Below, piece after piece: positions 1 to 64,000 of a stretch of DNA of 64,000 nucleotides. Position numbers and translations under genes: made by a program. Numbering within the stretch: position 1 is the stretch's first letter; the number at the start of each line of letters is the position of its first letter. The stretch is from Clostridium sp. MD294 (GTDB lineage: Bacteria > Bacillota > Clostridia > Lachnospirales > Anaerotignaceae), in the NCBI RefSeq assembly GCF_000364165.2, contig NZ_CP097810.1:248001-312000 (forward strand), in the 5' to 3' direction. Below the pieces are notes generated by a model. It was not told the origin of the DNA, did no database searches, and saw only the letters and a program-made list of their open reading frames with translations.

Positions 1-904
1 CACCAAAACCGTAACCTTTTTCCATCAGTCGCTGTATTGCCAATCCCGGAAGTTGTTTTAATCCTCCCAAATCTCCAAAATGTGTCACAATAGCATGGTA
101 ATCTTTTTCTTTTAAAAATCTTTCAAATCCAATTTCAATTTGTGCCTGTACTGCTACGTGTTCTCTAAATTCTTTTTCTTCTCTACCTTCTAAAAGAATA
201 TCATATTTGTCATAATATTCTTCTACTAATGTATCTGTATCTGATTTTGATACAGCATTTACAGCCTCTACAATTTCATTTACTGGATAAGCGTCTACTT
301 CCCAACCAAATTTAATTTGTGCTTCTACTTTATCGCCTTCTGTTACAGCAACATTTCTCATATTATCTGCTATTCTCATTACTCTGATATGAGAGGACTC
401 CATAACACCGATTGCTGTTCTCATCCAACTTGCTAATTGTTTTTGTACTGCTTCATCAGCCCAATAACCGACAATTACTTTTCTTTCAATGCCCATACGG
501 CTTACAATATGCCCGTATTCTCTTCCGCCATGTGCAGATTGATTTTCATTCATAAAGTCCATGTCAATCGCATCATAAGGAATTTCTCTGTTAAACTGTG
601 TATGCAAATGACAAAGAGGTTTTCTATATTCCTGTAATCCTAATATCCAGCTTTTTGCTGGTGAAAATGTGTGCATCCATGTAATCACACCTGCACAGTT
701 TTCATCTGCATTTGCTTCATTAAATGTTTTTCTAATCACTTCATTTGTAATTAAAGTAGGTTTCCAAATTACTTCAAATGGTAAATTTCCACTCTTATTT
801 AATTCTTCTACAATAATTTTAGAATGTTGTGCCACGTGTTCTAAACATTCATCACCATACAAATCTTGAGAACCAGTACAAAACCAAAATTGATATTTTT
901 TCAT
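1..904 (-). CDS. araA: L-arabinose isomerase, 3' end cut by window edge
   Basis: This gene encodes L-arabinose isomerase, which converts L-arabinose to L-ribulose in the cytoplasm. About 301 N-terminal residues are visible. The start (MKKYQFWFCTGSQDLYGDE) is typical of AraA, and the conserved stretch GVITWMHTFSPAKSWI follows near residue 80. The ATG at 904 has a GTAGGAGG ribosome binding site just upstream. The gene lies last in a minus-strand run behind two sugar permeases (57 nt gap to the nearest), so it is probably co-transcribed with the transporter. This placement is the main evidence that the transporter carries arabinose or an arabinose-containing sugar. The C-terminal part is beyond the left edge. 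Confidence 0.95.
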   Translation of the reverse strand, partial: MKKYQFWFCTGSQDLYGDECLEHVAQHSKIIVEELNKSGNLPFEVIWKPTLITNEVIRKTFNEANADENCAGVITWMHTFSPAKSWILGLQEYRKPLCHLHTQFNREIPYDAIDMDFMNENQSAHGGREYGHIVSRMGIERKVIVGYWADEAVQKQLASWMRTAIGVMESSHIRVMRIADNMRNVAVTEGDKVEAQIKFGWEVDAYPVNEIVEAVNAVSKSDTDTLVEEYYDKYDILLEGREEKEFREHVAVQAQIEIGFERFLKEKDYHAIVTHFGDLGGLKQLPGLAIQRLMEKGYGFG

Positions 905-960
905 ATACAATACCTCCTACATATTCAAATATAAATTCATTTAAAACTTTCATTTTTTAT

Positions 961-1977
961 TTATTGTTTTTTTGTTTTCATCATGGACAAAACAGATTGC
1001 AATACTATAAAGAAGCATAACAATGCCGCAATAGTAATACGTGTCCACCAAGAAGAAAGTGTTCCTTGAAATGTAATAAATGCTTCAATGGTTGCTTTTA
1101 TCAATACACCAAACAATGTACCTATAACATTTCCTACACCACCAGTCAAAAGTGTACCGCCTATAACAGAAGATGCAATTGCGTCCATTTCAAAACCTTT
1201 CGCTTGTTCTACGAAACCGCCTAATGTATTTAGACAGAACAATATACTACCTACACCACACAAAAAGCCATCTAATACATATGCTTTTAATTTTACTTTT
1301 CTAACATTTAATCCTAACATCAGTGCAGACTGTTCATTACCACCTACAGCATAAATACTTCTTCCAAATTTTGTATATTTAAGCATTATAAATGCTGCTA
1401 TCAAAAGTAATATCGCTATTACTACTGTTGGATAAATGTATGGCTGTATCAAAACACCTTTTTTATTGTAATATCCTCCAAATGGTAAATATATTCTTAA
1501 TTTTGCCCATGCCATAAATGTTTGGTTTGTAATACTAATCATATCTTTTGATATAATTGCTGTCATACCTCTTGCAAAAAACATACCTGCAAGTGTTACA
1601 ATAAACGGCTGTATATCCATATAAGCAACTAAAAATCCTTGTACTAAGCCAAACACAATACCTGTTACCAATACAATAAGTACTGCAGGAACTGCACCAA
1701 TATTTCCCTTTTCCATCATATAAGCAAGCATCATACAGCCCATAGCTACAAAAGAACCCACACTAATATCAATGCCACCTGTAATCATAACTACTGTCAT
1801 ACCAATGCCTATTACTATCAAACCTGCATTTGATATAAATAAATTTAAAAAGTTTTGTGTTTTAGAAAAGCCTTGTGCATTAAACAATACACAACCAATA
1901 CCATACATTACAAAAAATAATACTATTGTAATCATTAAAAGGAAGGTCGTTTGATTTAATTGTTTTTTATTTTTCAT
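961..1977 (-). CDS. Sugar ABC transporter permease, YjfF-like (second permease)
   Basis: This is an integral membrane permease of the ribose/galactofuranose ABC family (BPD_transp_2), 338 residues, with about eight to ten hydrophobic segments. It is closest in style to YjfF, the second permease of the YtfQRT-YjfF galactofuranose transporter. The conserved segment GIGMTVVMITGGIDISVGS near residues 55-75 is typical of the family. The start ATG sits directly after the stop of the preceding permease (TAATATG), with the AGGAGG site inside that gene's end, which indicates tight translational coupling. Known members work as heterodimers with the other permease. The arabinose assignment is inferred from araA downstream. 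Confidence 0.88.
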   Translation of the reverse strand: MKNKKQLNQTTFLLMITIVLFFVMYGIGCVLFNAQGFSKTQNFLNLFISNAGLIVIGIGMTVVMITGGIDISVGSFVAMGCMMLAYMMEKGNIGAVPAVLIVLVTGIVFGLVQGFLVAYMDIQPFIVTLAGMFFARGMTAIISKDMISITNQTFMAWAKLRIYLPFGGYYNKKGVLIQPYIYPTVVIAILLLIAAFIMLKYTKFGRSIYAVGGNEQSALMLGLNVRKVKLKAYVLDGFLCGVGSILFCLNTLGGFVEQAKGFEMDAIASSVIGGTLLTGGVGNVIGTLFGVLIKATIEAFITFQGTLSSWWTRITIAALLCFFIVLQSVLSMMKTKKQ

Positions 1978-1978
1978 A

Positions 1979-3037
1979 TTAAGCCGCCTCCTTTTGAGTA
2001 ATGTTTATACTTTTCTTTTTTGCTAAATTTTTTCTCCATCTTGCAAATCCTGGTGATTGCAATGCTACAATAATAACAACAACAATTGCTTTATATACTG
2101 GTACTTGGTCAGAGGAAACGTGCATAGCATAAAGTGTTGTAGTAAGTGCCTGTATGGTATAAGCACCTATTACAGAACCTGCTATTGAAAATTTACCGCC
2201 ACCTAATGAATTTCCACCTATTGCTACTGCTAATATAGCGTCTAATTCCATATTTAAACCAATGTTGTTAGCATCTGCGGAATAAATACGGCTAGATGCA
2301 ATCAAACCAGAAAGTCCAGAACAAAAACCACAGTATGCGTAAGTTAAAAATATAATAAATATAGATTTAATACCAATAAAACTAGATGCTTTTTTGTTAA
2401 TACCAACAGATTGTATATACATACCTAATGCGGTTTTACTTAATAAAAGTGTTGTAAACACTACCATTATTACTGCCACTATAAAAGGTGTTGGTATTGG
2501 TATTCCTGGAAAAGATGCTCCTAATAATCTATAACTATCTACACGAACATATGTAATTTGCCCATCTGTAATCAGCTGTGCAATACCACGTCCTGCTGTA
2601 AACATTATTAATGTTGCAACCATAGGCTGTATATTTAGTTTTGCTACTAAAAAGCCATTAAAACAGCCTATCAAAACTCCTACTACTATTGCTGCTAAAA
2701 ATCCTAACATTAATGGACTTGCATATTCTGTTACCGCTCTTTCTCCACCACTTAATAAATTACAACAAACAGCAGCACTTACTGCCATAATTGCACCTAC
2801 TGAAATATCTGTTCCTGCAGAAGCAGATACTACTAATGTCATACCTATGGCCAATATTACAAGTTCAGAGGCTCTATTTATAATGTCTATAATATAACCA
2901 TATAATACACCATCTCTAATAGATATAGAAAAAAAGTTTGGTGTTGTTACAACATTTACCAAAAGTACTAATATAAGACAGAATATAGGTAAAAATAATC
3001 TTTGAGATGTTATTTTTTTCATTTTTTCACTATTCAT
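1979..3037 (-). CDS. Sugar ABC transporter permease, YtfT-like (first permease)
   Basis: This is the first of two paralogous BPD_transp_2 permeases, 352 residues. It has a short basic N-terminus, then multiple membrane segments, and ends in a basic tail. The segment IGMTLVVSASAGTDISVGA near residue 65 matches the family signature around the first cytoplasmic loop. The start ATG at 3037 follows a run of six G residues that serves as ribosome binding site, and the gene begins 2 nt after the ATPase stop. It is expected to pair with the YjfF-like permease to form the membrane channel of a monosaccharide importer. The substrate is inferred, not proven. Confidence 0.88.
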   Translation of the reverse strand: MNSEKMKKITSQRLFLPIFCLILVLLVNVVTTPNFFSISIRDGVLYGYIIDIINRASELVILAIGMTLVVSASAGTDISVGAIMAVSAAVCCNLLSGGERAVTEYASPLMLGFLAAIVVGVLIGCFNGFLVAKLNIQPMVATLIMFTAGRGIAQLITDGQITYVRVDSYRLLGASFPGIPIPTPFIVAVIMVVFTTLLLSKTALGMYIQSVGINKKASSFIGIKSIFIIFLTYAYCGFCSGLSGLIASSRIYSADANNIGLNMELDAILAVAIGGNSLGGGKFSIAGSVIGAYTIQALTTTLYAMHVSSDQVPVYKAIVVVIIVALQSPGFARWRKNLAKKKSINITQKEAA

Positions 3038-3039
3038 AT

Positions 3040-4557
3040 TTAATGCCCCCCTGCTATGGTAGACATAATTGTTGATTGGTTCATATCCTCTCCATATAAT
3101 TCTCCTACTTTTGCACCATCTCTCATAACAACCATACGGTCACAAGTTCTAAGCATTTCTTCAATTTCAGAGGATATAAATACAACTGCCATACCTTCTT
3201 CTGCTAATTGTAACACTAATTTTTGTATTTCTGTTTTTGTACCAATGTCAATACCTCTTGTAGGCTCGTCTAATATCAAAAAGTCAGGATTTGTCAAAAG
3301 CCATCTTCCTATAATTACTTTTTGTTGATTACCTCCCGAAAGAGATTTAATTGTAGTTTCTCTACTTGCTGTTTTCACTTGAAGCATTTTAATATATTTA
3401 TCCGTATATTCTTCTTGCTGCTTTCTGCTCAATAAATGGAATATACCTCTTTTTGCTTGCAATGCCAATATTAAATTTTCCCTTACAGAAAGGTCTGCAA
3501 TAATGCCTTCATTTTTACGGTCTTCTGGCAAATATGCCATACCTGCATTCATAGAAGTTAATGGATGTTTTGCTATAACTTTTTGTCCTTTTACTAAAAG
3601 CTCTCCTGTATCTGCTTTTTCTGCGCCATATAAAAGACGAACTGTTTCAGAACGTCCAGAACCTAAAAGCCCTGTAAATCCTACAACTTCTCCTTTATGT
3701 ATTACCAAATCAAATGGTTTAATATATCCGTTCTTTCCAAGTCCTACCGCTTTAATTGTAATATCTTCTGGATTTTCACTAAATTGTTTTTGATTATCTC
3801 CTTTGATAGATGCCAAATCATCAAAATCTTTTCCCATCATTTTAGCTACAAGCTGTACACGTGGTAATTCTGCTGTTGTAAATTCTCCTACTAATTGTCC
3901 GTTCCTCAATACTGTAATTTTATCACAAACAGCATACACTTGCTCTAAAAAGTGTGTTACAAATATAATTCCTACACCTTCATTTTTGAGTTTTGTCATA
4001 AGTTGAAATAATTTTTCCACTTCACTATCATCTAATGATGATGTTGGTTCATCTAGTATCAAAACTTTTGCAGACATATCTACTGCCCTTGCTATAGCAA
4101 TCATTTGTTGTATGGCAATAGAATAATTATCTATTGTTTTTGTAACGTCTGCATTAATGTCTAAACTACTTAGTAAATCACTTGCTCTTTTGTTCATTGT
4201 TTTCCAGTCTATCAAACCACCTTTTTTTGGCTCTCTGCCTATAAAAAGATTTTCTGCTACAGAAAGATTAGGACAAAGATTAACTTCTTGATATACTGTA
4301 CTAATACCATTGTTTTGTGCTTCCTGTGGACTATGATTGATAATTGGTTTATCATTTCCATCAATCATAATTTGACCTGTTTCAAATTCTTCTACTCCTG
4401 TCAAAACTTTTATCAGTGTAGATTTACCTGCACCATTTTCTCCCATTAAAGCATGAATTTCTCCTTTTTTGAGTGTAAAGTCTACATTTTGAAGTGCTTT
4501 TACGCCAGGAAATGTTTTATAAATGCCTCTCATTTCTAAAACAGAATTGTTTTCCAT
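3040..4557 (-). CDS. Sugar ABC transporter ATP-binding protein (two NBDs)
   Basis: This is a cytoplasmic ATPase of the monosaccharide CUT2 class, 505 residues, with two fused nucleotide-binding domains. The first carries Walker A GENGAGKST near residues 39-47 and Walker B LILDEPTSSL. The second has a degenerate Walker A (GLLGSGRSE) and a full signature LSGGNQQKV, as is usual for RbsA/MglA-type proteins. I start it at the ATG at 4557 (MENNSVLEM) because a GGGGGG ribosome binding site lies just upstream. The longer open frame back to 4656 would begin inside a hairpin and has no such site. It is the third gene of the uptake operon. Confidence 0.9.
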   Translation of the reverse strand: MENNSVLEMRGIYKTFPGVKALQNVDFTLKKGEIHALMGENGAGKSTLIKVLTGVEEFETGQIMIDGNDKPIINHSPQEAQNNGISTVYQEVNLCPNLSVAENLFIGREPKKGGLIDWKTMNKRASDLLSSLDINADVTKTIDNYSIAIQQMIAIARAVDMSAKVLILDEPTSSLDDSEVEKLFQLMTKLKNEGVGIIFVTHFLEQVYAVCDKITVLRNGQLVGEFTTAELPRVQLVAKMMGKDFDDLASIKGDNQKQFSENPEDITIKAVGLGKNGYIKPFDLVIHKGEVVGFTGLLGSGRSETVRLLYGAEKADTGELLVKGQKVIAKHPLTSMNAGMAYLPEDRKNEGIIADLSVRENLILALQAKRGIFHLLSRKQQEEYTDKYIKMLQVKTASRETTIKSLSGGNQQKVIIGRWLLTNPDFLILDEPTRGIDIGTKTEIQKLVLQLAEEGMAVVFISSEIEEMLRTCDRMVVMRDGAKVGELYGEDMNQSTIMSTIAGGH

Positions 4558-4620
4558 AAAAGTAACCCCCCTTTTTTTACCATTTTTACCATTTTTCTGT
4601 TGATTTTTTTGTAAACAAAA

Positions 4621-4663
4621 AGAAAGTGCAGAGTTGGAGCCAAACTCCGACCCCACACTTTCT
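4621..4663 (-). terminator. Intercistronic hairpin between binding protein and ATPase genes
   Basis: AGAAAGTG (4621-4628) pairs with CACTTTCT (4656-4663), and inside it GTTGGAG (4633-4639) pairs with CTCCGAC (4645-4651). Read on the minus strand the stem is followed by a short U-rich run. It lies between the binding-protein stop and the ATPase start, where such hairpins partly terminate transcription or protect the upstream message. The likely effect is more binding protein than membrane complex. The structure is read by eye. Confidence 0.6.
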
Positions 4664-4698
4664 GATTTTTGAAATCAATACTGGGCTACTACTATAAA

Positions 4699-5733
4699 TT
4701 AGTATGCTCTATCAGGTAATATTGTTTCTAAGTCCATGCTTGTGTCAAAATATGCTTCGTCTACATATTGTATTTTTTCAACACTTTCTCCAGCTTCCAA
4801 TTTTTGAATAATTTCAGCTACACGAGGACCATGAAGTGGATTACATTCAAATGTTGCATTTAAGTCACCAGCTATCATAGATTCAAAAGCTGCTTTTACA
4901 GAGTCAAAGCCAATTACAATAATGTCGCCGTTAGGTCCGCAAGTTTTTCCTGCTGCTTTGATAGCATCAATAGCACCAAATGCTTCGTTATCGTTTTCAC
5001 ATATAACTACATCAATATCATCATAGCTCTTTAAGAAAGACTCCATAACTTCCTGTCCTTTTGCCTGTGTAAATTCACCAGATTGCATATCAAGCATTTT
5101 CCAGTTGTCATGTTGTGCTAAAATATTGCCAAATCCTTCTGTACGTCCAACCTGTGCAGACGCACCGATAGTACCTTGTATTGTTACCATATTAATTTCT
5201 TCACTGCCACGTCCTTGTGCTTCTAAGTAATCAGCTAACCATTCTCCACAAGTTTCGCCTTCTTTTACAAAGTTTCCGCCAACCCATGCAACATACAATT
5301 CATCATCAGATACTTGCATCATACGGTCAGAAAGTATTACAGGAATGCCTGCCTCTTTTGCTTCTTCTAATACAGTTTCCCAACCTGTTTCTACAACTGG
5401 TGCAACTACTATGTAATCAACATCTTGTTGTATAAAAGAACGGATTGCTTTAATTTGATTTTCTTGTTTTTGTTGTGCATCATCAAATATCAGTTTATAT
5501 CCGTTTTCTTCTGTGAAAGTGGATTTGAATGATTCTGTATTTGCTGTTCTCCAGTCAGACTCTGCACCAACTTGTGCATAACCTACTGTAATCAAATCTC
5601 CTGCATCACTGGAAACTTCTTCTCCTCCTTCTCCATCTGTTGGAGCTGGAGCTGGTGCTTCACCGCCACCACAAGCTGCCATAGAAACCGTCATAGCAAG
5701 CATAGCAATAATTGATAACACTTTTTTCTTCAT
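4699..5733 (-). CDS. Sugar-binding lipoprotein, YtfQ-like
   Basis: This is the extracytoplasmic sugar-binding protein of the ABC importer, 344 residues, anchored as a lipoprotein. The signal peptide ends in the lipobox SMAAC with the acylated cysteine at about residue 21, followed by a Gly/Ala/Pro/Glu-rich linker to about residue 45. The rest is a type I periplasmic binding fold (Peripla_BP_4) containing DYIVVAPVVETGWETVL, a motif typical of YtfQ-like proteins. It is the first transporter gene and is separated from the ATPase gene by a hairpin. A 306 nt leader with a candidate operator lies upstream. Its ligand is probably arabinose or arabinofuranose, inferred from araA. Confidence 0.9.
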   Translation of the reverse strand: MKKKVLSIIAMLAMTVSMAACGGGEAPAPAPTDGEGGEEVSSDAGDLITVGYAQVGAESDWRTANTESFKSTFTEENGYKLIFDDAQQKQENQIKAIRSFIQQDVDYIVVAPVVETGWETVLEEAKEAGIPVILSDRMMQVSDDELYVAWVGGNFVKEGETCGEWLADYLEAQGRGSEEINMVTIQGTIGASAQVGRTEGFGNILAQHDNWKMLDMQSGEFTQAKGQEVMESFLKSYDDIDVVICENDNEAFGAIDAIKAAGKTCGPNGDIIVIGFDSVKAAFESMIAGDLNATFECNPLHGPRVAEIIQKLEAGESVEKIQYVDEAYFDTSMDLETILPDRAY

Positions 5734-6040
5734 AATTTTATTTCCCCCTTAAAATAAATTTTATTACTTTCGTTTTTATTTATGTATTTATTATAATATA
5801 CGAACAAGGATTTTGAAACAGACCATCTTTTAAAAAAAGTTGATTATTTTATAAATATTTCATACCATTACAGTTATTTTTATTAAAAATGTTTGATATT
5901 TTTAAAAAAACGTTTAATATTTTTAGATTGCCTTTATTTTGTTCTTCAAAAATTTTTAAAAAATTTTCTCTTTTTTATTATAAATATACTATTATATTTT
6001 ATTATATTATTTTATATGTATACAATTTCTACAATACATT
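5734..6040 (-). promoter_or_regulatory. Promoter region of the sugar uptake operon with candidate activator direct repeats
   Basis: This gap of about 300 nt holds a TATAAT-like -10 box (minus strand, 5790-5795) with only a weak -35, which fits an activated promoter. About 100 nt upstream are two copies of GTTT(G/A)ATATTTTTA at 5891-5904 and 5912-5925, identical at 13 of 14 bases and 21 nt apart, that is two helical turns on the same face. Direct repeats with this spacing are the usual target of AraC-type response regulators, and such a regulator is encoded just upstream. The rest is AT-rich with nothing else I can name. Confidence 0.45.
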
Positions 6041-7537
6041 TTATTTTTTGATATTTCCTAATATTATTTTTACACAAGTACCTTCATTTTTTTGAGAATA
6101 AACAGCAATACTAGAATTTCCACCATAATACATTGATATTCTTTTTGCTACATTATTCATACCAAAGCCACCCTTTTGTTTGACTTCCATAGTACTATTG
6201 TTTCCTTCTAATTTTTTGCGTAAACTTTCAAGTGTTTTTTCCTCCATACCAATACCATTATCTTTTACTTCAAATACAATATTACATTTTTCCACATATC
6301 CTTTTACTATAATAATACCTCCTCCTCTTTTATTTTTAATGCCATGATAAAGTGCATTTTCTACTATAGGTTGCAATATCATTTTAAGTACCGTTTTTTG
6401 TTTCATTTCTTCTGCTATTTGTATTTCATAGTCAAGTACATCTTCATATCTTATTTTTTGTATTTTTAAATAACTTCTGATATGGCTTTCTTCTTCTTCT
6501 ATTGTGATAAAGTCATTACCATTTGACAATATTGTTCTAAAAAAGTCACTCAAATCTGTTGTCATTTCCACTACTTGCTTATTATTTCCTCCTTCTGCCA
6601 TCCATACAATGGAGTCTAATGTATTATATAAAAAGTGAGGATTAATTTGCTCTTGATGTAATTTCAATTCTGCAAGTCTAAGATTTTTTTGTTCTTGTTT
6701 TGTTTTTTCCATAAGTACTGCAATTTCATCACTCATTTTATTAAATGTTCTTGACAATATATTGATTTCCTCTAAATTTCCCAATGTTGCTCTTGCTTGT
6801 AATTCTCCTTGTCCTAATTTTTCTGCAGTTTTTTTCATATCATCAATAGGTTTTGTTACAGATTTTGTAATAATAATAGATAATATAATGCCTATCGCAA
6901 GTATACACATAAGTAATGTTACAAATACTTTCACAATTTTCTTTGTTTGTTGTTCTAATTCATTTTGTAGTTCTTCCATATTTAATATTTCATAATGTAT
7001 ATATTCATTTACATAGTCTTGTATCATAGAACAAAGTCCTTGTATATCATTTTCCCATATTGCTTTATTTTCATCATAAGTACCTGCTTGTTTTGAATTT
7101 TCTATCATTTTCTGAACAGCTGTTTCTAAAGACTCTAAACAAGATAATATACCATTTATTTTTATATCACTATAACTATCTGGTTCTCTTTTAATAACAT
7201 ATCTAAAATCCATTTTTGCTTTTTGTATTAAATTTAAAGGGTTTTTTAATATCATAGCATATTCTGTCTGACCCTCTTTCATATCTCCTGCTTGAAATTC
7301 GTCCGCATTAATAAGTCCTATCATTACCCTATACATAGTATATTCCATCTGTTCTTTAAATACAGTATTATACTCATTTGCTACTTTTAAATTTGCCATA
7401 ATTTTATTGTAAGAATAGGAATAATTTCTTATCATACCTAATATACCTGCTACAATAGCCGTTAATGGTAATATAATCACTAATATCAATAATATCAATC
7501 TTATTTTTAGTGTAAATGCTTTTTTCATTTTTGCCAT
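6041..7537 (-). CDS. Sensor histidine kinase, YesM/LytS type
   Basis: This membrane sensor kinase has 498 residues. A transmembrane segment near residues 12-34 is followed by an outer sensing region of about 170 residues, a second membrane segment near 202-224, a HAMP linker, and then the His_kinase domain with EQINPHFLYNTLD (phospho-accepting His about 301). The ATPase domain has the N-box IVENALYHGI near 390-400 and the G-box DNGIGM. It begins 3 nt after the response-regulator frame ends, with an AGGAG site. Family members pair with YesN-type regulators and usually sense sugars, often through a neighbouring binding protein. It probably controls the arabinose uptake operon downstream. Confidence 0.9.
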   Translation of the reverse strand: MAKMKKAFTLKIRLILLILVIILPLTAIVAGILGMIRNYSYSYNKIMANLKVANEYNTVFKEQMEYTMYRVMIGLINADEFQAGDMKEGQTEYAMILKNPLNLIQKAKMDFRYVIKREPDSYSDIKINGILSCLESLETAVQKMIENSKQAGTYDENKAIWENDIQGLCSMIQDYVNEYIHYEILNMEELQNELEQQTKKIVKVFVTLLMCILAIGIILSIIITKSVTKPIDDMKKTAEKLGQGELQARATLGNLEEINILSRTFNKMSDEIAVLMEKTKQEQKNLRLAELKLHQEQINPHFLYNTLDSIVWMAEGGNNKQVVEMTTDLSDFFRTILSNGNDFITIEEEESHIRSYLKIQKIRYEDVLDYEIQIAEEMKQKTVLKMILQPIVENALYHGIKNKRGGGIIIVKGYVEKCNIVFEVKDNGIGMEEKTLESLRKKLEGNNSTMEVKQKGGFGMNNVAKRISMYYGGNSSIAVYSQKNEGTCVKIILGNIKK

Positions 7538-7540
7538 ATT

Positions 7541-8651
7541 CTATTTCTCCTGCTGATTTGTACTGTCGTTTTTAAATTCTTTAGGCGATTGTCCTATAAC
7601 TCTTTTAAATGTTGTACTAAAATAGTGAGGGTCATGATAACCTACCTGTTCTCCAATCTCTGCTGTCCTTAGTGTAGTACATTTAAGCAACTCACACGCT
7701 TTTTCCATACGTGTTTTTGTGAGATATTCCACAAAAGACTGTCCTGTTTTTTGTTTAAATATAGAACTAAAATAACTAGCACTAATACCTATATGAAAAG
7801 CAATTTTATTTAATTTCTTGAAAATGATTTGAAATATATTTTTTAGCATCTTCTATTAAATCGCTATATCTATCATTGGAAACATTATCTCTCATTTGTA
7901 ATGCAAATGAAAAAAGCTCTTTTAAATAATTTTTAGTACTTTCTACAGTATCTATACTTTTAGGTAGTAATTTAATATCCTTTTTTTCTTCTGGGACATT
8001 TTCTGATTTTATTTTAATCTCTTTTAAAAATTCCTGCACACAATAAAATATATCCATTGTCATATATTGCCTAAGTAAAAGAGATTTATAATTATGCTCT
8101 CCTACTGCTGCAAAATATTCCTCTATAAAAGAACTACATTCTTCCAAAGAACCCAATTTTAAAAAATCTTCTATTAGTTTTCTATCTACACCACTATAAT
8201 CTGTTTTGTCTAAAAATTCTGTATATTTTTCATAACTTACAAAATACCTTTCCAATAATTTGCTTTTTTCTCTTTCTTCTATTATAACATCAGCTACTTT
8301 TTTTAATGCTTCAATTAAATTTGCTGAAGTAATTGGTTTTAACAAATAATCACTTATACCAATTTTAATGGCTTCTTTAGCATAGTCAAATTCATTGTAT
8401 CCACTTAATATAATAATTTTGGTTTCAGGTAATGCTTTTTTTACAAGTCGGCTTAATTCCAAGCCGTCCATAAAAGGCATTTTAACATCTGTAATCAATA
8501 TATCTGGTTCTGTTTTTAATATCATAGGATAAGCATATTCTCCATCTCCAGCTTCTCCTACAAATGAAAATCCGTTTTCTTCCCAATTAATATTATCTCT
8601 AATACCATGTCTAATAATTACTTCATCTTCTACCAAAAATACTTTAATCAT
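7541..8651 (-). pseudogene. AraC-type response regulator (YesN family), split by a frameshift
   Basis: The N-terminal frame (8651 to 7806) has a receiver domain with VEDE near residue 8 and the phospho-acceptor Asp55 in ITDVKMP, then a linker region. It ends prematurely after NHFQEIK, exactly where the AraC DNA-binding domain begins. The domain continues in another frame (LNKIAFHIGISASYFSSIF) down to 7541 and is otherwise complete, with both helix-turn-helix units. One extra base, or loss of two or five bases, near 7806-7820 explains the break. The ATG at 8651 is chosen because of the GAGGG site. It is either a true mutation that would disable the two-component system or a sequence error. The partner kinase is intact. 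Confidence 0.8.
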
Positions 8652-8774
8652 TATTTTTTCCCTCTTTACTTTTCTCCACAGCAACAATACTCTCTTTTAT
8701 CATACCATATCTATTTTTTGAATACTACACAAAAATAAGCCCTTGAAATTTTTCAAAATATTTTTACATTTCTG

Positions 8775-8813
8775 CAAAAAAAGAAAATCACTTTTTTTAT
8801 AAAAATGATTTTC
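8775..8813 (-). terminator. Terminator after the small membrane protein gene
   Basis: GAAAATCA (8783-8790) pairs with TGATTTTC (8806-8813). Read on the minus strand the stem is followed by a long U run. It is about 100 nt beyond the stop of the 8917-9210 gene. Confidence 0.6.
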
Positions 8814-8916
8814 AATGTACTAATTTATAAGAGCAATACAAAAATAATTTTTGACTATAAAACTTTATTAAAACAAAGTACAAGCTATTTTGTTTCATTT
8901 AATTTATTTCTGTACA

Positions 8917-9210
8917 TTAATTAGGTGGAGGAAGTACAGTAATAATATCCTGTCTTAAAACACTACTAATAACCCAAAACCAAATTAATATACTAAATAT
9001 ATCAAGTATTAATTTCTTTTTATCTGCAATTTGTTTTGTTTGTTTTATTTCTGTAACATATTTTGGAAATCTATCCATTTCAGACATTACAGTAACAATA
9101 AAAAGCAAAAAGTATTTGAAAGGCATAGGTAAAGAAGATAATATTGTAATTGTCATTATTAGTATTGCAATAGCTAGTAATTTTAATTTTGTTTTTGTAC
9201 TTTTTGTCAT
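8917..9210 (-). CDS. Small membrane protein of unknown function
   Basis: This 97-residue protein is not one I recognise. It has two hydrophobic segments at about residues 11-45 and a third at about 70-90, with a charged middle portion rich in Lys and Thr. The tail ends in a Pro-Pro-Pro motif. I start it at the ATG at 9210 because the GGTGAT site precedes it at good spacing; the TTG/GTG codons further upstream overlap that site. The gene stands alone between the sugar regulator and the zinc-ribbon pair, with a terminator of its own, so it is probably monocistronic. Confidence 0.6.
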   Translation of the reverse strand: MTKSTKTKLKLLAIAILIMTITILSSLPMPFKYFLLFIVTVMSEMDRFPKYVTEIKQTKQIADKKKLILDIFSILIWFWVISSVLRQDIITVLPPPN

Positions 9211-9282
9211 AATTATCACCAAATTTTCTATATTCTGATATTAATATATGACTATAATATAATATTTTTTGTGTTTTGTCAA

Positions 9283-9501
9283 CTATTGCAATAATTTTTT
9301 AGGGTACTGGACATAAGGTTCTACATAACCACATTCTGGACAAACTGCTATAGCTATTGGCAGCCTATTTTGTGTCAGTGTTTCTCCTTTATGAATATAA
9401 TAGTCATGTCTTTTTTTATAAATACTGCCTACTCCTTCTGAAAGGCTTAATTGACAATTTAATATCATACTTTCACCACAGCGTATACATTTTCTTTCCA
9501 T
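9283..9501 (-). CDS. Small zinc-ribbon protein, copy 2 of a tandem pair
   Basis: This is a 72-residue protein with two CxxC pairs: CIRC at about residues 4-7 and CPEC near residue 56, the classic spacing of a zinc-ribbon. It ends in CGYVEPYVQYPKKLLQ. I start it at the ATG at 9501 (MERKCIRC), preceded by GGGGG, since the longer frame overlaps the end of its neighbour. It is clearly homologous to the protein encoded at 9530-9745, so the pair arose by tandem duplication. Zinc-ribbons of this size often act as nucleic-acid or protein adaptors, but no specific role can be given. Confidence 0.75.
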   Translation of the reverse strand: MERKCIRCGESMILNCQLSLSEGVGSIYKKRHDYYIHKGETLTQNRLPIAIAVCPECGYVEPYVQYPKKLLQ

Positions 9502-9529
9502 ACTATTCCCCCTTATAAATAAAAAACAA

Positions 9530-9745
9530 TTACAATAATTTTTCTGGAAATTGTACATAAGGCTCTACATAACCGCATTTCGGACAAACTGCAATTTTAA
9601 TATCTTCATCTTTTCCCCAGCCTGTTGTTTCTCTGTATATAGAATAAATCGGTCTATGTGCAAAAAGAGCTCCTCCGCCCTCATAAACTTTTAAATTGCA
9701 ATTCAATATCATATTTTCATCACAGCGTATACATTTTCTTTCCAC
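9530..9745 (-). CDS. Small zinc-ribbon protein, copy 1 of a tandem pair
   Basis: This 71-residue protein has the same plan as its neighbour: ERKCIRC at the N-terminus, a variable middle, and CPKCGYVEPYVQFPEKLL at the C-terminus, giving four cysteines for one zinc. I choose the GTG at 9745 because AGTAGGTGAT lies 4-6 nt upstream and because the alignment with the sister protein starts there. The upstream ATG would extend the protein into the last codons of xth. The gene follows xth directly (its start lies just 3' of the xth stop), so all three are likely one transcript. The function is unknown. Confidence 0.72.
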   Translation of the reverse strand: MERKCIRCDENMILNCNLKVYEGGGALFAHRPIYSIYRETTGWGKDEDIKIAVCPKCGYVEPYVQFPEKLL

Positions 9746-9759
9746 AATATCACCTACTT

Positions 9760-10515
9760 TTACCATTCTATTTCCAATGCTACGGGGCAATGGTCAGAAC
9801 CTAATATATTGCTGTGTATCTCTGCTCCTTTTAAATAAGGCGTCAGTCTTTCAGATACAATATAATAGTCAATTCTCCAGCCTGAATTATTTGCTCTAGC
9901 ATTTGCTCTATAACTCCACCAAGTATAGGCATCTTTTAAATCAGGATAAAAATGTCGGAAAGTATCTACAAAACCATTTTGAAGCAATAGCGTCATTTTT
10001 TGTCTTTCTTCATCTGTAAATCCTGGATTTTTTCTATTTGATTTAGGATTTTTTAAATCAATTTCATTATGTGCCACATTTAAATCACCACAATATACAA
10101 TAGGCTTTTTGCTATCTAAATTTTTTAAATAAGCAAGTATCGCTTCCTCCCATTGCATACGATAGGCTAAACGTGCTTGTTTTGGCTGGGAATTAGGAGT
10201 ATATACTGTAATATAATAAAAATTTTCAAATTCTAATGTAATCACACGGCCTTCTTTGTCGTGTTCTGGTATTCCTATACCATATGATACAGTAATAGGT
10301 TCTTTTTTTGTAAACACAGCAGTACCCGAATAACCTTTTTTTTCAGCATAGTTCCAATATTGATAATATTCTGGTAAATCTAACGTAATTTGTCCTTTTT
10401 GTAACTTTGTTTCCTGCAATGAAAACAAATCTGCATTTGCACTATTAAAATAATCTATAAACCCCTTGCCCATAGCAGCACGAATACCATTTACATTCCA
10501 AGATATTAATTTCAA
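9760..10515 (-). CDS. xth: Exodeoxyribonuclease III / AP endonuclease
   Basis: This is a DNA repair nuclease of the exonuclease III family (ExoA in Bacillus), 251 residues, which is full length. It removes nucleotides 3' to 5' and cuts at abasic sites in base excision repair. Family motifs are visible: SWNVNGIRA at the start, LQETKL with the metal-binding Glu near residue 34, CGDLNVAHNEIDL near 145, and the final GSDHCPVALE with catalytic Asp-His. The start is TTG at 10515, with AAGGAGG seven bases upstream. It is transcribed away from the nucleoside operon and probably heads a transcript that includes the two zinc-ribbon genes. Confidence 0.95.
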   Translation of the reverse strand: MKLISWNVNGIRAAMGKGFIDYFNSANADLFSLQETKLQKGQITLDLPEYYQYWNYAEKKGYSGTAVFTKKEPITVSYGIGIPEHDKEGRVITLEFENFYYITVYTPNSQPKQARLAYRMQWEEAILAYLKNLDSKKPIVYCGDLNVAHNEIDLKNPKSNRKNPGFTDEERQKMTLLLQNGFVDTFRHFYPDLKDAYTWWSYRANARANNSGWRIDYYIVSERLTPYLKGAEIHSNILGSDHCPVALEIEW

Positions 10516-10614
10516 TTTTATTCCTCCTTATCTATTTTGCACTATATTATAGCATAGTAAAATTATTTTGACTACCATAAAATAACATACTGTTACAGTT
10601 GTTTCTTTTTGTAT

Positions 10615-10642
10615 TTTACTGTAAAATACTATTATCTATAAT
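10615..10642 (+). promoter_or_regulatory. Probable promoter of the nucleoside salvage operon
   Basis: A TTTACT -35 (10615-10620) and TATAAT -10 (10637-10642) are 16 nt apart, about 25 nt before the first gene's ATG at 10667, which has an AAAGGGGG ribosome binding site. It sits in the divergent gap opposite xth. Confidence 0.5.
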
Positions 10643-10666
10643 TTGTATAAAGGGGGTAAATAAGGC

Positions 10667-11464
10667 ATGAAAGTTGCTTTAGCACAATTAAATATTGTAT
10701 GGGAAAATAAACAAGAAAATAAAAAACAATGCAGTACTTTGATAGAACAGGCAAAAAAACAATATGTGGATATGATACTTTTCCCAGAAATGACATTAAC
10801 AGGTTTTTCTATGAACACTGAAAAACTTGGTGAAGTTATTGAAAATTCTGAAACAATAGCATTTTTTAAACAAAAAGCACAACAATATGATATAACTATT
10901 TGCTTTGGAATGATTATCAAAAATGGGGAAAAATCAGAAAACCATTGTATGGTAATCAATAAAAAGGGAGAATTGATTGCAGATTATACCAAAATACACC
11001 CTTTTTCTTATGGTACAGAGTCAAAATTTTATAGTGGCGGAGAACATATTACATATTATACTATTGATGACATTACTTTTTCTCCTCTTATTTGTTATGA
11101 TTTACGTTTTCCAGAAATTTTCCAAGTATGTTCTGAAAAAAGTTATGTCATTACTGTCATTGCAAACTGGCCCACACCTAGAAGATGCCATTGGATTTCA
11201 CTTTTAAAAGCGAGAGCTATAGAAAATCAGTGTTATATATTAGGCATCAATCGTTGCGGAAGTGGCGACGGTTTAGAATATAGTGGAGATAGTATGATAA
11301 TAGACCCTTACGGAAAAATAGTAGCAATGGCAAAACAAAGTAATCAAATGCTTGTAGTTGGAGATATTGATGCCAATATTGTAACAGAATATAGAAAAGA
11401 GTTTCCTCTCAAACAAGATAGAAAATCACAGCTTTATAGTCAAATGTATCAAAACAAACAATAA
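10667..11464 (+). CDS. Carbon-nitrogen hydrolase (nitrilase superfamily, omega-amidase-like)
   Basis: This 265-residue enzyme of the nitrilase superfamily hydrolyses a carbon-nitrogen bond. The Glu-Lys-Cys triad is visible: Glu in FPEMTLTGF (about 42), Lys in KIHPFSYG (about 108) and Cys in ICYDLRFPE (about 146). The ICYDLRFPE form and the F-rich glycine loop suggest the omega-amidase/YafV branch, which removes amide nitrogen from keto-acid amides, but the substrate is not fixed by sequence. It is the first gene of a plus-strand operon and is 12 nt before the nucleoside phosphorylase gene. A role in nitrogen recovery during nucleoside or amide breakdown is a guess from that position. Confidence 0.85.
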   Translation: MKVALAQLNIVWENKQENKKQCSTLIEQAKKQYVDMILFPEMTLTGFSMNTEKLGEVIENSETIAFFKQKAQQYDITICFGMIIKNGEKSENHCMVINKKGELIADYTKIHPFSYGTESKFYSGGEHITYYTIDDITFSPLICYDLRFPEIFQVCSEKSYVITVIANWPTPRRCHWISLLKARAIENQCYILGINRCGSGDGLEYSGDSMIIDPYGKIVAMAKQSNQMLVVGDIDANIVTEYRKEFPLKQDRKSQLYSQMYQNKQ

Positions 11465-11476
11465 AGGAGAAAATAT

Positions 11477-12781
11477 ATGGATTTTTTAGACATACTACTC
11501 AAAAAAAGAAACGGGCAAAAACTTACAAAACAACAAATAGAATATTTTGTAAAAGGTGTAACAGAGAGTACTATACCAGATTATCAAATTTCTTCTTTTT
11601 TAATGGCAGTTTACTTTCAATCTCTTGACATAGAAGAAACAGCACAGCTAACACTTGCTATGGCAAAATCTGGAGAAATGTTAGACTTATCAAATATAGA
11701 AGGATTTAAAACAGATAAACATAGCACAGGAGGTGTTGCAGACACCACTACATTAATATTAGCACCTCTTGTAGCTTCTGTTGGTGTACCAGTGGTAAAA
11801 ATGAGTGGCAGAGGATTAGGTTTTTCAGGTGGAACAATAGACAAATTAGAAAGTATTCCTCACTTTCAAACAGAAGTGACACAAAAACAAGCATTACAGT
11901 GGGCAAAACAAAGCAATATAGTTATTATGGGACAAAGTAAAAATTTAACACCTGCTGACCAAAAATTATATGCCCTTAGAGATGTAACAGCAACAGTAGA
12001 AAGTATTCCTCTTATTGCCTCCAGCATTATGTCAAAAAAAATAGCTTCTGGTGCAGATGGTATTGTACTTGATGTAAAATGTGGAAATGGTGCATTTATG
12101 AAAACTCTAGAACAAGCACAGCAATTAGGTAAATGTATGGCAGATATGGGACGTCATGTAGGTAGAAAAGTAACTGTTGTAATTAGTAGTATGTCACAAC
12201 CTTTAGGCAACAACATAGGCAATCGTTTAGAAGTCATAGAAGCAATAGAAACATTAAAAGGAAATGTAAAAGGAGATTTGTTGGAAGTTTCTATAACATT
12301 AGGGGCATATATGCTTTTACAGGCAAATAAAGTACAAACAGTACAGCAAGGAAAGCAATTGCTTTTACAAAATATCGAAAATGGAAAAGGACTTTTAAAA
12401 TTTGAAGAACTCTTAAAACAGCAATATGGCGACAGCAATATTATATATGACTATAGTATATTAGCTCTTTCTGATTTCAAATTGTGTTTAAAAGCACAAC
12501 AACAAGGTTATATTTCTGCTATGGATACAGAAACCATAGGTAGAGCATCACAGCAGACAGGTGCAGGTAGAAAACAAAAAACAGATAGTATTGATTTTGG
12601 TGCAGGTATTATAATGAAAAAAAGAATAGGAGATAGCGTACAAAAAGGCGAAGTAATAGCAGAAATATATAGCAGTAATGAACAAAAATGTCAATCTGCA
12701 TTAGAATTGCTTCAATATGCTGTAACTATAGCAGATACTCCTCCTATTAGTACACCATTGATATTAGATATTATTTCATAG
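11477..12781 (+). CDS. pdp: Pyrimidine-nucleoside phosphorylase
   Basis: This enzyme splits uridine and thymidine with phosphate to give the free base and (deoxy)ribose 1-phosphate. The protein is 434 residues, the usual length for Pdp/DeoA. Key stretches are KHSTGGVADTTTLILAPLV (phosphate-binding loop near residues 79-97), KMSGRGLGFSGGTIDKLES and LDVKCGNGAFMKT. The C-terminal barrel-sandwich domain, including TGAGRKQKTDSIDFGAGI, is complete. It precedes phosphopentomutase in the same operon, so the sugar phosphate made here can be passed on to pentose metabolism. An AAAGGAG site precedes the ATG. I cannot separate Pdp from DeoA specificity by eye. Confidence 0.93.
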   Translation: MDFLDILLKKRNGQKLTKQQIEYFVKGVTESTIPDYQISSFLMAVYFQSLDIEETAQLTLAMAKSGEMLDLSNIEGFKTDKHSTGGVADTTTLILAPLVASVGVPVVKMSGRGLGFSGGTIDKLESIPHFQTEVTQKQALQWAKQSNIVIMGQSKNLTPADQKLYALRDVTATVESIPLIASSIMSKKIASGADGIVLDVKCGNGAFMKTLEQAQQLGKCMADMGRHVGRKVTVVISSMSQPLGNNIGNRLEVIEAIETLKGNVKGDLLEVSITLGAYMLLQANKVQTVQQGKQLLLQNIENGKGLLKFEELLKQQYGDSNIIYDYSILALSDFKLCLKAQQQGYISAMDTETIGRASQQTGAGRKQKTDSIDFGAGIIMKKRIGDSVQKGEVIAEIYSSNEQKCQSALELLQYAVTIADTPPISTPLILDIIS

Positions 12782-12795
12782 AAAGGCAGTTTGTT

Positions 12796-13404
12796 ATGTG
12801 GAAAGAATGTATACAACATTGTTTAGAACAAAATGAAAAATATTTAAAAAATATAACATTTGAAGCACAAAACATACAAGACAACAATTTAACAAAATTT
12901 GACTTTCAAAATATTGTATTTGATTGCTGTACATTTATCAACTGTGATTTTTCAGAATGTTGTTTTACAAAATGTGAAATAATAAATTGTCATTTCTATG
13001 ACTGCTGTTTTGCTAAAACTTATTTTAAACAAACCCTCATTACAAATAGTATTTATAGCAAAGGTAGTATTTTTGTAGGGGCTTGTATCAAAAAAAGCAA
13101 TTTCCAAAAATGTAGTTTTGCTTATACTAATTTTTCAAATACATTGTGGGAAAAATGTCATATTCAAAAGTGTAACATGAAATATGCTTTTTTTCATAAA
13201 GTGACATTTAAAAATATAATATTAGAATATGTTAATTTTCAAAAAGCAGATTTTTTCAAAACAATGTTAAAAGGAATTGATTTTTCAAGTTGTGATATAC
13301 AAGCAATTACTGTTTCAGATACTTTTGAAGAAGTAAGAGGAATGAAAATAAATGCAGAACAAGCAGTTTCTATTGCACAAATACTAGAAATGGAAATAGT
13401 ATAG
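12796..13404 (+). CDS. Pentapeptide-repeat protein with a cysteine ladder
   Basis: This 202-residue protein is made largely of five-residue repeats with a central Phe/Leu/Ile, which fold as a right-handed quadrilateral beta-helix. Between residues 41 and 70 the fifth position of six consecutive repeats is always Cys (45, 50, 55, 60, 65, 70), so the cysteines would stack along one face of the helix. Repeats continue more loosely to about residue 180. The N-terminal 30 residues and last 20 look helical. It lies 14 nt after pdp and 45 nt before deoB, so it is embedded in the salvage operon. Pentapeptide proteins vary widely in function, including gyrase protection; no role is assigned here. Confidence 0.8.
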   Translation: MWKECIQHCLEQNEKYLKNITFEAQNIQDNNLTKFDFQNIVFDCCTFINCDFSECCFTKCEIINCHFYDCCFAKTYFKQTLITNSIYSKGSIFVGACIKKSNFQKCSFAYTNFSNTLWEKCHIQKCNMKYAFFHKVTFKNIILEYVNFQKADFFKTMLKGIDFSSCDIQAITVSDTFEEVRGMKINAEQAVSIAQILEMEIV

Positions 13405-13449
13405 TAAAAAAATGCTACAATTTTATGTTTCATAAAAGGAGGGAATTAT

Positions 13450-14631
13450 ATGAAAAGAGCAATTATTATTGTATTAGATAGTGTAGGCATTGGAGAATTG
13501 CCTGATGCTGCACAATATGGCGATGAAGGCAGTAATACGCTTGTTAATATCAAAAAAGCAATGCCTGATATGGATTTAAAAAATATGTGTGCATTAGGAC
13601 TAGCAAATATAGAAGGAAAAGATATTCATTTACTAGGAAAAGTACAAACACCTAAAGGTTGTTTTGCTAAAATGGCAGAAAAGTCTATTGGAAAAGACAC
13701 TACAACAGGACATTGGGAAATGACAGGTGTCATTACAAAAACACCCTTCCCTACATTTACAAAAAATGGTTTTCCTAAAGAATTAATTGAAGCATTTGAA
13801 AAACAAATTGGTACAAAAATACTAGGAAATTATGCTTGTTCTGGTACAGAAATTATAAAACAACTTGGTGAGGAACATATCAAAACAGGTTATCCCATTA
13901 TATATACTTCTGCAGATAGTGTATTTCAAATTGCAGCACATGAAAATGTTATTTCTGTTTCAAAACTGTATGAAATTTGTCAAAAAGCAAGACAACTACT
14001 TACAGGAGAATGGGGAGTAGCTAGAGTAATTGCTCGTCCCTTTATAGGAGAAAAAGGCAATTTTACCAGAACAAAAAACAGAAAAGATTTTTCACTTCCT
14101 CCTACTGGTACAACAATATTAGATTTAGCAAAACAAAAATGTCAAACTGTTGTTGCTATAGGAAAAATAGAAGATATATTTGAGCATAGAGGTATGACTA
14201 TAACAGACCATACTACAAATAATGCAGATGGTGTTGAAAAAACAATACAATATATTCAAAAAGATTTTGAAGGAATATTGTTTACTAATTTAGTAGATTA
14301 TGATATGGTTTATGGTCACCGCAATGATATAGAAGGTTATAAAAATGCACTACTTTATTTTGACCAAAAACTACCTGAAATTATTGACAATTTAAAACCT
14401 CAAGATATACTTTTCATTACTGCTGACCATGGTTGTGACCCTACTACACCTAGCACAGACCACAGCAGAGAATACGTTCCATTGCTTATTTATGGTAAAA
14501 ACATAAAACAAAATGTCAATTTAGGTATACGCAATACATTTGCAGATTTGGGACAGACCATTTCTGATTATTTAGATTTAAAAGCAGATTTTGACGCACA
14601 AAGTTTTTTAAATGACATACAGAAAGGCTGA
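13450..14631 (+). CDS. deoB: Phosphopentomutase
   Basis: This enzyme interconverts (deoxy)ribose 1-phosphate and 5-phosphate, linking nucleoside breakdown to the pentose phosphate pathway. It has 393 residues, which is full length. Alkaline-phosphatase-superfamily features are clear: IIIVLDSVGIGELPDA with metal-binding Asp at about 9, GKDTTTGHWEM containing the phosphorylated Thr near 86-90, and the metal-binding region FITADHGCDPTTPSTDHS near 318-335. The start has an AAAGGAGGG site. It is the fourth gene in the operon with pyrimidine-nucleoside phosphorylase, its metabolic partner. Confidence 0.96.
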   Translation: MKRAIIIVLDSVGIGELPDAAQYGDEGSNTLVNIKKAMPDMDLKNMCALGLANIEGKDIHLLGKVQTPKGCFAKMAEKSIGKDTTTGHWEMTGVITKTPFPTFTKNGFPKELIEAFEKQIGTKILGNYACSGTEIIKQLGEEHIKTGYPIIYTSADSVFQIAAHENVISVSKLYEICQKARQLLTGEWGVARVIARPFIGEKGNFTRTKNRKDFSLPPTGTTILDLAKQKCQTVVAIGKIEDIFEHRGMTITDHTTNNADGVEKTIQYIQKDFEGILFTNLVDYDMVYGHRNDIEGYKNALLYFDQKLPEIIDNLKPQDILFITADHGCDPTTPSTDHSREYVPLLIYGKNIKQNVNLGIRNTFADLGQTISDYLDLKADFDAQSFLNDIQKG

Positions 14632-14636
14632 TAACA

Positions 14637-15329
14637 TTGCAAATACAAATACTACAACAATTAGAAGGAGCAAAAAAAGCAAAGGGCATCGCTGTAATAA
14701 TAGATGTATTTAGAGCATTTACTACAGAATGTTTTTTTATAGCAAACGGTGCTAAGCAATTATTTGCCGTAGGAGAACAAAATATAGCATATGCACTCAA
14801 AAAACAATATCCTGACTATATTTTAGCAGGAGAAAGAAACGAAATTATGTTAAAAGGCTTTGACTATGGCAATTCTCCTGCCAATATTGAGAATATTGAT
14901 TTTACAGGCAAAACAGTAGTGCATACTACAAGTGCAGGTACACAAGGCATTGCAAATGCTTGTTATGCTGATGAAATATTGACAGGAAGTTTTGTAAATG
15001 CCCTTGCTATTTCGAAATATATCAAACAACAAAATGCTTCTGTAGTAAGCCTTGTTTGTATGGGTAAAGCTGCACTTTCTCCTACTGAAGAAGATACGTA
15101 TTGTGCAGAATATATCAAAAGTCTTTTATTAGGAGAAAATTACCCTTTACAACAAAAGCTTTGTGCATTGCGTCATTTAGAGGGAGAACGTTTTTTCAAT
15201 CCCCAAAATCAAATACAATGCCCTGAAAAAGATTTTTATTTAGCCACAACACCTAACCAATTTGATTTTGTATTACGTGCTATACCAGATAAAAGAGGCT
15301 TTCATAGCATACAAAAAATAGAAATATAA
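14637..15329 (+). CDS. comB: ComB-like 2-phosphosulfolactate phosphatase family protein
   Basis: This 230-residue protein belongs to the ComB family, named for 2-phosphosulfolactate phosphatase of coenzyme M synthesis. Visible family features are VIIDVFRAFTTECFFIANGA near the N-terminus, the loop LAGERNEIMLKGFDYGNSPA near residue 63, and HTTSAGTQGI near 100. The start is TTG at 14637, 5 nt after the deoB stop, with AAAGG upstream. Coenzyme M is not expected in this kind of organism, so the true substrate is probably another phosphorylated acid or sugar phosphate. Its place after phosphopentomutase points to salvage-related phosphatase activity, but that is inference. Confidence 0.82.
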   Translation: MQIQILQQLEGAKKAKGIAVIIDVFRAFTTECFFIANGAKQLFAVGEQNIAYALKKQYPDYILAGERNEIMLKGFDYGNSPANIENIDFTGKTVVHTTSAGTQGIANACYADEILTGSFVNALAISKYIKQQNASVVSLVCMGKAALSPTEEDTYCAEYIKSLLLGENYPLQQKLCALRHLEGERFFNPQNQIQCPEKDFYLATTPNQFDFVLRAIPDKRGFHSIQKIEI

Positions 15330-15351
15330 AAATTTTTCTTGTAAATATAGT

Positions 15352-15383
15352 AAGACCTTGTTTTATAAAAACAAGGTTTTATC
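15352..15383 (+). terminator. Terminator of the nucleoside salvage operon
   Basis: ACCTTGTTTT (15355-15364) pairs with AAAACAAGGT (15368-15377), then a T-rich run. It comes about 20 nt after the last gene of the operon. It overlaps the end of a decayed minus-strand gene and may serve both directions. Confidence 0.75.
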
Positions 15384-15602
15384 ATTTTCTATCATACATT
15401 GCATATAAAGTTCTGCAAATTCTTCAAAAGTATGTACTTTTCCCTTTCTAGGAACAATACTTTGAAACTTTTTTGTTCCTTTGTAGTATTTTTATACGTT
15501 TTATTTAATATTTGTTATAGCATTTGTTTCATTTCTTCTACAGAAAATTCTGACTTTTTTCTTTTCATAAATTTCTTCCATTTCTATGCCATATATTTTC
15601 AT
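15363..15602 (-). pseudogene. Remnant of a small unknown gene, several frameshifts
   Basis: A GGAGG site and ATG at 15602 open a frame (MKIYGIEMEEIYEKKK) that soon needs a frame change to continue (SEFSVEEMKQML), then meets a stop. A third stretch, GTKKFQSIVPRKGKVHTFEE and on to a stop at 15363, has normal codon use for this genome. Together they look like one small gene broken at two or more points. I do not recognise the family. It follows another broken gene on the same strand and a divergent XRE regulator. Confidence 0.5.
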
Positions 15603-15616
15603 AAATGCCTCCTTTA

Positions 15617-15863
15617 CTATTCTTCACTTTGTTTTTCTAACAATTTCTCTACTTTTAGTAAATAATCCCTTTGAAATTCTTCCCAATGTTTTTTTACATC
15701 AAATGGTGGTATACCTTCCAAATCCATTAACTGCTCAGATAAATAACACATCAATTCATATTGTACTTCATTTAGTCCGAACTTTTCTTCAAATAAATAA
15801 GGTATTTCTAATTCCTGTTCTATAAATTTCTTTTTTCTTCTATATTTTAATTTTTTTGCACAT
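15617..15863 (-). pseudogene. Small unknown gene broken at an A7 tract
   Basis: ATG at 15863 with an AGGGG site is followed by TGC and seven A residues, after which the frame hits a stop. If the tract had six A residues, the frame would read MCKKLKYRRKKKFIEQ and on through about 81 residues to KLLEKQSEE at 15617, an acidic helical protein with normal codon use. I do not recognise it. A one-base slip in the tract (15851-15857 on the plus strand) is the whole defect, so it could also be an error in the sequence. The gene is divergent from the XRE regulator. Confidence 0.55.
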
Positions 15864-15907
15864 TATTTCCCCTCATTAAATTTTTCATTATCTATTAGCT
15901 TAATAAA

Positions 15908-15951
15908 AACATTCACTAAATGTCATTTATGTTCATATTATATCATATAAT
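15908..15951 (+). promoter_or_regulatory. Divergent control region upstream of the XRE regulator
   Basis: ACATT-CACTA-AATGT (15909-15923) is a perfect inverted repeat overlapped by a wider AACAT...ATGTT pair (15908-15932). A TATAAT -10 lies at 15946-15951 with a weak -35. The symmetry is what an XRE-type repressor would bind, so self-regulation is plausible. Confidence 0.35.
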
Positions 15952-15996
15952 TTTAAAAAGACAATGCTAATTTCTAAAATTAAAGGTGAAATGATA

Positions 15997-16239
15997 ATGT
16001 ATAAAAATAAAGCAAATGGACGAAATAATATTTGTGGTACTAAAATAAGATTTTTTAGAAAACAACTTGCTACAAAAACTTCTCAAAAAAAGTTAGCAGA
16101 TATGTTGCAAATTGCTGGACTAGATGTGGATAAAAACGCAATACAAAGAATAGAAGATGGTAAAAGATTTGTTACAGATATAGAACTAAAAGCATTGGCA
16201 AAAGTTTTAAATGTTCAATATGAGGATTTATTAGATTAA
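15997..16239 (+). CDS. XRE-family helix-turn-helix regulator
   Basis: This 80-residue protein is almost entirely one Cro/C1-type helix-turn-helix domain: KIRFFRKQLA, SQKKLADMLQIAGLDVDKN (recognition region), IQRIEDGKRFVTDIELKALA and a final VLNVQYEDLL. The ATG at 15997 is chosen because AAAGGTG lies 8 nt upstream; the two ATG codons before it are too close or lack a site. The domain form, with an insert before AIQRIEDG, resembles regulators found in mobile or accessory regions. It is divergent from a broken small gene and probably controls that locus. DNA binding is inferred from the fold only. Confidence 0.8.
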   Translation: MYKNKANGRNNICGTKIRFFRKQLATKTSQKKLADMLQIAGLDVDKNAIQRIEDGKRFVTDIELKALAKVLNVQYEDLLD

Positions 16240-16327
16240 TAGAATAAGAATATTTTTAAATAATAGGCATTATATGAAATATGTTTATATTAGTATTATA
16301 GAATTACTTTCAATACTTTTTAAATGA

Positions 16328-16485
16328 ACTTTTGAAAGTGAAGAAGAAATTGCAAACATATCTAATTATAATTTTATATCTTTGAATATTATAACAAAGC
16401 AGAACTAACCAAAAAAGATTTCACAAAGAAACAAAATTTAAAATTATTTATTGAATATCTAAAAGCCCTTACCTCAACAAAGTAA
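16328..16485 (+). pseudogene. Short coding remnant downstream of the XRE gene
   Basis: Two adjoining frames look coding: FESEEEIANISNYNFIS from 16331 and, one frame over, YNKAELTKKDFTKKQNLKLF and on to a stop at 16485. There is no start with a ribosome binding site. This is probably the tail of a gene lost by deletion and frameshift. No family can be named, and the call is tentative. Confidence 0.3.
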
Positions 16486-16500
16486 GGGCTTTTATTTATT
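16461..16500. terminator. Bidirectional terminator
   Basis: AAAAGCCCTTAC (16461-16472) pairs with GTAAGGGCTTTT (16482-16493), with A and T runs on either side. It separates the decayed plus-strand patch from the minus-strand gene ending at 16499 and could serve both. Confidence 0.8.
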
Positions 16501-17107
16501 AATATAACAATTTTTGCAATTTATTTGCTTGTTCCTTTAAAGCAATATCATTGATATTTTCTAGTATTTCCCCACAATTTAAAAGTACCTGATAGGAATA
16601 ATAGTAAAAACTATAAGCTAATTGATCAGAACAATTTTCAATATCTTCTTCCCAAAACGTTTCTTCCTCTTCCTCATCATCACATTCTTCAGGAAATAAA
16701 TATTTTTCTTTCAGCATATCTACAAAATAGGGTAAAGGCTCAACATTTTGTTCTACTCCATATTGTTCTGTTTCATGGAAAATTTCTGCAATTAATTTAA
16801 AAAAACGTAACAGTTCTTTTACTATATCATATGCAATGTCGTTTTTATCCATTTGTAAAACTGCTTTTTGAAATATACGTTTTAAAAATATCATAGCAAA
16901 AGGTGTTGCTCTCCACAATGTGCTTTGATGTTCTATATTTCTCAATATCTCTTCAAGTGCTGTTTTTACCTCTTTTTTATTTTCCATATGCTCTATGGTA
17001 CTGAAATATTTTGGAAATTCTGTTGCTCTGACATATGCCGTTGTAAGCCTATTCCAAATAATATCTTCTATTTTTACATTACAAATATACTTTTGATTTT
17101 CATTCAT
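16499..17107 (-). CDS. Conserved-looking protein of unknown function
   Basis: This 202-residue protein is not one I recognise. It is mostly helical by composition, with no signal peptide or membrane segment, and has an acidic stretch (ECDDEEEEETFWEED) near residue 140. Aromatic residues are common at the C-terminus (YSFYYYSYQVLL). It begins 4 nt after the purC stop, so it is translated from the same message. The coupling to purC may be fortuitous, since nothing in the sequence suggests a purine enzyme. Start ATG at 17107 is the first in frame; its ribosome binding site is weak, which fits coupling to the upstream gene. Confidence 0.65.
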   Translation of the reverse strand: MNENQKYICNVKIEDIIWNRLTTAYVRATEFPKYFSTIEHMENKKEVKTALEEILRNIEHQSTLWRATPFAMIFLKRIFQKAVLQMDKNDIAYDIVKELLRFFKLIAEIFHETEQYGVEQNVEPLPYFVDMLKEKYLFPEECDDEEEEETFWEEDIENCSDQLAYSFYYYSYQVLLNCGEILENINDIALKEQANKLQKLLY

Positions 17108-17111
17108 AGTA

Positions 17112-17789
17112 TCATGCCAATATCATTTTTGTTAAATCAATAGGGTCTACAATACTACCATTTTTATATACTCTCATGTTGCCAGAAGCAATTTCATCAA
17201 TCAATATAACTTCATCACCATAATAGCCAAATTCTAATTTAATATCATAAAGGTCTAATTCTTTTTGAACAAGTGTATCTTTTATAATAGTACAAATTTG
17301 TTTTGTTTCTGCTACAATAGCATCAAACTGTGCTGATGTCATAATGTCTAATGCTTGTAAACCTTCTTTTGTAATAAGTGGGTCACCTCTACCATCGTCT
17401 TTACAAGTTACTTCTACATAAGCATCTAAAGGTGTACCGTCTTCTATGTAATTACCATAGCGACGTATAAAGCTTCCTGTTGCTTTAAAGCGACAAATAA
17501 TTTCTAAACCTTTGCCGAATACTTTTGCTGGTAACACTTCCATTGTAGAAGCATCTACATCAGCATTAACATAATGTGTTTTTATACCTGCTTTTTTTAA
17601 TATTTCAAAAAAATAAACACTTGTTTTTAAATTCTCTTTGCCAATACCTTCTATAGAAAGTCCTACTGTATTCGCACCTGGGTCAAAAACACCATTTTCT
17701 CCTGTCACATCATCTTTAAATACAAGTTGGAAATTGCCATTATCTAATTTGTATACATCTTTTGTTTTGCCTTGATATATTTTTTCCAT
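17112..17789 (-). CDS. purC: SAICAR synthetase
   Basis: Phosphoribosylaminoimidazole-succinocarboxamide synthase joins aspartate to CAIR in purine synthesis. The protein is 225 residues, near the low end for the family but with all main parts: [10 protein letters not shown] at the N-terminus, [12 protein letters not shown] near residue 105, and the aspartate/ATP region [19 protein letters not shown] near 190. The AGGAGG site upstream supports the ATG at 17789. No other purine gene is next to it, so purC stands apart from the main pur operon in this organism. An unknown gene follows closely on the same strand. Confidence 0.93.
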
Positions 17790-17888
17790 AAAAAAAACCT
17801 CCTAAAATTGATATATTTGTAGTATATCATCGAATATAGGAGGTGTAAAGGTTTTATACAAAAACCTAAAGTTTTGTTTTAAATGCTC

Positions 17889-19892
17889 TTAATCTTCAAA
17901 AGAAGCTAATTTTTCTAAAAGTAAATTACTTCTATCAATAAATGCTGTCATTTCTTCTGAAGAAAGTGATTTATGACTCATTAATGCCAAATCATATACT
18001 TGTTTACAAATCAAATCCAAATTCTCTTTTTTATCTGCATTACCTTTCCATTTACATATTAATTTCACTAAATTGTTATTACTGTTTAACACTAATGTTT
18101 CATCTGGTTGTGCTGTTGCAAAAAGCATTTTCATTTGTTCATTTTCTCCATATGCTTCTTTCATTTCAAGCATTCTACGAGATTCTTCTGTCAATACTAT
18201 CATACCAGAAACTTTTTCTGCTTTTAATGGTTCTGCTTTTACTTTGAGTGTTTCACTATTTAATATGCCTCTAAATAGATTTTGTAATTCTTCATTTTGT
18301 GTTTGTTCTGCTTTTTTCGTTTCTTCATCTTTTTGTTCTTCTTTTTGTTGCAATGTGTCACTAATATCTGCATCAATTCTTTGTACTTTTACACCAGCAT
18401 TTTTATATTCCAAAAATGATACAAATGGTTTATCAATAGGAGTAGAAAGTATTGCTGCCTCTAATCCTTGCTCTTTAAACAAACGAATATATTGTGCTTG
18501 CTGATTTTCATCAGAAACAAAGAATATTTTATTTTCGTGTTTTTGTTTATTTTTTTCTAAGTATTCACTTACTGTTTCATAAACATTATCTGTTGTTTTT
18601 AACAATATGCTATCTTTAATTTTATCATACAGTTTTTCCTCTCTCATACAGCCAAATTTAATAAATATACTTATGTTGTCCCAGAAACTTTCATATTGCT
18701 CTCTTTCATTTTTGAAAAGATGGTTTAATTTATCTGCTACTTTTTTAGTAATATAATTTGACATTTTTTGTGCATAACCATCATTTTGCAAAGCACTTCT
18801 GGAAACATTCAAAGGCAAATCTGGACAATCCATAATACCTTTTAACAACAACAGAAATTCAGGAACAACTTCTTTGATATTATCTGCAATATACACTTGA
18901 TTAGAATATAATTTAATTTCGCCATCTGTAATATCCATTTGTTGTACTAATTTAGGAAAATACAATATGCCTTTCAGTCTGAAAGGATAATCCATATTCA
19001 AATGTATCCAAAAAAGAGGGTCATTCATATCCATAAATACTTGATGATAAAATGCTTTGTATTCTTCTTCTGTACAGTCTTTAGGCTGTCTTTGCCAAAG
19101 AGGATTGGTTTCATTTAATGGTTTTGGCTCTTCCTTTTTTTGCTCTTGTTGCAATTTTTTAGCATCTTCTGCAGAAGTAATATTTTCTGCCTCCTCTGGA
19201 GAAACGTGTATTACATTGCTGTTTTCCTCTGCTTTTTCTTCTTCTTTTTGTTCTTCTTCCTCTTTTGTAATGTGTATAAATATTGGTACAGGCATAAAAG
19301 AACAATATTTCTTCAAAGCACTATATAGTGTACTTTCTTCTAAAAATTCCTTACCATCTTCTCCTAAATACAATGTAATAGTAGTACCTCTTTTTGTTCT
19401 TGTACCCTTTTCCATTTCATAATCAATACCGCCTGTACAAATCCATTTTGCAGCTTCTGCACCATTTTGATAAGACAATGTGTCAATTTCTACTTTATCT
19501 GCTACCATAAATGCAGAATAAAATCCTAAGCCAAAGTGTCCAATAATTTCATTGTCTTCTCCAGTTTTTTCTTCAAACTGTTTTAAAAAATCTGTCGCTC
19601 CAGAAAATGCAATTTGATTAATATATTTTTTAATTTCCTCAGCTGTCATACCTATGCCGTTATCTGTAATAGAAAGTGTTTTCGCTTGCTCATCTAATGT
19701 TACATTGATTTCGAATTTTTCATCTTCTGCAATATCTGTTTCTCCCATAGAACACAGTTTTTTCAATTTTGTAACAGCATCACAGCCATTTGAAACTAAT
19801 TCTCTTATAAAAATGTCTTTATCTGTATAAAGCCATTTTTTAATAATAGGTAAAAAATTCTCACTGTTAATAGAAAGATTGCCTTTTTCCAT
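17889..19892 (-). CDS. htpG: Molecular chaperone HtpG (Hsp90)
   Basis: This is the bacterial Hsp90, an ATP-driven dimeric chaperone, 667 residues. The GHKL ATPase domain is complete: RELVSNGCDAVTKL (with the catalytic Glu and Mg-binding Asn), DNGIGMTAEE, and GHFGLGFYSAFMV. A long charged Glu/Lys linker of about 70 residues (near 220-290) replaces the usually short loop between the N-terminal and middle domains. The middle domain includes PLNVSRSALQ. I use the ATG at 19892, which has an AAGGAGG site; the longer frame starts in the promoter. A CIRCE-like repeat lies about 95 nt upstream, suggesting heat-shock control by HrcA. Confidence 0.94.
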   Translation of the reverse strand: MEKGNLSINSENFLPIIKKWLYTDKDIFIRELVSNGCDAVTKLKKLCSMGETDIAEDEKFEINVTLDEQAKTLSITDNGIGMTAEEIKKYINQIAFSGATDFLKQFEEKTGEDNEIIGHFGLGFYSAFMVADKVEIDTLSYQNGAEAAKWICTGGIDYEMEKGTRTKRGTTITLYLGEDGKEFLEESTLYSALKKYCSFMPVPIFIHITKEEEEQKEEEKAEENSNVIHVSPEEAENITSAEDAKKLQQEQKKEEPKPLNETNPLWQRQPKDCTEEEYKAFYHQVFMDMNDPLFWIHLNMDYPFRLKGILYFPKLVQQMDITDGEIKLYSNQVYIADNIKEVVPEFLLLLKGIMDCPDLPLNVSRSALQNDGYAQKMSNYITKKVADKLNHLFKNEREQYESFWDNISIFIKFGCMREEKLYDKIKDSILLKTTDNVYETVSEYLEKNKQKHENKIFFVSDENQQAQYIRLFKEQGLEAAILSTPIDKPFVSFLEYKNAGVKVQRIDADISDTLQQKEEQKDEETKKAEQTQNEELQNLFRGILNSETLKVKAEPLKAEKVSGMIVLTEESRRMLEMKEAYGENEQMKMLFATAQPDETLVLNSNNNLVKLICKWKGNADKKENLDLICKQVYDLALMSHKSLSSEEMTAFIDRSNLLLEKLASFED

Positions 19893-19986
19893 GTTATATT
19901 TCCTCCTTGTATTTTCAAAAAAATAATTTTTGTATTTACTCTTTAAAAAATATTTTAACACTGAAAATAAAAATGTCAATAAAAAA

Positions 19987-20013
19987 TTAGCACTCACTTC
20001 ATACGAGTGCTGA
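19987..20013 (-). promoter_or_regulatory. CIRCE-like HrcA operator upstream of htpG
   Basis: On the plus strand TTAGCACTC, nine bases, then GAGTGCTGA is read, one mismatch from the CIRCE consensus (TTAGCACTC-N9-GAGTGCTAA). It lies just upstream of a TTGACA-like -35 that leads into htpG on the minus strand. The same stem is flanked by A and T runs, so it could also end the transcript of the gene at 20040. The exact 9 bp arms and N9 spacing favour a true CIRCE element. Confidence 0.6.
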
Positions 20014-20039
20014 TATTTTTTTTGAAATTCTTCATTTTA

Positions 20040-20507
20040 TCACTGTTTTGTAACTGCTATTTTTAATTCGTGAAAAAATGCTATTACCCAATTATCCCAA
20101 TCATATTCTACTGTTTTATCCATGGAAAACGTTTTTAAAGAACAACCAGTAGTACACATCAATGTATTTTGTTCAAAAATTATATTTAAAAAAAATGTTG
20201 CTGGTGTACTGCTTACAGCATCTGCTTTATTTTTAGGTAGAGAAAACACAATTTTAATACTTTTAGGCAATTTTTGGCCTTTTACTATTTGAAAAGCATA
20301 AGGTCTTATTTCTTCCCAAAAACAATAGTTATCTTTGATTAGTTCTTGCTCTGCTAAAGAATAATATTGTTTATTTCTTTTACCATCAATTTGAAAAAGT
20401 GTAAATGTAGTAATATCTATCTGCCTCATATAAAAATCATCAAAACTTTTTTGCTTTAACAACAAATTCATAAACTCTTTTGTATCATGTATTAGTAACG
20501 CTATCAT
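20040..20507 (-). CDS. DUF5721-like protein of unknown function
   Basis: This 155-residue protein looks like the DUF5721 family seen in clostridia, judged by its N-terminus (IALLIHDTKEFMNLLL) and by DFYMRQIDITTFTLFQIDG. It is soluble by composition, with mixed strands and helices and no membrane segment. The pattern LPKNKADAVSSTPATFFLNI sits near residue 90. It lies upstream of htpG on the same strand, separated by the CIRCE-like stem. Its role is not known. The family call is from memory and should be regarded as likely rather than certain. Confidence 0.6.
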   Translation of the reverse strand: MIALLIHDTKEFMNLLLKQKSFDDFYMRQIDITTFTLFQIDGKRNKQYYSLAEQELIKDNYCFWEEIRPYAFQIVKGQKLPKSIKIVFSLPKNKADAVSSTPATFFLNIIFEQNTLMCTTGCSLKTFSMDKTVEYDWDNWVIAFFHELKIAVTKQ

Positions 20508-20662
20508 ATTATTTTGCCCTTTCTACATTTTTTAATAAATTTTATTTTACAATGAATTACAAAATATTACAATCAAAAACAAATATTATTATTTTCAGTT
20601 TGTATGAAAAGTAGGTCTGTGGTAAAATAGTCTTTAACATATATCTAAATTTGGAGGCATCT

Positions 20663-21451
20663 ATGAATTTAAAAAATACAATTGCTAGAATATTCTTTTT
20701 TGGCATATTATTAGGCATATTGATGTTTATAATAGGAAAAATATTTCATTTATCTAAAAATACATTATTTACAACATTATTTATTTCTTATATTGTATTT
20801 ATTATGATAGTAATACCTTATCAAATAAGAAAACGAAATTTACTTAATCATAAAATGGAACTATTATTACAGCAAATGTACAAGGGTAATATACAACAAT
20901 ATATTACAGGTATGACGCAACTTTTAGAAAATACTGATAATGATTATTTAAAATCAATACTTACTATCAATTTATCTACAGGCTATACTGTAAAAGGAGA
21001 ATTTAAAAAATCAAATCATTATCTAGAACAGATTGATGTTCATGCTATTAACAAAATGGGGCAAATGCTACTTTATCACAACATTGCTCTAAATTATTTT
21101 TGGTCTGGTGAAATCAAAAAAGCTTGTGTGATTATGGAATTACATCAAAATTTACTACAAAAAGGATTACAATACCCTTATTTAAAAAACAGTTTTTCTG
21201 AAACATTTGCCTTATGGTATTTTGCTCAAAACAAAAGACAACAAGCTTTTACTTATTTAGAAAATGTTATAAATGATAAAAATGCAAAACCATTACAAAA
21301 ACAGGCTGTTGAAGTAATATGGGCTAGAGAAAAAATTGCAGATGGAGAAATTATATCATCACAGCAAATACTTCAATCTGTACTTTCTGAAACAAATATG
21401 CCTTATCTAAAAAAAGAAGCACAAAATATACTGAATTCATTGAAACAATAG
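20663..21451 (+). CDS. Membrane protein with TPR-like helical domain
   Basis: This 262-residue protein has two membrane segments at about residues 9-28 and 33-53, then a soluble C-terminal region of about 200 residues made of paired helices with a tetratricopeptide-like pattern (for example AINKMGQMLLYHNIALNYFW followed by a second helix pair). The ATG at 20663 is used because GGAGG lies at 20653-20657; the TTG before it overlaps that site. It is the first gene of a plus-strand operon with an MBOAT acyltransferase and an SGNH-like protein. TPR proteins often act as scaffolds for such membrane machines, so an accessory role is proposed. Confidence 0.65.
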   Translation: MNLKNTIARIFFFGILLGILMFIIGKIFHLSKNTLFTTLFISYIVFIMIVIPYQIRKRNLLNHKMELLLQQMYKGNIQQYITGMTQLLENTDNDYLKSILTINLSTGYTVKGEFKKSNHYLEQIDVHAINKMGQMLLYHNIALNYFWSGEIKKACVIMELHQNLLQKGLQYPYLKNSFSETFALWYFAQNKRQQAFTYLENVINDKNAKPLQKQAVEVIWAREKIADGEIISSQQILQSVLSETNMPYLKKEAQNILNSLKQ

Positions 21452-21460
21452 AGGTGTCAT

Positions 21461-22996
21461 ATGTTATTTAACTCTTTTCATTTTATATTATTTTTTATTA
21501 TTGTTGTGGTACTATATTATCTTTCACCACATAGATTTCGCTGGGTACTTCTTTTGATTGCAAGCTACTATTTTTATATTTGCTGGCGACCAAAAGAATT
21601 GATATTTATATTACTTATTGTATTTTCTACATTTATAAATTATATTTTTTCTATAGCTATGTATAATCAAAAAAACGCTATCAAAAGAAAAAGGTATCTA
21701 TTTATCACACTCTTTATTAATTTTGGTTTACTTTTTTTATTTAAATATGCTGTATTTTTAAATGAAAGTTTTATGAATATTATTTCTAAAGCAATACTGT
21801 GGTATTACAGAGATTTAGGTACAGAGGCGGCAATTTTAAAATCACAATTTTTTTTAGAGCATTATCCTGCAAAGAATTTTGACATTATACTACCTATGGG
21901 AATTTCATTTTATACTTTCCAAGCTACAGCATATAGCATAGATGTCTACAGAAAGCAAATCAAACCTATAAGACATTATGGTATATTTTCTCTTTTTATT
22001 ACATTTTTCCCACAGCTTGTAGCAGGGCCTATTGAAAGAAGTCGCAACTTACTACCTCAATTTTACAAAAAACATAGCTTTCAAAAAGAAAATGTATTAT
22101 TAGGATTAAAATGGATGTTATGGGGATTTTTTAAAAAAATTGTTATTGCTGACAGAGTTTCCACTGCTGTAAACACAATATATAATGCAGCACAAAGTTA
22201 TAGTGGTTTTTATTTTGTATTTGCTACAATATTATTTGCATTTCAAATATATTGTGATTTTAGCGGATATTCTGATATTGCTTTTGGTAGTGCTAAAGTA
22301 TTAGGTTTTGATTTAATGCACAATTTTGAAAAACCTTATTTATCTAAAAGTATAAAAGAACTTTGGAGGAGATGGCATATTTCATTATCTACTTGGTTTA
22401 TGGATTATATTTATATTCCTTTAGGTGGTAATAGAAAAGGAAAATTGCGAAAATGTTTCAATTTATTTATTACATTTTTTGTAAGCGGTATATGGCATGG
22501 AGCAAACTGGACATTTGCATTATGGGGTGCTATGCACGGTATCTATTTAGTTATAGGCATACTAACAGAAAATATTAGAAAACATATTAAAAAATTATTG
22601 CATTTGAATAATAACATTATTTGGAACTTTTTTAGTATTGTTTTTACATTTCTGCTTTTTTGTGCCAGCTTAATTATATTCCGAGCAAATACAATTTCAG
22701 ATGCTATTTATATATTCCAACATATTTTTGATAACATACAACAATGGACAAATGCACAATATATTTATGAAATTATTACAAGTATGGGTATTAATTTGTT
22801 CGAATTAACTATTGTAATATTATCTATACTATTTTTGATTTTGTTAGAAGTGTTTACAGCAAAAGATTTTGTAATTGTTGGTATAGAAAAAACAAATTGT
22901 ATTTTACGTTTGGCTTTTTATATATTTCTAACTGTTTGGATACTTTCCACAGGTGTATTTTATAATTCAGGAGAATTTATTTATTTTCAATTTTAG
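21461..22996 (+). CDS. MBOAT-family O-acyltransferase (AlgI/DltB type)
   Basis: This 511-residue polytopic membrane protein belongs to the membrane-bound O-acyltransferase family. It moves an acyl group, usually acetyl, across the membrane to an extracellular polymer. The catalytic region GIWHGANWTFALWGAMHG contains the invariant His at residue 346. Upstream are AGPIERSRNLLPQF and YCDFSGYSDIAFGSAKVLGF, both hallmarks of the AlgI branch. The gene starts 9 nt after the TPR protein and is followed by an SGNH-like partner, as in known polysaccharide or peptidoglycan acetylation systems (AlgI/AlgX, PatA/PatB). The acceptor polymer is unknown. Confidence 0.92.
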   Translation: MLFNSFHFILFFIIVVVLYYLSPHRFRWVLLLIASYYFYICWRPKELIFILLIVFSTFINYIFSIAMYNQKNAIKRKRYLFITLFINFGLLFLFKYAVFLNESFMNIISKAILWYYRDLGTEAAILKSQFFLEHYPAKNFDIILPMGISFYTFQATAYSIDVYRKQIKPIRHYGIFSLFITFFPQLVAGPIERSRNLLPQFYKKHSFQKENVLLGLKWMLWGFFKKIVIADRVSTAVNTIYNAAQSYSGFYFVFATILFAFQIYCDFSGYSDIAFGSAKVLGFDLMHNFEKPYLSKSIKELWRRWHISLSTWFMDYIYIPLGGNRKGKLRKCFNLFITFFVSGIWHGANWTFALWGAMHGIYLVIGILTENIRKHIKKLLHLNNNIIWNFFSIVFTFLLFCASLIIFRANTISDAIYIFQHIFDNIQQWTNAQYIYEIITSMGINLFELTIVILSILFLILLEVFTAKDFVIVGIEKTNCILRLAFYIFLTVWILSTGVFYNSGEFIYFQF

Positions 22997-23035
22997 CAAT
23001 ATAAAAAAAGTCTTAATTAACAAAGGAGTTTATAC

Positions 23036-24088
23036 ATGAAAAAAAGAGTTATTTCCAATTTTAGATTTTTCACAGGTATATTATTATATGCCTTATGTGT
23101 TATCATAATATTTCAGCAAATAGGATTTCTCTATCAAAAGGCTGCAAGCCACAACATTATAAATGCCTTTACACAAAAACGTTTTGAAGATTTTTATGCT
23201 TTACCTCACAATAGTCTAAATATGGTATTTATAGGTTCTTCTCACTCCTATTGTACATTTGACCCTGAAAATTTTGATAGTTATTTTAATATATCTAGCT
23301 ATCAAATGGGTACACCCTTACAGCATTTAGATACAAGCTATTATGAATTACAGGAAATTTACAATACACAAACACCTGATGTAGTAGTATTAGAAATTTA
23401 TTGGGACGTTTTAGACGATACTTTTGAAATGAAACAAGCAAATTCTTTTTTTGAAGTACTTCAAAATGAAGCATTAAAAAAAGACTATATCAAAAATGTA
23501 TTTCCTTTAGCAGAAAAAATAAAATATTATTTATTACCTATGAGATTTCAGCAAGATTTTTTTGCTTATGAAGCAAATGAAATGACCAAAAATATAGAAC
23601 AAAAATATGGTTTACAAAAGAAAAAAGTAGAATATCAAAAAGGTGAAGAATATTATCGTTCAAAAGGTTACGTATACTGTAATATGGGTATGTTACCAGG
23701 AGAATATGACCAAACAAATCAATTTAAAGGCTTAGATGGTAAACATTGGCAAATGGACGATACACAATCAGGTTATGTTAAAAAAATTGCAGAATTATGT
23801 AAACAAAAAGGGAGTGAATTAGTTTTAGTTACAGCACCTATCGCACTAGTTTCTATGGATTATATCAAAAATTATGATAATATTCATGCTAAATTAGCAG
23901 CATTAGCAAAACAAGTCGGTGCAAACTACATTGACTACAATATTGTCAATCAACAGACTTCAATGCTCACAAACGACAACTTCAGAGATGATGCTCACTT
24001 AAATGATAGTGGTGTACAAATTGTAGATAAACATTTCAGAAATTGGTTAACAGAAAATACACTATTTTTCAACAAATATAGACATTGA
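23036..24088 (+). CDS. SGNH-like protein, likely acyl-transfer partner of the MBOAT
   Basis: This 350-residue protein has an N-terminal membrane anchor (residues 11-33) and an outer domain with SGNH-hydrolase features. The nucleophile motif GSSHS is at residues 67-71 and the Asp-x-x-His pair is in DDAHLN near 318-322. The order GSSHS followed by YCTFDPE recalls AlgX/AlgJ and DHHW proteins. It lies 39 nt after the MBOAT gene with an AAAGGAG site. In characterised systems the MBOAT supplies acyl groups across the membrane and the SGNH partner places them on the polymer. That division of labour is inferred here. Confidence 0.8.
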   Translation: MKKRVISNFRFFTGILLYALCVIIIFQQIGFLYQKAASHNIINAFTQKRFEDFYALPHNSLNMVFIGSSHSYCTFDPENFDSYFNISSYQMGTPLQHLDTSYYELQEIYNTQTPDVVVLEIYWDVLDDTFEMKQANSFFEVLQNEALKKDYIKNVFPLAEKIKYYLLPMRFQQDFFAYEANEMTKNIEQKYGLQKKKVEYQKGEEYYRSKGYVYCNMGMLPGEYDQTNQFKGLDGKHWQMDDTQSGYVKKIAELCKQKGSELVLVTAPIALVSMDYIKNYDNIHAKLAALAKQVGANYIDYNIVNQQTSMLTNDNFRDDAHLNDSGVQIVDKHFRNWLTENTLFFNKYRH

Positions 24089-24209
24089 GTATTGTTTTAT
24101 ACAAAATGCTATATTATAATAAAATATAAAATTTGTGTTTAAAATGGAAATAAATGGGTATGATAATCATAACACATTGAATTGATAAAAACACGGGAGG
24201 TAATTTTTT

Positions 24210-25880
24210 ATGGAAGAAAAAAAAGAAAATAGTTTGAGTAGCACAGGAAATTTTATACATAATTATATTCAAGAAGATTTAGAAGGAAAATTAAATAAAA
24301 TACACACACGTTTCCCACCAGAACCGAATGGTTATCTTCATATTGGCCACGCAAAATCTATTTGTTTAAATTTTGGTTTAGCACAACTTTATGGTGGAAA
24401 GTGCAATTTACGTTTTGATGATACAAACCCTACCAAAGAAGATACAGAATATATTGACTCTATTAAAGAAGATGTAAAATGGCTAGGATTTGATTGGGAA
24501 GACAGATTATATTTTGCTTCTAGCTATTTTGAAAAATATTATGAAGTTGCTTTAAAACTTATCAAAGAAGGCAAAGCTTTTGTATGTGACTTAAATGCAG
24601 AAGAAATTAGACAATATAGAGGAACACTAAATTCACCTGGAAAGGAAAGTCCTTATCGTAATAGAAGCGTAGAGGAAAATTTAGATTTATTCCAAAGAAT
24701 GAGAGCAGGAGAATTTCCAGATGGTGCTAAAACATTAAGAGCAAAAATTGATATGTCTTCTCCTAACATTAACATGAGGGACCCTGTATTATATAGAATT
24801 GCTCACGCAACACATCATACTACAGGAGATGAATGGTGCATTTATCCTATGTATGACTTTGCTCACCCATTAGAAGATGCTATTGAAGGCATTACACATT
24901 CTATTTGTACTATGGAATTTGAAGACCACAGACCTCTTTATGACTGGGTAGTAAAAGAAGCAGGATATACTACAAATCCTCCTAGACAAATTGAATTTGC
25001 AAGGCTAGGATTAACAAACACTGTTATGAGTAAAAGAAAATTGAGAGCATTAGTAGAAGAAGGGCTTGTTGACGGTTGGGACGACCCTCGTATGCCAACT
25101 ATATCTGGCTTACGTCGTAGAGGATTTACTCCAGAAGCTATAAGAGATTTTTGTGAAAGAATAGGTGTTTCAAAAGCAAATAGTGTTGTAGATAGTGGTT
25201 TGCTAGAATATTGTATTAGAGATGATTTAAAATCAAAATCAAAAGTTGTTATGGCAATACTCCACCCATTAAAATTAGTAATCACAAATTATCCAGAAGG
25301 ACAAATTGAATTGATGGATATAGAAAACAATCCAGAAAATGAAGCACTTGGTACAAGACAAGTTCCCTTTACCAAAACACTTTATATTGAGCAAGAGGAC
25401 TTTATGGAAGAACCTGTCAAAAAGTTTTTCAGATTAGCACCAGGAAAAGAAGTACGTTTAAAAGGTGCTTATTTTGTAACTTGTACTGATGTTATAAAAG
25501 ATGAAAACGGTAATATTACAGAAGTACATTGTACTTATGACCCTGAAACAAAAAGCGGCAGTGGCTTCACTGGCAGAAAAGTAAAAGGTACATTACATTG
25601 GGTAAGTGCTGACCATTGTATTCAAACAACAGCAAGGTTGTATGACTATATGATGTTAGATAATCCAGATAGCGAATACGGCGAAATGATTATGAACCCT
25701 AATTCACTAGAAATTATAGAAAATTGTTATGTAGAACATTCTATTGCAGAAGCAAAACCAGGCGACAAATTTCAATTTATGAGAAATGGTTATTTTTGTG
25801 TAGATACCAAAAATACTACAAAAGATCATATGGTATTTAATCGCATTGTATCACTAAAAAGCTCTTTTAAATTAAAATAA
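24210..25880 (+). CDS. glnS: Glutaminyl-tRNA synthetase
   Basis: This is the class I glutaminyl-tRNA synthetase, which charges tRNA-Gln directly. It has 556 residues. The [15 protein letters not shown] segment carries the HIGH motif at residues 44-47 and VMSKRKL is the KMSKS-type loop near 272. [19 protein letters not shown] and the C-terminal anticodon-binding barrels are complete. GGGAGG precedes the ATG by nine bases. Most Firmicutes make Gln-tRNA by the GatCAB route, so a GlnS of this type is a mark of certain clostridia and probably came by transfer from Proteobacteria or eukaryotes long ago. A terminator follows. Confidence 0.96.
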
Positions 25881-25887
25881 TATAAAC

Positions 25888-25925
25888 AAAGCACTTACAA
25901 TATAAAGTAAGTGCTTTATTTTTTT
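25888..25925 (+). terminator. Terminator after glnS
   Basis: AAAGCACTTAC (25888-25898) pairs with GTAAGTGCTTT (25907-25917), followed by a T-rich run ending in seven T residues. Confidence 0.85.
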
Positions 25926-26358
25926 AGAAATATACATTATTTTTGTATACACATATATTACGACATTCTACACTATCAAATAATGTGATAATGTGGCTAA
26001 AATAGGAAAAATATTATATACTACAATGTTTCTTTCAGCAAATACCAATTTCATTAAATACAGATTTTTTCATGGCATTAAAACAACTATATGATATTTT
26101 TTAGAATATCAAAATAGTTTGTTAAAGTATAAAAAAATTTAAAAATCAATAATATTTTATATCTAAAATTTTTATTAAATAAAACAAATATTATGATTTT
26201 ATTTAATAAAATCACACAACATAATGTAATCTACAAAAGTAAAGTTTTATAAATGGCTTTCCATACGTTTTATAACTGTTAACATAACATTTTTAAATCA
26301 CTACCTTTATTTTCCACAACTCTTTTTATTGTGACAAATAAATGTATATTTTTATAAA
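25926..26358. other. AT-rich gap of about 430 nt without a supportable gene
   Basis: This stretch is very AT-rich with many A and T tracts. A stretch near 26030-26095 can be read as about twenty residues (SLNTDFFMALKQLYDIF) before a stop, with codon use like local genes, so it may hold a gene remnant, but there is no start or ribosome binding site. CACAA-N9-TTGTG (near 26312-26334) resembles the operator further down. Confidence 0.4.
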
Positions 26359-26401
26359 TTGTGAAAAAATAATTGACTTTTTCACAAAAATATATTATAA
26401 T
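26359..26401 (+). promoter_or_regulatory. Promoter with overlapping palindromic operator for the ribbon-helix-helix gene
   Basis: TTGACT (26373-26378) and TATAAT (26396-26401) form a strong promoter with a 17 nt spacer. A perfect 10 bp inverted repeat, TTGTGAAAAA (26359-26368) and TTTTTCACAA (26378-26387), straddles the -35. It is directly upstream of a gene for a DNA-binding ribbon-helix-helix protein, so autorepression is likely. Confidence 0.7.
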
Positions 26402-26430
26402 TTTGCCATCGCAAAAGAGAGGTGATAGCA

Positions 26431-26613
26431 GTGCCTAAAATAGGCAGACCATTAAAAGGAGAAACACCTAAAAATATTAGTTTACAATTAAGAATTAGCG
26501 AAAAAACAGCCTATCAATTAAAACAATGTTCTAATTCTCTTCACATTTCTAGAACAGAAGTGATAGAAAAAGGTGTAGAAACGGTTTACAATGAAGTAAT
26601 TAAAAAAGAATAA
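26431..26613 (+). CDS. Ribbon-helix-helix (CopG/Arc-like) DNA-binding protein
   Basis: This 60-residue protein matches the ribbon-helix-helix fold: a basic N-terminus (KIGRPLKGE), the DNA-contacting strand ISLQLRIS, then two helices (EKTAYQLKQCSNSL and SRTEVIEKGVETVYNEVI). The GTG at 26431 is chosen because AGAGAGGTGA lies at good spacing; the GTG at 26422 is inside that site. It is preceded by a promoter with an embedded palindrome. Proteins of this kind repress their own promoter or act as antitoxins. No toxin-like partner is obvious; the next gene encodes another small protein on the same strand. Confidence 0.75.
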   Translation: MPKIGRPLKGETPKNISLQLRISEKTAYQLKQCSNSLHISRTEVIEKGVETVYNEVIKKE

Positions 26614-26672
26614 AATTATAACATTTTGTGACTTTTTTAAAATATAAAATTTATAATAGGGGGGGTTTTTTT

Positions 26673-26912
26673 ATGATATTAGAACATATATATGATAATT
26701 TATCAGATGAAAACAAAAGCTCTACAACTTATAAAGAATTACATGAAACAATGGCTAAAATTGACACAATGCTACATAATCAAACTTCTTTAGATGAAAC
26801 AAATATTGTAACTTTATTTGATTTAATATCTGATACACAATATATTATGCAAAAGCAAAGTTTTATAAGAGGTTTTCGATATGCTGTGCAAATGTTAAAA
26901 GAATGTTTTTAA
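26673..26912 (+). CDS. Small protein, possibly DUF6809 family
   Basis: This 79-residue protein is helical and acidic, with no cysteines or membrane segment. The layout, with EHIYDNL at the N-terminus and a C-terminal helix containing FIRGFRYAVQMLKECF, is like the small DUF6809 proteins of clostridia. The ATG at 26673 follows a run of seven G residues and seven T residues, a strong ribosome binding site; the frame before it is short and unsupported. It follows the ribbon-helix-helix gene by 59 nt with its own promoter-like sequence between. The function is unknown. Confidence 0.6.
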   Translation: MILEHIYDNLSDENKSSTTYKELHETMAKIDTMLHNQTSLDETNIVTLFDLISDTQYIMQKQSFIRGFRYAVQMLKECF

Positions 26913-26929
26913 ATGTACTACATTGTAAC

Positions 26930-26970
26930 AAAGACATTGCAATAAATTCTCGCAATGTCTTTGACTGTTT
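26930..26970. terminator. Bidirectional terminator
   Basis: AAAGACATTGC (26930-26940) pairs with GCAATGTCTTT (26952-26962). It lies between convergent genes ending at 26912 (plus) and 26971 (minus), with a T run on the plus side. Confidence 0.75.
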
Positions 26971-27546
26971 TTATATAATGATATATCTTCCATCTCGTCT
27001 TGGTGGCATTTTAGGAGAAATTGCAGGATATCCTAGAGTAAGCATTGCCAAATACTGCCCCTTATCTGGTGCAAATTTTTGGCGGAGTTCTTCTCCTATG
27101 CCTACTCTTAATGCTGCTGTCAGCCAGCAAGTTGCTAAGCCTTTATCATATGCCATAAGACACATATTCTGTATTGCGGCAGAAGTGCCTTCTACTACTG
27201 TTGTAAAATCTTCATAATTATCTTTTAAAAGAAATACTAATATGCAAACTTTTGCACCACCCATACTATTCAAAAACTCTTTTGTTTCTTCTATTGCTTC
27301 TGGATTTTTTGAAAAACGGTTATCCAAAACAGGTTTAAATTTTCCAAACACCTGTCCTGTAATTTGTGCCAATTCTTTTAATTTTTCTTCACTTTTTACT
27401 ACTACAAAATACCAAGGTTGCAAATTAATGCCTGATGGTGCCATAAGTCCTGCATTTATCACTTCCATTAAGTCCTCATCAGATACTGGTTTATCAGTAT
27501 ACTTTCTTACACTTCTTCTTCCATAAATTGCATCTTTTGTTTCCAT
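26971..27546 (-). CDS. Nitroreductase-family flavoprotein
   Basis: This 191-residue protein is an FMN-dependent nitroreductase-type oxidoreductase. The FMN-binding start AIYGRRSVRKYTDKPVSDED is present, as is GLMAPSGINLQPWYFVVV near residue 30 and the C-terminal LAMLTLGYPAISPKMPPRR. The family reduces nitroaromatics, quinones or flavins with NAD(P)H. The start at 27546 is preferred over the ATG six bases upstream because the AGGAG site then has normal spacing. It stands alone between the ABC-F ATPase and the terminator. The physiological substrate is not predictable. Confidence 0.88.
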   Translation of the reverse strand: METKDAIYGRRSVRKYTDKPVSDEDLMEVINAGLMAPSGINLQPWYFVVVKSEEKLKELAQITGQVFGKFKPVLDNRFSKNPEAIEETKEFLNSMGGAKVCILVFLLKDNYEDFTTVVEGTSAAIQNMCLMAYDKGLATCWLTAALRVGIGEELRQKFAPDKGQYLAMLTLGYPAISPKMPPRRDGRYIII

Positions 27547-27597
27547 ACACATTACTCCTTTATTTTTATATTCATTAAAAAATGCTATGCCATAACA

Positions 27598-29217
27598 TTA
27601 ACTAAGTTTTTCTCTCATCATACTAACATCTTCATTTTCTAAATACTCATCATATGTTTCTCTTCTATCAATAATACCATTAGGCAATATTTCTATTATT
27701 CTATTGGCTATGGTATGTACAAACTGATGATCATGAGAATCAAAAAGCAATGTACCCTTATAGTCTATCAATCCCTCATTTAATGCTGTAATTGCTTCCA
27801 AATCTAAATGGTTTGTAGGCTCATCTAACACTAACACATTCGCACCAGAAATCATCATTTTACAAAGCATACAACGCACTTTTTCGCCTCCAGAAAGCAC
27901 TTTTGCCTTTTTGAGTGCTTCTTCTCCTGAAAACAACATTCTACCCAACCAGCCCCTAATATCAGCATCATATTGTTCTCCTTCTTTTGCATAAGGACGA
28001 AGCCAGTCAATTAATGTATCTTCGCATTCATCAAAATATTTTGAATTATCTTTTGGGAAATATGCTGTAGATGTGGTAACTCCCCATTTAAAACTGCCCT
28101 CATCTGGTTCTAATTCTCCCATCAATATCTGAAATAATGTTGTTCTAGCAATCTCATCTGTTCCTACAAAAGCAACTTTATCATTTGGTGAAATCAAAAA
28201 ACTTACATTATTTAATACCTTTTTACCATCAATCGTTTTTGAAATTCCATTAACTTCTAGTAAATCATTTCCAACTTCTCTATCTTGTTTAAAACTAGCA
28301 AAAGGATAACGTCTAGAAGATGGTTTTATGGTATCCATTTGTAAATTGTCTAATAATTTTTTACGAGAAGTCGCTTGTTTTGATTTAGAAGCATTCGCAC
28401 TAAATCTTTGTATAAATTCCTGCAATTCTTTCATTTTTTGTTCTGTTCTTTTGTTTTGGTCTTTCAGTTGCTTTTGTGTCATTTGTGTATAGCCATACCA
28501 AAAATCATAATTACCTACATACATTGTAATTTTTCCATAGTCAATATCTGCAATATGTGTACAAATTTTATTTAAAAAATGTCTGTCATGTGACACTACT
28601 ACAACAGTATTTTCAAAATTCATTAAAAAATCTTCCAGCCATTTTATAGAAGCAATATCTAAGTGGTTTGTAGGCTCGTCCAAAAGCAATATATCAGGAT
28701 TTCCAAATAATGCCTGTGCTAAAAGCACTTTTACTTTTTGATTACCTGTCAATTCTTTCATTTTGACATAATGTAATTCATTTGTAATACCTAAACCATT
28801 CAACAATATTTCTGCATCAGATTCTGCTGTCCAACCATCTAATTCTGCAAATTCTGCTTCTAATTCTGAAACTTTAATGCCGTCTTCATCACTAAAATTT
28901 TCTTTCGCATACAGTTTCTCTTTTTCTTCCATAATTTCATACAATCTTTTATGTCCATATAATACTGTTTTGACTACTTCAAATTCATCAAACATAAAGT
29001 GGTCTTGTTTTAAAACAGCCATTCTTTCTCCTGGTGTTACAAATATAGAACCACTATTTGGCTCAATATCTCCAGATAATACTTTTAAAAATGTGGATTT
29101 TCCTGTACCGTTTGCACCAATTAAGCCATAACAGTTCCCTTTTGTAAAATTTACATTGACATCTTTAAAAAGTACCCTTCCTCCATATTGTAATGTAACT
29201 TCTTGTGCACTTATCAT
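27598..29217 (-). CDS. ABC-F ATPase, YkpA/YbiT type
   Basis: This 539-residue cytoplasmic protein has two ATP-binding cassettes and no membrane domain, as is typical of ABC-F translation factors. The first cassette has Walker A GLIGANGTGKST and signature LTGNQKVKVLLAQAL; the second has a degenerate Walker A (FVGTDEIARTT) with LSGGEKVRCMLCK. The linker between cassettes (near 240-320) is rich in Lys and Gln, and matches the P-site tRNA interaction motif region. Overall it is closest to Bacillus YkpA. Members act on the ribosome, but the exact role of YkpA-type proteins is not fixed. An AAGGAG site supports the start. Confidence 0.9.
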   Translation of the reverse strand: MISAQEVTLQYGGRVLFKDVNVNFTKGNCYGLIGANGTGKSTFLKVLSGDIEPNSGSIFVTPGERMAVLKQDHFMFDEFEVVKTVLYGHKRLYEIMEEKEKLYAKENFSDEDGIKVSELEAEFAELDGWTAESDAEILLNGLGITNELHYVKMKELTGNQKVKVLLAQALFGNPDILLLDEPTNHLDIASIKWLEDFLMNFENTVVVVSHDRHFLNKICTHIADIDYGKITMYVGNYDFWYGYTQMTQKQLKDQNKRTEQKMKELQEFIQRFSANASKSKQATSRKKLLDNLQMDTIKPSSRRYPFASFKQDREVGNDLLEVNGISKTIDGKKVLNNVSFLISPNDKVAFVGTDEIARTTLFQILMGELEPDEGSFKWGVTTSTAYFPKDNSKYFDECEDTLIDWLRPYAKEGEQYDADIRGWLGRMLFSGEEALKKAKVLSGGEKVRCMLCKMMISGANVLVLDEPTNHLDLEAITALNEGLIDYKGTLLFDSHDHQFVHTIANRIIEILPNGIIDRRETYDEYLENEDVSMMREKLS

Positions 29218-29262
29218 AATATTCTCCTTTTTATTTTACAATTTATATTTCTTTTCGACAAG

Positions 29263-29301
29263 CAAAAAGCCCGACTTCTATTTATAGAAATCGAACTTTT
29301 G
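29263..29301 (-). terminator. Terminator after the DUF6612 lipoprotein gene
   Basis: CGACTTCTA (29272-29280) pairs with TAGAAATCG (29285-29293), flanked by A and T runs. It lies just below the 29316 stop and would also insulate the ABC-F gene. Confidence 0.7.
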
Positions 29302-29315
29302 TTATTTTTAATTGT

Positions 29316-30248
29316 TTATTCCACAGCCAATTCTTCGCCATTTTCTCCTACAGGTATGTCTTCTGAAATAGAAGCATTTTCAATTTGTCTTTCAAAATCA
29401 ATAGCACTATCCAATGTTTCTTTTGGAATTTCTATTTTTTTCGTTTCATTTATATCACTGCAATCTACTGTCAATGTATATTCATTTACTACTGTTTTGA
29501 CAGGCTCATTACCTTCTGTGCCTCCGCCAAATGTACTACTGACATTATTCATAAGTGTTTCTAATGTATTTGACAAATCAACAGTATAACTAGTAGGCAG
29601 TAATGTCTGCTTGTCTACTGTTACAGTAATTGTTGTATCTAAAACACCTTTATAATATTCTTCTGTTAATCCTGCCATACCTGTCATTTGTAATGCTTTT
29701 GTATTTTCTACTACCTCTGCTAATATACCTGCTGGTAACACTCCTTGAAGTACATCAAATGTATCATTTGTTTCTGTTTGCTGCCAATCTGCAGCACTCT
29801 CTAAAAGCAATATAGCATTCTGTTTAGTATCATACATTTTTAAAGATTCTAGTACAATATTAGGCTCTAATGACTGTTTCATCCATTGTCCCGCATATTC
29901 CATATATGTGGTAGCCATGCCATTTGCTTCATCAACATATGTTACAAGTTCATTACTAGATGGTAAACTGCTTTTGCTCACAATTTTCATATTTAAAGGA
30001 CTATATACTGCTGTGACTTCTGTCTGCGTAGAAACTTCAGAAACAGACTCCCCTGCTGTCATATTTGATTGTGTTGTAATTACACTTTTCATACTTTTTA
30101 CTTGTTTTAAATTTTCTAAAACTTTTGTAATAGTTTCTTGTGGTGTTGCTGATTTGACTTGTGTTACTGCTTTATCACCACAAGATGAAAAAGCAAAAGC
30201 AACTACTACCATAGAAATCAATGTTATTACTTTTTTACAAAAATTCAT
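29316..30248 (-). CDS. DUF6612-like lipoprotein, copy 1
   Basis: This 310-residue secreted lipoprotein has a signal peptide ending in the lipobox AFSSC at about residue 23. After a helical segment it has a repeating strand pattern like the LppX/LprG-type lipid-binding fold, and TPQETITKVLENLKQVKS near 35 is shared with two paralogues at 58057 and 59117. The family is annotated as DUF6612 and is common in clostridia. It may bind lipids or lipoproteins at the outer face of the membrane, but that is inferred from fold resemblance. The AGGAGG site supports the start. It is transcribed alone. Confidence 0.75.
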   Translation of the reverse strand: MNFCKKVITLISMVVVAFAFSSCGDKAVTQVKSATPQETITKVLENLKQVKSMKSVITTQSNMTAGESVSEVSTQTEVTAVYSPLNMKIVSKSSLPSSNELVTYVDEANGMATTYMEYAGQWMKQSLEPNIVLESLKMYDTKQNAILLLESAADWQQTETNDTFDVLQGVLPAGILAEVVENTKALQMTGMAGLTEEYYKGVLDTTITVTVDKQTLLPTSYTVDLSNTLETLMNNVSSTFGGGTEGNEPVKTVVNEYTLTVDCSDINETKKIEIPKETLDSAIDFERQIENASISEDIPVGENGEELAVE

Positions 30249-30401
30249 AGTTTTCCTCCTTAATATTTGTTTGCTGTGATATTCACATTTTATAGGAAAT
30301 ACTATTGTAATTCAAGTTATTTTTATATATTTAAAAAAAATATAAGATTTTTCTATACTACAAATACTTCTTTCTTTTTATATTTCATTATTAATGAGTA
30401 G

Positions 30402-30543
30402 CTTTGACGTTTATGAAAGTTTCGACCAAACATTACGCAATAATGTAGGAGAAACTGTAATGTCAAAGTACGAATGGTTTTTCATGCAAAGCATGAAAAA
30501 AATTACATTGTATAATAGTACAGATAAGTAAATAATTCGTACT
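30402..30543. other. Structured intergenic element, candidate ncRNA or mobile repeat
   Basis: Two nested stems abut each other. The first pairs CTTTGAC (30402-30408) with GTCAAAG (30462-30468), AGTTTC (30418-30423) with GAAACT (30451-30456), and ACATTA (30430-30435) with TAATGT (30441-30446). The second pairs AGTACGAAT (30467-30475) with ATTCGTACT (30535-30543) and encloses a 10 bp hairpin TTTTTCATGC (30478-30487) / GCATGAAAAA (30491-30500). All arms were read by eye. The element lies between tcdA and the DUF6612 gene on the minus strand. I cannot match it to a known RNA class, and its strand is unknown. Confidence 0.5.
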
Positions 30544-30638
30544 ATATATTCTATTACTAGTAATATAAATTATAAAAGGACAATCATAGAACATACTTAT
30601 ATAGAAAGCATTTACTCATTTTATCATTACAAAATAAA

Positions 30639-31351
30639 TCAAACACCAGCAATATCTTTTATAACTTCTCCTGCCAACAACAATCCTGCTACAGAAGGCA
30701 CAAAAGAAACACTTCCTACTATTTGATGTTTTCCTTTTGGTATATTTTCATTCGATTTTTGTATCTTTATTGCTGCTTCTTTAGAATAAACCACTTTTAC
30801 ATTTTCTATTTTTCTATTTTTTAATTCCTTTCTCATTATTTTCGCCAGTGGACACACGCTCGTTTTACTAATATCTGCTACTTCAAATTTTGTTGCATCT
30901 AATTTATTACCTGCCCCCATACAACTTATTACTGCAACATTTGCTTTTTTTGACTGTTCAATTAAAAGCAATTTAGAAGAAACCATATCAATAGCGTCTA
31001 TAATATAATCGTATGCAAAAAAATTGATTAAATTAATATTTTCTGCACTATAAAAACATCTATGCTCTTCTACTACTGCATTAGCATTGATTTGTTGTAT
31101 TCTTTTTTCATCACATCTGTTTTATATTTTCCTATTGTTTCCGTTGTAGCAATTAATTGACGATTAATATTGGTTTCATTTACAACATCTCCATCTATCA
31201 ATGTTAAATGTCCTATACCACTCCTTGCTAGTGCTTCTGTTGCAAAAGAGCCTACTCCCCCTATACCAAACACAGCTACTTTTGAATGATACAATTTTTC
31301 CATTCCATTTTTGCCAAGTAACAATTCTGTTCTCTTAAAATATTCTTCCAT
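30639..31351 (-). pseudogene. tcdA: tRNA threonylcarbamoyladenosine dehydratase, frameshifted
   Basis: TcdA closes the t6A37 base of tRNA to cyclic t6A with ATP. The N-terminal frame (31351 to 31073) has the ThiF-type nucleotide site GIGGVGSFATEALARSGIG and ends just after MKKEYNKSMLMQ. The rest of the protein continues in another frame from about 31109: KRIQQINANAVVEEH, then YIIDAIDMVSSKLLLIEQ, the CMGAGNKL motif and KTSVCPLAKIMRKELK to 30639. If the A6 tract (31103-31108 on the plus strand) had seven bases, the gene would be intact and full length. It is either a recent lesion or a sequence error. The FUSC/HAD gene lies 12 nt upstream. Confidence 0.85.
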
Positions 31352-31363
31352 AAAATACTCCTT

Positions 31364-32746
31364 TTATAACAATGTACTTTTTTTATTAGGTTTTTGCAAT
31401 CCCTTTTTCCAAATTAAAGGTTCGTAAATTTTTCGCATTGTTTTTGCAACACTGTCTAAATCTTGCCTTTTTAAAACATAGTCAGATACTTCTTTTGCCT
31501 GTTGTATAGAATTTTTCATAGCAATACTTAAATCTGCTGACTTCAGCATCTGTATATCATTTTTGTTACTACCAAATGCTACTGTTTTTGTAATACCTAA
31601 ACGTTGCTTTAATGTTTCTACCATAAATTGTTTTGTAGCATTTTTATGATATATTTTTAAATGACAATAATCTTCTGGTGTTTCAGAACTATCTCTCAAA
31701 AAAAGCAATTCTTCACCATATTGCTGTTGTTTTAATTCCTTTTCTATAATATCAATATTTTCTATAGTATCTACTAAAAGAAAATAAACAACATCACCAT
31801 CTTCCGGAAATTCTCCATAAACATAATTTCTATAAGGTGATTTTCTCATATCTAAATATAGTTTTGCTTCTACATCATTATGAAATGTACCATAAAATAT
31901 AAGTAATGCATCCTCTAATACCAAATTAACAAAATAATGTTTTCCCATTTGCTCAAATATTTTACACATTTTTTTTACAATTTCTAGCGGTATCGCCTGA
32001 CAAGACAAATATCTCTTTTCATTAGTATCAAACAATACTGCTCCGTCCATAGCAATAACAGGTAATTTTAATTTCACATCTCCTAATACAGATAATAATG
32101 ATGCTGGTGTCCTTTCTGTAGCTATAGTAATATTTGCACCATCTGCAATTAAATAATTCAATTCTATATTGGTATAAGCTCCCATTTTTCCATCTTCTCC
32201 TAAAAGAGAACCATCTAACCCTGTTACAAGAAGCATATCTTTTTCATGTCTTCTAGGTAATTGTATTCTATTGACACATAGTGACACTAATATACCTATA
32301 ATTGTTTCTAATACTCTGTTAAACACAAAATAAAATAAACTTGTATTTGTATCATGTACAATGGTAATACTCATAAGTACTACACAAGACAAATAAGATG
32401 CTGTAGGCTTTTTTAACAAAAGCGTAATATATATTGTGGGAATAATAGAAAAAGATATAATAACATACTTTAGTAAAAACCAATCATAAGGAATACAGTT
32501 TTGTTCTATTGCCAAAACAATACTACCTACAAATGCTCCTACAAGAGTGCCTAATACTCTATTCCATGCTACTTTTCTGCTATTTTCTACTTGAGGCTGC
32601 ATACAAAGTATTGCAGCAATTACAGAATAAAATGGGTCACCTTTTGCTCCTCTTATAGTATGAACAAAAAAACAAATTAAAACAGCTACTGCTGATTTTA
32701 TCATTCTCATACCAATTTTAGGCATTACTATTTTCTTTTCTTTCAT
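31364..32746 (-). CDS. FUSC-type membrane domain fused to a degenerate HAD domain
   Basis: This 460-residue protein has an N-terminal region of about 165 residues with five or six membrane segments of the aromatic-acid-exporter/FUSC type (MIKSAVAVLICFFVHTIRG, then GTLVGAFVGSIVLAIE). Residues 170-445 form a Cof-type HAD domain. The nucleophile motif reads TGLDGSLL, where the first Asp of DxDGT is Gly176, and the last motif reads AFGSNKNDIQML, where the usual Asp is Ser. Thr210 (IATERT) and the Lys region (KNATKQF) remain. The HAD part is therefore unlikely to be a phosphatase and may bind a ligand. AAGGAAGG precedes the ATG. Confidence 0.8.
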   Translation of the reverse strand: MKEKKIVMPKIGMRMIKSAVAVLICFFVHTIRGAKGDPFYSVIAAILCMQPQVENSRKVAWNRVLGTLVGAFVGSIVLAIEQNCIPYDWFLLKYVIISFSIIPTIYITLLLKKPTASYLSCVVLMSITIVHDTNTSLFYFVFNRVLETIIGILVSLCVNRIQLPRRHEKDMLLVTGLDGSLLGEDGKMGAYTNIELNYLIADGANITIATERTPASLLSVLGDVKLKLPVIAMDGAVLFDTNEKRYLSCQAIPLEIVKKMCKIFEQMGKHYFVNLVLEDALLIFYGTFHNDVEAKLYLDMRKSPYRNYVYGEFPEDGDVVYFLLVDTIENIDIIEKELKQQQYGEELLFLRDSSETPEDYCHLKIYHKNATKQFMVETLKQRLGITKTVAFGSNKNDIQMLKSADLSIAMKNSIQQAKEVSDYVLKRQDLDSVAKTMRKIYEPLIWKKGLQKPNKKSTLL

Positions 32747-32859
32747 AAAGAAAGCCTTCCTTTCTTTTTATTTCATTAACTTAAAAAATTGTAACAAATG
32801 CAATGAAAACGGTCAAGTTTTTCTATAATGATTGTATGATTAAAAAATGAATATATTAC

Positions 32860-33060
32860 AGCGTGTCGATAAAGTCGACACGCTAAGTCGAAAACAGTTT
32901 TCGACTTGTTTAAATAGAAGTATAAACAGCTTGTTCCATAGGCTTAAAAGCCTTGAAACTCGCTGTTTTCCTCAGGCAGGCAAAGCTCGCCTTGCGGATT
33001 AGTATGGGGAGTGCACTCCCCATACCCCTTGCTTTTTACGCAAAATGAGTTTTTTTGACA
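32860..33060. repeat. GC-rich palindrome island
   Basis: This 200 nt stretch is clearly richer in G and C than its surroundings and holds several perfect stems: AGCGTGTCGA (32860-32869) / TCGACACGCT (32875-32884); AAGTCGAAAAC (32885-32895) / GTTTTCGACTT (32897-32907); AAACAGC (32924-32930) / GCTGTTT (32962-32968) around AGGCTT/AAGCCT; and GTATGGGGAGTG (33002-33013) / CACTCCCCATAC (33014-33025). No frame has a start with a ribosome binding site. It has the look of a dispersed intergenic repeat. I see no second copy in this window. Confidence 0.6.
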
Positions 33061-33090
33061 GACTGTATATTATTTACATCTAACAAATAT

Positions 33091-33130
33091 AAAAAACTGT
33101 TTACAAAAAAAGTAAACAGTTTTTTTTCTA
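33091..33130 (-). terminator. Terminator after the first LCP gene
   Basis: ACTGTTTAC (33096-33104) pairs with GTAAACAGT (33112-33120) across seven A residues, flanked by A and T runs. It lies 2 nt below the stop of the LCP gene. Confidence 0.8.
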
Positions 33131-33131
33131 T

Positions 33132-34520
33132 TTAATCATTTATATCTGTTTGTCCTGTACCAATAATAATTTTAATGTCTATACCATCAGGCAAAGAGCC
33201 ATCGTCCATTTCTATTTTTGCATCTACAAAATAATCTTTTAAATCTTGCCCAATACCTGCCTCTTTTATTATAATACGAGTATGTTCTTCTTTTCCACCT
33301 GTATAAGTAGAAACTTCTGTAATAGTATATCCATCTGATTTTAATTTTTCACTTACTCTACCTGCTAGTCCTTGTGTATATCCTCCATTTGCAACTTCTA
33401 TATTATACTCTTTACTATCACCTATCTGTTCTGTATCTTCTTCTAATCCAATACCATAGAATATTCTATTTACCATTTCTTTCGTATCTTCTTCATCATA
33501 AATATAATAAGAAATTCCATTTATATCTTGTGGTACACCTGGCAATGTTTCCATTTTAATTTTAGAAGCATCTACTGAATTGATATAATTTACATATTTT
33601 AAAGCATCTGACAATGTAACATCTGTTTCTACATCAGAATAAACCATTTTAATATAGTTTGGTATGTTTTTGATAATACTATCACTACTCATTACTTTTT
33701 GTGCAAATGCTTTTAAAAACTGCTGTTGTACTTCTACACGAGCAATATCTCCCATAGGATAATGTCTAAAACGTACAAGTTGTTCCGCTTTATCTCCATC
33801 TAATACTTGTTTCCCTTTTTTCAAATTGATATACAAATCTTGGTAAGGGTCTTCATAGTACATATTTTGAGGAACATCTACTTCTACACCACCAACAGTA
33901 TCTACAATTTTTCTAAAAGCATTCAAATCTACTTTTACATAATGGTCTATTTCTACTCCTAACATATGCTCTAATTGTTTTACAAGCACCTCAGGGCCAT
34001 CTTCTTTACCTGCATAAGCGTGTACAGCATTCAATTTTGTAGGTGATTGATAGTATTTATTTTGTTTTTCCATATAATTTACAACATCTGGTGCAAATTT
34101 TACTCTAGTATCTCTAGGCATAGATACTAAATTTGTCATTTGTTTTTCACTATCAAAATGTACTACAAACATAACATCTGTTCTTGTACCATCACCATCT
34201 ACTCCAAACACTGCTACATTAATTTTTAAGTTCTTTTTTTTCAAGGCGTCTAAAAAACTGGTATCTTTTGCATTACTAGAAACTGGTTTATCTTGTGCTT
34301 GTTGCTTTGCTGTAGGAAATCCTCCTGTTATTTTGTAATAAGCAAATGCAGCACCGCCTGCTCCAATACAAAAAATAAGTAATGTAGTAAATACAATTTT
34401 AAAAAATGTAGCAATTAACCCAGGCTTTTTTTTCTGCTTTTGTTTTGGCATACCTCTTTGAGAAAAAGACTCTTGTCTTCCTCTTTTTTTGTTGGCATAC
34501 CTATCCATTCTTTTACCCAT
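33132..34520 (-). CDS. LytR-CpsA-Psr (LCP) family protein with LytR C-terminal domain
   Basis: LCP enzymes attach teichoic acids or capsular glycans to peptidoglycan outside the membrane. This 462-residue protein has a basic cytoplasmic tail of about 32 residues, a membrane segment near 34-58, and an outer LCP domain with VNLVSMPRDTRVKF, the conserved Arg/Asp pair, and EQLVRFRHYPMGDIARV near residues 245-260. After about 360 it has a LytR_C domain (EVANGGYTQGLAGRVSEKLK). It follows a second LCP gene by 46 nt on the same strand, and an LtaS-like gene lies beyond, so the three form an envelope cluster. Confidence 0.9.
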   Translation of the reverse strand: MGKRMDRYANKKRGRQESFSQRGMPKQKQKKKPGLIATFFKIVFTTLLIFCIGAGGAAFAYYKITGGFPTAKQQAQDKPVSSNAKDTSFLDALKKKNLKINVAVFGVDGDGTRTDVMFVVHFDSEKQMTNLVSMPRDTRVKFAPDVVNYMEKQNKYYQSPTKLNAVHAYAGKEDGPEVLVKQLEHMLGVEIDHYVKVDLNAFRKIVDTVGGVEVDVPQNMYYEDPYQDLYINLKKGKQVLDGDKAEQLVRFRHYPMGDIARVEVQQQFLKAFAQKVMSSDSIIKNIPNYIKMVYSDVETDVTLSDALKYVNYINSVDASKIKMETLPGVPQDINGISYYIYDEEDTKEMVNRIFYGIGLEEDTEQIGDSKEYNIEVANGGYTQGLAGRVSEKLKSDGYTITEVSTYTGGKEEHTRIIIKEAGIGQDLKDYFVDAKIEMDDGSLPDGIDIKIIIGTGQTDIND

Positions 34521-34566
34521 TTTTCTCCACCTTTATTTTTGTGTTTTACAGAATTGACTACTTTTA

Positions 34567-35727
34567 TTACTGTTCATTATTATACAATATTCTCTGTTGC
34601 TCATTGTCACTTTTTTGCTCTTGTTCTTTTTCGCTATATTGTTCTATTTCTGTATTTTCCTCAGCTTCATCATTCTCTTTCGTTTCACTATTTTCTTGTG
34701 TTTGCTGTTCGTCTTCAACACCATAAAATACTCTATCTACTAGCTCTTTTGTACCTTGTTCATCATGGTCAAAATATGCACCACCTGTTCCAGGTATCGT
34801 TTCCATAGTAATACTATTTATATCAATATCTTTAATATATTTTGCATATTTTAAAACATCTTTTAGTGTTGCATCTGTTTCTATGTTCTCCCAAAGTACC
34901 TGTGCAATACTTGGCAGATTACTCAGTATTGTTGATGTAGAACTCACTTTCTCCAAAAGTGCCTTCATAAAGTCCTGCTGTACTTGTATTCTTTTTAAAT
35001 CTTTTTGAGCATATCCTTCTCTAAAACGCACAAGTTGTTCTGCTTTATCTCCATCAAGATGCTGATAACCAGGCTGTAAATCAATATATAAATTTTGATA
35101 AGGGTCATTATAATACAGTCGTTGTTCTACCTCCATATCTACACCACCTACTGCATCTACAATGTCATGAAAAGCATCTAAATCTATTTTTACAAAATAA
35201 TCTATATCAATTCCCAATAAATTCTCTAACATAGTTACAGAAAATTCATTTCTGTATTCCTCTCCTGCATAAGCATGTACTTCTGTCAATTTACATTGCC
35301 CTTTTACACCATTTCTATAAGGAACAAATTTTTTTCTTTGTTCTAAAGAGGCTATCATATCATCTGTCATTACTACACGAGTATCTCTTGGAACAGATAC
35401 AAACTGTATTTTTTTAGTATCTTCATTAAACGAAACTACAAAATTGACATCTGTTCTAAAACCATCATTATCTACACCAAATACTGCTACATTGATTGGT
35501 TTTGCAGGTTCTGATATTTCTTGTTTCGTTAACTGTTCTACTTTTACTGGTTCTGGATTGATTGCTTTTTTTGTATGGTCTTTTGCAATGCCATCTTTTC
35601 TTAATGCCATACGAAATCCTACAGCCCCCAAACATACCATAACAACAAGCAACAACAAAGAAAAAAATAATTTTTTTCTTCTTTTTTTCTTTTTATATTC
35701 GTATCTTTTCATTCTTGTTCCATTCAC
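34567..35727 (-). CDS. LCP family protein with an acidic tail
   Basis: This 386-residue LCP protein has a very basic N-terminus (KRYEYKKKKRRKK), a membrane segment near 22-42 and an outer LCP domain with IQFVSVPRDTRVVM and EQLVRFREGYAQKDLKRIQ. Unlike its neighbour it lacks the LytR_C domain and ends in about 45 residues almost all Glu, Gln, Asn, Lys and Ser. I use the GTG at 35727 because AGGAG lies seven bases upstream; the upstream part of the frame is unsupported. It probably shares a transcript with the LCP gene at 33132. The two may attach different polymers or act in sequence. Confidence 0.85.
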   Translation of the reverse strand: MNGTRMKRYEYKKKKRRKKLFFSLLLLVVMVCLGAVGFRMALRKDGIAKDHTKKAINPEPVKVEQLTKQEISEPAKPINVAVFGVDNDGFRTDVNFVVSFNEDTKKIQFVSVPRDTRVVMTDDMIASLEQRKKFVPYRNGVKGQCKLTEVHAYAGEEYRNEFSVTMLENLLGIDIDYFVKIDLDAFHDIVDAVGGVDMEVEQRLYYNDPYQNLYIDLQPGYQHLDGDKAEQLVRFREGYAQKDLKRIQVQQDFMKALLEKVSSTSTILSNLPSIAQVLWENIETDATLKDVLKYAKYIKDIDINSITMETIPGTGGAYFDHDEQGTKELVDRVFYGVEDEQQTQENSETKENDEAEENTEIEQYSEKEQEQKSDNEQQRILYNNEQ

Positions 35728-35959
35728 AACAATTCTCCTATATACTATACCAATTACTTTACACCCACTCATTTACAATATAAGCCACTCCTGCATAAAA
35801 TGCTTTATATTGCAATTTACTGTTTTTTATTATAGCAAAGTTCAAAATACAATACAATATTTTTTAAAAAAAACATTGTTATGATATAAAATATTAAGAA
35901 AATTGTTAAATAGTTTTGATTTTACAGTTATAACAGTTGTTGTAACAGCTTTAAACTTT

Positions 35960-37864
35960 TTATTTTATTTTTTGGTCAAATAATTTATAATATTGCCAAC
36001 CTGCTAAATAATCTATTTTTATACTTTCTCCTTGTGTAACTTCTTCTTTATATTTTCCGTTTCCTTCTATATAAGCACCTTGTGTAATAACAGGTATCTC
36101 TTTTCTCATATTATTTACATAGTCATACAGCGGAGAAAGCCCTTCTAGTCCTAATAATTCCATTGTCATAGCTCCTAAACAATGAGCACTTATAATATTT
36201 TGTTTTGGTAGTGCTATTTTTTGTTTGTTTTCCAATATTTTAGTACTACTTTTAGCACTTTCATTTTGCCAAATAAAATATGGTGTTTCATAAATAGCAA
36301 GTTTCTGTTTTGTTGTTCCTTCTATATCAATGTCATAATCCAATATTTCAAAAAAGTCCATTCCGTTGGCAAATCCTGGCAAATGGTCACCAAAATATAT
36401 TAACACAACAGGTTCATCTAATCTATCTAATTCTGTTACTAATTTTTCAATTTCTTCATCTGCATCTTTTACACCGTTAAAATAATTGTAAAGCATATTT
36501 TTTTCTTTTGAAGTTAAAAAAATATCTGTATCAAAATTTTGTTCTGTTTCATTATATTTGTCTTGATAAGGTCCATGATTTTGTATTGTAACTGTAAATG
36601 AAAAAAGTGGCTTGTCGCTTTGTTGTATATGTTCCTTTAATGTATATAATATTGTATCTATTGTTGCCTGTTCACTAATATAGCCTCCTTTACTTTGCCC
36701 ATGTGGGTCAAATGAAGACAGATGTATAAAATTATCAAAACCAAAATAAGGATAAACATTATAGCGATTATAAAACCAAAAATAGCCAGGGTGTATAGCT
36801 AATGTATCATAACCAATTTGTGATAGCCTTCTTGGCAAAGCATCGAATTTTTTTCTAACAAAATCATAAGATGGAGAGGTATTATTCAAATATCTTGTAG
36901 GACAAGCTGTAAGCACATCATATTCTGTATCAGAAGTACCTCCTCCAAAATTTGGTACTACAATATGTCCTGCTATAGTATCTTCTTGACTTATAATTTC
37001 TTTATATGTTTTCATAGGGTCAACATAATTAGAAAAATCAATATGTTTGTTTATACTTAAATCAGAATAAGCTTCACCCATTATCATAATAATGTTAGGT
37101 AAATTTTCTGTTTGTTTTTCATTGATAGCAGGTGGCTGTTCTAATTGAGCATACTGCATTTCGTTGTAGCCATTTGGCTTTTTAATTTTCATGCTATTGA
37201 CATTATGAAAAAAACAATATACAAAACCTTTTGAATTATATTGATTTACTGAAAAATAAATATTTCCTAAAACAGGATATTTAATATATTCTCTTTCATT
37301 AGCATAGTACATATGATTTACAACAATACCTACAATCATTACTACAACAATACCACCTATTCTAATTTTTGTACGCATCTTTTTATTTTGAGATAGTAGT
37401 AGCACAAGCAATAACACCAATAAAAACAAACGTATTTTTGATTGTATTTCCTCCAATGTCACTACATCAAAGCCTTCTATAATTCCCATCACTTCTCTTA
37501 TTAATTTAATATCTGAAGGAAGTACAGGGTCTTGTCTCATTTCTATTTTCATACTGTTTGCAAAAGCAAGACTATAAAAAGTACCCCCCCACAATACTAT
37601 ACTAAAAAGTGTATGGTTTGTAATAAAATAAAAAAGTAGTATCAGTAAAAATATAGGTAAGCAATTCAGCCAAAATAAAAATGGATAATTTTCTAAATTT
37701 TCCTGAAAAAATAATAATTCTTCTTCTGTTGCTGACAAATTTAATGACATTACTGTTTCTGCTATTTTGATAGAACAATAACAAATTAATACTATGGACA
37801 ATATATGTCCTATTACAATTCTTTTACTGAAAACATCTCTAATTCCTTTTATAATTGAACTCAT
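35960..37864 (-). CDS. LtaS-like sulfatase-family enzyme (lipoteichoic acid synthase type)
   Basis: This 634-residue protein has five membrane segments in the first 180 residues and a large outer sulfatase domain. NIIMIMGEAYSDLSI starts the domain with the metal-binding Glu, and GGGTSDTEYDVLTACPT contains the catalytic Thr, as in LtaS. IYFGDHLPGFAN holds the second metal site. Such enzymes polymerise glycerol phosphate into lipoteichoic acid or modify related polymers. The ATG at 37864 has an AGGAG site; the TTG at 37888 overlaps the upstream part. It is next to two LCP genes, which attach such polymers to the wall. Confidence 0.88.
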   Translation of the reverse strand: MSSIIKGIRDVFSKRIVIGHILSIVLICYCSIKIAETVMSLNLSATEEELLFFQENLENYPFLFWLNCLPIFLLILLFYFITNHTLFSIVLWGGTFYSLAFANSMKIEMRQDPVLPSDIKLIREVMGIIEGFDVVTLEEIQSKIRLFLLVLLLVLLLSQNKKMRTKIRIGGIVVVMIVGIVVNHMYYANEREYIKYPVLGNIYFSVNQYNSKGFVYCFFHNVNSMKIKKPNGYNEMQYAQLEQPPAINEKQTENLPNIIMIMGEAYSDLSINKHIDFSNYVDPMKTYKEIISQEDTIAGHIVVPNFGGGTSDTEYDVLTACPTRYLNNTSPSYDFVRKKFDALPRRLSQIGYDTLAIHPGYFWFYNRYNVYPYFGFDNFIHLSSFDPHGQSKGGYISEQATIDTILYTLKEHIQQSDKPLFSFTVTIQNHGPYQDKYNETEQNFDTDIFLTSKEKNMLYNYFNGVKDADEEIEKLVTELDRLDEPVVLIYFGDHLPGFANGMDFFEILDYDIDIEGTTKQKLAIYETPYFIWQNESAKSSTKILENKQKIALPKQNIISAHCLGAMTMELLGLEGLSPLYDYVNNMRKEIPVITQGAYIEGNGKYKEEVTQGESIKIDYLAGWQYYKLFDQKIK

Positions 37865-38108
37865 TTTCACTCTCCTACTATTTTTCAACGAATAAACACA
37901 AAAACATCACTTTATTATAGTTTTAAAAAACAATAAACATAATATTTTGTAACAGCATTGTTTTTTTATCTATTTTAAACAAATAGCTTTTTATTATGTT
38001 AAATTAATTTAAAATAAATGTAAAGCTTTTCTTTATCACTACAATTCAAGTAGTTTTTCCATATTAAAGTACAATATAGTACTTCTATTATTTTTTATTA
38101 AAAAAGTA

Positions 38109-38137
38109 TTGACAAATATTTTAATTTATTGTATTAT
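38109..38137 (+). promoter_or_regulatory. Promoter of tRNA-Arg(ACG)
   Basis: TTGACA (38109-38114) and TATTAT (38132-38137) are 17 nt apart, 27 nt before the tRNA. The 240 nt further upstream to the LtaS-like gene shows only AT-rich sequence. Confidence 0.75.
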
Positions 38138-38164
38138 AACTCTTGTCTTTATTTTAAATATTTT

Positions 38165-38238
<74 letters not shown>

Positions 38239-38240
38239 TC

Positions 38241-38278
38241 AAAAAACACATTGTTTTTATGACAATGTGTTTTTTTTA
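38241..38278 (+). terminator. Terminator after tRNA-Arg(ACG)
   Basis: AAACACATTGT (38244-38254) pairs with ACAATGTGTTT (38262-38272), followed by a run of T residues. Confidence 0.85.
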
Positions 38279-38298
38279 TTTATTATTTTAATAACAAT

Positions 38299-38328
38299 AA
38301 TAAAAAATCCCCTTGAGTATTCAAGGGG
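38299..38328 (-). terminator. Terminator of the minus-strand tRNA operon
   Basis: CCCCTTGA (38309-38316) pairs with TCAAGGGG (38321-38328), followed on the minus strand by a T run. It lies just after the last tRNA (Leu). Confidence 0.8.
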
Positions 38329-38335
38329 TAAAATA

Positions 38336-38415
38336 TGCGGATAACAGGAATCGAACCTGCACCCTCTCGGACTGGATTCTAAGTCCAGCGCGTCTGCCAG
38401 TTCCGCCATATCCGC
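38336..38415 (-). tRNA. tRNA-Leu(TAG)
   Basis: The acceptor stem GCGGATA/TATCCGC, anticodon stem CTGGA/TCCAG with loop CTTAGAA (anticodon TAG, UAG in RNA), a variable arm and the GTTCGATTC T loop are visible. Last in the minus-strand tRNA run. Confidence 0.95.
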
Positions 38416-38493
38416 ACAAGTATTTATTATACTATATTAGTAAGTACCTACTGTTTTTTAGACAATAGGTACTTATTTAATATTTCATAAAAG

Positions 38494-38567
<74 letters not shown>

Positions 38568-38578
38568 AAAAAAAAGAA

Positions 38579-38649
38579 AGCGGGTGATGAGAATCGAACT
38601 CACGTGTTCAGCTTGGAAGGCTGACGTTCTACCATTGAACTACACCCGC
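38579..38649 (-). tRNA. tRNA-Gly(TCC), copy 2
   Basis: Acceptor GCGGGTG/CACCCGC, anticodon stem TCAGC/GCTGA with loop CTTCCAA (anticodon TCC) and T loop GTTCGATTC. It differs from the copy at 38743 by one base in the D-stem side region (GACGTTC against GACATTC on the plus strand). Confidence 0.96.
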
Positions 38650-38656
38650 ATAAAAA

Positions 38657-38730
<74 letters not shown>

Positions 38731-38742
38731 AGAAAGAATAAA

Positions 38743-38813
38743 AGCGGGTGATGAGAATCGAACTCACGTGTTCAGCTTGGAAGGCTGACATTCTACCATT
38801 GAACTACACCCGC
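38743..38813 (-). tRNA. tRNA-Gly(TCC), copy 1
   Basis: Full cloverleaf with anticodon TCC. It is the first tRNA of the minus-strand operon, starting 29 nt after the -10 box of its promoter. Confidence 0.96.
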
Positions 38814-38841
38814 AAAATAAATACTATAATCAACGAAAAAC

Positions 38842-38870
38842 ATTATGCCATATTTTAAACACAAAGTCAA
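38842..38870 (-). promoter_or_regulatory. Promoter of the minus-strand tRNA operon
   Basis: Read on the minus strand, TTGACT (38865-38870) and CATAAT (38842-38847) are 17 nt apart and lead into the tRNA-Gly(TCC) at 38813. Confidence 0.75.
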
Positions 38871-38890
38871 TACTTTTTTTTAAATTTTTT

Positions 38891-38930
38891 AAAAAAAGTA
38901 TTCATACTGAAAAACATATGAATACTTTTT
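38891..38930 (-). terminator. Terminator after the phosphodiesterase gene
   Basis: AAAAGTATTCAT pairs with ATGAATACTTTT (about 38894-38929), with A runs that become U runs on the minus strand. It lies just below the stop at 38937. Confidence 0.75.
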
Positions 38931-38936
38931 ATACAA

Positions 38937-39449
38937 TCAGCCTTTTCTTAAAAATGTCTGAGAGTCAATATATTCCATTATAGAGCCATAAAACATACCA
39001 TTTTGAGCAATTTCTAATACACCAAATGTAGGTTGTGGAACACCTCTAGGAAGGGAAATGCTACCAGGATTAAATAGCATTACGCGTCCTTTATTGTCAT
39101 TTACAGGACTATGTGTATGTCCAAAAAGCACTGCATCTGCTCCCTCTTGTTCTGCCCAATAAGATATTGTATCATAACTCCAATACACCTGCTGCATATG
39201 TCCATGTGTTAAAAGTAATTTTTTTCCATGTATTGTCAGCATTAATTTATTAGGAGCTTTATCACCAAAGTCATTATTTCCTCTTACAATGTAAAAAGGT
39301 AAATCGGGATATTCTGTTTGTAAATCTGTTGCATCACAAGCATGGTCACCCAAATGAATAACACCATTCATATATTTACCAATACGATTAAGCACATCTC
39401 TGGCATTTGCTAAATAGCCATGTGTATCACTGAGAACCAATAATTTCAC
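38937..39449 (-). CDS. YfcE/MJ0936-type metallophosphoesterase
   Basis: This 170-residue enzyme is a small calcineurin-like phosphodiesterase. The metal-binding motifs are in order: LSDTHG (residues 5-10), HLGDHACDA near 35, RGNND near 60, HGH near 81 and GHTHSPV near 107. Characterised homologues hydrolyse phosphodiesters with manganese or nickel. The gene overlaps the end of rdgB by 4 nt (the ATG lies inside the rdgB stop region), so the two are translationally coupled. This rdgB-yfcE pairing is common in Firmicutes. The true substrate is not known. Confidence 0.92.
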   Translation of the reverse strand: MKLLVLSDTHGYLANARDVLNRIGKYMNGVIHLGDHACDATDLQTEYPDLPFYIVRGNNDFGDKAPNKLMLTIHGKKLLLTHGHMQQVYWSYDTISYWAEQEGADAVLFGHTHSPVNDNKGRVMLFNPGSISLPRGVPQPTFGVLEIAQNGMFYGSIMEYIDSQTFLRKG

Positions 39450-40057
39450 TGTTTCATCTCCTCCTGTTGCATTAATAATTGTTTCATTTTTTGGAGTGCT
39501 TTACCCCTATGACTAATAGCATTTTTTTGTTCTGGAGGTAATTGTGCTGTTGTTTTGCCTAGTTCTGGCACAAAAAATATAGGGTCATAGCCAAAGCCAT
39601 TTTCTCCCTGTATTTTATGTGCAATACTACCTTCTATAGTATCTATGGCAGTAAGCACTTTTCCATTAGGAAATGCTGCCGCAATAGCACATACAAATCT
39701 TGCTGTTCTTTGTTTTTCAGGCACATCTTTCATTAAATGCAGTATATGATTATTTTTTTCAATATAAGGAGTATTCTCTCCTAAATATCGTGCAGAATAA
39801 ACTCCAGGTTTTTTATCTAAAAAATCAATTTCCAAACCAGAGTCATCTGCAAGTGTAATTTTGCCAGATACTTTTGAAATTTCAGAAGCTTTTTTTATAG
39901 CATTTTCTTCAAATGTTTTACCATCTTCTACAACATCTACTGTAATTCCTATGTCATACATAGAAACAATTTCAAAAGGCAAATCTAACAATATCTGTTT
40001 TACTTCTTTTATTTTTCCACTATTTTTTGTTGCAAATACAATTTGTTCCATATTCAT
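39446..40057 (-). CDS. rdgB: XTP/dITP pyrophosphatase
   Basis: This 203-residue enzyme of the HAM1/RdgB family hydrolyses non-canonical purine nucleotides (dITP, XTP) to the monophosphate, which keeps damaged bases out of DNA. Family motifs are IVFATKNSGKIKEVKQIL at the start, TLADDSGLEID near 70 and GFGYDPIFFVPELGKTTAQL near 150, then SHRGKALQKM. The ATG at 40057 has AAGGAAG upstream; an ATG two codons on is also possible. It overlaps the phosphodiesterase gene downstream by 4 nt. A small open frame with a signal-like start overlaps its 5' end. Confidence 0.94.
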   Translation of the reverse strand: MNMEQIVFATKNSGKIKEVKQILLDLPFEIVSMYDIGITVDVVEDGKTFEENAIKKASEISKVSGKITLADDSGLEIDFLDKKPGVYSARYLGENTPYIEKNNHILHLMKDVPEKQRTARFVCAIAAAFPNGKVLTAIDTIEGSIAHKIQGENGFGYDPIFFVPELGKTTAQLPPEQKNAISHRGKALQKMKQLLMQQEEMKQ

Positions 40058-40220
40058 TTACTTCCTTTTCTTGTTGTATTGTATCATACCTATATTTCAT
40101 ATCCATTATTATACAATGAAAATAATGAAATGAACAGAATGTATTTTCAAAGGCTTGTACTTTTCTTGGAATACATAAAAGCATTACCGCAACAATAACA
40201 CCAATTCGAAACAGTTTCAT
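40020..40220 (-). CDS. Possible small secreted peptide overlapping rdgB
   Basis: This 66-residue frame begins at an ATG (40220) with a strong AAGAGGTGA site six bases before it. The first 23 residues (KLFRIGVIVAVMLLCIPRKVQAF) look like a signal peptide with an Ala-rich cleavage region, followed by a short Cys/Tyr-rich part that ends inside rdgB. It may be a genuine secreted peptide, a truncated gene, or a leader coupled to rdgB translation. The good ribosome binding site is the main support; the overlap with rdgB is against it. Confidence 0.4.
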   Translation of the reverse strand: MKLFRIGVIVAVMLLCIPRKVQAFENTFCSFHYFHCIIMDMKYRYDTIQQEKEVNEYGTNCICNKK

Positions 40221-40407
40221 ATTACATCACCTCTTAACTATGATTGTAAAAGAGCATTAAAATGTGTACAATATTTTTTAAAAGCAAATTTTTACAGAAA
40301 ATTACAACTAAAGTATTGTTTTTATTTAAAAATAAGAAAGTGTTTGTAATTATTTGCGTTATTTGTTATAATGAAAATTGAGAGATTTTAGCAACGAGGT
40401 AATTTTT

Positions 40408-41107
40408 TTGAGTATAAAATATAGAAAAATATTACAGGAATTATAAAGTAATATATTAGCAAAAAAAATACAATCAAATAAAAAAATTACCTACATTTAA
40501 AGAAGACTTAATAAATCAACATCAAGTCAGTAGAACAACTATTCGTAAAGCAATTTCTATATTAGTCTAGTCAGCAATGGATATATTTATCAAATACAGA
40601 GTAGTGGCATATTTTTAAAAATATCTGTACTAAAAGGGTATCTAAGTTTAGAAAATTTAAGGGGGTTGACAAGAGATTATACTAATAAAAAAGTAGAAAT
40701 TAATATTTTAGAATTAAAATTAGTACCAGCAGAAAAACAAAAGTCTGTTATTAATGAAATTATAATATCAATGCTCCTTTATATTTTTTAAAAAGAGTAA
40801 TATTAGTAAATAGAAACCCTTTTATAATAAAATGTATCTATTTTGACAAAAAAATAGTTCCTTAATACAAATGAAAAGATTGCTAAAAAATCAATATATA
40901 GCTATATTATAAATGATTTAGGACATAACATAGGATTTGCAAACAAAGTAATTTATACAGACAAATGGAATAAATAAAATGCACAATATTTTTATTTACA
41001 GAAAGGGAGAACAAACTTTTATTATAGACAATACAAAATTTCTAAGTACAAGAGAAGTGTTTGCAATATCCACTTCTATACATAATTACAAAAGTACAAA
41101 ATTTTAA
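40408..41107 (+). pseudogene. GntR/HutC-family regulator, decayed
   Basis: From a TTG at 40408 with a GAGG site, the frames can be joined into one GntR regulator. LPTFKEDLINQHQVSRTTIR and the wing GYIYQIQSSGIF form the winged helix; ISVLKGYLSLENLRGLTRDY and INILELKLVPAEKQKSV start a UTRA ligand domain; DLGHNIGFANKVIYTDKW and FIIDNTKFLSTREVFAIS are near the end (stop about 41107). At least three frameshifts and two stops break it, so it is clearly inactive. UTRA domains bind sugar phosphates or similar ligands. Two GTATAC-centred 18 nt repeats lie just downstream. Confidence 0.8.
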
Positions 41108-41171
41108 AAATTAAATAAAAAAGTATTTAAAAATAGATAAATTTATGTATTTAATTAACATTAATTCTATC

Positions 41172-41334
41172 AAAAGGTATACTTTTTGACAAAGTTTACC
41201 ATGCTTTTATAAAGATACATTTATACTAATTTTTATATCTTTACTACAATAGGATTTGTTTAAATTGTTCAAAAAAATTTTTGAAAATTTACAAAAGGTG
41301 GAAAAAATCTATTTCTTCAAAAAGTATACCTTTT
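41172..41334. repeat. Pair of 18 bp inverted repeats centred on GTATAC
   Basis: AAAAGGTATACTTTTTGA (41172-41189) recurs perfectly inverted at 41317-41334, 127 nt apart. Each copy has a GTATAC core, as in operators of GntR/HutC regulators. They lie between the GntR pseudogene and the chemoreceptor gene, so they may be leftover operators or ends of a small element. Nothing else could be identified from 41108 to 41477. Confidence 0.6.
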
Positions 41335-41477
41335 AAGGCAAACTAATAATATAGTTATTCATTGCAAAAAACATTATTTTTCAAAATATATTATTTATTT
41401 TTTAATTCGTTGATGTTACATTAATAAAGTAATATAATATAATAAAAATAAAATGTACTATGATGGGGGAGATAACA

Positions 41478-43319
41478 TTGTTTAAAAATCAAAATGACGA
41501 AAACATGGAAAACGCAGAAATTGTACAAAAGCAAACAAAAAAAAGTACTAAAGGAACAACAAAATACCAAATACTGAAGGGTTATTTAATGATAACATCT
41601 ATTACAGTACTTGTAGTGGTAGTGTTATTTGCCTTTCAAGCTTTAATATACGGCAGATACAAAGTTGTTTCTGAAAGTTATACTTCAGAAAATATTTCAA
41701 AAGATATGGTTTCTGCTCACTATGATTGGGTATTAAAATTAACAAATGCTTTGCATACAGGAGAAAGATTTGAAGGAAATCTTGACCCAAATACTTGTTC
41801 ATTTGGCACATGGCTCTCAGAAAATGAAGCAAAAATTACAGATAATGAAATTGCAAGCAGAATTAAACTCATTAAAGAAGTACACGCTGAAATACATGCT
41901 TTTGCTAGTGATGTCAATACTTTAAATGCAGAACAAAGATTAGAAAAGTACGATGAATTTATTACATCATATGAACCAAAAGTGAATACATTGATTGATA
42001 ACTTAAGAGGAATTGCTAACAGATATACTTTTATAGCACAAGAAGCTGCAGATGCACTAAGTATGCTTCTTTTGATTTCTATTATTTTTATATTAATATT
42101 AACAGTAATTGCTATTGTTGTAAGTGCATATTTAGCAAATTCTACTTCTACAAAAATATCAGCTCCTATGACTTCTATAGCTGCATGGTCAAAAGAGCTT
42201 TCAGAAGGTGCTGATACACTAGATTTCAATTTTGATTATGGTGATATTGATGAAAATAATGAAATTGCTATTATGATTGATTCTTTTAAGCAACTTGCAA
42301 ACAGTATACAAGAAAATGTTAGAGTCGTAAAACGTGTTGCAGATGGTGATATGACTGTTTTTGTTGATATTCGTTCTAGTAAAGATACTTTAGGAAAAAA
42401 TTTATATAGAATGGTACAAAGCAACGATGCACTTTTTTCAGAAATATTAAGGGTAGCACATAAAGTAGCAGAAGGTTCTACTTACATCGCAAACGTTAGT
42501 CATCAATTAGCAGAAAGTGCTCATGTACAGGCACAAACAGTAAATGAATTATCTTCTTCTATTAACAACGCTGCAGATTTGATAAGCAAAAGCTCAGAAC
42601 ATATGGCAGAAGCTTCTTCTATTTCTGATATTATTAAAACAAATGCACAAGAAAGTAATGAAAAAATGAATGTGCTTGCGGGCTCTGTAGAAGAAATGAA
42701 ATTAGCATCACAAAAAGTTTCACAAGTTATTAAAACAATAGATGATATTGCTTTCCAAACGAGTATACTTGCATTAAATGCTTCTGTGGAAGCTGCAAGA
42801 GCAGGAGAAGCTGGAAAAGGGTTTGCTGTTGTAGCAAACGAAGTAAGACAGCTAGCTTTAAAAAGTACTGTAGCTGCAGATGAAAGTAAAACATTAATTC
42901 AAAATACTATTGATAAAGCAGTCATGGGAAGTAAAATTTCTGTAGAAGCATTAACTATGTTTGAAACAATTGTAGGTGAAATCAATAATATTACTTCTAT
43001 TATACAAGAGGAATCTATATCTTCTGCTACACAGTTAGAATGTATAGAAGATATCAGAGCAAATATTGCAGGTATTATGAGAGAAACATCAAGCAATGTT
43101 GATATTAGTAAAAATTCTGCAAATTCCAGTAAAGAAATGCAGACAAATGCAGATTTACTTAAAGCAGAAATGGAAAAATTCAATTTAAGACAACGTCAGC
43201 CAGGTAAAGCTTATATTCCACCAGAAAAACAAGGTGACTATGAATTTATCAAAAAGGCACAAGAAGATTATGATAGAACACAAGAAACAGGACAATTCCA
43301 TTATAATTATGACGAATAA
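41478..43319 (+). CDS. Methyl-accepting chemotaxis protein with outer CZB-like domain
   Basis: This 613-residue receptor has membrane segments near residues 37-58 and 196-218, a HAMP region, and a cytoplasmic signalling domain with IDDIAFQTSILALNASVEAA near 420 and no CheW-binding tail anomalies visible. The outer loop (residues 76-190) carries HYDW (His81), then CSFGTW (Cys107) and VHAEIH (His136, His140). That matches the Cys1-His3 zinc site of the CZB domain, which in most receptors is cytoplasmic. I use the TTG at 41478 because GGGGGAG lies at correct spacing; the ATGs before it have no site. It has its own terminator. Confidence 0.85.
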   Translation: MFKNQNDENMENAEIVQKQTKKSTKGTTKYQILKGYLMITSITVLVVVVLFAFQALIYGRYKVVSESYTSENISKDMVSAHYDWVLKLTNALHTGERFEGNLDPNTCSFGTWLSENEAKITDNEIASRIKLIKEVHAEIHAFASDVNTLNAEQRLEKYDEFITSYEPKVNTLIDNLRGIANRYTFIAQEAADALSMLLLISIIFILILTVIAIVVSAYLANSTSTKISAPMTSIAAWSKELSEGADTLDFNFDYGDIDENNEIAIMIDSFKQLANSIQENVRVVKRVADGDMTVFVDIRSSKDTLGKNLYRMVQSNDALFSEILRVAHKVAEGSTYIANVSHQLAESAHVQAQTVNELSSSINNAADLISKSSEHMAEASSISDIIKTNAQESNEKMNVLAGSVEEMKLASQKVSQVIKTIDDIAFQTSILALNASVEAARAGEAGKGFAVVANEVRQLALKSTVAADESKTLIQNTIDKAVMGSKISVEALTMFETIVGEINNITSIIQEESISSATQLECIEDIRANIAGIMRETSSNVDISKNSANSSKEMQTNADLLKAEMEKFNLRQRQPGKAYIPPEKQGDYEFIKKAQEDYDRTQETGQFHYNYDE

Positions 43320-43341
43320 AAAAGGGCTTATGCCCTTTTTT
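43318..43341 (+). terminator. Terminator after the chemoreceptor gene
   Basis: AAAAAGGGC pairs with GCCCTTTTT (43319-43340) with a four-base loop, followed by T residues. It overlaps the end of the stop region. Confidence 0.85.
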
Positions 43342-43361
43342 ATTCTGTTGGTTTCTATTAT

Positions 43362-43946
43362 TTATATTATTAAATTAATATTTCTTGTATTATTTTTATT
43401 TTTTGCTTTTATAGCATGAATTTCTTTTATTTTGTTTTGTTGTTGTTTTTTCTGTTTTATTGCTTCTTCTTTTTTCTGTTGTACTTTTTTATTTTCTAAT
43501 CGTTTTGTTTGTTCTTCTTTCAGTTCTTTCCACCCTTTTACATCATTACCTGAAGTAACTGTTGTAGAAGCTATCATTGTTATATTTCCTGTACTATCAA
43601 TACTCCAACTTTCTGAATAATCTACTAATTTTGCACCTATAGCAGTTGCATTTGATTTTGCATTTATATAACCACTTCTACAACTTTCATTATAAAAAGA
43701 AAGATTTTGTTCTAATTCTTTCGCTTTTTCACTATTTTTTGCACATTCTTTTAAATATGCTCCTGATATTGTTACACTTCCATTTTTTACACAATTATAT
43801 TTTTTAGACAGATAATCAGAATAATCAGAAACATTACTACTTTTTGTATTTTCTAGCTCTGATTTTTCTGTTACTTGACTTTTGTTTGAAACATATGGAT
43901 TTTGATACAAATTACTTTGATAATTTCCAATTACTGTAATCGCCAT
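43362..43946 (-). CDS. DUF6033-like protein
   Basis: This 194-residue protein resembles the DUF6033 family of clostridia: MAITVIGNYQSNLYQNPYV at the start, KNGSVTISGAYLKECAKNSE near 55 and SWSIDSTGNITMIAS near 115. The last third is a basic coiled-coil-like tail of Lys and Gln. The N-terminus lacks a signal peptide. The family often sits near flagellar or surface genes, which fits the neighbouring chemoreceptor, but its role is not known. The family name is from memory. Confidence 0.6.
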   Translation of the reverse strand: MAITVIGNYQSNLYQNPYVSNKSQVTEKSELENTKSSNVSDYSDYLSKKYNCVKNGSVTISGAYLKECAKNSEKAKELEQNLSFYNESCRSGYINAKSNATAIGAKLVDYSESWSIDSTGNITMIASTTVTSGNDVKGWKELKEEQTKRLENKKVQQKKEEAIKQKKQQQNKIKEIHAIKAKNKNNTRNINLII

Positions 43947-44065
43947 TAGTATTCCCCTTTCCTATTGTACTATATTTGCTACATTTTTATGTCACTTTAT
44001 ACACCAAATATTTTATAAAATATATCGACCTATATTTCATAAACTTAAACATTATGATATAAAGT

Positions 44066-45553
44066 TTATGATTTTAATTCTACAAATTTATTTGCTATTT
44101 TTTGTGTAAAAGCAGCATCATGTTCTACAAACAACATAGTAGGCTGATATTGCAAAAGAAGCGTTTCTATTTGTATACGAGAAAGTACATCTATAAAATT
44201 AAGAGGTTCATCCCATATATACAAATGGGCTTTTTGACAAAGGCTTTTTGACAAAAGTACCTTCTTTTTTTGTCCTCCACTAAAATCTTCTATTTTTTTA
44301 TCAAACTGTTCTCTTGAAAAACCAAGTTTTCTTAATATCCCTAAAAATAGACTATACTCTATATCTTCCTTTTCTGCATACTGTTGTAATGTGCCTTTTA
44401 AAACACTTGTATCTTGACTAACATAAGAAATATTTAATCCACTTCCTTTTTGCATTTCTCCCTCAAAAGCAATTTGTTCTCCTAATATCCATTTTAAAAG
44501 ACTTGTTTTTCCTGTGCCATTTTTTCCTTGTAATGCTATTCTATCGCCCTTTTGTATAGAAAAGCTAACAGGTTCAAATACTTTTTTTTGCCCATAATAC
44601 AATGACACATTTTTACACTCTAGTAGTGTCTGTTTATGATACTGTAAAGGGGACAATTTTAAGTTTTCTTCTTTCTCTACATTTTGAAGTAATTTTGATT
44701 TTTGTTGTATTGCTTTTTCTTTTCTGTTGGTAATGGATAGAGAACGTTTCATCATCTTTGCTGCTTTATGACCTATATGTCCCTTATCAGGTTTTATACC
44801 AGAACTATCTCTACCTATCTTTTTTGTTTTTTCCACTTTATTAGACCAATCTGCTGTTTTTTTTGCTGCTGCTGTTAATGTTTTAATTTCTCTTTTTAAT
44901 TTTTCATTTTCTGTTAGCTCAAAAACATCTTGTCTTTGTTTATTTTGCTGCCAAGTGCTGAAATTGCCTTTTTGCAAATCAATATTTTGTTTATTAATAG
45001 AAAGTATATGGTCTATAACATCATCTAAAAACTGCCTATCATGACTAACTATCAAAAATCCCTTTTTACTTTTTAAATAGTTACTTACTGTTTTTCGTCC
45101 TAAACTATCTAAATGGTTTGTAGGCTCATCAATAAGCAAAAAATGATTTTCTCTTAAAAATAATACTGCTAAAAGCACCTTTGTCTGTTCTCCATTGCTC
45201 AAACTATCAAATGCTCTCCACAACACATCTTCCTCTACTTCTAACAATGACAGTTCTTTTTTGATTTGCCAATACTCACATTCTGGTGCAATTTCTTCTA
45301 TTATTTCAATAGTATTTCTTTGTTTTTGTGACACATCAAAAGGAAAATAATCAAATGCTACAGAAGCTGTAATGTTTCCTCTATATTCGTACTCTCCTAA
45401 AAGCAATTTTAAAAAAGTAGTTTTTCCTCTGCCATTTCTTCCTGTAAAACCTAATTTCCAATCTGTATCTAACTGTAATGAAACATCGTCAAATATGACA
45501 TCATAGCTACCATCGTATCCAAATGTTAAATGAGAAATTTGTATCAAAGACAT
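44066..45553 (-). CDS. Lsa-family ABC-F ribosomal protection protein
   Basis: This 495-residue ABC-F protein starts with SLIQISHLTFGYDGSYDVIF, close to Lsa proteins that give resistance to lincosamides, streptogramin A and pleuromutilins. It has two cassettes (GFTGRNGRGKTTFLKL and LQGKNGTGKTSLLKW as Walker A sites; LSNGEQTKVLLA and FSGGQKKKVLLSK as signatures) and a basic linker near 200-260 that would reach into the ribosome. It acts by dislodging the drug rather than by export. AGGAGG precedes the ATG. An attenuator hairpin and a leader peptide lie upstream, so expression may be drug-induced. Actual resistance is not shown by sequence. Confidence 0.88.
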   Translation of the reverse strand: MSLIQISHLTFGYDGSYDVIFDDVSLQLDTDWKLGFTGRNGRGKTTFLKLLLGEYEYRGNITASVAFDYFPFDVSQKQRNTIEIIEEIAPECEYWQIKKELSLLEVEEDVLWRAFDSLSNGEQTKVLLAVLFLRENHFLLIDEPTNHLDSLGRKTVSNYLKSKKGFLIVSHDRQFLDDVIDHILSINKQNIDLQKGNFSTWQQNKQRQDVFELTENEKLKREIKTLTAAAKKTADWSNKVEKTKKIGRDSSGIKPDKGHIGHKAAKMMKRSLSITNRKEKAIQQKSKLLQNVEKEENLKLSPLQYHKQTLLECKNVSLYYGQKKVFEPVSFSIQKGDRIALQGKNGTGKTSLLKWILGEQIAFEGEMQKGSGLNISYVSQDTSVLKGTLQQYAEKEDIEYSLFLGILRKLGFSREQFDKKIEDFSGGQKKKVLLSKSLCQKAHLYIWDEPLNFIDVLSRIQIETLLLQYQPTMLFVEHDAAFTQKIANKFVELKS

Positions 45554-45601
45554 TACTATCTCCTCCTTACATCAAAAATACTTTACAGCAGCAAAAAAAC
45601 A

Positions 45602-45636
45602 CAAAAAAAATCTCTTGAGAAAATGCTCAAGAGATA
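45602..45636 (-). terminator. Attenuator terminator in the leader of the Lsa-like gene
   Basis: ATCTCTTGAG (45610-45619) pairs with CTCAAGAGAT (45626-45635), followed on the minus strand by eight T residues. It lies between the promoter and the Lsa-like start codon, so transcription must pass it to reach the gene. The leader peptide stop is about 130 nt upstream. Confidence 0.75.
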
Positions 45637-45762
45637 ACAATGTCCATACAAAAATATAATATTCATGTCATGTTATTTTACTGAGTTAACGTGTCATTTT
45701 CCTGCTGTATACAACAAAAGCAAGGCTCAATAAATAAAGCCCTTCTTTTCATAATACAATTA

Positions 45763-45789
45763 TTATCTGCAAGAAAATGTAATTATCAC
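45763..45789 (-). CDS. Leader peptide of the Lsa-like gene (8 codons)
   Basis: A GTG at 45789 with AAAGGAG eight bases upstream opens a frame of eight codons (MIITFSCR) ending at 45763. It lies just after the promoter and before the attenuator. Stalling of ribosomes on such a peptide in the presence of a drug is how known ABC-F and erm genes are induced. The peptide is too short to be confirmed by homology. Confidence 0.5.
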   Translation of the reverse strand: MIITFSCR

Positions 45790-45821
45790 ACTGTCAACTC
45801 CTTTTTTAAAATATTACATTT

Positions 45822-45850
45822 ATCATATCAAAACAATATTATATTGTCAA
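45822..45850 (-). promoter_or_regulatory. Promoter of the Lsa-like gene
   Basis: Read on the minus strand, TTGACA (45845-45850) and TATGAT (45822-45827) have a 17 nt spacer. It lies some 270 nt upstream of the start codon, giving a long leader with an attenuator. The divergent plus-strand gene starts at 45921. Confidence 0.75.
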
Positions 45851-45920
45851 TACCAAACTTTATCATTTACTTGTTATTGCTATTAACATACTATATAATA
45901 AAATATAGGAGGTATACACT

Positions 45921-46376
45921 ATGCTAATTACAGATGGAAAAAACTATATCAATGAAGTACGTAATCTCATTACAGAATATACACAAATGTTAGATAGAGA
46001 TTTGACATTTCAAAATATTACAGAAGAATTAAAAGACCCTTCTAAAAAATATACACCACCAGAAGGAGAATTGCTTGTTGCTATTGAAAAAGAAAAAGTA
46101 ATTGGAATGATTGCTTATCATAAACATTCCTCAAAACGATGTGAAATGAAAAGGCTTTATGTCAAACCAGAATACAAGGGTATGAAATTAGGAGAACAGT
46201 TGATACAAAAAATTATAGAATTAGCAAAACAGTCAGGATATACTGAAATGGTTCTTGATACACTTGCACCTTTGCAATCCGCTATTTATTTATATCAAAA
46301 AATAGGCTTTCAACAGTGTGAACCTTATTACAACAACCCTATGAATGACGTCATCTATTTTAAAAAAACACTATAA
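45921..46376 (+). CDS. GNAT-family N-acetyltransferase
   Basis: This 151-residue acetyltransferase has the GNAT fold: the acetyl-CoA site is in RLYVKPEYKGMKLGEQLIQK near residues 78-97, with MVLDTLAPLQSAIYLYQKIGF as the C-terminal half. The end (NNPMNDVIYFKKTL) is typical of amino-acid or small-molecule acetylating members (YjgM/RimI-like branch). AGGAGG precedes the ATG. It lies divergent from the Lsa-like gene and 22 nt before the TIGR04076 gene. The substrate cannot be told from sequence. Confidence 0.88.
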   Translation: MLITDGKNYINEVRNLITEYTQMLDRDLTFQNITEELKDPSKKYTPPEGELLVAIEKEKVIGMIAYHKHSSKRCEMKRLYVKPEYKGMKLGEQLIQKIIELAKQSGYTEMVLDTLAPLQSAIYLYQKIGFQQCEPYYNNPMNDVIYFKKTL

Positions 46377-46398
46377 TATTTGATAAGGAGGAAAAATT

Positions 46399-47001
46399 AT
46401 GCAGCATAAAGTAAAAGTGACTGTAATAGACAAAAAATTATATCCAGAATTACAATCAAAATACTGTGCAAACCCTAATTCAGGTATGTGTCCTTGTTAT
46501 AACATAGGAGATGAATTTATATTTGAAAGATATGGTAGTGCAGACGATTTTTGGCATATGGGATTAAATACATTAAAACAAAGTGTCACTTCACAACATA
46601 CTACAGCAGGAGGAAATCGTTTTCCTCATTGTTCAGAAGCATGGGACGCCATAAGTAGATACATCTATACAGCATTACAAGGTGGCTCTATTATGAGAGG
46701 CTGGATGAATGACGAAAGAGTAATGATTGCCTGTTGTTCTGATGGCACAAGGCCTGTAATATTTAAAATTGAGCGTTTGGATTATAAAGCAGTATATATT
46801 AACGGAATTTGTTCTGATACAGACTATGCCAAAATAAAACAGTCATTAAAAAAAATAACATCTGTAACAAATATAACATTCCAAAATAATGAACTACATC
46901 AAGAATATATTGAAGTATTTGTTGACAACAATATAGATAATCATTTGATTGAAAATGCTATAAACAGTTGTGGGCAATATCAAGTATTACATATAGATTA
47001 A
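46399..47001 (+). CDS. TIGR04076-family protein with C-terminal extension
   Basis: This 200-residue protein matches TIGR04076 at the N-terminal 135 residues: KVKVTVIDKKLYPELQSKYC, GMCPCYNIGDEFIFERYG near 28 and CCSDGTRPVIFKIERLD near 115. The role of this family is unknown; the cysteines suggest metal or cofactor binding. The last 65 residues (from about CSDTDYAKIKQSLKKI) form a small alpha/beta extension that may be a separate ligand-binding unit. AAGGAGG supports the start, and the gene probably shares a message with the acetyltransferase. Confidence 0.75.
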   Translation: MQHKVKVTVIDKKLYPELQSKYCANPNSGMCPCYNIGDEFIFERYGSADDFWHMGLNTLKQSVTSQHTTAGGNRFPHCSEAWDAISRYIYTALQGGSIMRGWMNDERVMIACCSDGTRPVIFKIERLDYKAVYINGICSDTDYAKIKQSLKKITSVTNITFQNNELHQEYIEVFVDNNIDNHLIENAINSCGQYQVLHID

Positions 47002-47003
47002 AT

Positions 47004-47055
47004 AAAAGTCCCCTTGCAAATACACATAAATATGTATTTACAAGGGGACTATTTT
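47004..47055. terminator. Bidirectional terminator
   Basis: AGTCCCCTTG (47007-47016) pairs with CAAGGGGACT (47041-47050), with an inner AAATACA/TGTATTT extension. It lies between the convergent TIGR04076 and proA genes. Confidence 0.85.
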
Positions 47056-48301
47056 ATTCTCTAATTTGGCCATTACCATATATAATATATTTTGTAGTTG
47101 TCAATTCTTTTAATCCCATAGGACCTCTTGCATGAAGCTTTTGTGTACTAATCCCTATTTCTGCACCAAAACCAAACTGTCCTCCATCTGTAAACCTTGT
47201 AGAAGCATTTACATAAACTGCTGCTGCATCAATTTCATTTAAAAATCTTTGTGCATTGGTATAATTTTCTGTTACAATGGCTTCAGAATGTCCTGTAGTA
47301 TACTTTCTGATATGTTCAATGGCTTCATCAATATTTTCAACTACTTTTGCAGAAATAATATAATCTTCATACTCTGTTGCCCAATCCTGTTCTGTTGCTA
47401 AAACTGCACCTTCTACTAATTCCATAGTAGAATTATCTCCTCTAATTTCTACATTTTTAGACTGTAATGCTTTGCCAATTTCTGGCATAAATTTTTGTGC
47501 AATATTTTTATGTACTAACAGACTTTCGCAAGCATTACACACACCTGGTCTTTGTGTTTTGGCATTGATTACAATATTGGCTGCTTTTTGCAAATCTGCA
47601 CTTTCATCTACATAAATATGACAATTTCCTATACCTGTTTGTATCACTGGAACAGTACTATTTTCTACTACATTCTTTATCAATCCCGCTCCACCTCTTG
47701 GTATAAGCACATCTAAATAGCCATTCAAACGCATCATTTCATTTGCAGTTTCTCTACTAGTATCTTTTACAATTTGTACACATTCTTTAGGTAATCCTTG
47801 TTTTTGAAGTGTTTGTTGGAATATCTCTACAATAATTTTGTTAGAGCCTATTGCTTCTTTGCCTCCTCTCAATATTACAGCACTTCCTGCTTTTAAACAA
47901 AGTCCAAAAGCATCTGCTGTCACATTAGGACGTGCTTCAAATATAATGCCTATTACTCCCATAGCTACTCTTTTTTGTCCTATAATCAGGCCATTGTCAA
48001 GTGTTTTCATAAATGTAACTTCCCCTACAGGGTCATCAAATGATGCTACTTGACGCAATCCTTCTGCCATAGAAAGTATTCTTTGTTCTGTTAATGTCAA
48101 TCTATCAATAAAGGCACTTCTTACACCTGCTACTTTTGCTGCTTCTACATCTTTTTGATTTGCTAACAATATTTTATCCATACCTTCTATGAGTGCCTCA
48201 GCACTTTTCAAAAGTACAACATTTTTTACTGGCGTAGGTAATGTTGACAATGTAATGGCTGCCTGCTTTGCCTTTTTTCCCATTTCTAATAGTTCACTCA
48301 T
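47054..48301 (-). CDS. proA: Gamma-glutamyl phosphate reductase
   Basis: ProA reduces gamma-glutamyl phosphate to glutamate semialdehyde with NADPH, the second step of proline synthesis. The protein is 415 residues. The catalytic Cys is in TQRPGVCNACESLLVHKN near 255, preceded by VIQTGIGNCHIYVD. VNASTRFTDGGQFGFGAEIG is the C-terminal dimer region. The order on the minus strand is proB, 5-FCL, proA, with short gaps, so all three are one operon. AAGGAG lies before the ATG. Confidence 0.95.
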   Translation of the reverse strand: MSELLEMGKKAKQAAITLSTLPTPVKNVVLLKSAEALIEGMDKILLANQKDVEAAKVAGVRSAFIDRLTLTEQRILSMAEGLRQVASFDDPVGEVTFMKTLDNGLIIGQKRVAMGVIGIIFEARPNVTADAFGLCLKAGSAVILRGGKEAIGSNKIIVEIFQQTLQKQGLPKECVQIVKDTSRETANEMMRLNGYLDVLIPRGGAGLIKNVVENSTVPVIQTGIGNCHIYVDESADLQKAANIVINAKTQRPGVCNACESLLVHKNIAQKFMPEIGKALQSKNVEIRGDNSTMELVEGAVLATEQDWATEYEDYIISAKVVENIDEAIEHIRKYTTGHSEAIVTENYTNAQRFLNEIDAAAVYVNASTRFTDGGQFGFGAEIGISTQKLHARGPMGLKELTTTKYIIYGNGQIRE

Positions 48302-48314
48302 AATTTTACACTCC

Positions 48315-48878
48315 TTAATATAACAATATTCCTTTTTCTGTTACTACACCATCTAATGCAATATCTGTTACTACTAAAGCTTCTATTTTTTCTAATTGTT
48401 GTGCAGAAAATATAAATCCCATTTTTAAACCATATTGATATTTTGAAAAATAAGTATCATAATAGCCACCACCATAACCAATACGATTACCCATTTTATC
48501 TACAGCAAGTGCAGGCACTACAAAAAGACTTTTTTGTGTTGGTTCTGCCAAAACACTTTTTTCTTTATTTGGTTCTGGTATTCCCCATTGTAGTTCTGTT
48601 AGTTCTTCCAATTTATTCAAATATACAAAACTCATTTGTCTATTTTTTTCTGTAATAGGAACAGCTATTTTTTTTCCATCTTTCCAAATTTTTTCAAAAA
48701 AAGGTGTTGTTTCAACCTCTGTGTTCATTGAAACATAAGTAAATATAATATCTGCTTTATGATATTGACTTGTTTGCATAAAATGTTGCCATATCATAGC
48801 ACTTTTTTGCTTTCTTTGTTGCTGAGAAAAACGATTTCTTATTTCAAGCATATTTTTTCTAATTATTTTTTTATCCAT
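48315..48878 (-). CDS. 5-formyltetrahydrofolate cyclo-ligase family protein
   Basis: This 187-residue enzyme converts 5-formyl-THF to 5,10-methenyl-THF with ATP, which recycles folate. The start KIIRKNMLEIRNRFSQQQ, the substrate region FTYVSMNTEVETTPFFEKIW near 42, and VPALAVDKMGNRIGYGGGYYD near 115-135 are all family features; the glycine-rich loop binds ATP. It is placed between proB and proA, which is not a known metabolic link. Some genomes show that arrangement, so the pairing may be accidental. Full length. Confidence 0.9.
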   Translation of the reverse strand: MDKKIIRKNMLEIRNRFSQQQRKQKSAMIWQHFMQTSQYHKADIIFTYVSMNTEVETTPFFEKIWKDGKKIAVPITEKNRQMSFVYLNKLEELTELQWGIPEPNKEKSVLAEPTQKSLFVVPALAVDKMGNRIGYGGGYYDTYFSKYQYGLKMGFIFSAQQLEKIEALVVTDIALDGVVTEKGILLY

Positions 48879-48881
48879 ATA

Positions 48882-49676
48882 TTATCCCTTTCTAGCTTTA
48901 AAAAAAGTTCCTACATCTTCACCTTCTATAATTTTATGTACTACTGTAGGGTCATCTCCCAATGCTACTATCATATTGACACCTGCTTTTTGACAAAGTT
49001 CTGCTGCCTGTACTTTTGTTTCCATACCTCCTACACTAAATTTAGAACCTTTTTGTCCTGCCATTTTGTGTATTTGTGCTGTTACTTCTGGTACAAAAGA
49101 AATTCTTTTTGCATCTGTATTTGTTTTAGGGTCTTTATCATAAAGTCCATCAATATCTGTAAGCAATATCAACAAATCTGCTTCTATCATATCCGCTACC
49201 ATAGCAGAAAGATTGTCATTGTCACTAAATTCAATTTCATAAGTAGAAATTGTATCATTTGCATTGATAATAGGTACAATACCCAATTCTAAAAGTGTAT
49301 GAAGTGTATTTAATGTATTGGTACGCCTTTGTTCATTTTCAATTTCTTCTTTTGTAAGTAATATTTGTGCAATCGCTTGATTATATTCTTTAAAAAAATT
49401 TTGATAAATTTGTATCAAAACTGCTTGTCCTACTGCTGCTGCTGCTTGTTTCTTTTTAATTTCTTTTGGTCTTTGTGCAAAAGAAAGACGTGTCGCTCCT
49501 ACACCAATCGCTCCAGATGTGACAAGCACTACTTCTTTTCCTTGATTTACTAAATCAGATAACACCCAAGCCATACGCTCAATGCACTTTAAATTTAAAC
49601 GCCCATTTTCATATGTCAGCGTAGAAGTACCTACTTTTACTACTATTCTTTTGCTTTGTTTCAATATTTCCCTCAT
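48882..49676 (-). CDS. proB: Glutamate 5-kinase (no PUA domain)
   Basis: ProB phosphorylates glutamate, the first step of proline synthesis. The protein is 264 residues, the short form without the C-terminal PUA domain. KRIVVKVGTSTLTYENGRLN at the start, VLVTSGAIGVGATRL near 55 and INANDTISTYEIEFSDNDNL near 133 mark the amino acid kinase fold, and LLTDIDGLYDKDP near 165 is typical of ProB. The ATG at 49676 is chosen for its AGAGGAG site; the longer frame has no site. Feedback control by proline is usual in the family. Confidence 0.95.
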   Translation of the reverse strand: MREILKQSKRIVVKVGTSTLTYENGRLNLKCIERMAWVLSDLVNQGKEVVLVTSGAIGVGATRLSFAQRPKEIKKKQAAAAVGQAVLIQIYQNFFKEYNQAIAQILLTKEEIENEQRRTNTLNTLHTLLELGIVPIINANDTISTYEIEFSDNDNLSAMVADMIEADLLILLTDIDGLYDKDPKTNTDAKRISFVPEVTAQIHKMAGQKGSKFSVGGMETKVQAAELCQKAGVNMIVALGDDPTVVHKIIEGEDVGTFFKARKG

Positions 49677-49867
49677 AACATTTTCTCCTCTTTGCTGCTT
49701 TATTAATTTGATTGTTATTCTACTACAAATGTTATATTTGTGCAATAATCCAAATGTATAATAAAATATCATTCTATACTAAAATAATATTAAAACATAA
49801 CTTGATACTATTACAAATCAAATGCTATAATAAAACGTATTTATAAATTTTATAAAGGAGTATTTTA

Positions 49868-50293
49868 ATGAGTATATCCTATTGGAAAAATTTACAACCT
49901 TTCAGAATTCCACAATGTTGGACAATTGTACAACATCAGCTAATGAATATAGAGCCTGAAGAACTAGACAAAAATGATGATAAATGGCTTATTATGTTTG
50001 TACAAGATATATTACAAATAGAAAAGTATTTGAAACGTAAAATCAACAAAAAAGTAGAACAGCAAAAATTAATTATTGATTTAGGCTGGTATCCAGATGG
50101 TGACCCTTCTGGTCATTTTCAGCTAGTAGCAATATTAAATAGTAATTGGGAATTTCCTTTACTTCAATTTACATCACGCAGTAAAAAAGAAATTGTAGAA
50201 ACATTAGAATACTGGTTATTTGAAATATTTTGCAATATATATTTTATTGAAAATGAACAAAATTTTCGTAAATGCTACAAAAGCTATCAATAA
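49868..50293 (+). CDS. Protein of unknown function
   Basis: This 141-residue protein is not one I recognise. It is soluble, with a Trp-rich start (SISYWKNLQPFRIPQCW), a helical middle (DILQIEKYLKRKINKKVEQQ) and a strand-rich segment LIIDLGWYPDGDPSGHFQLV near residue 72, then a final helical part. The layout with aromatic residues and short strands recalls small immunity-like proteins, but no partner toxin is next to it. AAAGGAG precedes the ATG, and a terminator follows. It is flanked by proB and pncB on the other strand. Confidence 0.6.
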   Translation: MSISYWKNLQPFRIPQCWTIVQHQLMNIEPEELDKNDDKWLIMFVQDILQIEKYLKRKINKKVEQQKLIIDLGWYPDGDPSGHFQLVAILNSNWEFPLLQFTSRSKKEIVETLEYWLFEIFCNIYFIENEQNFRKCYKSYQ

Positions 50294-50296
50294 ATA

Positions 50297-50330
50297 ATGC
50301 CCTCTATCAAGAGGGCAATTCTGTTATTAT
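50297..50330. terminator. Bidirectional terminator
   Basis: TTGCCCTC-type stem: GCCCTCT (50299-50305) pairs with AGAGGGC (50310-50316), followed by a T-rich run. It overlaps the stop of pncB, which ends at 50327 on the minus strand. Confidence 0.7.
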
Positions 50331-51781
50331 TTTACTGTCATTTCTTCTATCAATTTTGATTTCAATGCACTTAATTTTTCAGACAAATCTACAGGCACAA
50401 TATGAGGATTTTTATTTCTTTTGTGTTCTTCCCAAAGTGTATCTTTTTCTTTGTTACAATATGTCTGCATATCCATTACTTTTGGAGATTGATAAACACA
50501 TTTTCCATTTTCAAATATAGGTACTAAAAGCTCTCTTACAGTATAAGTACCTGGTTGTAATGTCATTCTTTTCCATTTTGCACTGTCGTCAAACAATGTC
50601 AATACTTTTGTTTCGTCAACAGTTTCTTCTTCTAAAGCAATGACATCTGCTTTAATTTTTCCTGTGTTTTTGTCATAAACACGGAATATTTTTTTAATTC
50701 CTGGATTTGTTACTTTTTCTACATTATTTGAAAGTTTTATTTTAGGTATAAAATTACCATTTTCGTCACTTTCTGCTGCCAATTTATATACTCCACCAAA
50801 TGCAGGGCAGTCATCACTTGTAATCAATTTTGTTCCTACACCCCACAAACCAATTTTTGCACCTTGTAATTTTAAATTAGCAATCAAATATTCATCTAAG
50901 TCACTAGAAGCACTAATCACTGCATCTTCAAATCCTGCATCTTCCAACATTTTTTTTGCTTGTTTAGATAAATAAGACAAGTCACCACTATCTAAACGAA
51001 TACCATAATTTTTCAGTTCAATACCTTTGTCTTTCATTTCTTGGAACACCTTTATTGCATTAGGCACACCAGATTCTAATGTATTATAAGTATCTACAAG
51101 CAATGTACAAGCATTTGGAAACAATTCTGCATATTTACGAAATGCTGTCAATTCATCAGGAAAACTCATTACCCAGCTATGGGCGTGTGTTCCCTTCACT
51201 GGTACATCAAATAATTTTCCTGTTAAAACATTACTTGTACCACAGCAGCCACCTATTACAGCTGCTCTTGCACCATAAGTACCTGCATCAGGCCCTTGAG
51301 CCCTTCTTAATCCAAACTCCATAACGGGGTCACCTTGTGCTGCCCAAACTACACGAGATGCCTTTGTAGCTATTAAGCTTTGATGATTTATAATATTTAA
51401 AAGTGCCGTTTCAATTAATTGTGCTTCCATTATAGGAGCTTTCACACGCATTAAAGGCTCGTGAGGAAATACAACGGTACCTTCTGGTATAGCATAGATT
51501 TCACCCGTAAAACGAAATTGTTTTAAATAATCAATAAAATCTTCTGAAAAAATATTCAAACTTTTTAAATAGTCAATATCTTGTTTTGAGAATTGTAATT
51601 GATTGATGTACTCTATTGCTTGTTCCAATCCTGCCGCTATAGCATAACCATTTCCACTAGGATTTTTTCTGTAAAATAAGTCAAATACCACTATTTTGTT
51701 TCCTAGTCCTTTTTCATAATATCCTTGCATCATAGTAAGTTGATATAAATCTGTTAAAAGTGTTAAATCATTTTTTTCCAC
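50327..51781 (-). CDS. pncB: Nicotinate phosphoribosyltransferase
   Basis: PncB joins nicotinate to PRPP to make NaMN in the NAD salvage route. It has 484 residues, normal length for the class. LLTDLYQLTMMQGYYEKG at the start, VMEFGLRRAQGPDAGTYGAR near 150-170 and VPVKGTHAHSWVMSFPDE near 190-207 (with the phosphorylated His) are all present. The start is GTG at 51781 with an AAAGGAG site at slightly long spacing. The gene stands alone next to the ileS T-box region. Confidence 0.95.
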   Translation of the reverse strand: MEKNDLTLLTDLYQLTMMQGYYEKGLGNKIVVFDLFYRKNPSGNGYAIAAGLEQAIEYINQLQFSKQDIDYLKSLNIFSEDFIDYLKQFRFTGEIYAIPEGTVVFPHEPLMRVKAPIMEAQLIETALLNIINHQSLIATKASRVVWAAQGDPVMEFGLRRAQGPDAGTYGARAAVIGGCCGTSNVLTGKLFDVPVKGTHAHSWVMSFPDELTAFRKYAELFPNACTLLVDTYNTLESGVPNAIKVFQEMKDKGIELKNYGIRLDSGDLSYLSKQAKKMLEDAGFEDAVISASSDLDEYLIANLKLQGAKIGLWGVGTKLITSDDCPAFGGVYKLAAESDENGNFIPKIKLSNNVEKVTNPGIKKIFRVYDKNTGKIKADVIALEEETVDETKVLTLFDDSAKWKRMTLQPGTYTVRELLVPIFENGKCVYQSPKVMDMQTYCNKEKDTLWEEHKRNKNPHIVPVDLSEKLSALKSKLIEEMTVK

Positions 51782-51938
51782 GAGAAATCTACTCTCCTTT
51801 TTTTATTTGTATATTACAAAAATATACAAAAAACAATATTATAATAGTTAACATATACTATTATACACTTTTTTTTAGTAAAATCAAACAAATTTCGCAT
51901 TTTTTTATATAAAATATATTTTGCTGTCTAAAAAGTGC

Positions 51939-51967
51939 TTTACAAAAAATAAAAGCCATTGTATAAT
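51939..51967 (+). promoter_or_regulatory. Promoter of the ileS T-box leader
   Basis: TTTACA (51939-51944) and TATAAT (51962-51967) have a 17 nt spacer. It lies just before the T-box leader and 450 nt before the start codon. From 51782 to 51938 the sequence is AT-rich with nothing I can name. Confidence 0.8.
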
Positions 51968-51973
51968 ACTTGC

Positions 51974-52241
51974 AAATATAGAAAACACTGTGAAAGGGAC
52001 AGTTGGCTTTTTGAAATGTATACAGAGAATTGTCATTTGCTGAAAGACAATACAAGTAAAAAGTTTTGAATATCCCCCTGGAGTGGCAGACCGAACAGCT
52101 CTTTGCTCAGTAAGTTTCGACGGTTTTCCCCGTTATGGAAAGCATAATGTTTGTTATGTGCATCAAACAATTCCTTACTAGGAATATCAATCAGGTGGTA
52201 TAATAAGTCTTTTTGTCCTGTTTTGGAGAAAAGGCTTTTTT
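51974..52241 (+). ncRNA. T-box riboswitch leader of ileS
   Basis: The leader has stem I features: ACAGAGAATTG (GA motif) and TTGTC/GACAA around 52030-52050, then the candidate specifier ATC (52072-52074) for isoleucine. The GGAGTGGCAGACCGAAC region, ACGG/CCGT stem III near 52118-52134, and the T-box core AGGTGGTA (52193-52200), whose TGGT can pair with the tRNA 3' ACCA, follow. AAGTCTTTT (52205-52213) pairs with AAAAGGCTT (52229-52237) and a T run, forming the terminator. Uncharged tRNA-Ile would favour read-through into ileS. Confidence 0.88.
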
Positions 52242-52415
52242 ATTTTATTTACAGTATGATATAATAATTTATAGCAAAAGGCTCTGTTGTGTTAAAATGA
52301 TTTAAATAATGCTAGCAAACTTTTTGGAAAAATTTTACTTTTCCAATTATAATTACAAATGATATATTTTTATATTAAATTAACAGAACCTAGTAAAATT
52401 AAAGGAGGATTTTTT

Positions 52416-55400
52416 ATGTATGACAAAGTGTCTACTAACCTCAATTTTGTTGAGCGTGAAGTAGAAGTCCAAAAATTTTGGAAAGAAAATAACATTTTTG
52501 AAAAAAGCAATGCTTCCAGAGAGGGCTGCCCTGTTTTTACTTTTTATGATGGCCCTCCAACAGCAAACGGTAAGCCACATATTGGTCATATTATCACACG
52601 TGCTGTAAAAGACTTAATTCCTCGTTATAAAACAATGAAGGGATACAAAGTATTGAGAAAAGCAGGCTGGGACACACATGGTCTTCCTGTAGAATTAGAA
52701 GTTGAAAAATCTCTTAATATTAGTGGTAAACCACAAATTGAAGAATATGGTATTGAACCTTTTATTTCTAAATGTAAAGAAAGCGTTTGGAAATATGAAG
52801 GCGAATGGAGAGAAATGAGTGACCGTGTTGGCTTCTGGGCTGATATGGATAACCCTTATGTTACTTATCACAATGACTATATTGAGTCAGAATGGTGGGC
52901 TTTAAAACAAATTTGGGACAAAGGCCTTCTTTATAAAGGTCACAAAGTTGTACCTTACTGCCCTCGCTGTGGTACAGCACTTTCTAGCCACGAAGTTGCA
53001 CAAGGTTACAAAGATGTCAAAGAAACATCTTGTATTGCAAAATTTAAGGTAGAAGGCACAGAAAACGAATATTTCCTTGCTTGGACAACTACACCATGGA
53101 CATTACCTTCTAACGTTGCATTAACAGTAAATGCAAAAGATGAATATGCTAAAGTAAAATATAAAGACGAATATTTCATACTAGCATCTGCTCTTTTAGA
53201 TGATATATTAGGAGAAGGCAATTATGAAGTGGTAGAAACCAAAACAGGTAAAGAATTGGAATATATGAGATATGAGTCTTTATTTGAATTTATTCCTTCT
53301 GACCCTAAAGGATTTTATGTAACTTGTGATGACTATGTTACATTAACAGATGGTACTGGTATCGTTCACTCTGCTGGTGCATTTGGTGAAGACGATGCTC
53401 GTGTATGTCAAAAATATGACATTGTATTTCGTCAATATGTAGACAATCAAGGTTTTATGACACAAGAAACAGGCCCTTTTGCAGGTAAATTTGTAAAAGA
53501 TGCTGACCCTCTTGTATTGGATTATTTAAAACAAAGTGGTGCATTATTTGCTGCAATACCTTTTGAACACAACTATCCTTTCTGCTGGAGATGTGATACA
53601 CCATTGATTTATTATGCTAGAAGTACATGGTTTATCAAAATGACAGCATTAAGAGATAATTTAGTAGCAAATAATAGAACAATCAACTGGTATCCAGACA
53701 ACATTAAAGAAGGACGTTTTGGAAATTTCTTAGAAAATGTTATTGACTGGGGATTAAGCCGTGAAAGATACTGGGGTACACCACTTCCTATTTGGGAATG
53801 TGAATGTGGTCATAGGCATACAATAGGCAGTATTACAGAATTAAAAGAATTGTCACCAGATTGCCCTGAAGACATAGAATTACACAAACCTTTTATTGAT
53901 GCAGTACACATCACTTGTTCAAAATGTGGTAAACTTATGAAAAGAGTACCAGAAGTAATTGACTGTTGGTTTGACAGCGGAAGTATGCCTTTTGCACAAT
54001 TCCATTACCCATTTGAAAATAAAGAATTGTTTGATACAAACTTCCCTGCAGACTTTATCAGTGAAGCAGTTGACCAAACAAGAGGCTGGTTCTATACATT
54101 ACTTGCAGTAAGTACATTACTTTTTGACAAATCTTCTTTCAAAAACTGTATTGTATTAGGACACGTACAAGACAAAGACGGACAAAAAATGAGTAAGCAC
54201 AAAGGCAATGTTGTTGACCCTTGGGACGCATTAAATAAACAAGGTGCTGATGCTGTTCGTTGGTATTTCTATGCAAATAGTGCTCCTTGGTTACCTAGCC
54301 GTTATTATGAAGAAGCTGTAAACGAAATGCAAAGAAAATATATGGGTACTCTTTGGAACACATATGCTTTCTATGTACTTTATGCAGAAATTGACCAGTT
54401 CAATCCAACAAAATATAAATTAGAATATGATAAATTGTCTGCTATGGACAAATGGATACTTTCTAAATTGCAAACATTAAATAAGTTTGTTGACGAAAGC
54501 CTTGAAAGCTATAAAATTACAGAGCCAGCCAGAGCAATGGCAGAATTTGTTGACGATTTGAGCAACTGGTATGTCAGAAGAAGCAGAGAACGTTTCTGGG
54601 GAAAAGATATGCCTCAAGACAAAATCAATGCTTATATGACACTTTATACCGTTTTAGTAACTATGGCAAAATTAACAGCACCATTTACACCATTTATAGC
54701 AGAAGAAATTTACAACAATATTGTTAAAAATGTAGATGAAACTGCAAAAGAAAGTGTTCATTTATGCGATTGGCCAGAATATCATGCTGAATGGGTAGAT
54801 AAAGACTTAGAAAATAATATGGATTTGGTATTAAAAGTAGTTGTAGAAGGTCGTGCTGCAAGAAATGCTGCAAATATCAAAAACCGTCAGCCTATGTCTG
54901 TAATGTATGTAAAAGCTGAACAGGAACTATCTGAAGACTATCAAGCAATTATTAAAGAAGAACTTAATATCAAAACTGTAACATTTACACAAGATGTAGA
55001 AGGCTTTACCACATATACATTTAAGCCACAGCTTAGAACATTAGGTAAAAAATATGGCAAACTTGTTCCAAAAATTGGAGAAGCATTAAAGGCAGTAGAT
55101 GGTACTGCATTTATGGACACACTAAAAGCAGATGGTAAGGCAACACTTACTATTGATAATGAGCAAGTTATATTAGAACAAGATGATGTATTAGTAGATA
55201 CAGCACAAAAAGATGGTTTTGTTACTTCCAAAAACAATGATGTTACTGTAGTAATTGATACTAACTTAACACCAGAACTTATTGAAGAAGGTTTTGTAAG
55301 AGAAATTACAAGTAAAATACAAACAATGAGAAAAGAAGCAAACTTTGAAGTAATGGATAAAATCAAAGTATATCATGATGGTAGTGCAAAAGTTGCTGAA

Positions 55401-55529
55401 GTTATAGCAAATAATGACATCAAAACAGATGTACTTGCACAAGAAATTATTTCTGGTAAAGGTGGTACTCATGTAAAAGAATGGAATATCAATGGTGAAA
55501 AAGTAACACTTGGTGTTGAAAAAATATAA
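52416..55529 (+). CDS. ileS: Isoleucyl-tRNA synthetase, IleS2-like
   Basis: IleRS charges tRNA-Ile. This protein is 1037 residues. HIGH is at residues 55-58 (GKPHIGHI), GWDTHGLPVELEVEK follows near 77-91, and KMSKHKGNV is the KMSKS loop near 598. The CP1 editing region (AWTTTPWTLPSNVAL) is complete. The C-terminal 150 residues match the extension of the type 2 (eukaryote-like) group rather than the zinc-finger tail of type 1. Type 2 enzymes often resist mupirocin. The ATG at 52416 has an AAAGGAGG site; the frame before it lacks one. It is controlled by an upstream T-box. Confidence 0.93.
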   Translation: MYDKVSTNLNFVEREVEVQKFWKENNIFEKSNASREGCPVFTFYDGPPTANGKPHIGHIITRAVKDLIPRYKTMKGYKVLRKAGWDTHGLPVELEVEKSLNISGKPQIEEYGIEPFISKCKESVWKYEGEWREMSDRVGFWADMDNPYVTYHNDYIESEWWALKQIWDKGLLYKGHKVVPYCPRCGTALSSHEVAQGYKDVKETSCIAKFKVEGTENEYFLAWTTTPWTLPSNVALTVNAKDEYAKVKYKDEYFILASALLDDILGEGNYEVVETKTGKELEYMRYESLFEFIPSDPKGFYVTCDDYVTLTDGTGIVHSAGAFGEDDARVCQKYDIVFRQYVDNQGFMTQETGPFAGKFVKDADPLVLDYLKQSGALFAAIPFEHNYPFCWRCDTPLIYYARSTWFIKMTALRDNLVANNRTINWYPDNIKEGRFGNFLENVIDWGLSRERYWGTPLPIWECECGHRHTIGSITELKELSPDCPEDIELHKPFIDAVHITCSKCGKLMKRVPEVIDCWFDSGSMPFAQFHYPFENKELFDTNFPADFISEAVDQTRGWFYTLLAVSTLLFDKSSFKNCIVLGHVQDKDGQKMSKHKGNVVDPWDALNKQGADAVRWYFYANSAPWLPSRYYEEAVNEMQRKYMGTLWNTYAFYVLYAEIDQFNPTKYKLEYDKLSAMDKWILSKLQTLNKFVDESLESYKITEPARAMAEFVDDLSNWYVRRSRERFWGKDMPQDKINAYMTLYTVLVTMAKLTAPFTPFIAEEIYNNIVKNVDETAKESVHLCDWPEYHAEWVDKDLENNMDLVLKVVVEGRAARNAANIKNRQPMSVMYVKAEQELSEDYQAIIKEELNIKTVTFTQDVEGFTTYTFKPQLRTLGKKYGKLVPKIGEALKAVDGTAFMDTLKADGKATLTIDNEQVILEQDDVLVDTAQKDGFVTSKNNDVTVVIDTNLTPELIEEGFVREITSKIQTMRKEANFEVMDKIKVYHDGSAKVAEVIANNDIKTDVLAQEIISGKGGTHVKEWNINGEKVTLGVEKI

Positions 55530-55530
55530 T

Positions 55531-55567
55531 AAAAAAGCCTTGAGCAAATGCTCAAGGCTTTTTTTAT
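55531..55567 (+). terminator. Terminator after ileS
   Basis: AAGCCTTGAGC (55535-55545) pairs with GCTCAAGGCTT (55550-55560), followed by a T run. Confidence 0.9.
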
Positions 55568-55568
55568 T

Positions 55569-56075
55569 TTATTCATTTAAAAGTTGTTTTCTATATTGTT
55601 GGTATTCTTCTGTAGACTCTTTTATTTCTTCATAATCTTCTTTTTTCAATTTTCTTATAATTTTTGCTGGTACACCATATGCTATATGTCCTTCTGGTAC
55701 AATCATATTCTGTGGTACTATAGCACCTGCACCTATAATACAATTTTTTTCTATAACGACACCATTCTGTACAATTGCTCCCATACCAATAATACAATCA
55801 TCTGCTATAGTACAACCATGTACAATAGCATTATGTCCTATTGTTACATTTTTTCCAATATTGACATCTATGCCAATTTCTGTATGAATACAACTATTTT
55901 CTTGTATATTTGTATTATCTCCTATACTTACCTTATTGTCTTCTCCTCTTATCACTACATTAGGATATACAATACAATTCTCACCCATCTCTATATTACC
56001 TAACAAAACTGCTTGTGGAAAGATATAACTATCTTTTCCTACAATAGGCGTATATTGTTTATACTTTTTTATCAT
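55569..56075 (-). CDS. Gamma carbonic anhydrase family protein (hexapeptide repeat)
   Basis: This 168-residue protein is a left-handed beta-helix of hexapeptide repeats of the YrdA/PaaY/CaiE group. The three metal-binding His positions of gamma carbonic anhydrases are kept: His64 (SCIHTE), His81 (IGHN) and His86 (IVHG). NVVIRGEDNKVSIGDNTNIQ near 40-60 is typical. The C-terminus is a long charged helix. Activity as carbonic anhydrase is not certain for this branch. The ATG at 56075 is used; the GTG three codons upstream overlaps the AAAGGTG site. Confidence 0.9.
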   Translation of the reverse strand: MIKKYKQYTPIVGKDSYIFPQAVLLGNIEMGENCIVYPNVVIRGEDNKVSIGDNTNIQENSCIHTEIGIDVNIGKNVTIGHNAIVHGCTIADDCIIGMGAIVQNGVVIEKNCIIGAGAIVPQNMIVPEGHIAYGVPAKIIRKLKKEDYEEIKESTEEYQQYRKQLLNE

Positions 56076-56102
56076 ATATTTCACCTTTTTGTATATTCCA
56101 TT

Positions 56103-57884
56103 TTAATATTTATCAAAATTTTCTTCTACAGTAATATGGCTGTTATCATAGTTTGGTTTAAAATTACTACTATCATCATAATAAGTATTATTGTTGATGT
56201 TAATATTGTCGTAACTTTCTGTATTCATTTCCTGTTCTGTTAATTTGAATTTAGAAATTAAATCTCTTAATGTTTGTGCTTGTGCAGAAAGTTCTTGGCT
56301 AGATGCAGCATTCTCTTCTGCTGTTGCTGTATTGGTGTGTACTACACTGGAAACTTGACTAATTCCTTCTGTTACTTGTGCAATAGCTTCTGCTTGCCAT
56401 GCAAAATCAGATGCAATTTTATCTACCACTGCTGCAATACTTTTTGAACCTTCTACTACAGAAGAAAGTAAATTTGCTGTTTCTCCTGCAATTTCTGTAC
56501 CATTTTTTACTGCTTTAATAGAAGTTTCAATCAATGTTGTAGTATTCTTTGCTGCTTCTGCACTTTTACTTGCTAAACTACGCACTTCATCAGCAACTAC
56601 TGCAAAACCTTTTCCTGCTGTACCCGCTCTTGCTGCTTCTACTGCTGCATTCAATGCTAATATATTCGTTTGGAATGCAATATCTTCTATTGTCTTAATA
56701 ATTTTACTGATTTCGCTAGAACTAGCATTAATGTTTTCCATAGCACTAATCATATTTTTCATTTGGTCATTACAGTTTAATATTACTGTTGTAACATCTG
56801 TTACCTGTCCATTTGCTACTTTTGTACTCTTTTCATTTGTTTCTACATGGTTACGAATATCTTCTGTTGTTGCAACTAATTCTTCTACAGAACTCGCTTG
56901 CTCTGTGGCACCTTGTGAAAGTATCTGTGCACCAGTTGATACTTTTTCTGACTCATTTGCAACTAACATACCTGCTTTTTGTATATTTTTTACTATATTA
57001 GACAAAACACCTTGAAATTCTATTATAGAATTTTGAATTTCCTTAAATTCTCCTCTAAATTCATATTCTGATACAACATTCAAGTGTCCTTCTGCCATCA
57101 TCTCCATAGAATATCTTATTTCTTTTACATAATTTTTAAGTTCTTTTACTGAAAAATTTAACGTATCTGCCAATATTCCAATTTCGTTATTAGATGTATA
57201 AGGTATTTCAAAATCTAATCTTCCTTCTGATAGTTTTTTACTAGCATCTGTAATAATTAAAATAGGATTTACAATACTTTTTATGTTATATCTAAATAGT
57301 ATTAATACTGTTATAAATACAAGTAATATTACTACTACTGTACACATTGTAGAAAAATTTGCCAATCTTGTAATACTGTCTTCACTTTCTTGTAGTATTT
57401 CATTTATAATTTCAATAATTTCATTCATTTGACTAGAAAGTCCTAAAACATACTGTTTTGTTTGGTCTGTATAAATTTCTTTTGCTTTTTCATAATCTGT
57501 ATCTTTTATAGATAATATTTCTACTGCAGAAGTATGTATTTTTTCATGTATATTTTTTAAACTCTCTAATTTTGATGAAACATTTTCTGGCCAATTTGTA
57601 CGATCTGTATCATAAAGTAATTTTCCTAAACCACAAGTTTTACAATCTAAACTGCCAGTAAATTCATCTCCAAAATTTAAAGAAGAATCTAAACTCTCCA
57701 ACCACTGAAAATGGGCTGTTTGTGCTGTTAAAACGGCATTATTTAATGTAATAATTATTTGTTCTCTTTCACTTGATTTTTTTACTTTTTCAAAACATCC
57801 AACAGTAACTGTTCCACTTATAATTACAGCTATCAAAATAATAAATACACGTAAAAAAATGGAACGTTTAATTGACTTATTCAA
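56103..57884 (-). CDS. Methyl-accepting chemotaxis protein with outer CZB-like domain, copy 2
   Basis: This 593-residue receptor has membrane segments near residues 11-30 and 178-198, a HAMP region and a complete signalling domain ([20 protein letters not shown] near 400). The outer loop keeps the CZB-like ligands in order: His58 (AHFQW), Cys84 (CGLGKL, with Cys81 near), His113 and His117 (IHEKIH). The start is TTG at 57884 with AAAGAGG at nine bases. The plan is the same as the receptor at 41478 but the sequences differ widely outside these motifs, so the two likely sense related signals. Its outward location is inferred from topology. Confidence 0.85.
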
Positions 57885-58017
57885 GATATATAACCTCTTT
57901 TCTTTTGATTATTTTTTATTGTTAAAAGCCATTATGACATATAAAAAAAGAAAACGAAATATTCATACTACATTATATGAACTATTAAATACTATATTCA
58001 CAGCTTTTTACTATGAA

Positions 58018-58050
58018 ATAAAAAACTGCTGATAATTCAGCAGTTTTTTA
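58018..58050 (-). terminator. Terminator after DUF6612 lipoprotein copy 2
   Basis: AAAAACTGCTGA (58021-58032) pairs with TCAGCAGTTTTT (58037-58048), giving A and T runs in either direction. Confidence 0.85.
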
Positions 58051-58056
58051 TTACCT

Positions 58057-58962
58057 TTATTGCATTTGTATAGCATTTTTTGCTTCTTCTGGAATTTCAA
58101 AATCTGCTGCATTATTGAAGTTTTTATTTGTCATAGAAATTTTCATAGTATCAACAGTAAATGGAATAGATAAATCTTGTTGTTCTTGCTGGCTAATTGC
58201 TATCACTTTATCCATTAAACCCTGCATCATAGTTGTCATATCCATTTCATATTTTACAGGATATTGTTCTGCATTTATCCATATACTCATTTTAATATCT
58301 GGTAAATCTTCATAAAGAGTTGATGCGTCTAAGTCTGTACCAGCAAACATAGGTTCTAAATCATCTAATGCACCTGATGCTTTTAATACTTCACTTATTT
58401 GACTTCCTGTAATCACACCATCATATTTTGTTGCATCTTCACCATTTACTTGCTCTGTTGCTACTTCTGTAACATTTGTAGAACTATCTAAATATGTAGA
58501 CAAATTTTCCTTTGTATTATACTGTGCTAATTGCTCTTCTGACACAACTTGTTTATACCATGTATCCATCATATTTATATACATTGTCATATTACCATCT
58601 GTTTCGTCAGCATAAAATTGCATCATTTGAGTTCCACCTAATTGCTCTCCCATATCTATAGCCATATCCATTTTTAATTTCATAGGTTCTGTAAAAGAAA
58701 TCATATCCATATTTGTTTTCATATTTACAGTTTGCCCCTCTGCTGTCATAACCATATCCATAGTCATATTGGACTCTACACTTGTTGCTTCCTGCATTTT
58801 TTCTTCTGCCGCTTTTACAATTTCTTCAGGTGTAAGTGCTGCACTTTCTTGTTGTGAAACTTCCCCTCCTTCATTATCACCATTACCACCACTACAAGCA
58901 GCCATAGAACACATCATAACTATTGCCATAGCGAAATAAATCAATTTGTTATAAAACTTCAT
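58057..58962 (-). CDS. DUF6612-like lipoprotein, copy 2
   Basis: This 301-residue lipoprotein has a signal peptide with lipobox SMAAC at about residue 23, then a Gly/Asn-rich linker. It shares TPEEIVKAAEEKMQEATSVE and the C-terminal end NFNNAADFEIPEEAKNAIQM with the gene at 59117, and more weakly with 29316. The inner part is Met-rich (MTMDMVMTAEGQTVNMKTNM), which is unusual. The fold is probably a lipid- or ligand-binding beta structure at the membrane face. Function unknown. AGGAG precedes the ATG. Confidence 0.75.
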   Translation of the reverse strand: MKFYNKLIYFAMAIVMMCSMAACSGGNGDNEGGEVSQQESAALTPEEIVKAAEEKMQEATSVESNMTMDMVMTAEGQTVNMKTNMDMISFTEPMKLKMDMAIDMGEQLGGTQMMQFYADETDGNMTMYINMMDTWYKQVVSEEQLAQYNTKENLSTYLDSSTNVTEVATEQVNGEDATKYDGVITGSQISEVLKASGALDDLEPMFAGTDLDASTLYEDLPDIKMSIWINAEQYPVKYEMDMTTMMQGLMDKVIAISQQEQQDLSIPFTVDTMKISMTNKNFNNAADFEIPEEAKNAIQMQ

Positions 58963-59116
58963 TTTTACTCCTCCCTATTATTTTTTTCATACTATTTTTA
59001 TGCTTCATTTTAACACATTAAACCTTATTTTGTCAGCATTATTTTTAAATTTAATATAAAATATGTAAAAAAATTTTTATAAAAGCAAATAATTTTTTGT
59101 TAATAAAATATATCTT

Positions 59117-59962
59117 TTACTTTTGTTTTGCTTCTTTTGCTTGTTGTGGTATTTCAAAGTCTTTAGCATTATTAATGTTTTGATATGTGATTGTCATTGT
59201 CATAGTATCAATGGTCATATCATTAAATATTTCATATTCTGATGAAATATTTTGTCTTGAAATATCCCATACTGTTTGCATCATATTTTTTAAATCTATT
59301 TCAAATTTAACAGGATAGCCTTGTTCATCAATGTATATAAAAACAGGAACATCTCCTATTTGCTCATACAATTGTTGTTCTGTCATATCTGTATTGATGA
59401 TAGCACCCTCTAGCATTTCGCCATCGCCTATTTTTTTAATATCTTCTCCTACAATCATACCACTATATTTTGTGGTATTTTTGTTATTTACCTGTTCTGT
59501 AGCTACATTTTCTAATTTTGTTACAGCACCTAAATACTGTGTTACGTCTCCCTCTGAAAGAAATCCTTGTAATTCTTCTTCAGTAAGTGTTCTTTGATAC
59601 CAGCGTCCTTCAGTATTACTATACAATTTAGCACTACCTTCTGTTTTATCAATATACATTTCTATTGTTTGTATTTCCTGTCTATTTTCCATTATCGTTT
59701 CTATTTTTGTTTTTATAGGATTTCGAAATGAAATAGTATTAACAATCATTTTAGAACTATCGCTTTCTTCACCCATACTCATTTGTTCATCAATAACCGT
59801 TTCGCTCTCAAAACTGTCTACTTGTTCCATTTTTTGTACTGCTGCCTTTATTACTTCTTCTGGTGTTGCATTTGACATTTCTTGTTTACTACAAGCTGTT
59901 GCAGAAAATACCATACATACTATTAGTGATATTTCCATTACATTTTTTAAAAATTTCTTCAT
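59117..59962 (-). CDS. DUF6612-like lipoprotein, copy 3
   Basis: This 281-residue lipoprotein has a signal peptide ending in SATAC (Cys about residue 24). It shares ATPEEVIKAAVQKMEQVDSF and the end NINNAKDFEIPQQAKEAKQK with its neighbour at 58057, so the pair came from tandem duplication. The middle part (TKLENVATEQVNNKNTTKYS) is also conserved between them. It is transcribed in the same direction, 154 nt upstream of the 58057 gene, without a clear terminator between. The role is unknown. Confidence 0.75.
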   Translation of the reverse strand: MKKFLKNVMEISLIVCMVFSATACSKQEMSNATPEEVIKAAVQKMEQVDSFESETVIDEQMSMGEESDSSKMIVNTISFRNPIKTKIETIMENRQEIQTIEMYIDKTEGSAKLYSNTEGRWYQRTLTEEELQGFLSEGDVTQYLGAVTKLENVATEQVNNKNTTKYSGMIVGEDIKKIGDGEMLEGAIINTDMTEQQLYEQIGDVPVFIYIDEQGYPVKFEIDLKNMMQTVWDISRQNISSEYEIFNDMTIDTMTMTITYQNINNAKDFEIPQQAKEAKQK

Positions 59963-60057
59963 GAATTATCCCTCCTATTTTTTAATTACTATTTTAATAT
60001 TCTATCATACTATAAAGTATATTACTAGTGTGATATTGTAATTTTTGTCCCAACATA

Positions 60058-60088
60058 GAAAAAGCTGTCGAGTAATCGACAGCTTTGT
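60058..60088 (-). terminator. Terminator after glgP
   Basis: AAAGCTGTCGA (60061-60071) pairs with TCGACAGCTTT (60076-60086), flanked by A residues that become a U run on the minus strand. Confidence 0.85.
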
Positions 60089-60099
60089 TTATCTATTCA

Positions 60100-62553
60100 T
60101 TATAATTCAATTTCTAACGGTTTTAAATTCCATATTTCATCTGCATATTGTTGTATTGTTCTATCACTAGAAAATTTACCACTCTTTGCCACATTAATAA
60201 TTGCTTTTTTCGCCCATTCTGATTGATTTTTATATGCTTTATCTACTTCCTGTTGTGCTCTTGCATAATCAGCATAGTCTTCTAATATAAAATATTCATC
60301 TGGTCTATTGCCACAGCCATTTAACAAAGAGTCATACAGTTCACGGAATAAATCTGGGTTGCTGTCAAATGTACCATCAATTAATTTTGTTAATATCATA
60401 CGTACATCTTGATTGATATTATATATTGCCCATGGGTCATAAGAACCATCTTTATATTTTGCAATCACTTCATCTGCTGACATACCAAATACAAATATAT
60501 TCTCTTTTCCTACTTCTTCATAAATTTCTACATTTGCTCCGTCCATTGTACCTATTGTCAATGCACCATTGAGCATAAATTTCATGTTACCTGTACCAGA
60601 TGCTTCTTTACTTGCTGTAGAAATTTGCTCACTAACATCTGCTGCTGGTATCAATTTTTCAGCAAGAGATACTCTATAGTTTTCCATAAATACTACTTTA
60701 ATTTTGCCTTTAATAGAAGTATCATTGTTTATTACATCTGCTACACTGTTAATAAATTTGATAATTAATTTTGCTCTGTGATAGCCTGCCGCTGATTTTG
60801 CACCAAATATAAATGTTCTTGGTGTAATATCTAGTCCTGGATTTACTTTTAATTGATTATACAATCCAATGACATGGAATATATTTAAAAGTTGTCTTTT
60901 ATATTCATGTAAACGTTTTACTTGTATATCAAATATAGAGTCTGGATTGATTTCAATTCCTTTATGGTCTTTAATATATTTTGCAAGTGCAATTTTATTT
61001 TCTTTCTTAATTGCCATAAATTCTTTTTGGAATTTTTTGTCTTCCGCATAAGGAAGTAATTTTTCCAATTTCGATAAATCTGTTATCCAGTCATTACCTA
61101 TTTTTTCTGTAATTAAATCAGCTAATTTTTTATTTGCATGACCCAACCATCTTCTTTGTGTAATACCATTTGTTTTATTATTAAATTTTTCAGGATAAAT
61201 ATCATAGAAATTTTTTAATTCCTGTTTTTTCAATATTTCTGTATGCAATGCTGCAACACCATTTACAGAATGGCTTCCTACTATTGCAAGGTATGCCATT
61301 CTAATTTGACCATCTGCTATAATTGCCATATCTCTTATTTTTTGAGGGTCATTTCCAAAACGCTCTATCAATGCTGCACAATATCTCTTATTGATTTCTT
61401 CTACAATTTGATAAATACGTGGCAGCAAACGGCTAAATAATTCTATTGGCCATTTTTCTAATGCTTCTGACATAATTGTATGATTTGTATAGGCACAAAT
61501 TTTTCTTGTCATAGCCCACGCTTCGTCCCATGATACATCATTATCATCTACTAATACACGCATTAACTCTGCAACTGCAACTGCTGGGTGTGTATCGTTT
61601 AATTGGAATGCAATTTTTTCTGGTAATTTACTAAAATCTTTATGGTCTTCTTTATACTTATTAATTGCTCTTTGCACTGTTGCAGAAATAAAGAAATATT
61701 GTTGTTTTAAACGAAGTTCTTTTCCTGAATAATGTTCATCTGCTGGATACAATACTTCTGTTAATGTAGTAGCAAGATTTTGTTCTGCCAATGCTTTTTG
61801 ATAATCTCCTTGATTAAAAGAACGTAAATCTAATTCATTCTTTGGTTTTGCGTCCCATAAGCGTAATGTATTTACTGTATTATTGCCATATCCTAATACT
61901 GGATAATCATATGGTACTGCTATAACAGATTGATAGCCTTCTTGTACAAATCTATAATTACCATCACCTTTTTCTACTGCTCTAACATAACCACCAAATT
62001 TTACTTCTACAGCATATTCATTTCTTCTAATAGACCATGGGTCACCATGTTCTAACCAGTTGTCAGGTACTTCCACTTGATAACCGTTTTCAATTCTCTG
62101 TTCAAATATGCCATAATGATAACGAATACCACAACCATAGGCTGGAAGATGTAGTGTAGAAAGAGAGTCCAAAAAGCACGCTGCTAAACGTCCTAAACCA
62201 CCATTTCCTAATCCTGGGTCTGGTTCCATATCTTCAATTAAATTATAATCAATTCCTAATTCGTCAAATGCTTCTTTAATTTCATCATGCATCATTAAAT
62301 TCATTACAGCATTTCCTAAAAAACGTCCCATCAAAAATTCCATAGAAAGATAATATACTATTTTAACACCTTTCTTTTTATATTCATCGTGCGTTTTTAT
62401 CCATTTATCCGTAATAATATCTTTTATAGCAAAAACTGCAGCTTGATAGATTTCTTGTGGAGTAGCGTCTTCCATTTTTTTTCTATAAAGACTTTTTACA
62501 TTGCTAATAATTTCTTGTTTGATTTCCTCTTTACTTAAATTTGTGTAACTCAT
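60100..62553 (-). CDS. glgP: Glycogen/starch/alpha-glucan phosphorylase
   Basis: This enzyme releases glucose 1-phosphate from the ends of alpha-glucan chains. It has 817 residues, full length for the GT35 family. The PLP-binding Lys lies in EASGTGNMKFMLNGALTIGT near residue 660, and YYLSMEFLMGRFLGNAVMNL near 65, GLGNGGLGRLAACFLDS near 115 and NDTHPAVAVAELMRVLVD near 320 are all family motifs. It stands alone on the minus strand with its own terminator, away from other glycogen genes, so it serves either stored glycogen or imported maltodextrins. An AGGTC-rich weak site precedes the ATG. Confidence 0.96.
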   Translation of the reverse strand: MSYTNLSKEEIKQEIISNVKSLYRKKMEDATPQEIYQAAVFAIKDIITDKWIKTHDEYKKKGVKIVYYLSMEFLMGRFLGNAVMNLMMHDEIKEAFDELGIDYNLIEDMEPDPGLGNGGLGRLAACFLDSLSTLHLPAYGCGIRYHYGIFEQRIENGYQVEVPDNWLEHGDPWSIRRNEYAVEVKFGGYVRAVEKGDGNYRFVQEGYQSVIAVPYDYPVLGYGNNTVNTLRLWDAKPKNELDLRSFNQGDYQKALAEQNLATTLTEVLYPADEHYSGKELRLKQQYFFISATVQRAINKYKEDHKDFSKLPEKIAFQLNDTHPAVAVAELMRVLVDDNDVSWDEAWAMTRKICAYTNHTIMSEALEKWPIELFSRLLPRIYQIVEEINKRYCAALIERFGNDPQKIRDMAIIADGQIRMAYLAIVGSHSVNGVAALHTEILKKQELKNFYDIYPEKFNNKTNGITQRRWLGHANKKLADLITEKIGNDWITDLSKLEKLLPYAEDKKFQKEFMAIKKENKIALAKYIKDHKGIEINPDSIFDIQVKRLHEYKRQLLNIFHVIGLYNQLKVNPGLDITPRTFIFGAKSAAGYHRAKLIIKFINSVADVINNDTSIKGKIKVVFMENYRVSLAEKLIPAADVSEQISTASKEASGTGNMKFMLNGALTIGTMDGANVEIYEEVGKENIFVFGMSADEVIAKYKDGSYDPWAIYNINQDVRMILTKLIDGTFDSNPDLFRELYDSLLNGCGNRPDEYFILEDYADYARAQQEVDKAYKNQSEWAKKAIINVAKSGKFSSDRTIQQYADEIWNLKPLEIEL

Positions 62554-62731
62554 CTCTGACCTCCCATATCATAAACACCTTCATAGTAAAATATACTACC
62601 ATTTCTACTATAACAGATGTTCTGTAACATTGCAAATATCTAATAACAAATATTTACATTATCAACAGAAACTTTATTTTTATTTTCCATATTTTTACTT
62701 TTATACTGTTTATTTTGTTCATATTACAATG

Positions 62732-63208
62732 CTATGCTATGGGAAAAATCAGCAATATGCCAATTAAAAAGCCTGTTACTCCTAAAATTGCTAGTTTCAT
62801 TTTTTGTTTTCCATTATATTCTTCTGGTAGTATTCCACCACAAGCAATTAACAAAAATAGTCCACTCAATAGCGAAAGTAAAAAAGAAAGCATATTTTGT
62901 TCTATATTAATACATTGTAAACACAATACTGCTGTAAAAAATACAATACCATGCAGTAAAGCATATCTCTTTGTATTATAATAAAAATTATTCGTTTTTT
63001 GTTCTAATAACGAGCCTCCTAATACTCCTAGTACAAGCAATATAGAATTTGTCCAAAAATATTCTCCTTCTAATGCTACAGGTAAAAAGCAAAAACACAT
63101 AAACGCTAAAAATAATCCATCAAAAAATCCTATAAAATATGAAAAACGCTTCCAAAAAAATATTATAAATATAAAAAATGCCACTGAAAATAGTAACCAA
63201 CATTGCAT
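62732..63208 (-). CDS. Small polytopic membrane protein
   Basis: This 158-residue protein has about five or six membrane segments, covering most of its length, and few charges outside the loops. I do not recognise the family. The ATG at 63208 is chosen because GGGAGG lies nine bases upstream; the ATG at 63229 comes before that site. It ends in GFLIGILLIFPIA. It follows the stalk-domain protein by 66 nt on the same strand and may share a transcript with it. Confidence 0.6.
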   Translation of the reverse strand: MQCWLLFSVAFFIFIIFFWKRFSYFIGFFDGLFLAFMCFCFLPVALEGEYFWTNSILLVLGVLGGSLLEQKTNNFYYNTKRYALLHGIVFFTAVLCLQCINIEQNMLSFLLSLLSGLFLLIACGGILPEEYNGKQKMKLAILGVTGFLIGILLIFPIA

Positions 63209-63274
63209 ATACCATAACCTCCCATACAAATGGTGTTATAGTATATTCTAAATATTTTGATTTATGCCAAAAAT

Positions 63275-64000
63275 TTATTTTATTGTGATTGCTTTTGTAG
63301 CATTATTCCAAGTAACATTATTTTGTCTATTCCATATCATTGCTACTGTTCTTAAACTAACATAATATATGTCCTCTTTTTTATCTAAAACAGTTTGAAA
63401 CAATGTTGTAGTTTCGATATTGTCTTCCACTCTATGCTGTTTTATATATTCTAGCAATTTGTTATGTACTTTTATATTATCTTCCTCTTTCATTTTTTCA
63501 AAACCAATGTGATACAACTTTTCTGATAATTCCATATAATCGTCAAAAGAAATCATTGCTATACCTTTTTCATTTATAAAAACATTGTGTTTTAGTTGCA
63601 CCTCTGCTCCATTCCAAAACATAGCATTTTTGTTTGCAGTAAATGAAAGTGTTGGAAATTGCCCTATTAATTCAATTCCTGTAGAAAAAGGCACTATTTT
63701 TAAAAACTGCTCATTTAATATAATATTTTGTTCTTCTATACCTGAAAATAAATTATTTTTCTTTGTTCTGTCTGTATTTAACTGCAATGAAAATATAGTA
63801 CCTATGTCACATTGTCTGCCTACATAAATATCACTATATATTTTAATTTCTGCTGGTTCATTTGTATTTTTTCTGGAAATACGTACAGCAAATTCATTTT
63901 CTTTTTTTTGTGGTATTTCTTCCTTTCCTACTTCTTCCGCAGAAAGTCCTTTTGTTTCTATATGTAAATATTCATTTTGGCAATAAATTTCGCCTTGTCT
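63275..64000 (-). CDS. Stalk-domain (copper amine oxidase N-like) protein, 5' end cut by window edge
   Basis: The frame is open from the right edge (242 residues visible) to the stop at 63275. The C-terminus has YYVSLRTVAMIWNRQNNVTW followed by NNATKAITIK, the hallmark of the stalk/copper-amine-oxidase-like domain found in many secreted clostridial proteins, where it binds the wall or surface partners. Upstream sequence is beta-rich (EFAVRISRKNTNEPAEIKIY). The N-terminus and any signal peptide are outside the window. The role cannot be given. Confidence 0.75.
   Translation of the reverse strand, partial: RQGEIYCQNEYLHIETKGLSAEEVGKEEIPQKKENEFAVRISRKNTNEPAEIKIYSDIYVGRQCDIGTIFSLQLNTDRTKKNNLFSGIEEQNIILNEQFLKIVPFSTGIELIGQFPTLSFTANKNAMFWNGAEVQLKHNVFINEKGIAMISFDDYMELSEKLYHIGFEKMKEEDNIKVHNKLLEYIKQHRVEDNIETTTLFQTVLDKKEDIYYVSLRTVAMIWNRQNNVTWNNATKAITIK

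Follow-up and report, generated by a model that had tools for sequence, protein, structure and literature searches.

The 64,000-nucleotide stretch of Clostridium sp. MD294 DNA that we analysed (the window), part of a gut-type Clostridia genome, contains two chemoreceptor genes, on opposite strands, each encoding a receptor with a CZB domain between two predicted membrane segments (Table 1). For the gene on the plus strand, the first receptor gene, we prefer the TTG start codon at 41478 over the alternative upstream ATG because the sequence GGGGGAG lies 6 nt 5′ of the TTG and because the codon at the same site is GTG in the close relative L003 and an in-frame Met in another close relative, L004. 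The start, coordinates and residue numbering given in an earlier, sequence-only reading of this DNA are correct: His81, Cys107, His136 and His140 are where that reading had put them, and our check also gave Trp84, Gly110 and Trp112. A terminator-like hairpin overlaps the stop codon, so transcription of this gene is probably monocistronic. Our search for an operon partner found none, as the hairpin lies at the stop and the downstream neighbours vary among relatives, and the reverse strand of the gene is without a long, supported open reading frame.

The region upstream of the first receptor gene has two further features. A segment of ~165 bp (41172–41334) carries palindromes, AAAAAGTATACYTTTTTG, at both ends and resembles either a repeat of MITE type or a double operator. 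Four more pairs of these palindromes are found elsewhere in the genome with a spacing of 146–148 bp, most of which visibly share inner sequence in either orientation, and L003 contains one palindrome of this type at a similar position. There is also a remnant of a GntR/UTRA regulator gene at 40549–40788 (62% over 72 aa); L003 has an intact copy of the gene in the corresponding position (2043–2756).

Table 1 Features of the two CZB receptor genes and their flanks (positions are those of the window).
Feature	Position	Strand	Details
Promoter-like site	41410–41438	+	TTGATG-17-TATAAT; consensus match only; also in L003
Alternative ATG start	41460		Adds 6 aa (619-aa frame)
Chemoreceptor gene (first receptor)	41478–43319	+	613 aa, TTG start
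TM1	41592–41648	+	Residues 39–57 (approximate), hydropathy
Outer sensor loop	41649–42065	+	139 aa, predicted four-helix bundle
CZB domain (PF13682)	41718–41915	+	Residues 81–146; ligands H81, C107, H136, H140
TM2	42066–42122	+	Residues 197–215 (approximate), hydropathy
HAMP	42153–42314	+	Residues 226–279; 21.3 bits, under the 25-bit Pfam cut-off
MCPsignal	42630–43076	+	Residues 385–533; 118.4 bits; cytoplasmic kinase-control domain
Terminator-like hairpin	43314–43345	+	At stop codon of first receptor gene
Second outer-CZB chemoreceptor	56103–57884	−	593 aa; CZB at 57513–57713 (31.6 bits vs 29.4), HAMP, MCPsignal

The first receptor has a CZB domain that is predicted to face outward

The sequence-only reading had recognised a CZB-like Cys1-His3 pattern in the loop between the two membrane segments. 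When we searched the receptor with the CZB profile the match was significant (PF13682, E 1.6e-9, 38.4 bits versus a curated cut-off of 29.4), and the isolated loop scored 41.1 bits. All four ligands are in place in the loop, with His81, Cys107 (in CSFGTW), His136 and His140 making up a 1Cys-3His set with the Cx[LF]Gx[W] core, and Cys107 is the sole Cys in the loop. The ligands are spaced H-xx-W-x22-C-x-F-G-x-W-x23-HxxxH, which fits the CZB motif as reported (Draper et al. 2011). The ligand motif is absent from the other receptors of this genome that have two detected membrane segments, only the two CZB receptors carrying it, which excludes a chance origin of the motif.

The first receptor has a Lys/Arg-rich N-terminus and follows the order of a membrane chemoreceptor, namely TM1, sensor loop, TM2, HAMP (with a match below cut-off) and MCPsignal. 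MCP signalling domains have their target, CheA, in the cytoplasm, and a single membrane segment lies between the CZB domain and the MCP signalling domain, which puts the CZB domain on the outer side of the membrane. The outward orientation proposed earlier thus agrees with the predicted topology, in which the loop sits between two membrane segments and the signalling domain comes after the second.

Structure prediction is consistent with this arrangement. In a model of TM1, the loop and TM2 made with four sequences (pLDDT 87.1), one long helix runs from TM1 into CZB α1 and another joins the final CZB helix to TM2. The loop is modelled as a helical bundle with the elements expected of a CZB domain. 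This model aligns end to end with the intact Tsr chain (8c5v_I; Z 10.8, 185 residues, 3.9 Å), and the best structural matches of a core model are to the citrate/malate-binding ligand-binding domain (LBD) of MCP2201 (Z 13.0, 2.5 Å, 121 residues, 18% identity), Z scores of up to ~13 not being diagnostic for helical bundles, which are a common fold. Even with a Z below the diagnostic level for bundles, the Tsr alignment supports the predicted outer-loop topology, though it is no proof of the fold. At the level of sequence profiles, 18 outer loops compared with the PDB gave the CZB domain of DgcZ as the best match (3t9o, E 8.3e-6), with the H, the C and the HxxxH in register. A single-sequence phmmer search of the loop against the PDB returned nothing relevant, and Foldseek and VIA-align searches with the two models did not list DgcZ (3t9o) or TlpD, a result that is uninformative either way for a helical bundle.

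The genome encodes two CZB receptors and an output pathway

A search of the whole genome (2.92 Mb) with PF13682 identified exactly two CZB proteins, both encoded inside the window, and the architecture of the second receptor is equal to that of the first. Two CZB proteins are encoded in each of the five genomes of the genus that we sampled, this one included. The neighbours of the first receptor gene, which we take from their sequences to be rdgB-like and YfcE-like genes, adjoin it in two relatives. Neighbours of the second, among them what on the same basis are presumably ileS, a gene for a DUF6612 protein and a glycogen phosphorylase-like gene, are kept in the four other genomes of the genus, within contig reach. 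Because neighbouring genes are kept in relatives, synteny shows that both CZB receptors have been inherited by vertical descent.

Elsewhere the genome contains 18 MCPsignal matches, three CheW-domain proteins, one of which is encoded in a 709-aa frame (the length expected of CheA), and three strong matches to flagellin. As CheA/CheW-type proteins and flagellins are present, the CZB receptors have an output pathway. We note that the frame of an MCPsignal match at G000:C1:2289118–2289480 is broken by two internal stops and is likely a decayed receptor gene.

The second receptor ends in NFDKY, which resembles a CheR/CheB-binding pentapeptide, and the first receptor has no such tail. A gene for a hexapeptide-repeat protein (55569–56084, minus strand) begins 18 bp after the second receptor gene on the same strand and is adjacent to it also in genomes G030 and G031; our guess is that its product is a γ-carbonic-anhydrase-like protein, which would make it a zinc enzyme.

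Receptors with an outer CZB domain are not rare in Bacillota

Our PF13682 search took in 58 genomes from the family, 392 from the order and 398 drawn evenly across the phylum, and we sorted 232 non-redundant Bacillota CZB proteins according to the position of the CZB domain, the membrane segments (assigned from hydropathy) and the MCP domain. Proteins in which the CZB domain is N-terminal to the MCP domain with membrane segments on both sides were classed as outer. The census covers most of the matched places, ~16 places of the phylum sample, mostly weak matches, being left out. It comprises 83 outer proteins, 111 soluble proteins with a C-terminal CZB domain, 15 membrane-spanning proteins with a C-terminal CZB domain and 23 others, for the most part short proteins that lack an MCP domain and are probably of the CheW-CZB type. 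The proteins of 270–320 aa in L007–L013, from other genera of the family, have a CZB domain and no MCP domain, mostly carry a DPHKC signature and are also probably of the CheW-CZB type.

In the even phylum sample 43 of 100 CZB proteins are outer and 40 are soluble with a C-terminal CZB domain, and the 43 come from 38 genomes and 22 families; clearly, this layout is no rarity in the phylum. Perkins et al. 2021 counted 384 putative periplasmic CZBs, ~3.9% of their nr CZB collection (PMC8262984), a share that does not contradict ours since the two have different sampling bases. With that difference in sampling, the outer layout is far commoner in Bacillota than the published overall share suggests. 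The statement in the sequence-only reading that CZB domains are cytoplasmic and C-terminal in most receptors thus stands globally (PMC8262984) but less so in Bacillota.

The putative zinc ligands of outer CZB domains are invariant

Across a diverse alignment of 18 outer loops (18–35% identity to the loop of the first receptor), no column is invariant except those of the four ligands and of the Gly in CxxG. The 1Cys-3His set is kept in all 83 outer CZB proteins, which come from many Bacillota families, a count in which ligand loss may be underestimated because the CZB profile was seeded with motif-bearing members. A second Cys is absent from 71 of the 83 loops. Outer CZB domains also have a signature of their own, F-x-G-x-L-D before the Cys, the F and G of which occur jointly in 61 of 83 outer proteins and in none of 149 other CZB proteins. 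The outer loops are acidic, and Lys and Arg are concentrated in the cytoplasmic flanks (5.1 within the 25 residues preceding TM1 versus 2.0 per 25 in the loop), so that the flanks obey the positive-inside rule across the 83 outer relatives.

In a tree of 190 CZB domains the outer label requires 6 changes (at least 2 of them forced by starred branches) versus 54 in shuffles. The outer group is therefore strongly clustered in the tree, the alignment having too few columns to prove a single origin. A pentapeptide-like C-terminal tail such as NFDKY is present in 12 of 82 outer receptors, including the second receptor, and in none of the 149 remaining CZB proteins; pentapeptide-tailed CZB receptors have been reported earlier, 61% of them with an N-terminal CZB domain (PMC7390727).

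A zinc-occupancy sensor is the favoured explanation

We propose that the outer four-helix sensor of the first receptor uses Cys107 and the three His residues to coordinate a single metal ion, most likely Zn2+, and that occupancy of this site would report the zinc available outside the cell. The bundle would adopt one conformation with zinc bound and a looser one when zinc is lost, whether because it is scarce, because it is chelated or because the Cys-Zn thiolate is oxidised, and TM2 and HAMP would pass this change to a CheA/CheW array that steers the flagella. An outer Zn2+ sensor that reads occupancy in this way, with TM2/HAMP output to CheA, is the best explanation we have for the first receptor, and we judge it somewhat more probable than not. 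It builds on the CZB homology with its four ligands, the order of the membrane segments, the HAMP and MCP domains, the CheW-domain and flagellin genes and the conservation of the ligands; from these we infer that the metal is zinc, that its occupancy is what is signalled, and which sign the response has.

CZB domains studied so far bind one Zn2+ through 3His-1Cys. Zinc-bound TlpD is kinase-ON and apo TlpD inhibits CheA (PMC12871147). The DgcZ CZB domain has a femtomolar affinity for zinc (PMC8846402, PMC8262984). An outer site that was equally tight would saturate, in which case its zinc could have a purely structural role, and an outer sensor would need a weaker one. In the literature that we searched, which lay mostly outside subscription journals, we found no metal-binding or behavioural data on any outer CZB domain. 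The earlier suggestion that the first receptor senses metal or oxidants outside the cell is plausible.

Zinc in the outer CZB domain could instead be purely structural, the metal serving just to hold the bundle together while an organic molecule, bound in a pocket of 4HB type, is the real ligand, as might be expected from the likeness of the core model to the MCP2201 LBD (Z 13.0) and from weak matches to the Pfam domain 4HB_MCP_1 in 6 of the 18 outer loops. No loop position other than the ligands and one Gly is invariant, so the alignment shows no conserved pocket of this kind, and zinc occupancy alters output in the CZB domains studied so far (PMC12871147, PMC8262984). We therefore consider a structural role unlikely.

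Another possibility is that the receptor is an oxidant sensor, in which host HOCl or a similar strong oxidant would directly oxidise the outer Cys-Zn thiolate, free the zinc and so signal inflammation before the oxidant enters the cell. HOCl can oxidise the CZB Cys, leading to zinc release, and the CZB domains of TlpD, McpA and DgcZ react with HOCl through this same Cys (PMC6715182, PMC8262984). The lone Cys in the loop, here and in 71 of 83 outer relatives, fits such chemistry in that an intramolecular disulfide is no option there. However, a 2026 preprint on Salmonella McpA makes a case for the exogenous Zn2+ pool as the true signal and favours it over direct oxidation at physiological doses (PMC13370339), and outside the cell there would presumably be no glutathione to reset the Cys. 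Direct oxidant sensing thus seems to us rather improbable. That the motif is a fossil or chance resemblance, kept without metal binding, is very improbable indeed given that no ligand is lost in any of the 83 outer proteins, which span many Bacillota families, and that all five sampled genomes of the genus have two CZB copies.

Extending the zinc-occupancy reading to the whole group, we suggest tentatively, and with less than even confidence, that outer CZB receptors are a distinct, mostly single lineage (FxGxLDxxxC) of extracellular labile-zinc sensors for zinc-taxis, about as common in Bacillota as cytoplasmic CZB receptors. It is debated whether the signal read by CZB domains is zinc as such, HOCl acting directly, or redox relayed by the zinc pool. 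All the experimentally tested examples that we found are in the cytoplasm, a compartment with buffered zinc and scavenged oxidants. Outer CZB receptors are directly exposed to the external pool and would therefore allow a clean test of the CZB signal. If they respond to zinc, gut Clostridia could steer by the zinc limitation that the host imposes in inflammation.

Comparison with known systems

The 4HB_MCP domains of Tsr and MCP2201 resemble the first receptor in having an outer four-helix bundle between TM1 and TM2 with HAMP and MCP domains after it; these domains bind organic ligands, and we know of none that has a CZB ligand set. E. coli DgcZ (YdeH, 3t9o), the closest solved structure by profile, has an N-terminal CZB domain but, unlike the first receptor, is a soluble diguanylate cyclase. 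H. pylori TlpD and S. Typhimurium McpA share MCP output and a 3His-1Cys CZB domain with the first receptor, a single Zn being bound in TlpD. Their CZB domain, however, is cytoplasmic and C-terminal to MCPsignal in a protein with no membrane segment, a soluble layout that differs from that of the first receptor with its two membrane segments and N-terminal CZB domain, and the outer group differs from them further in its FxGxLD signature before the Cys.

The outer layout itself has already been named, as the 'periplasmic' CZB group of Perkins et al. 2021 (PMC8262984), in which a membrane-bound chemoreceptor carries the CZB domain in its N-terminal part and the domain is predicted to lie outside the cell. 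The first receptor is a further member of this group: in both, 1Cys-3His is kept and the residue after the Cys is not Arg (here it is Ser), and we see no basic difference between the group and the present proteins, matched by description rather than by member sequences. What our analysis adds to the group is its prevalence in Bacillota, the invariance of its ligands and a signature specific to outer CZB domains.
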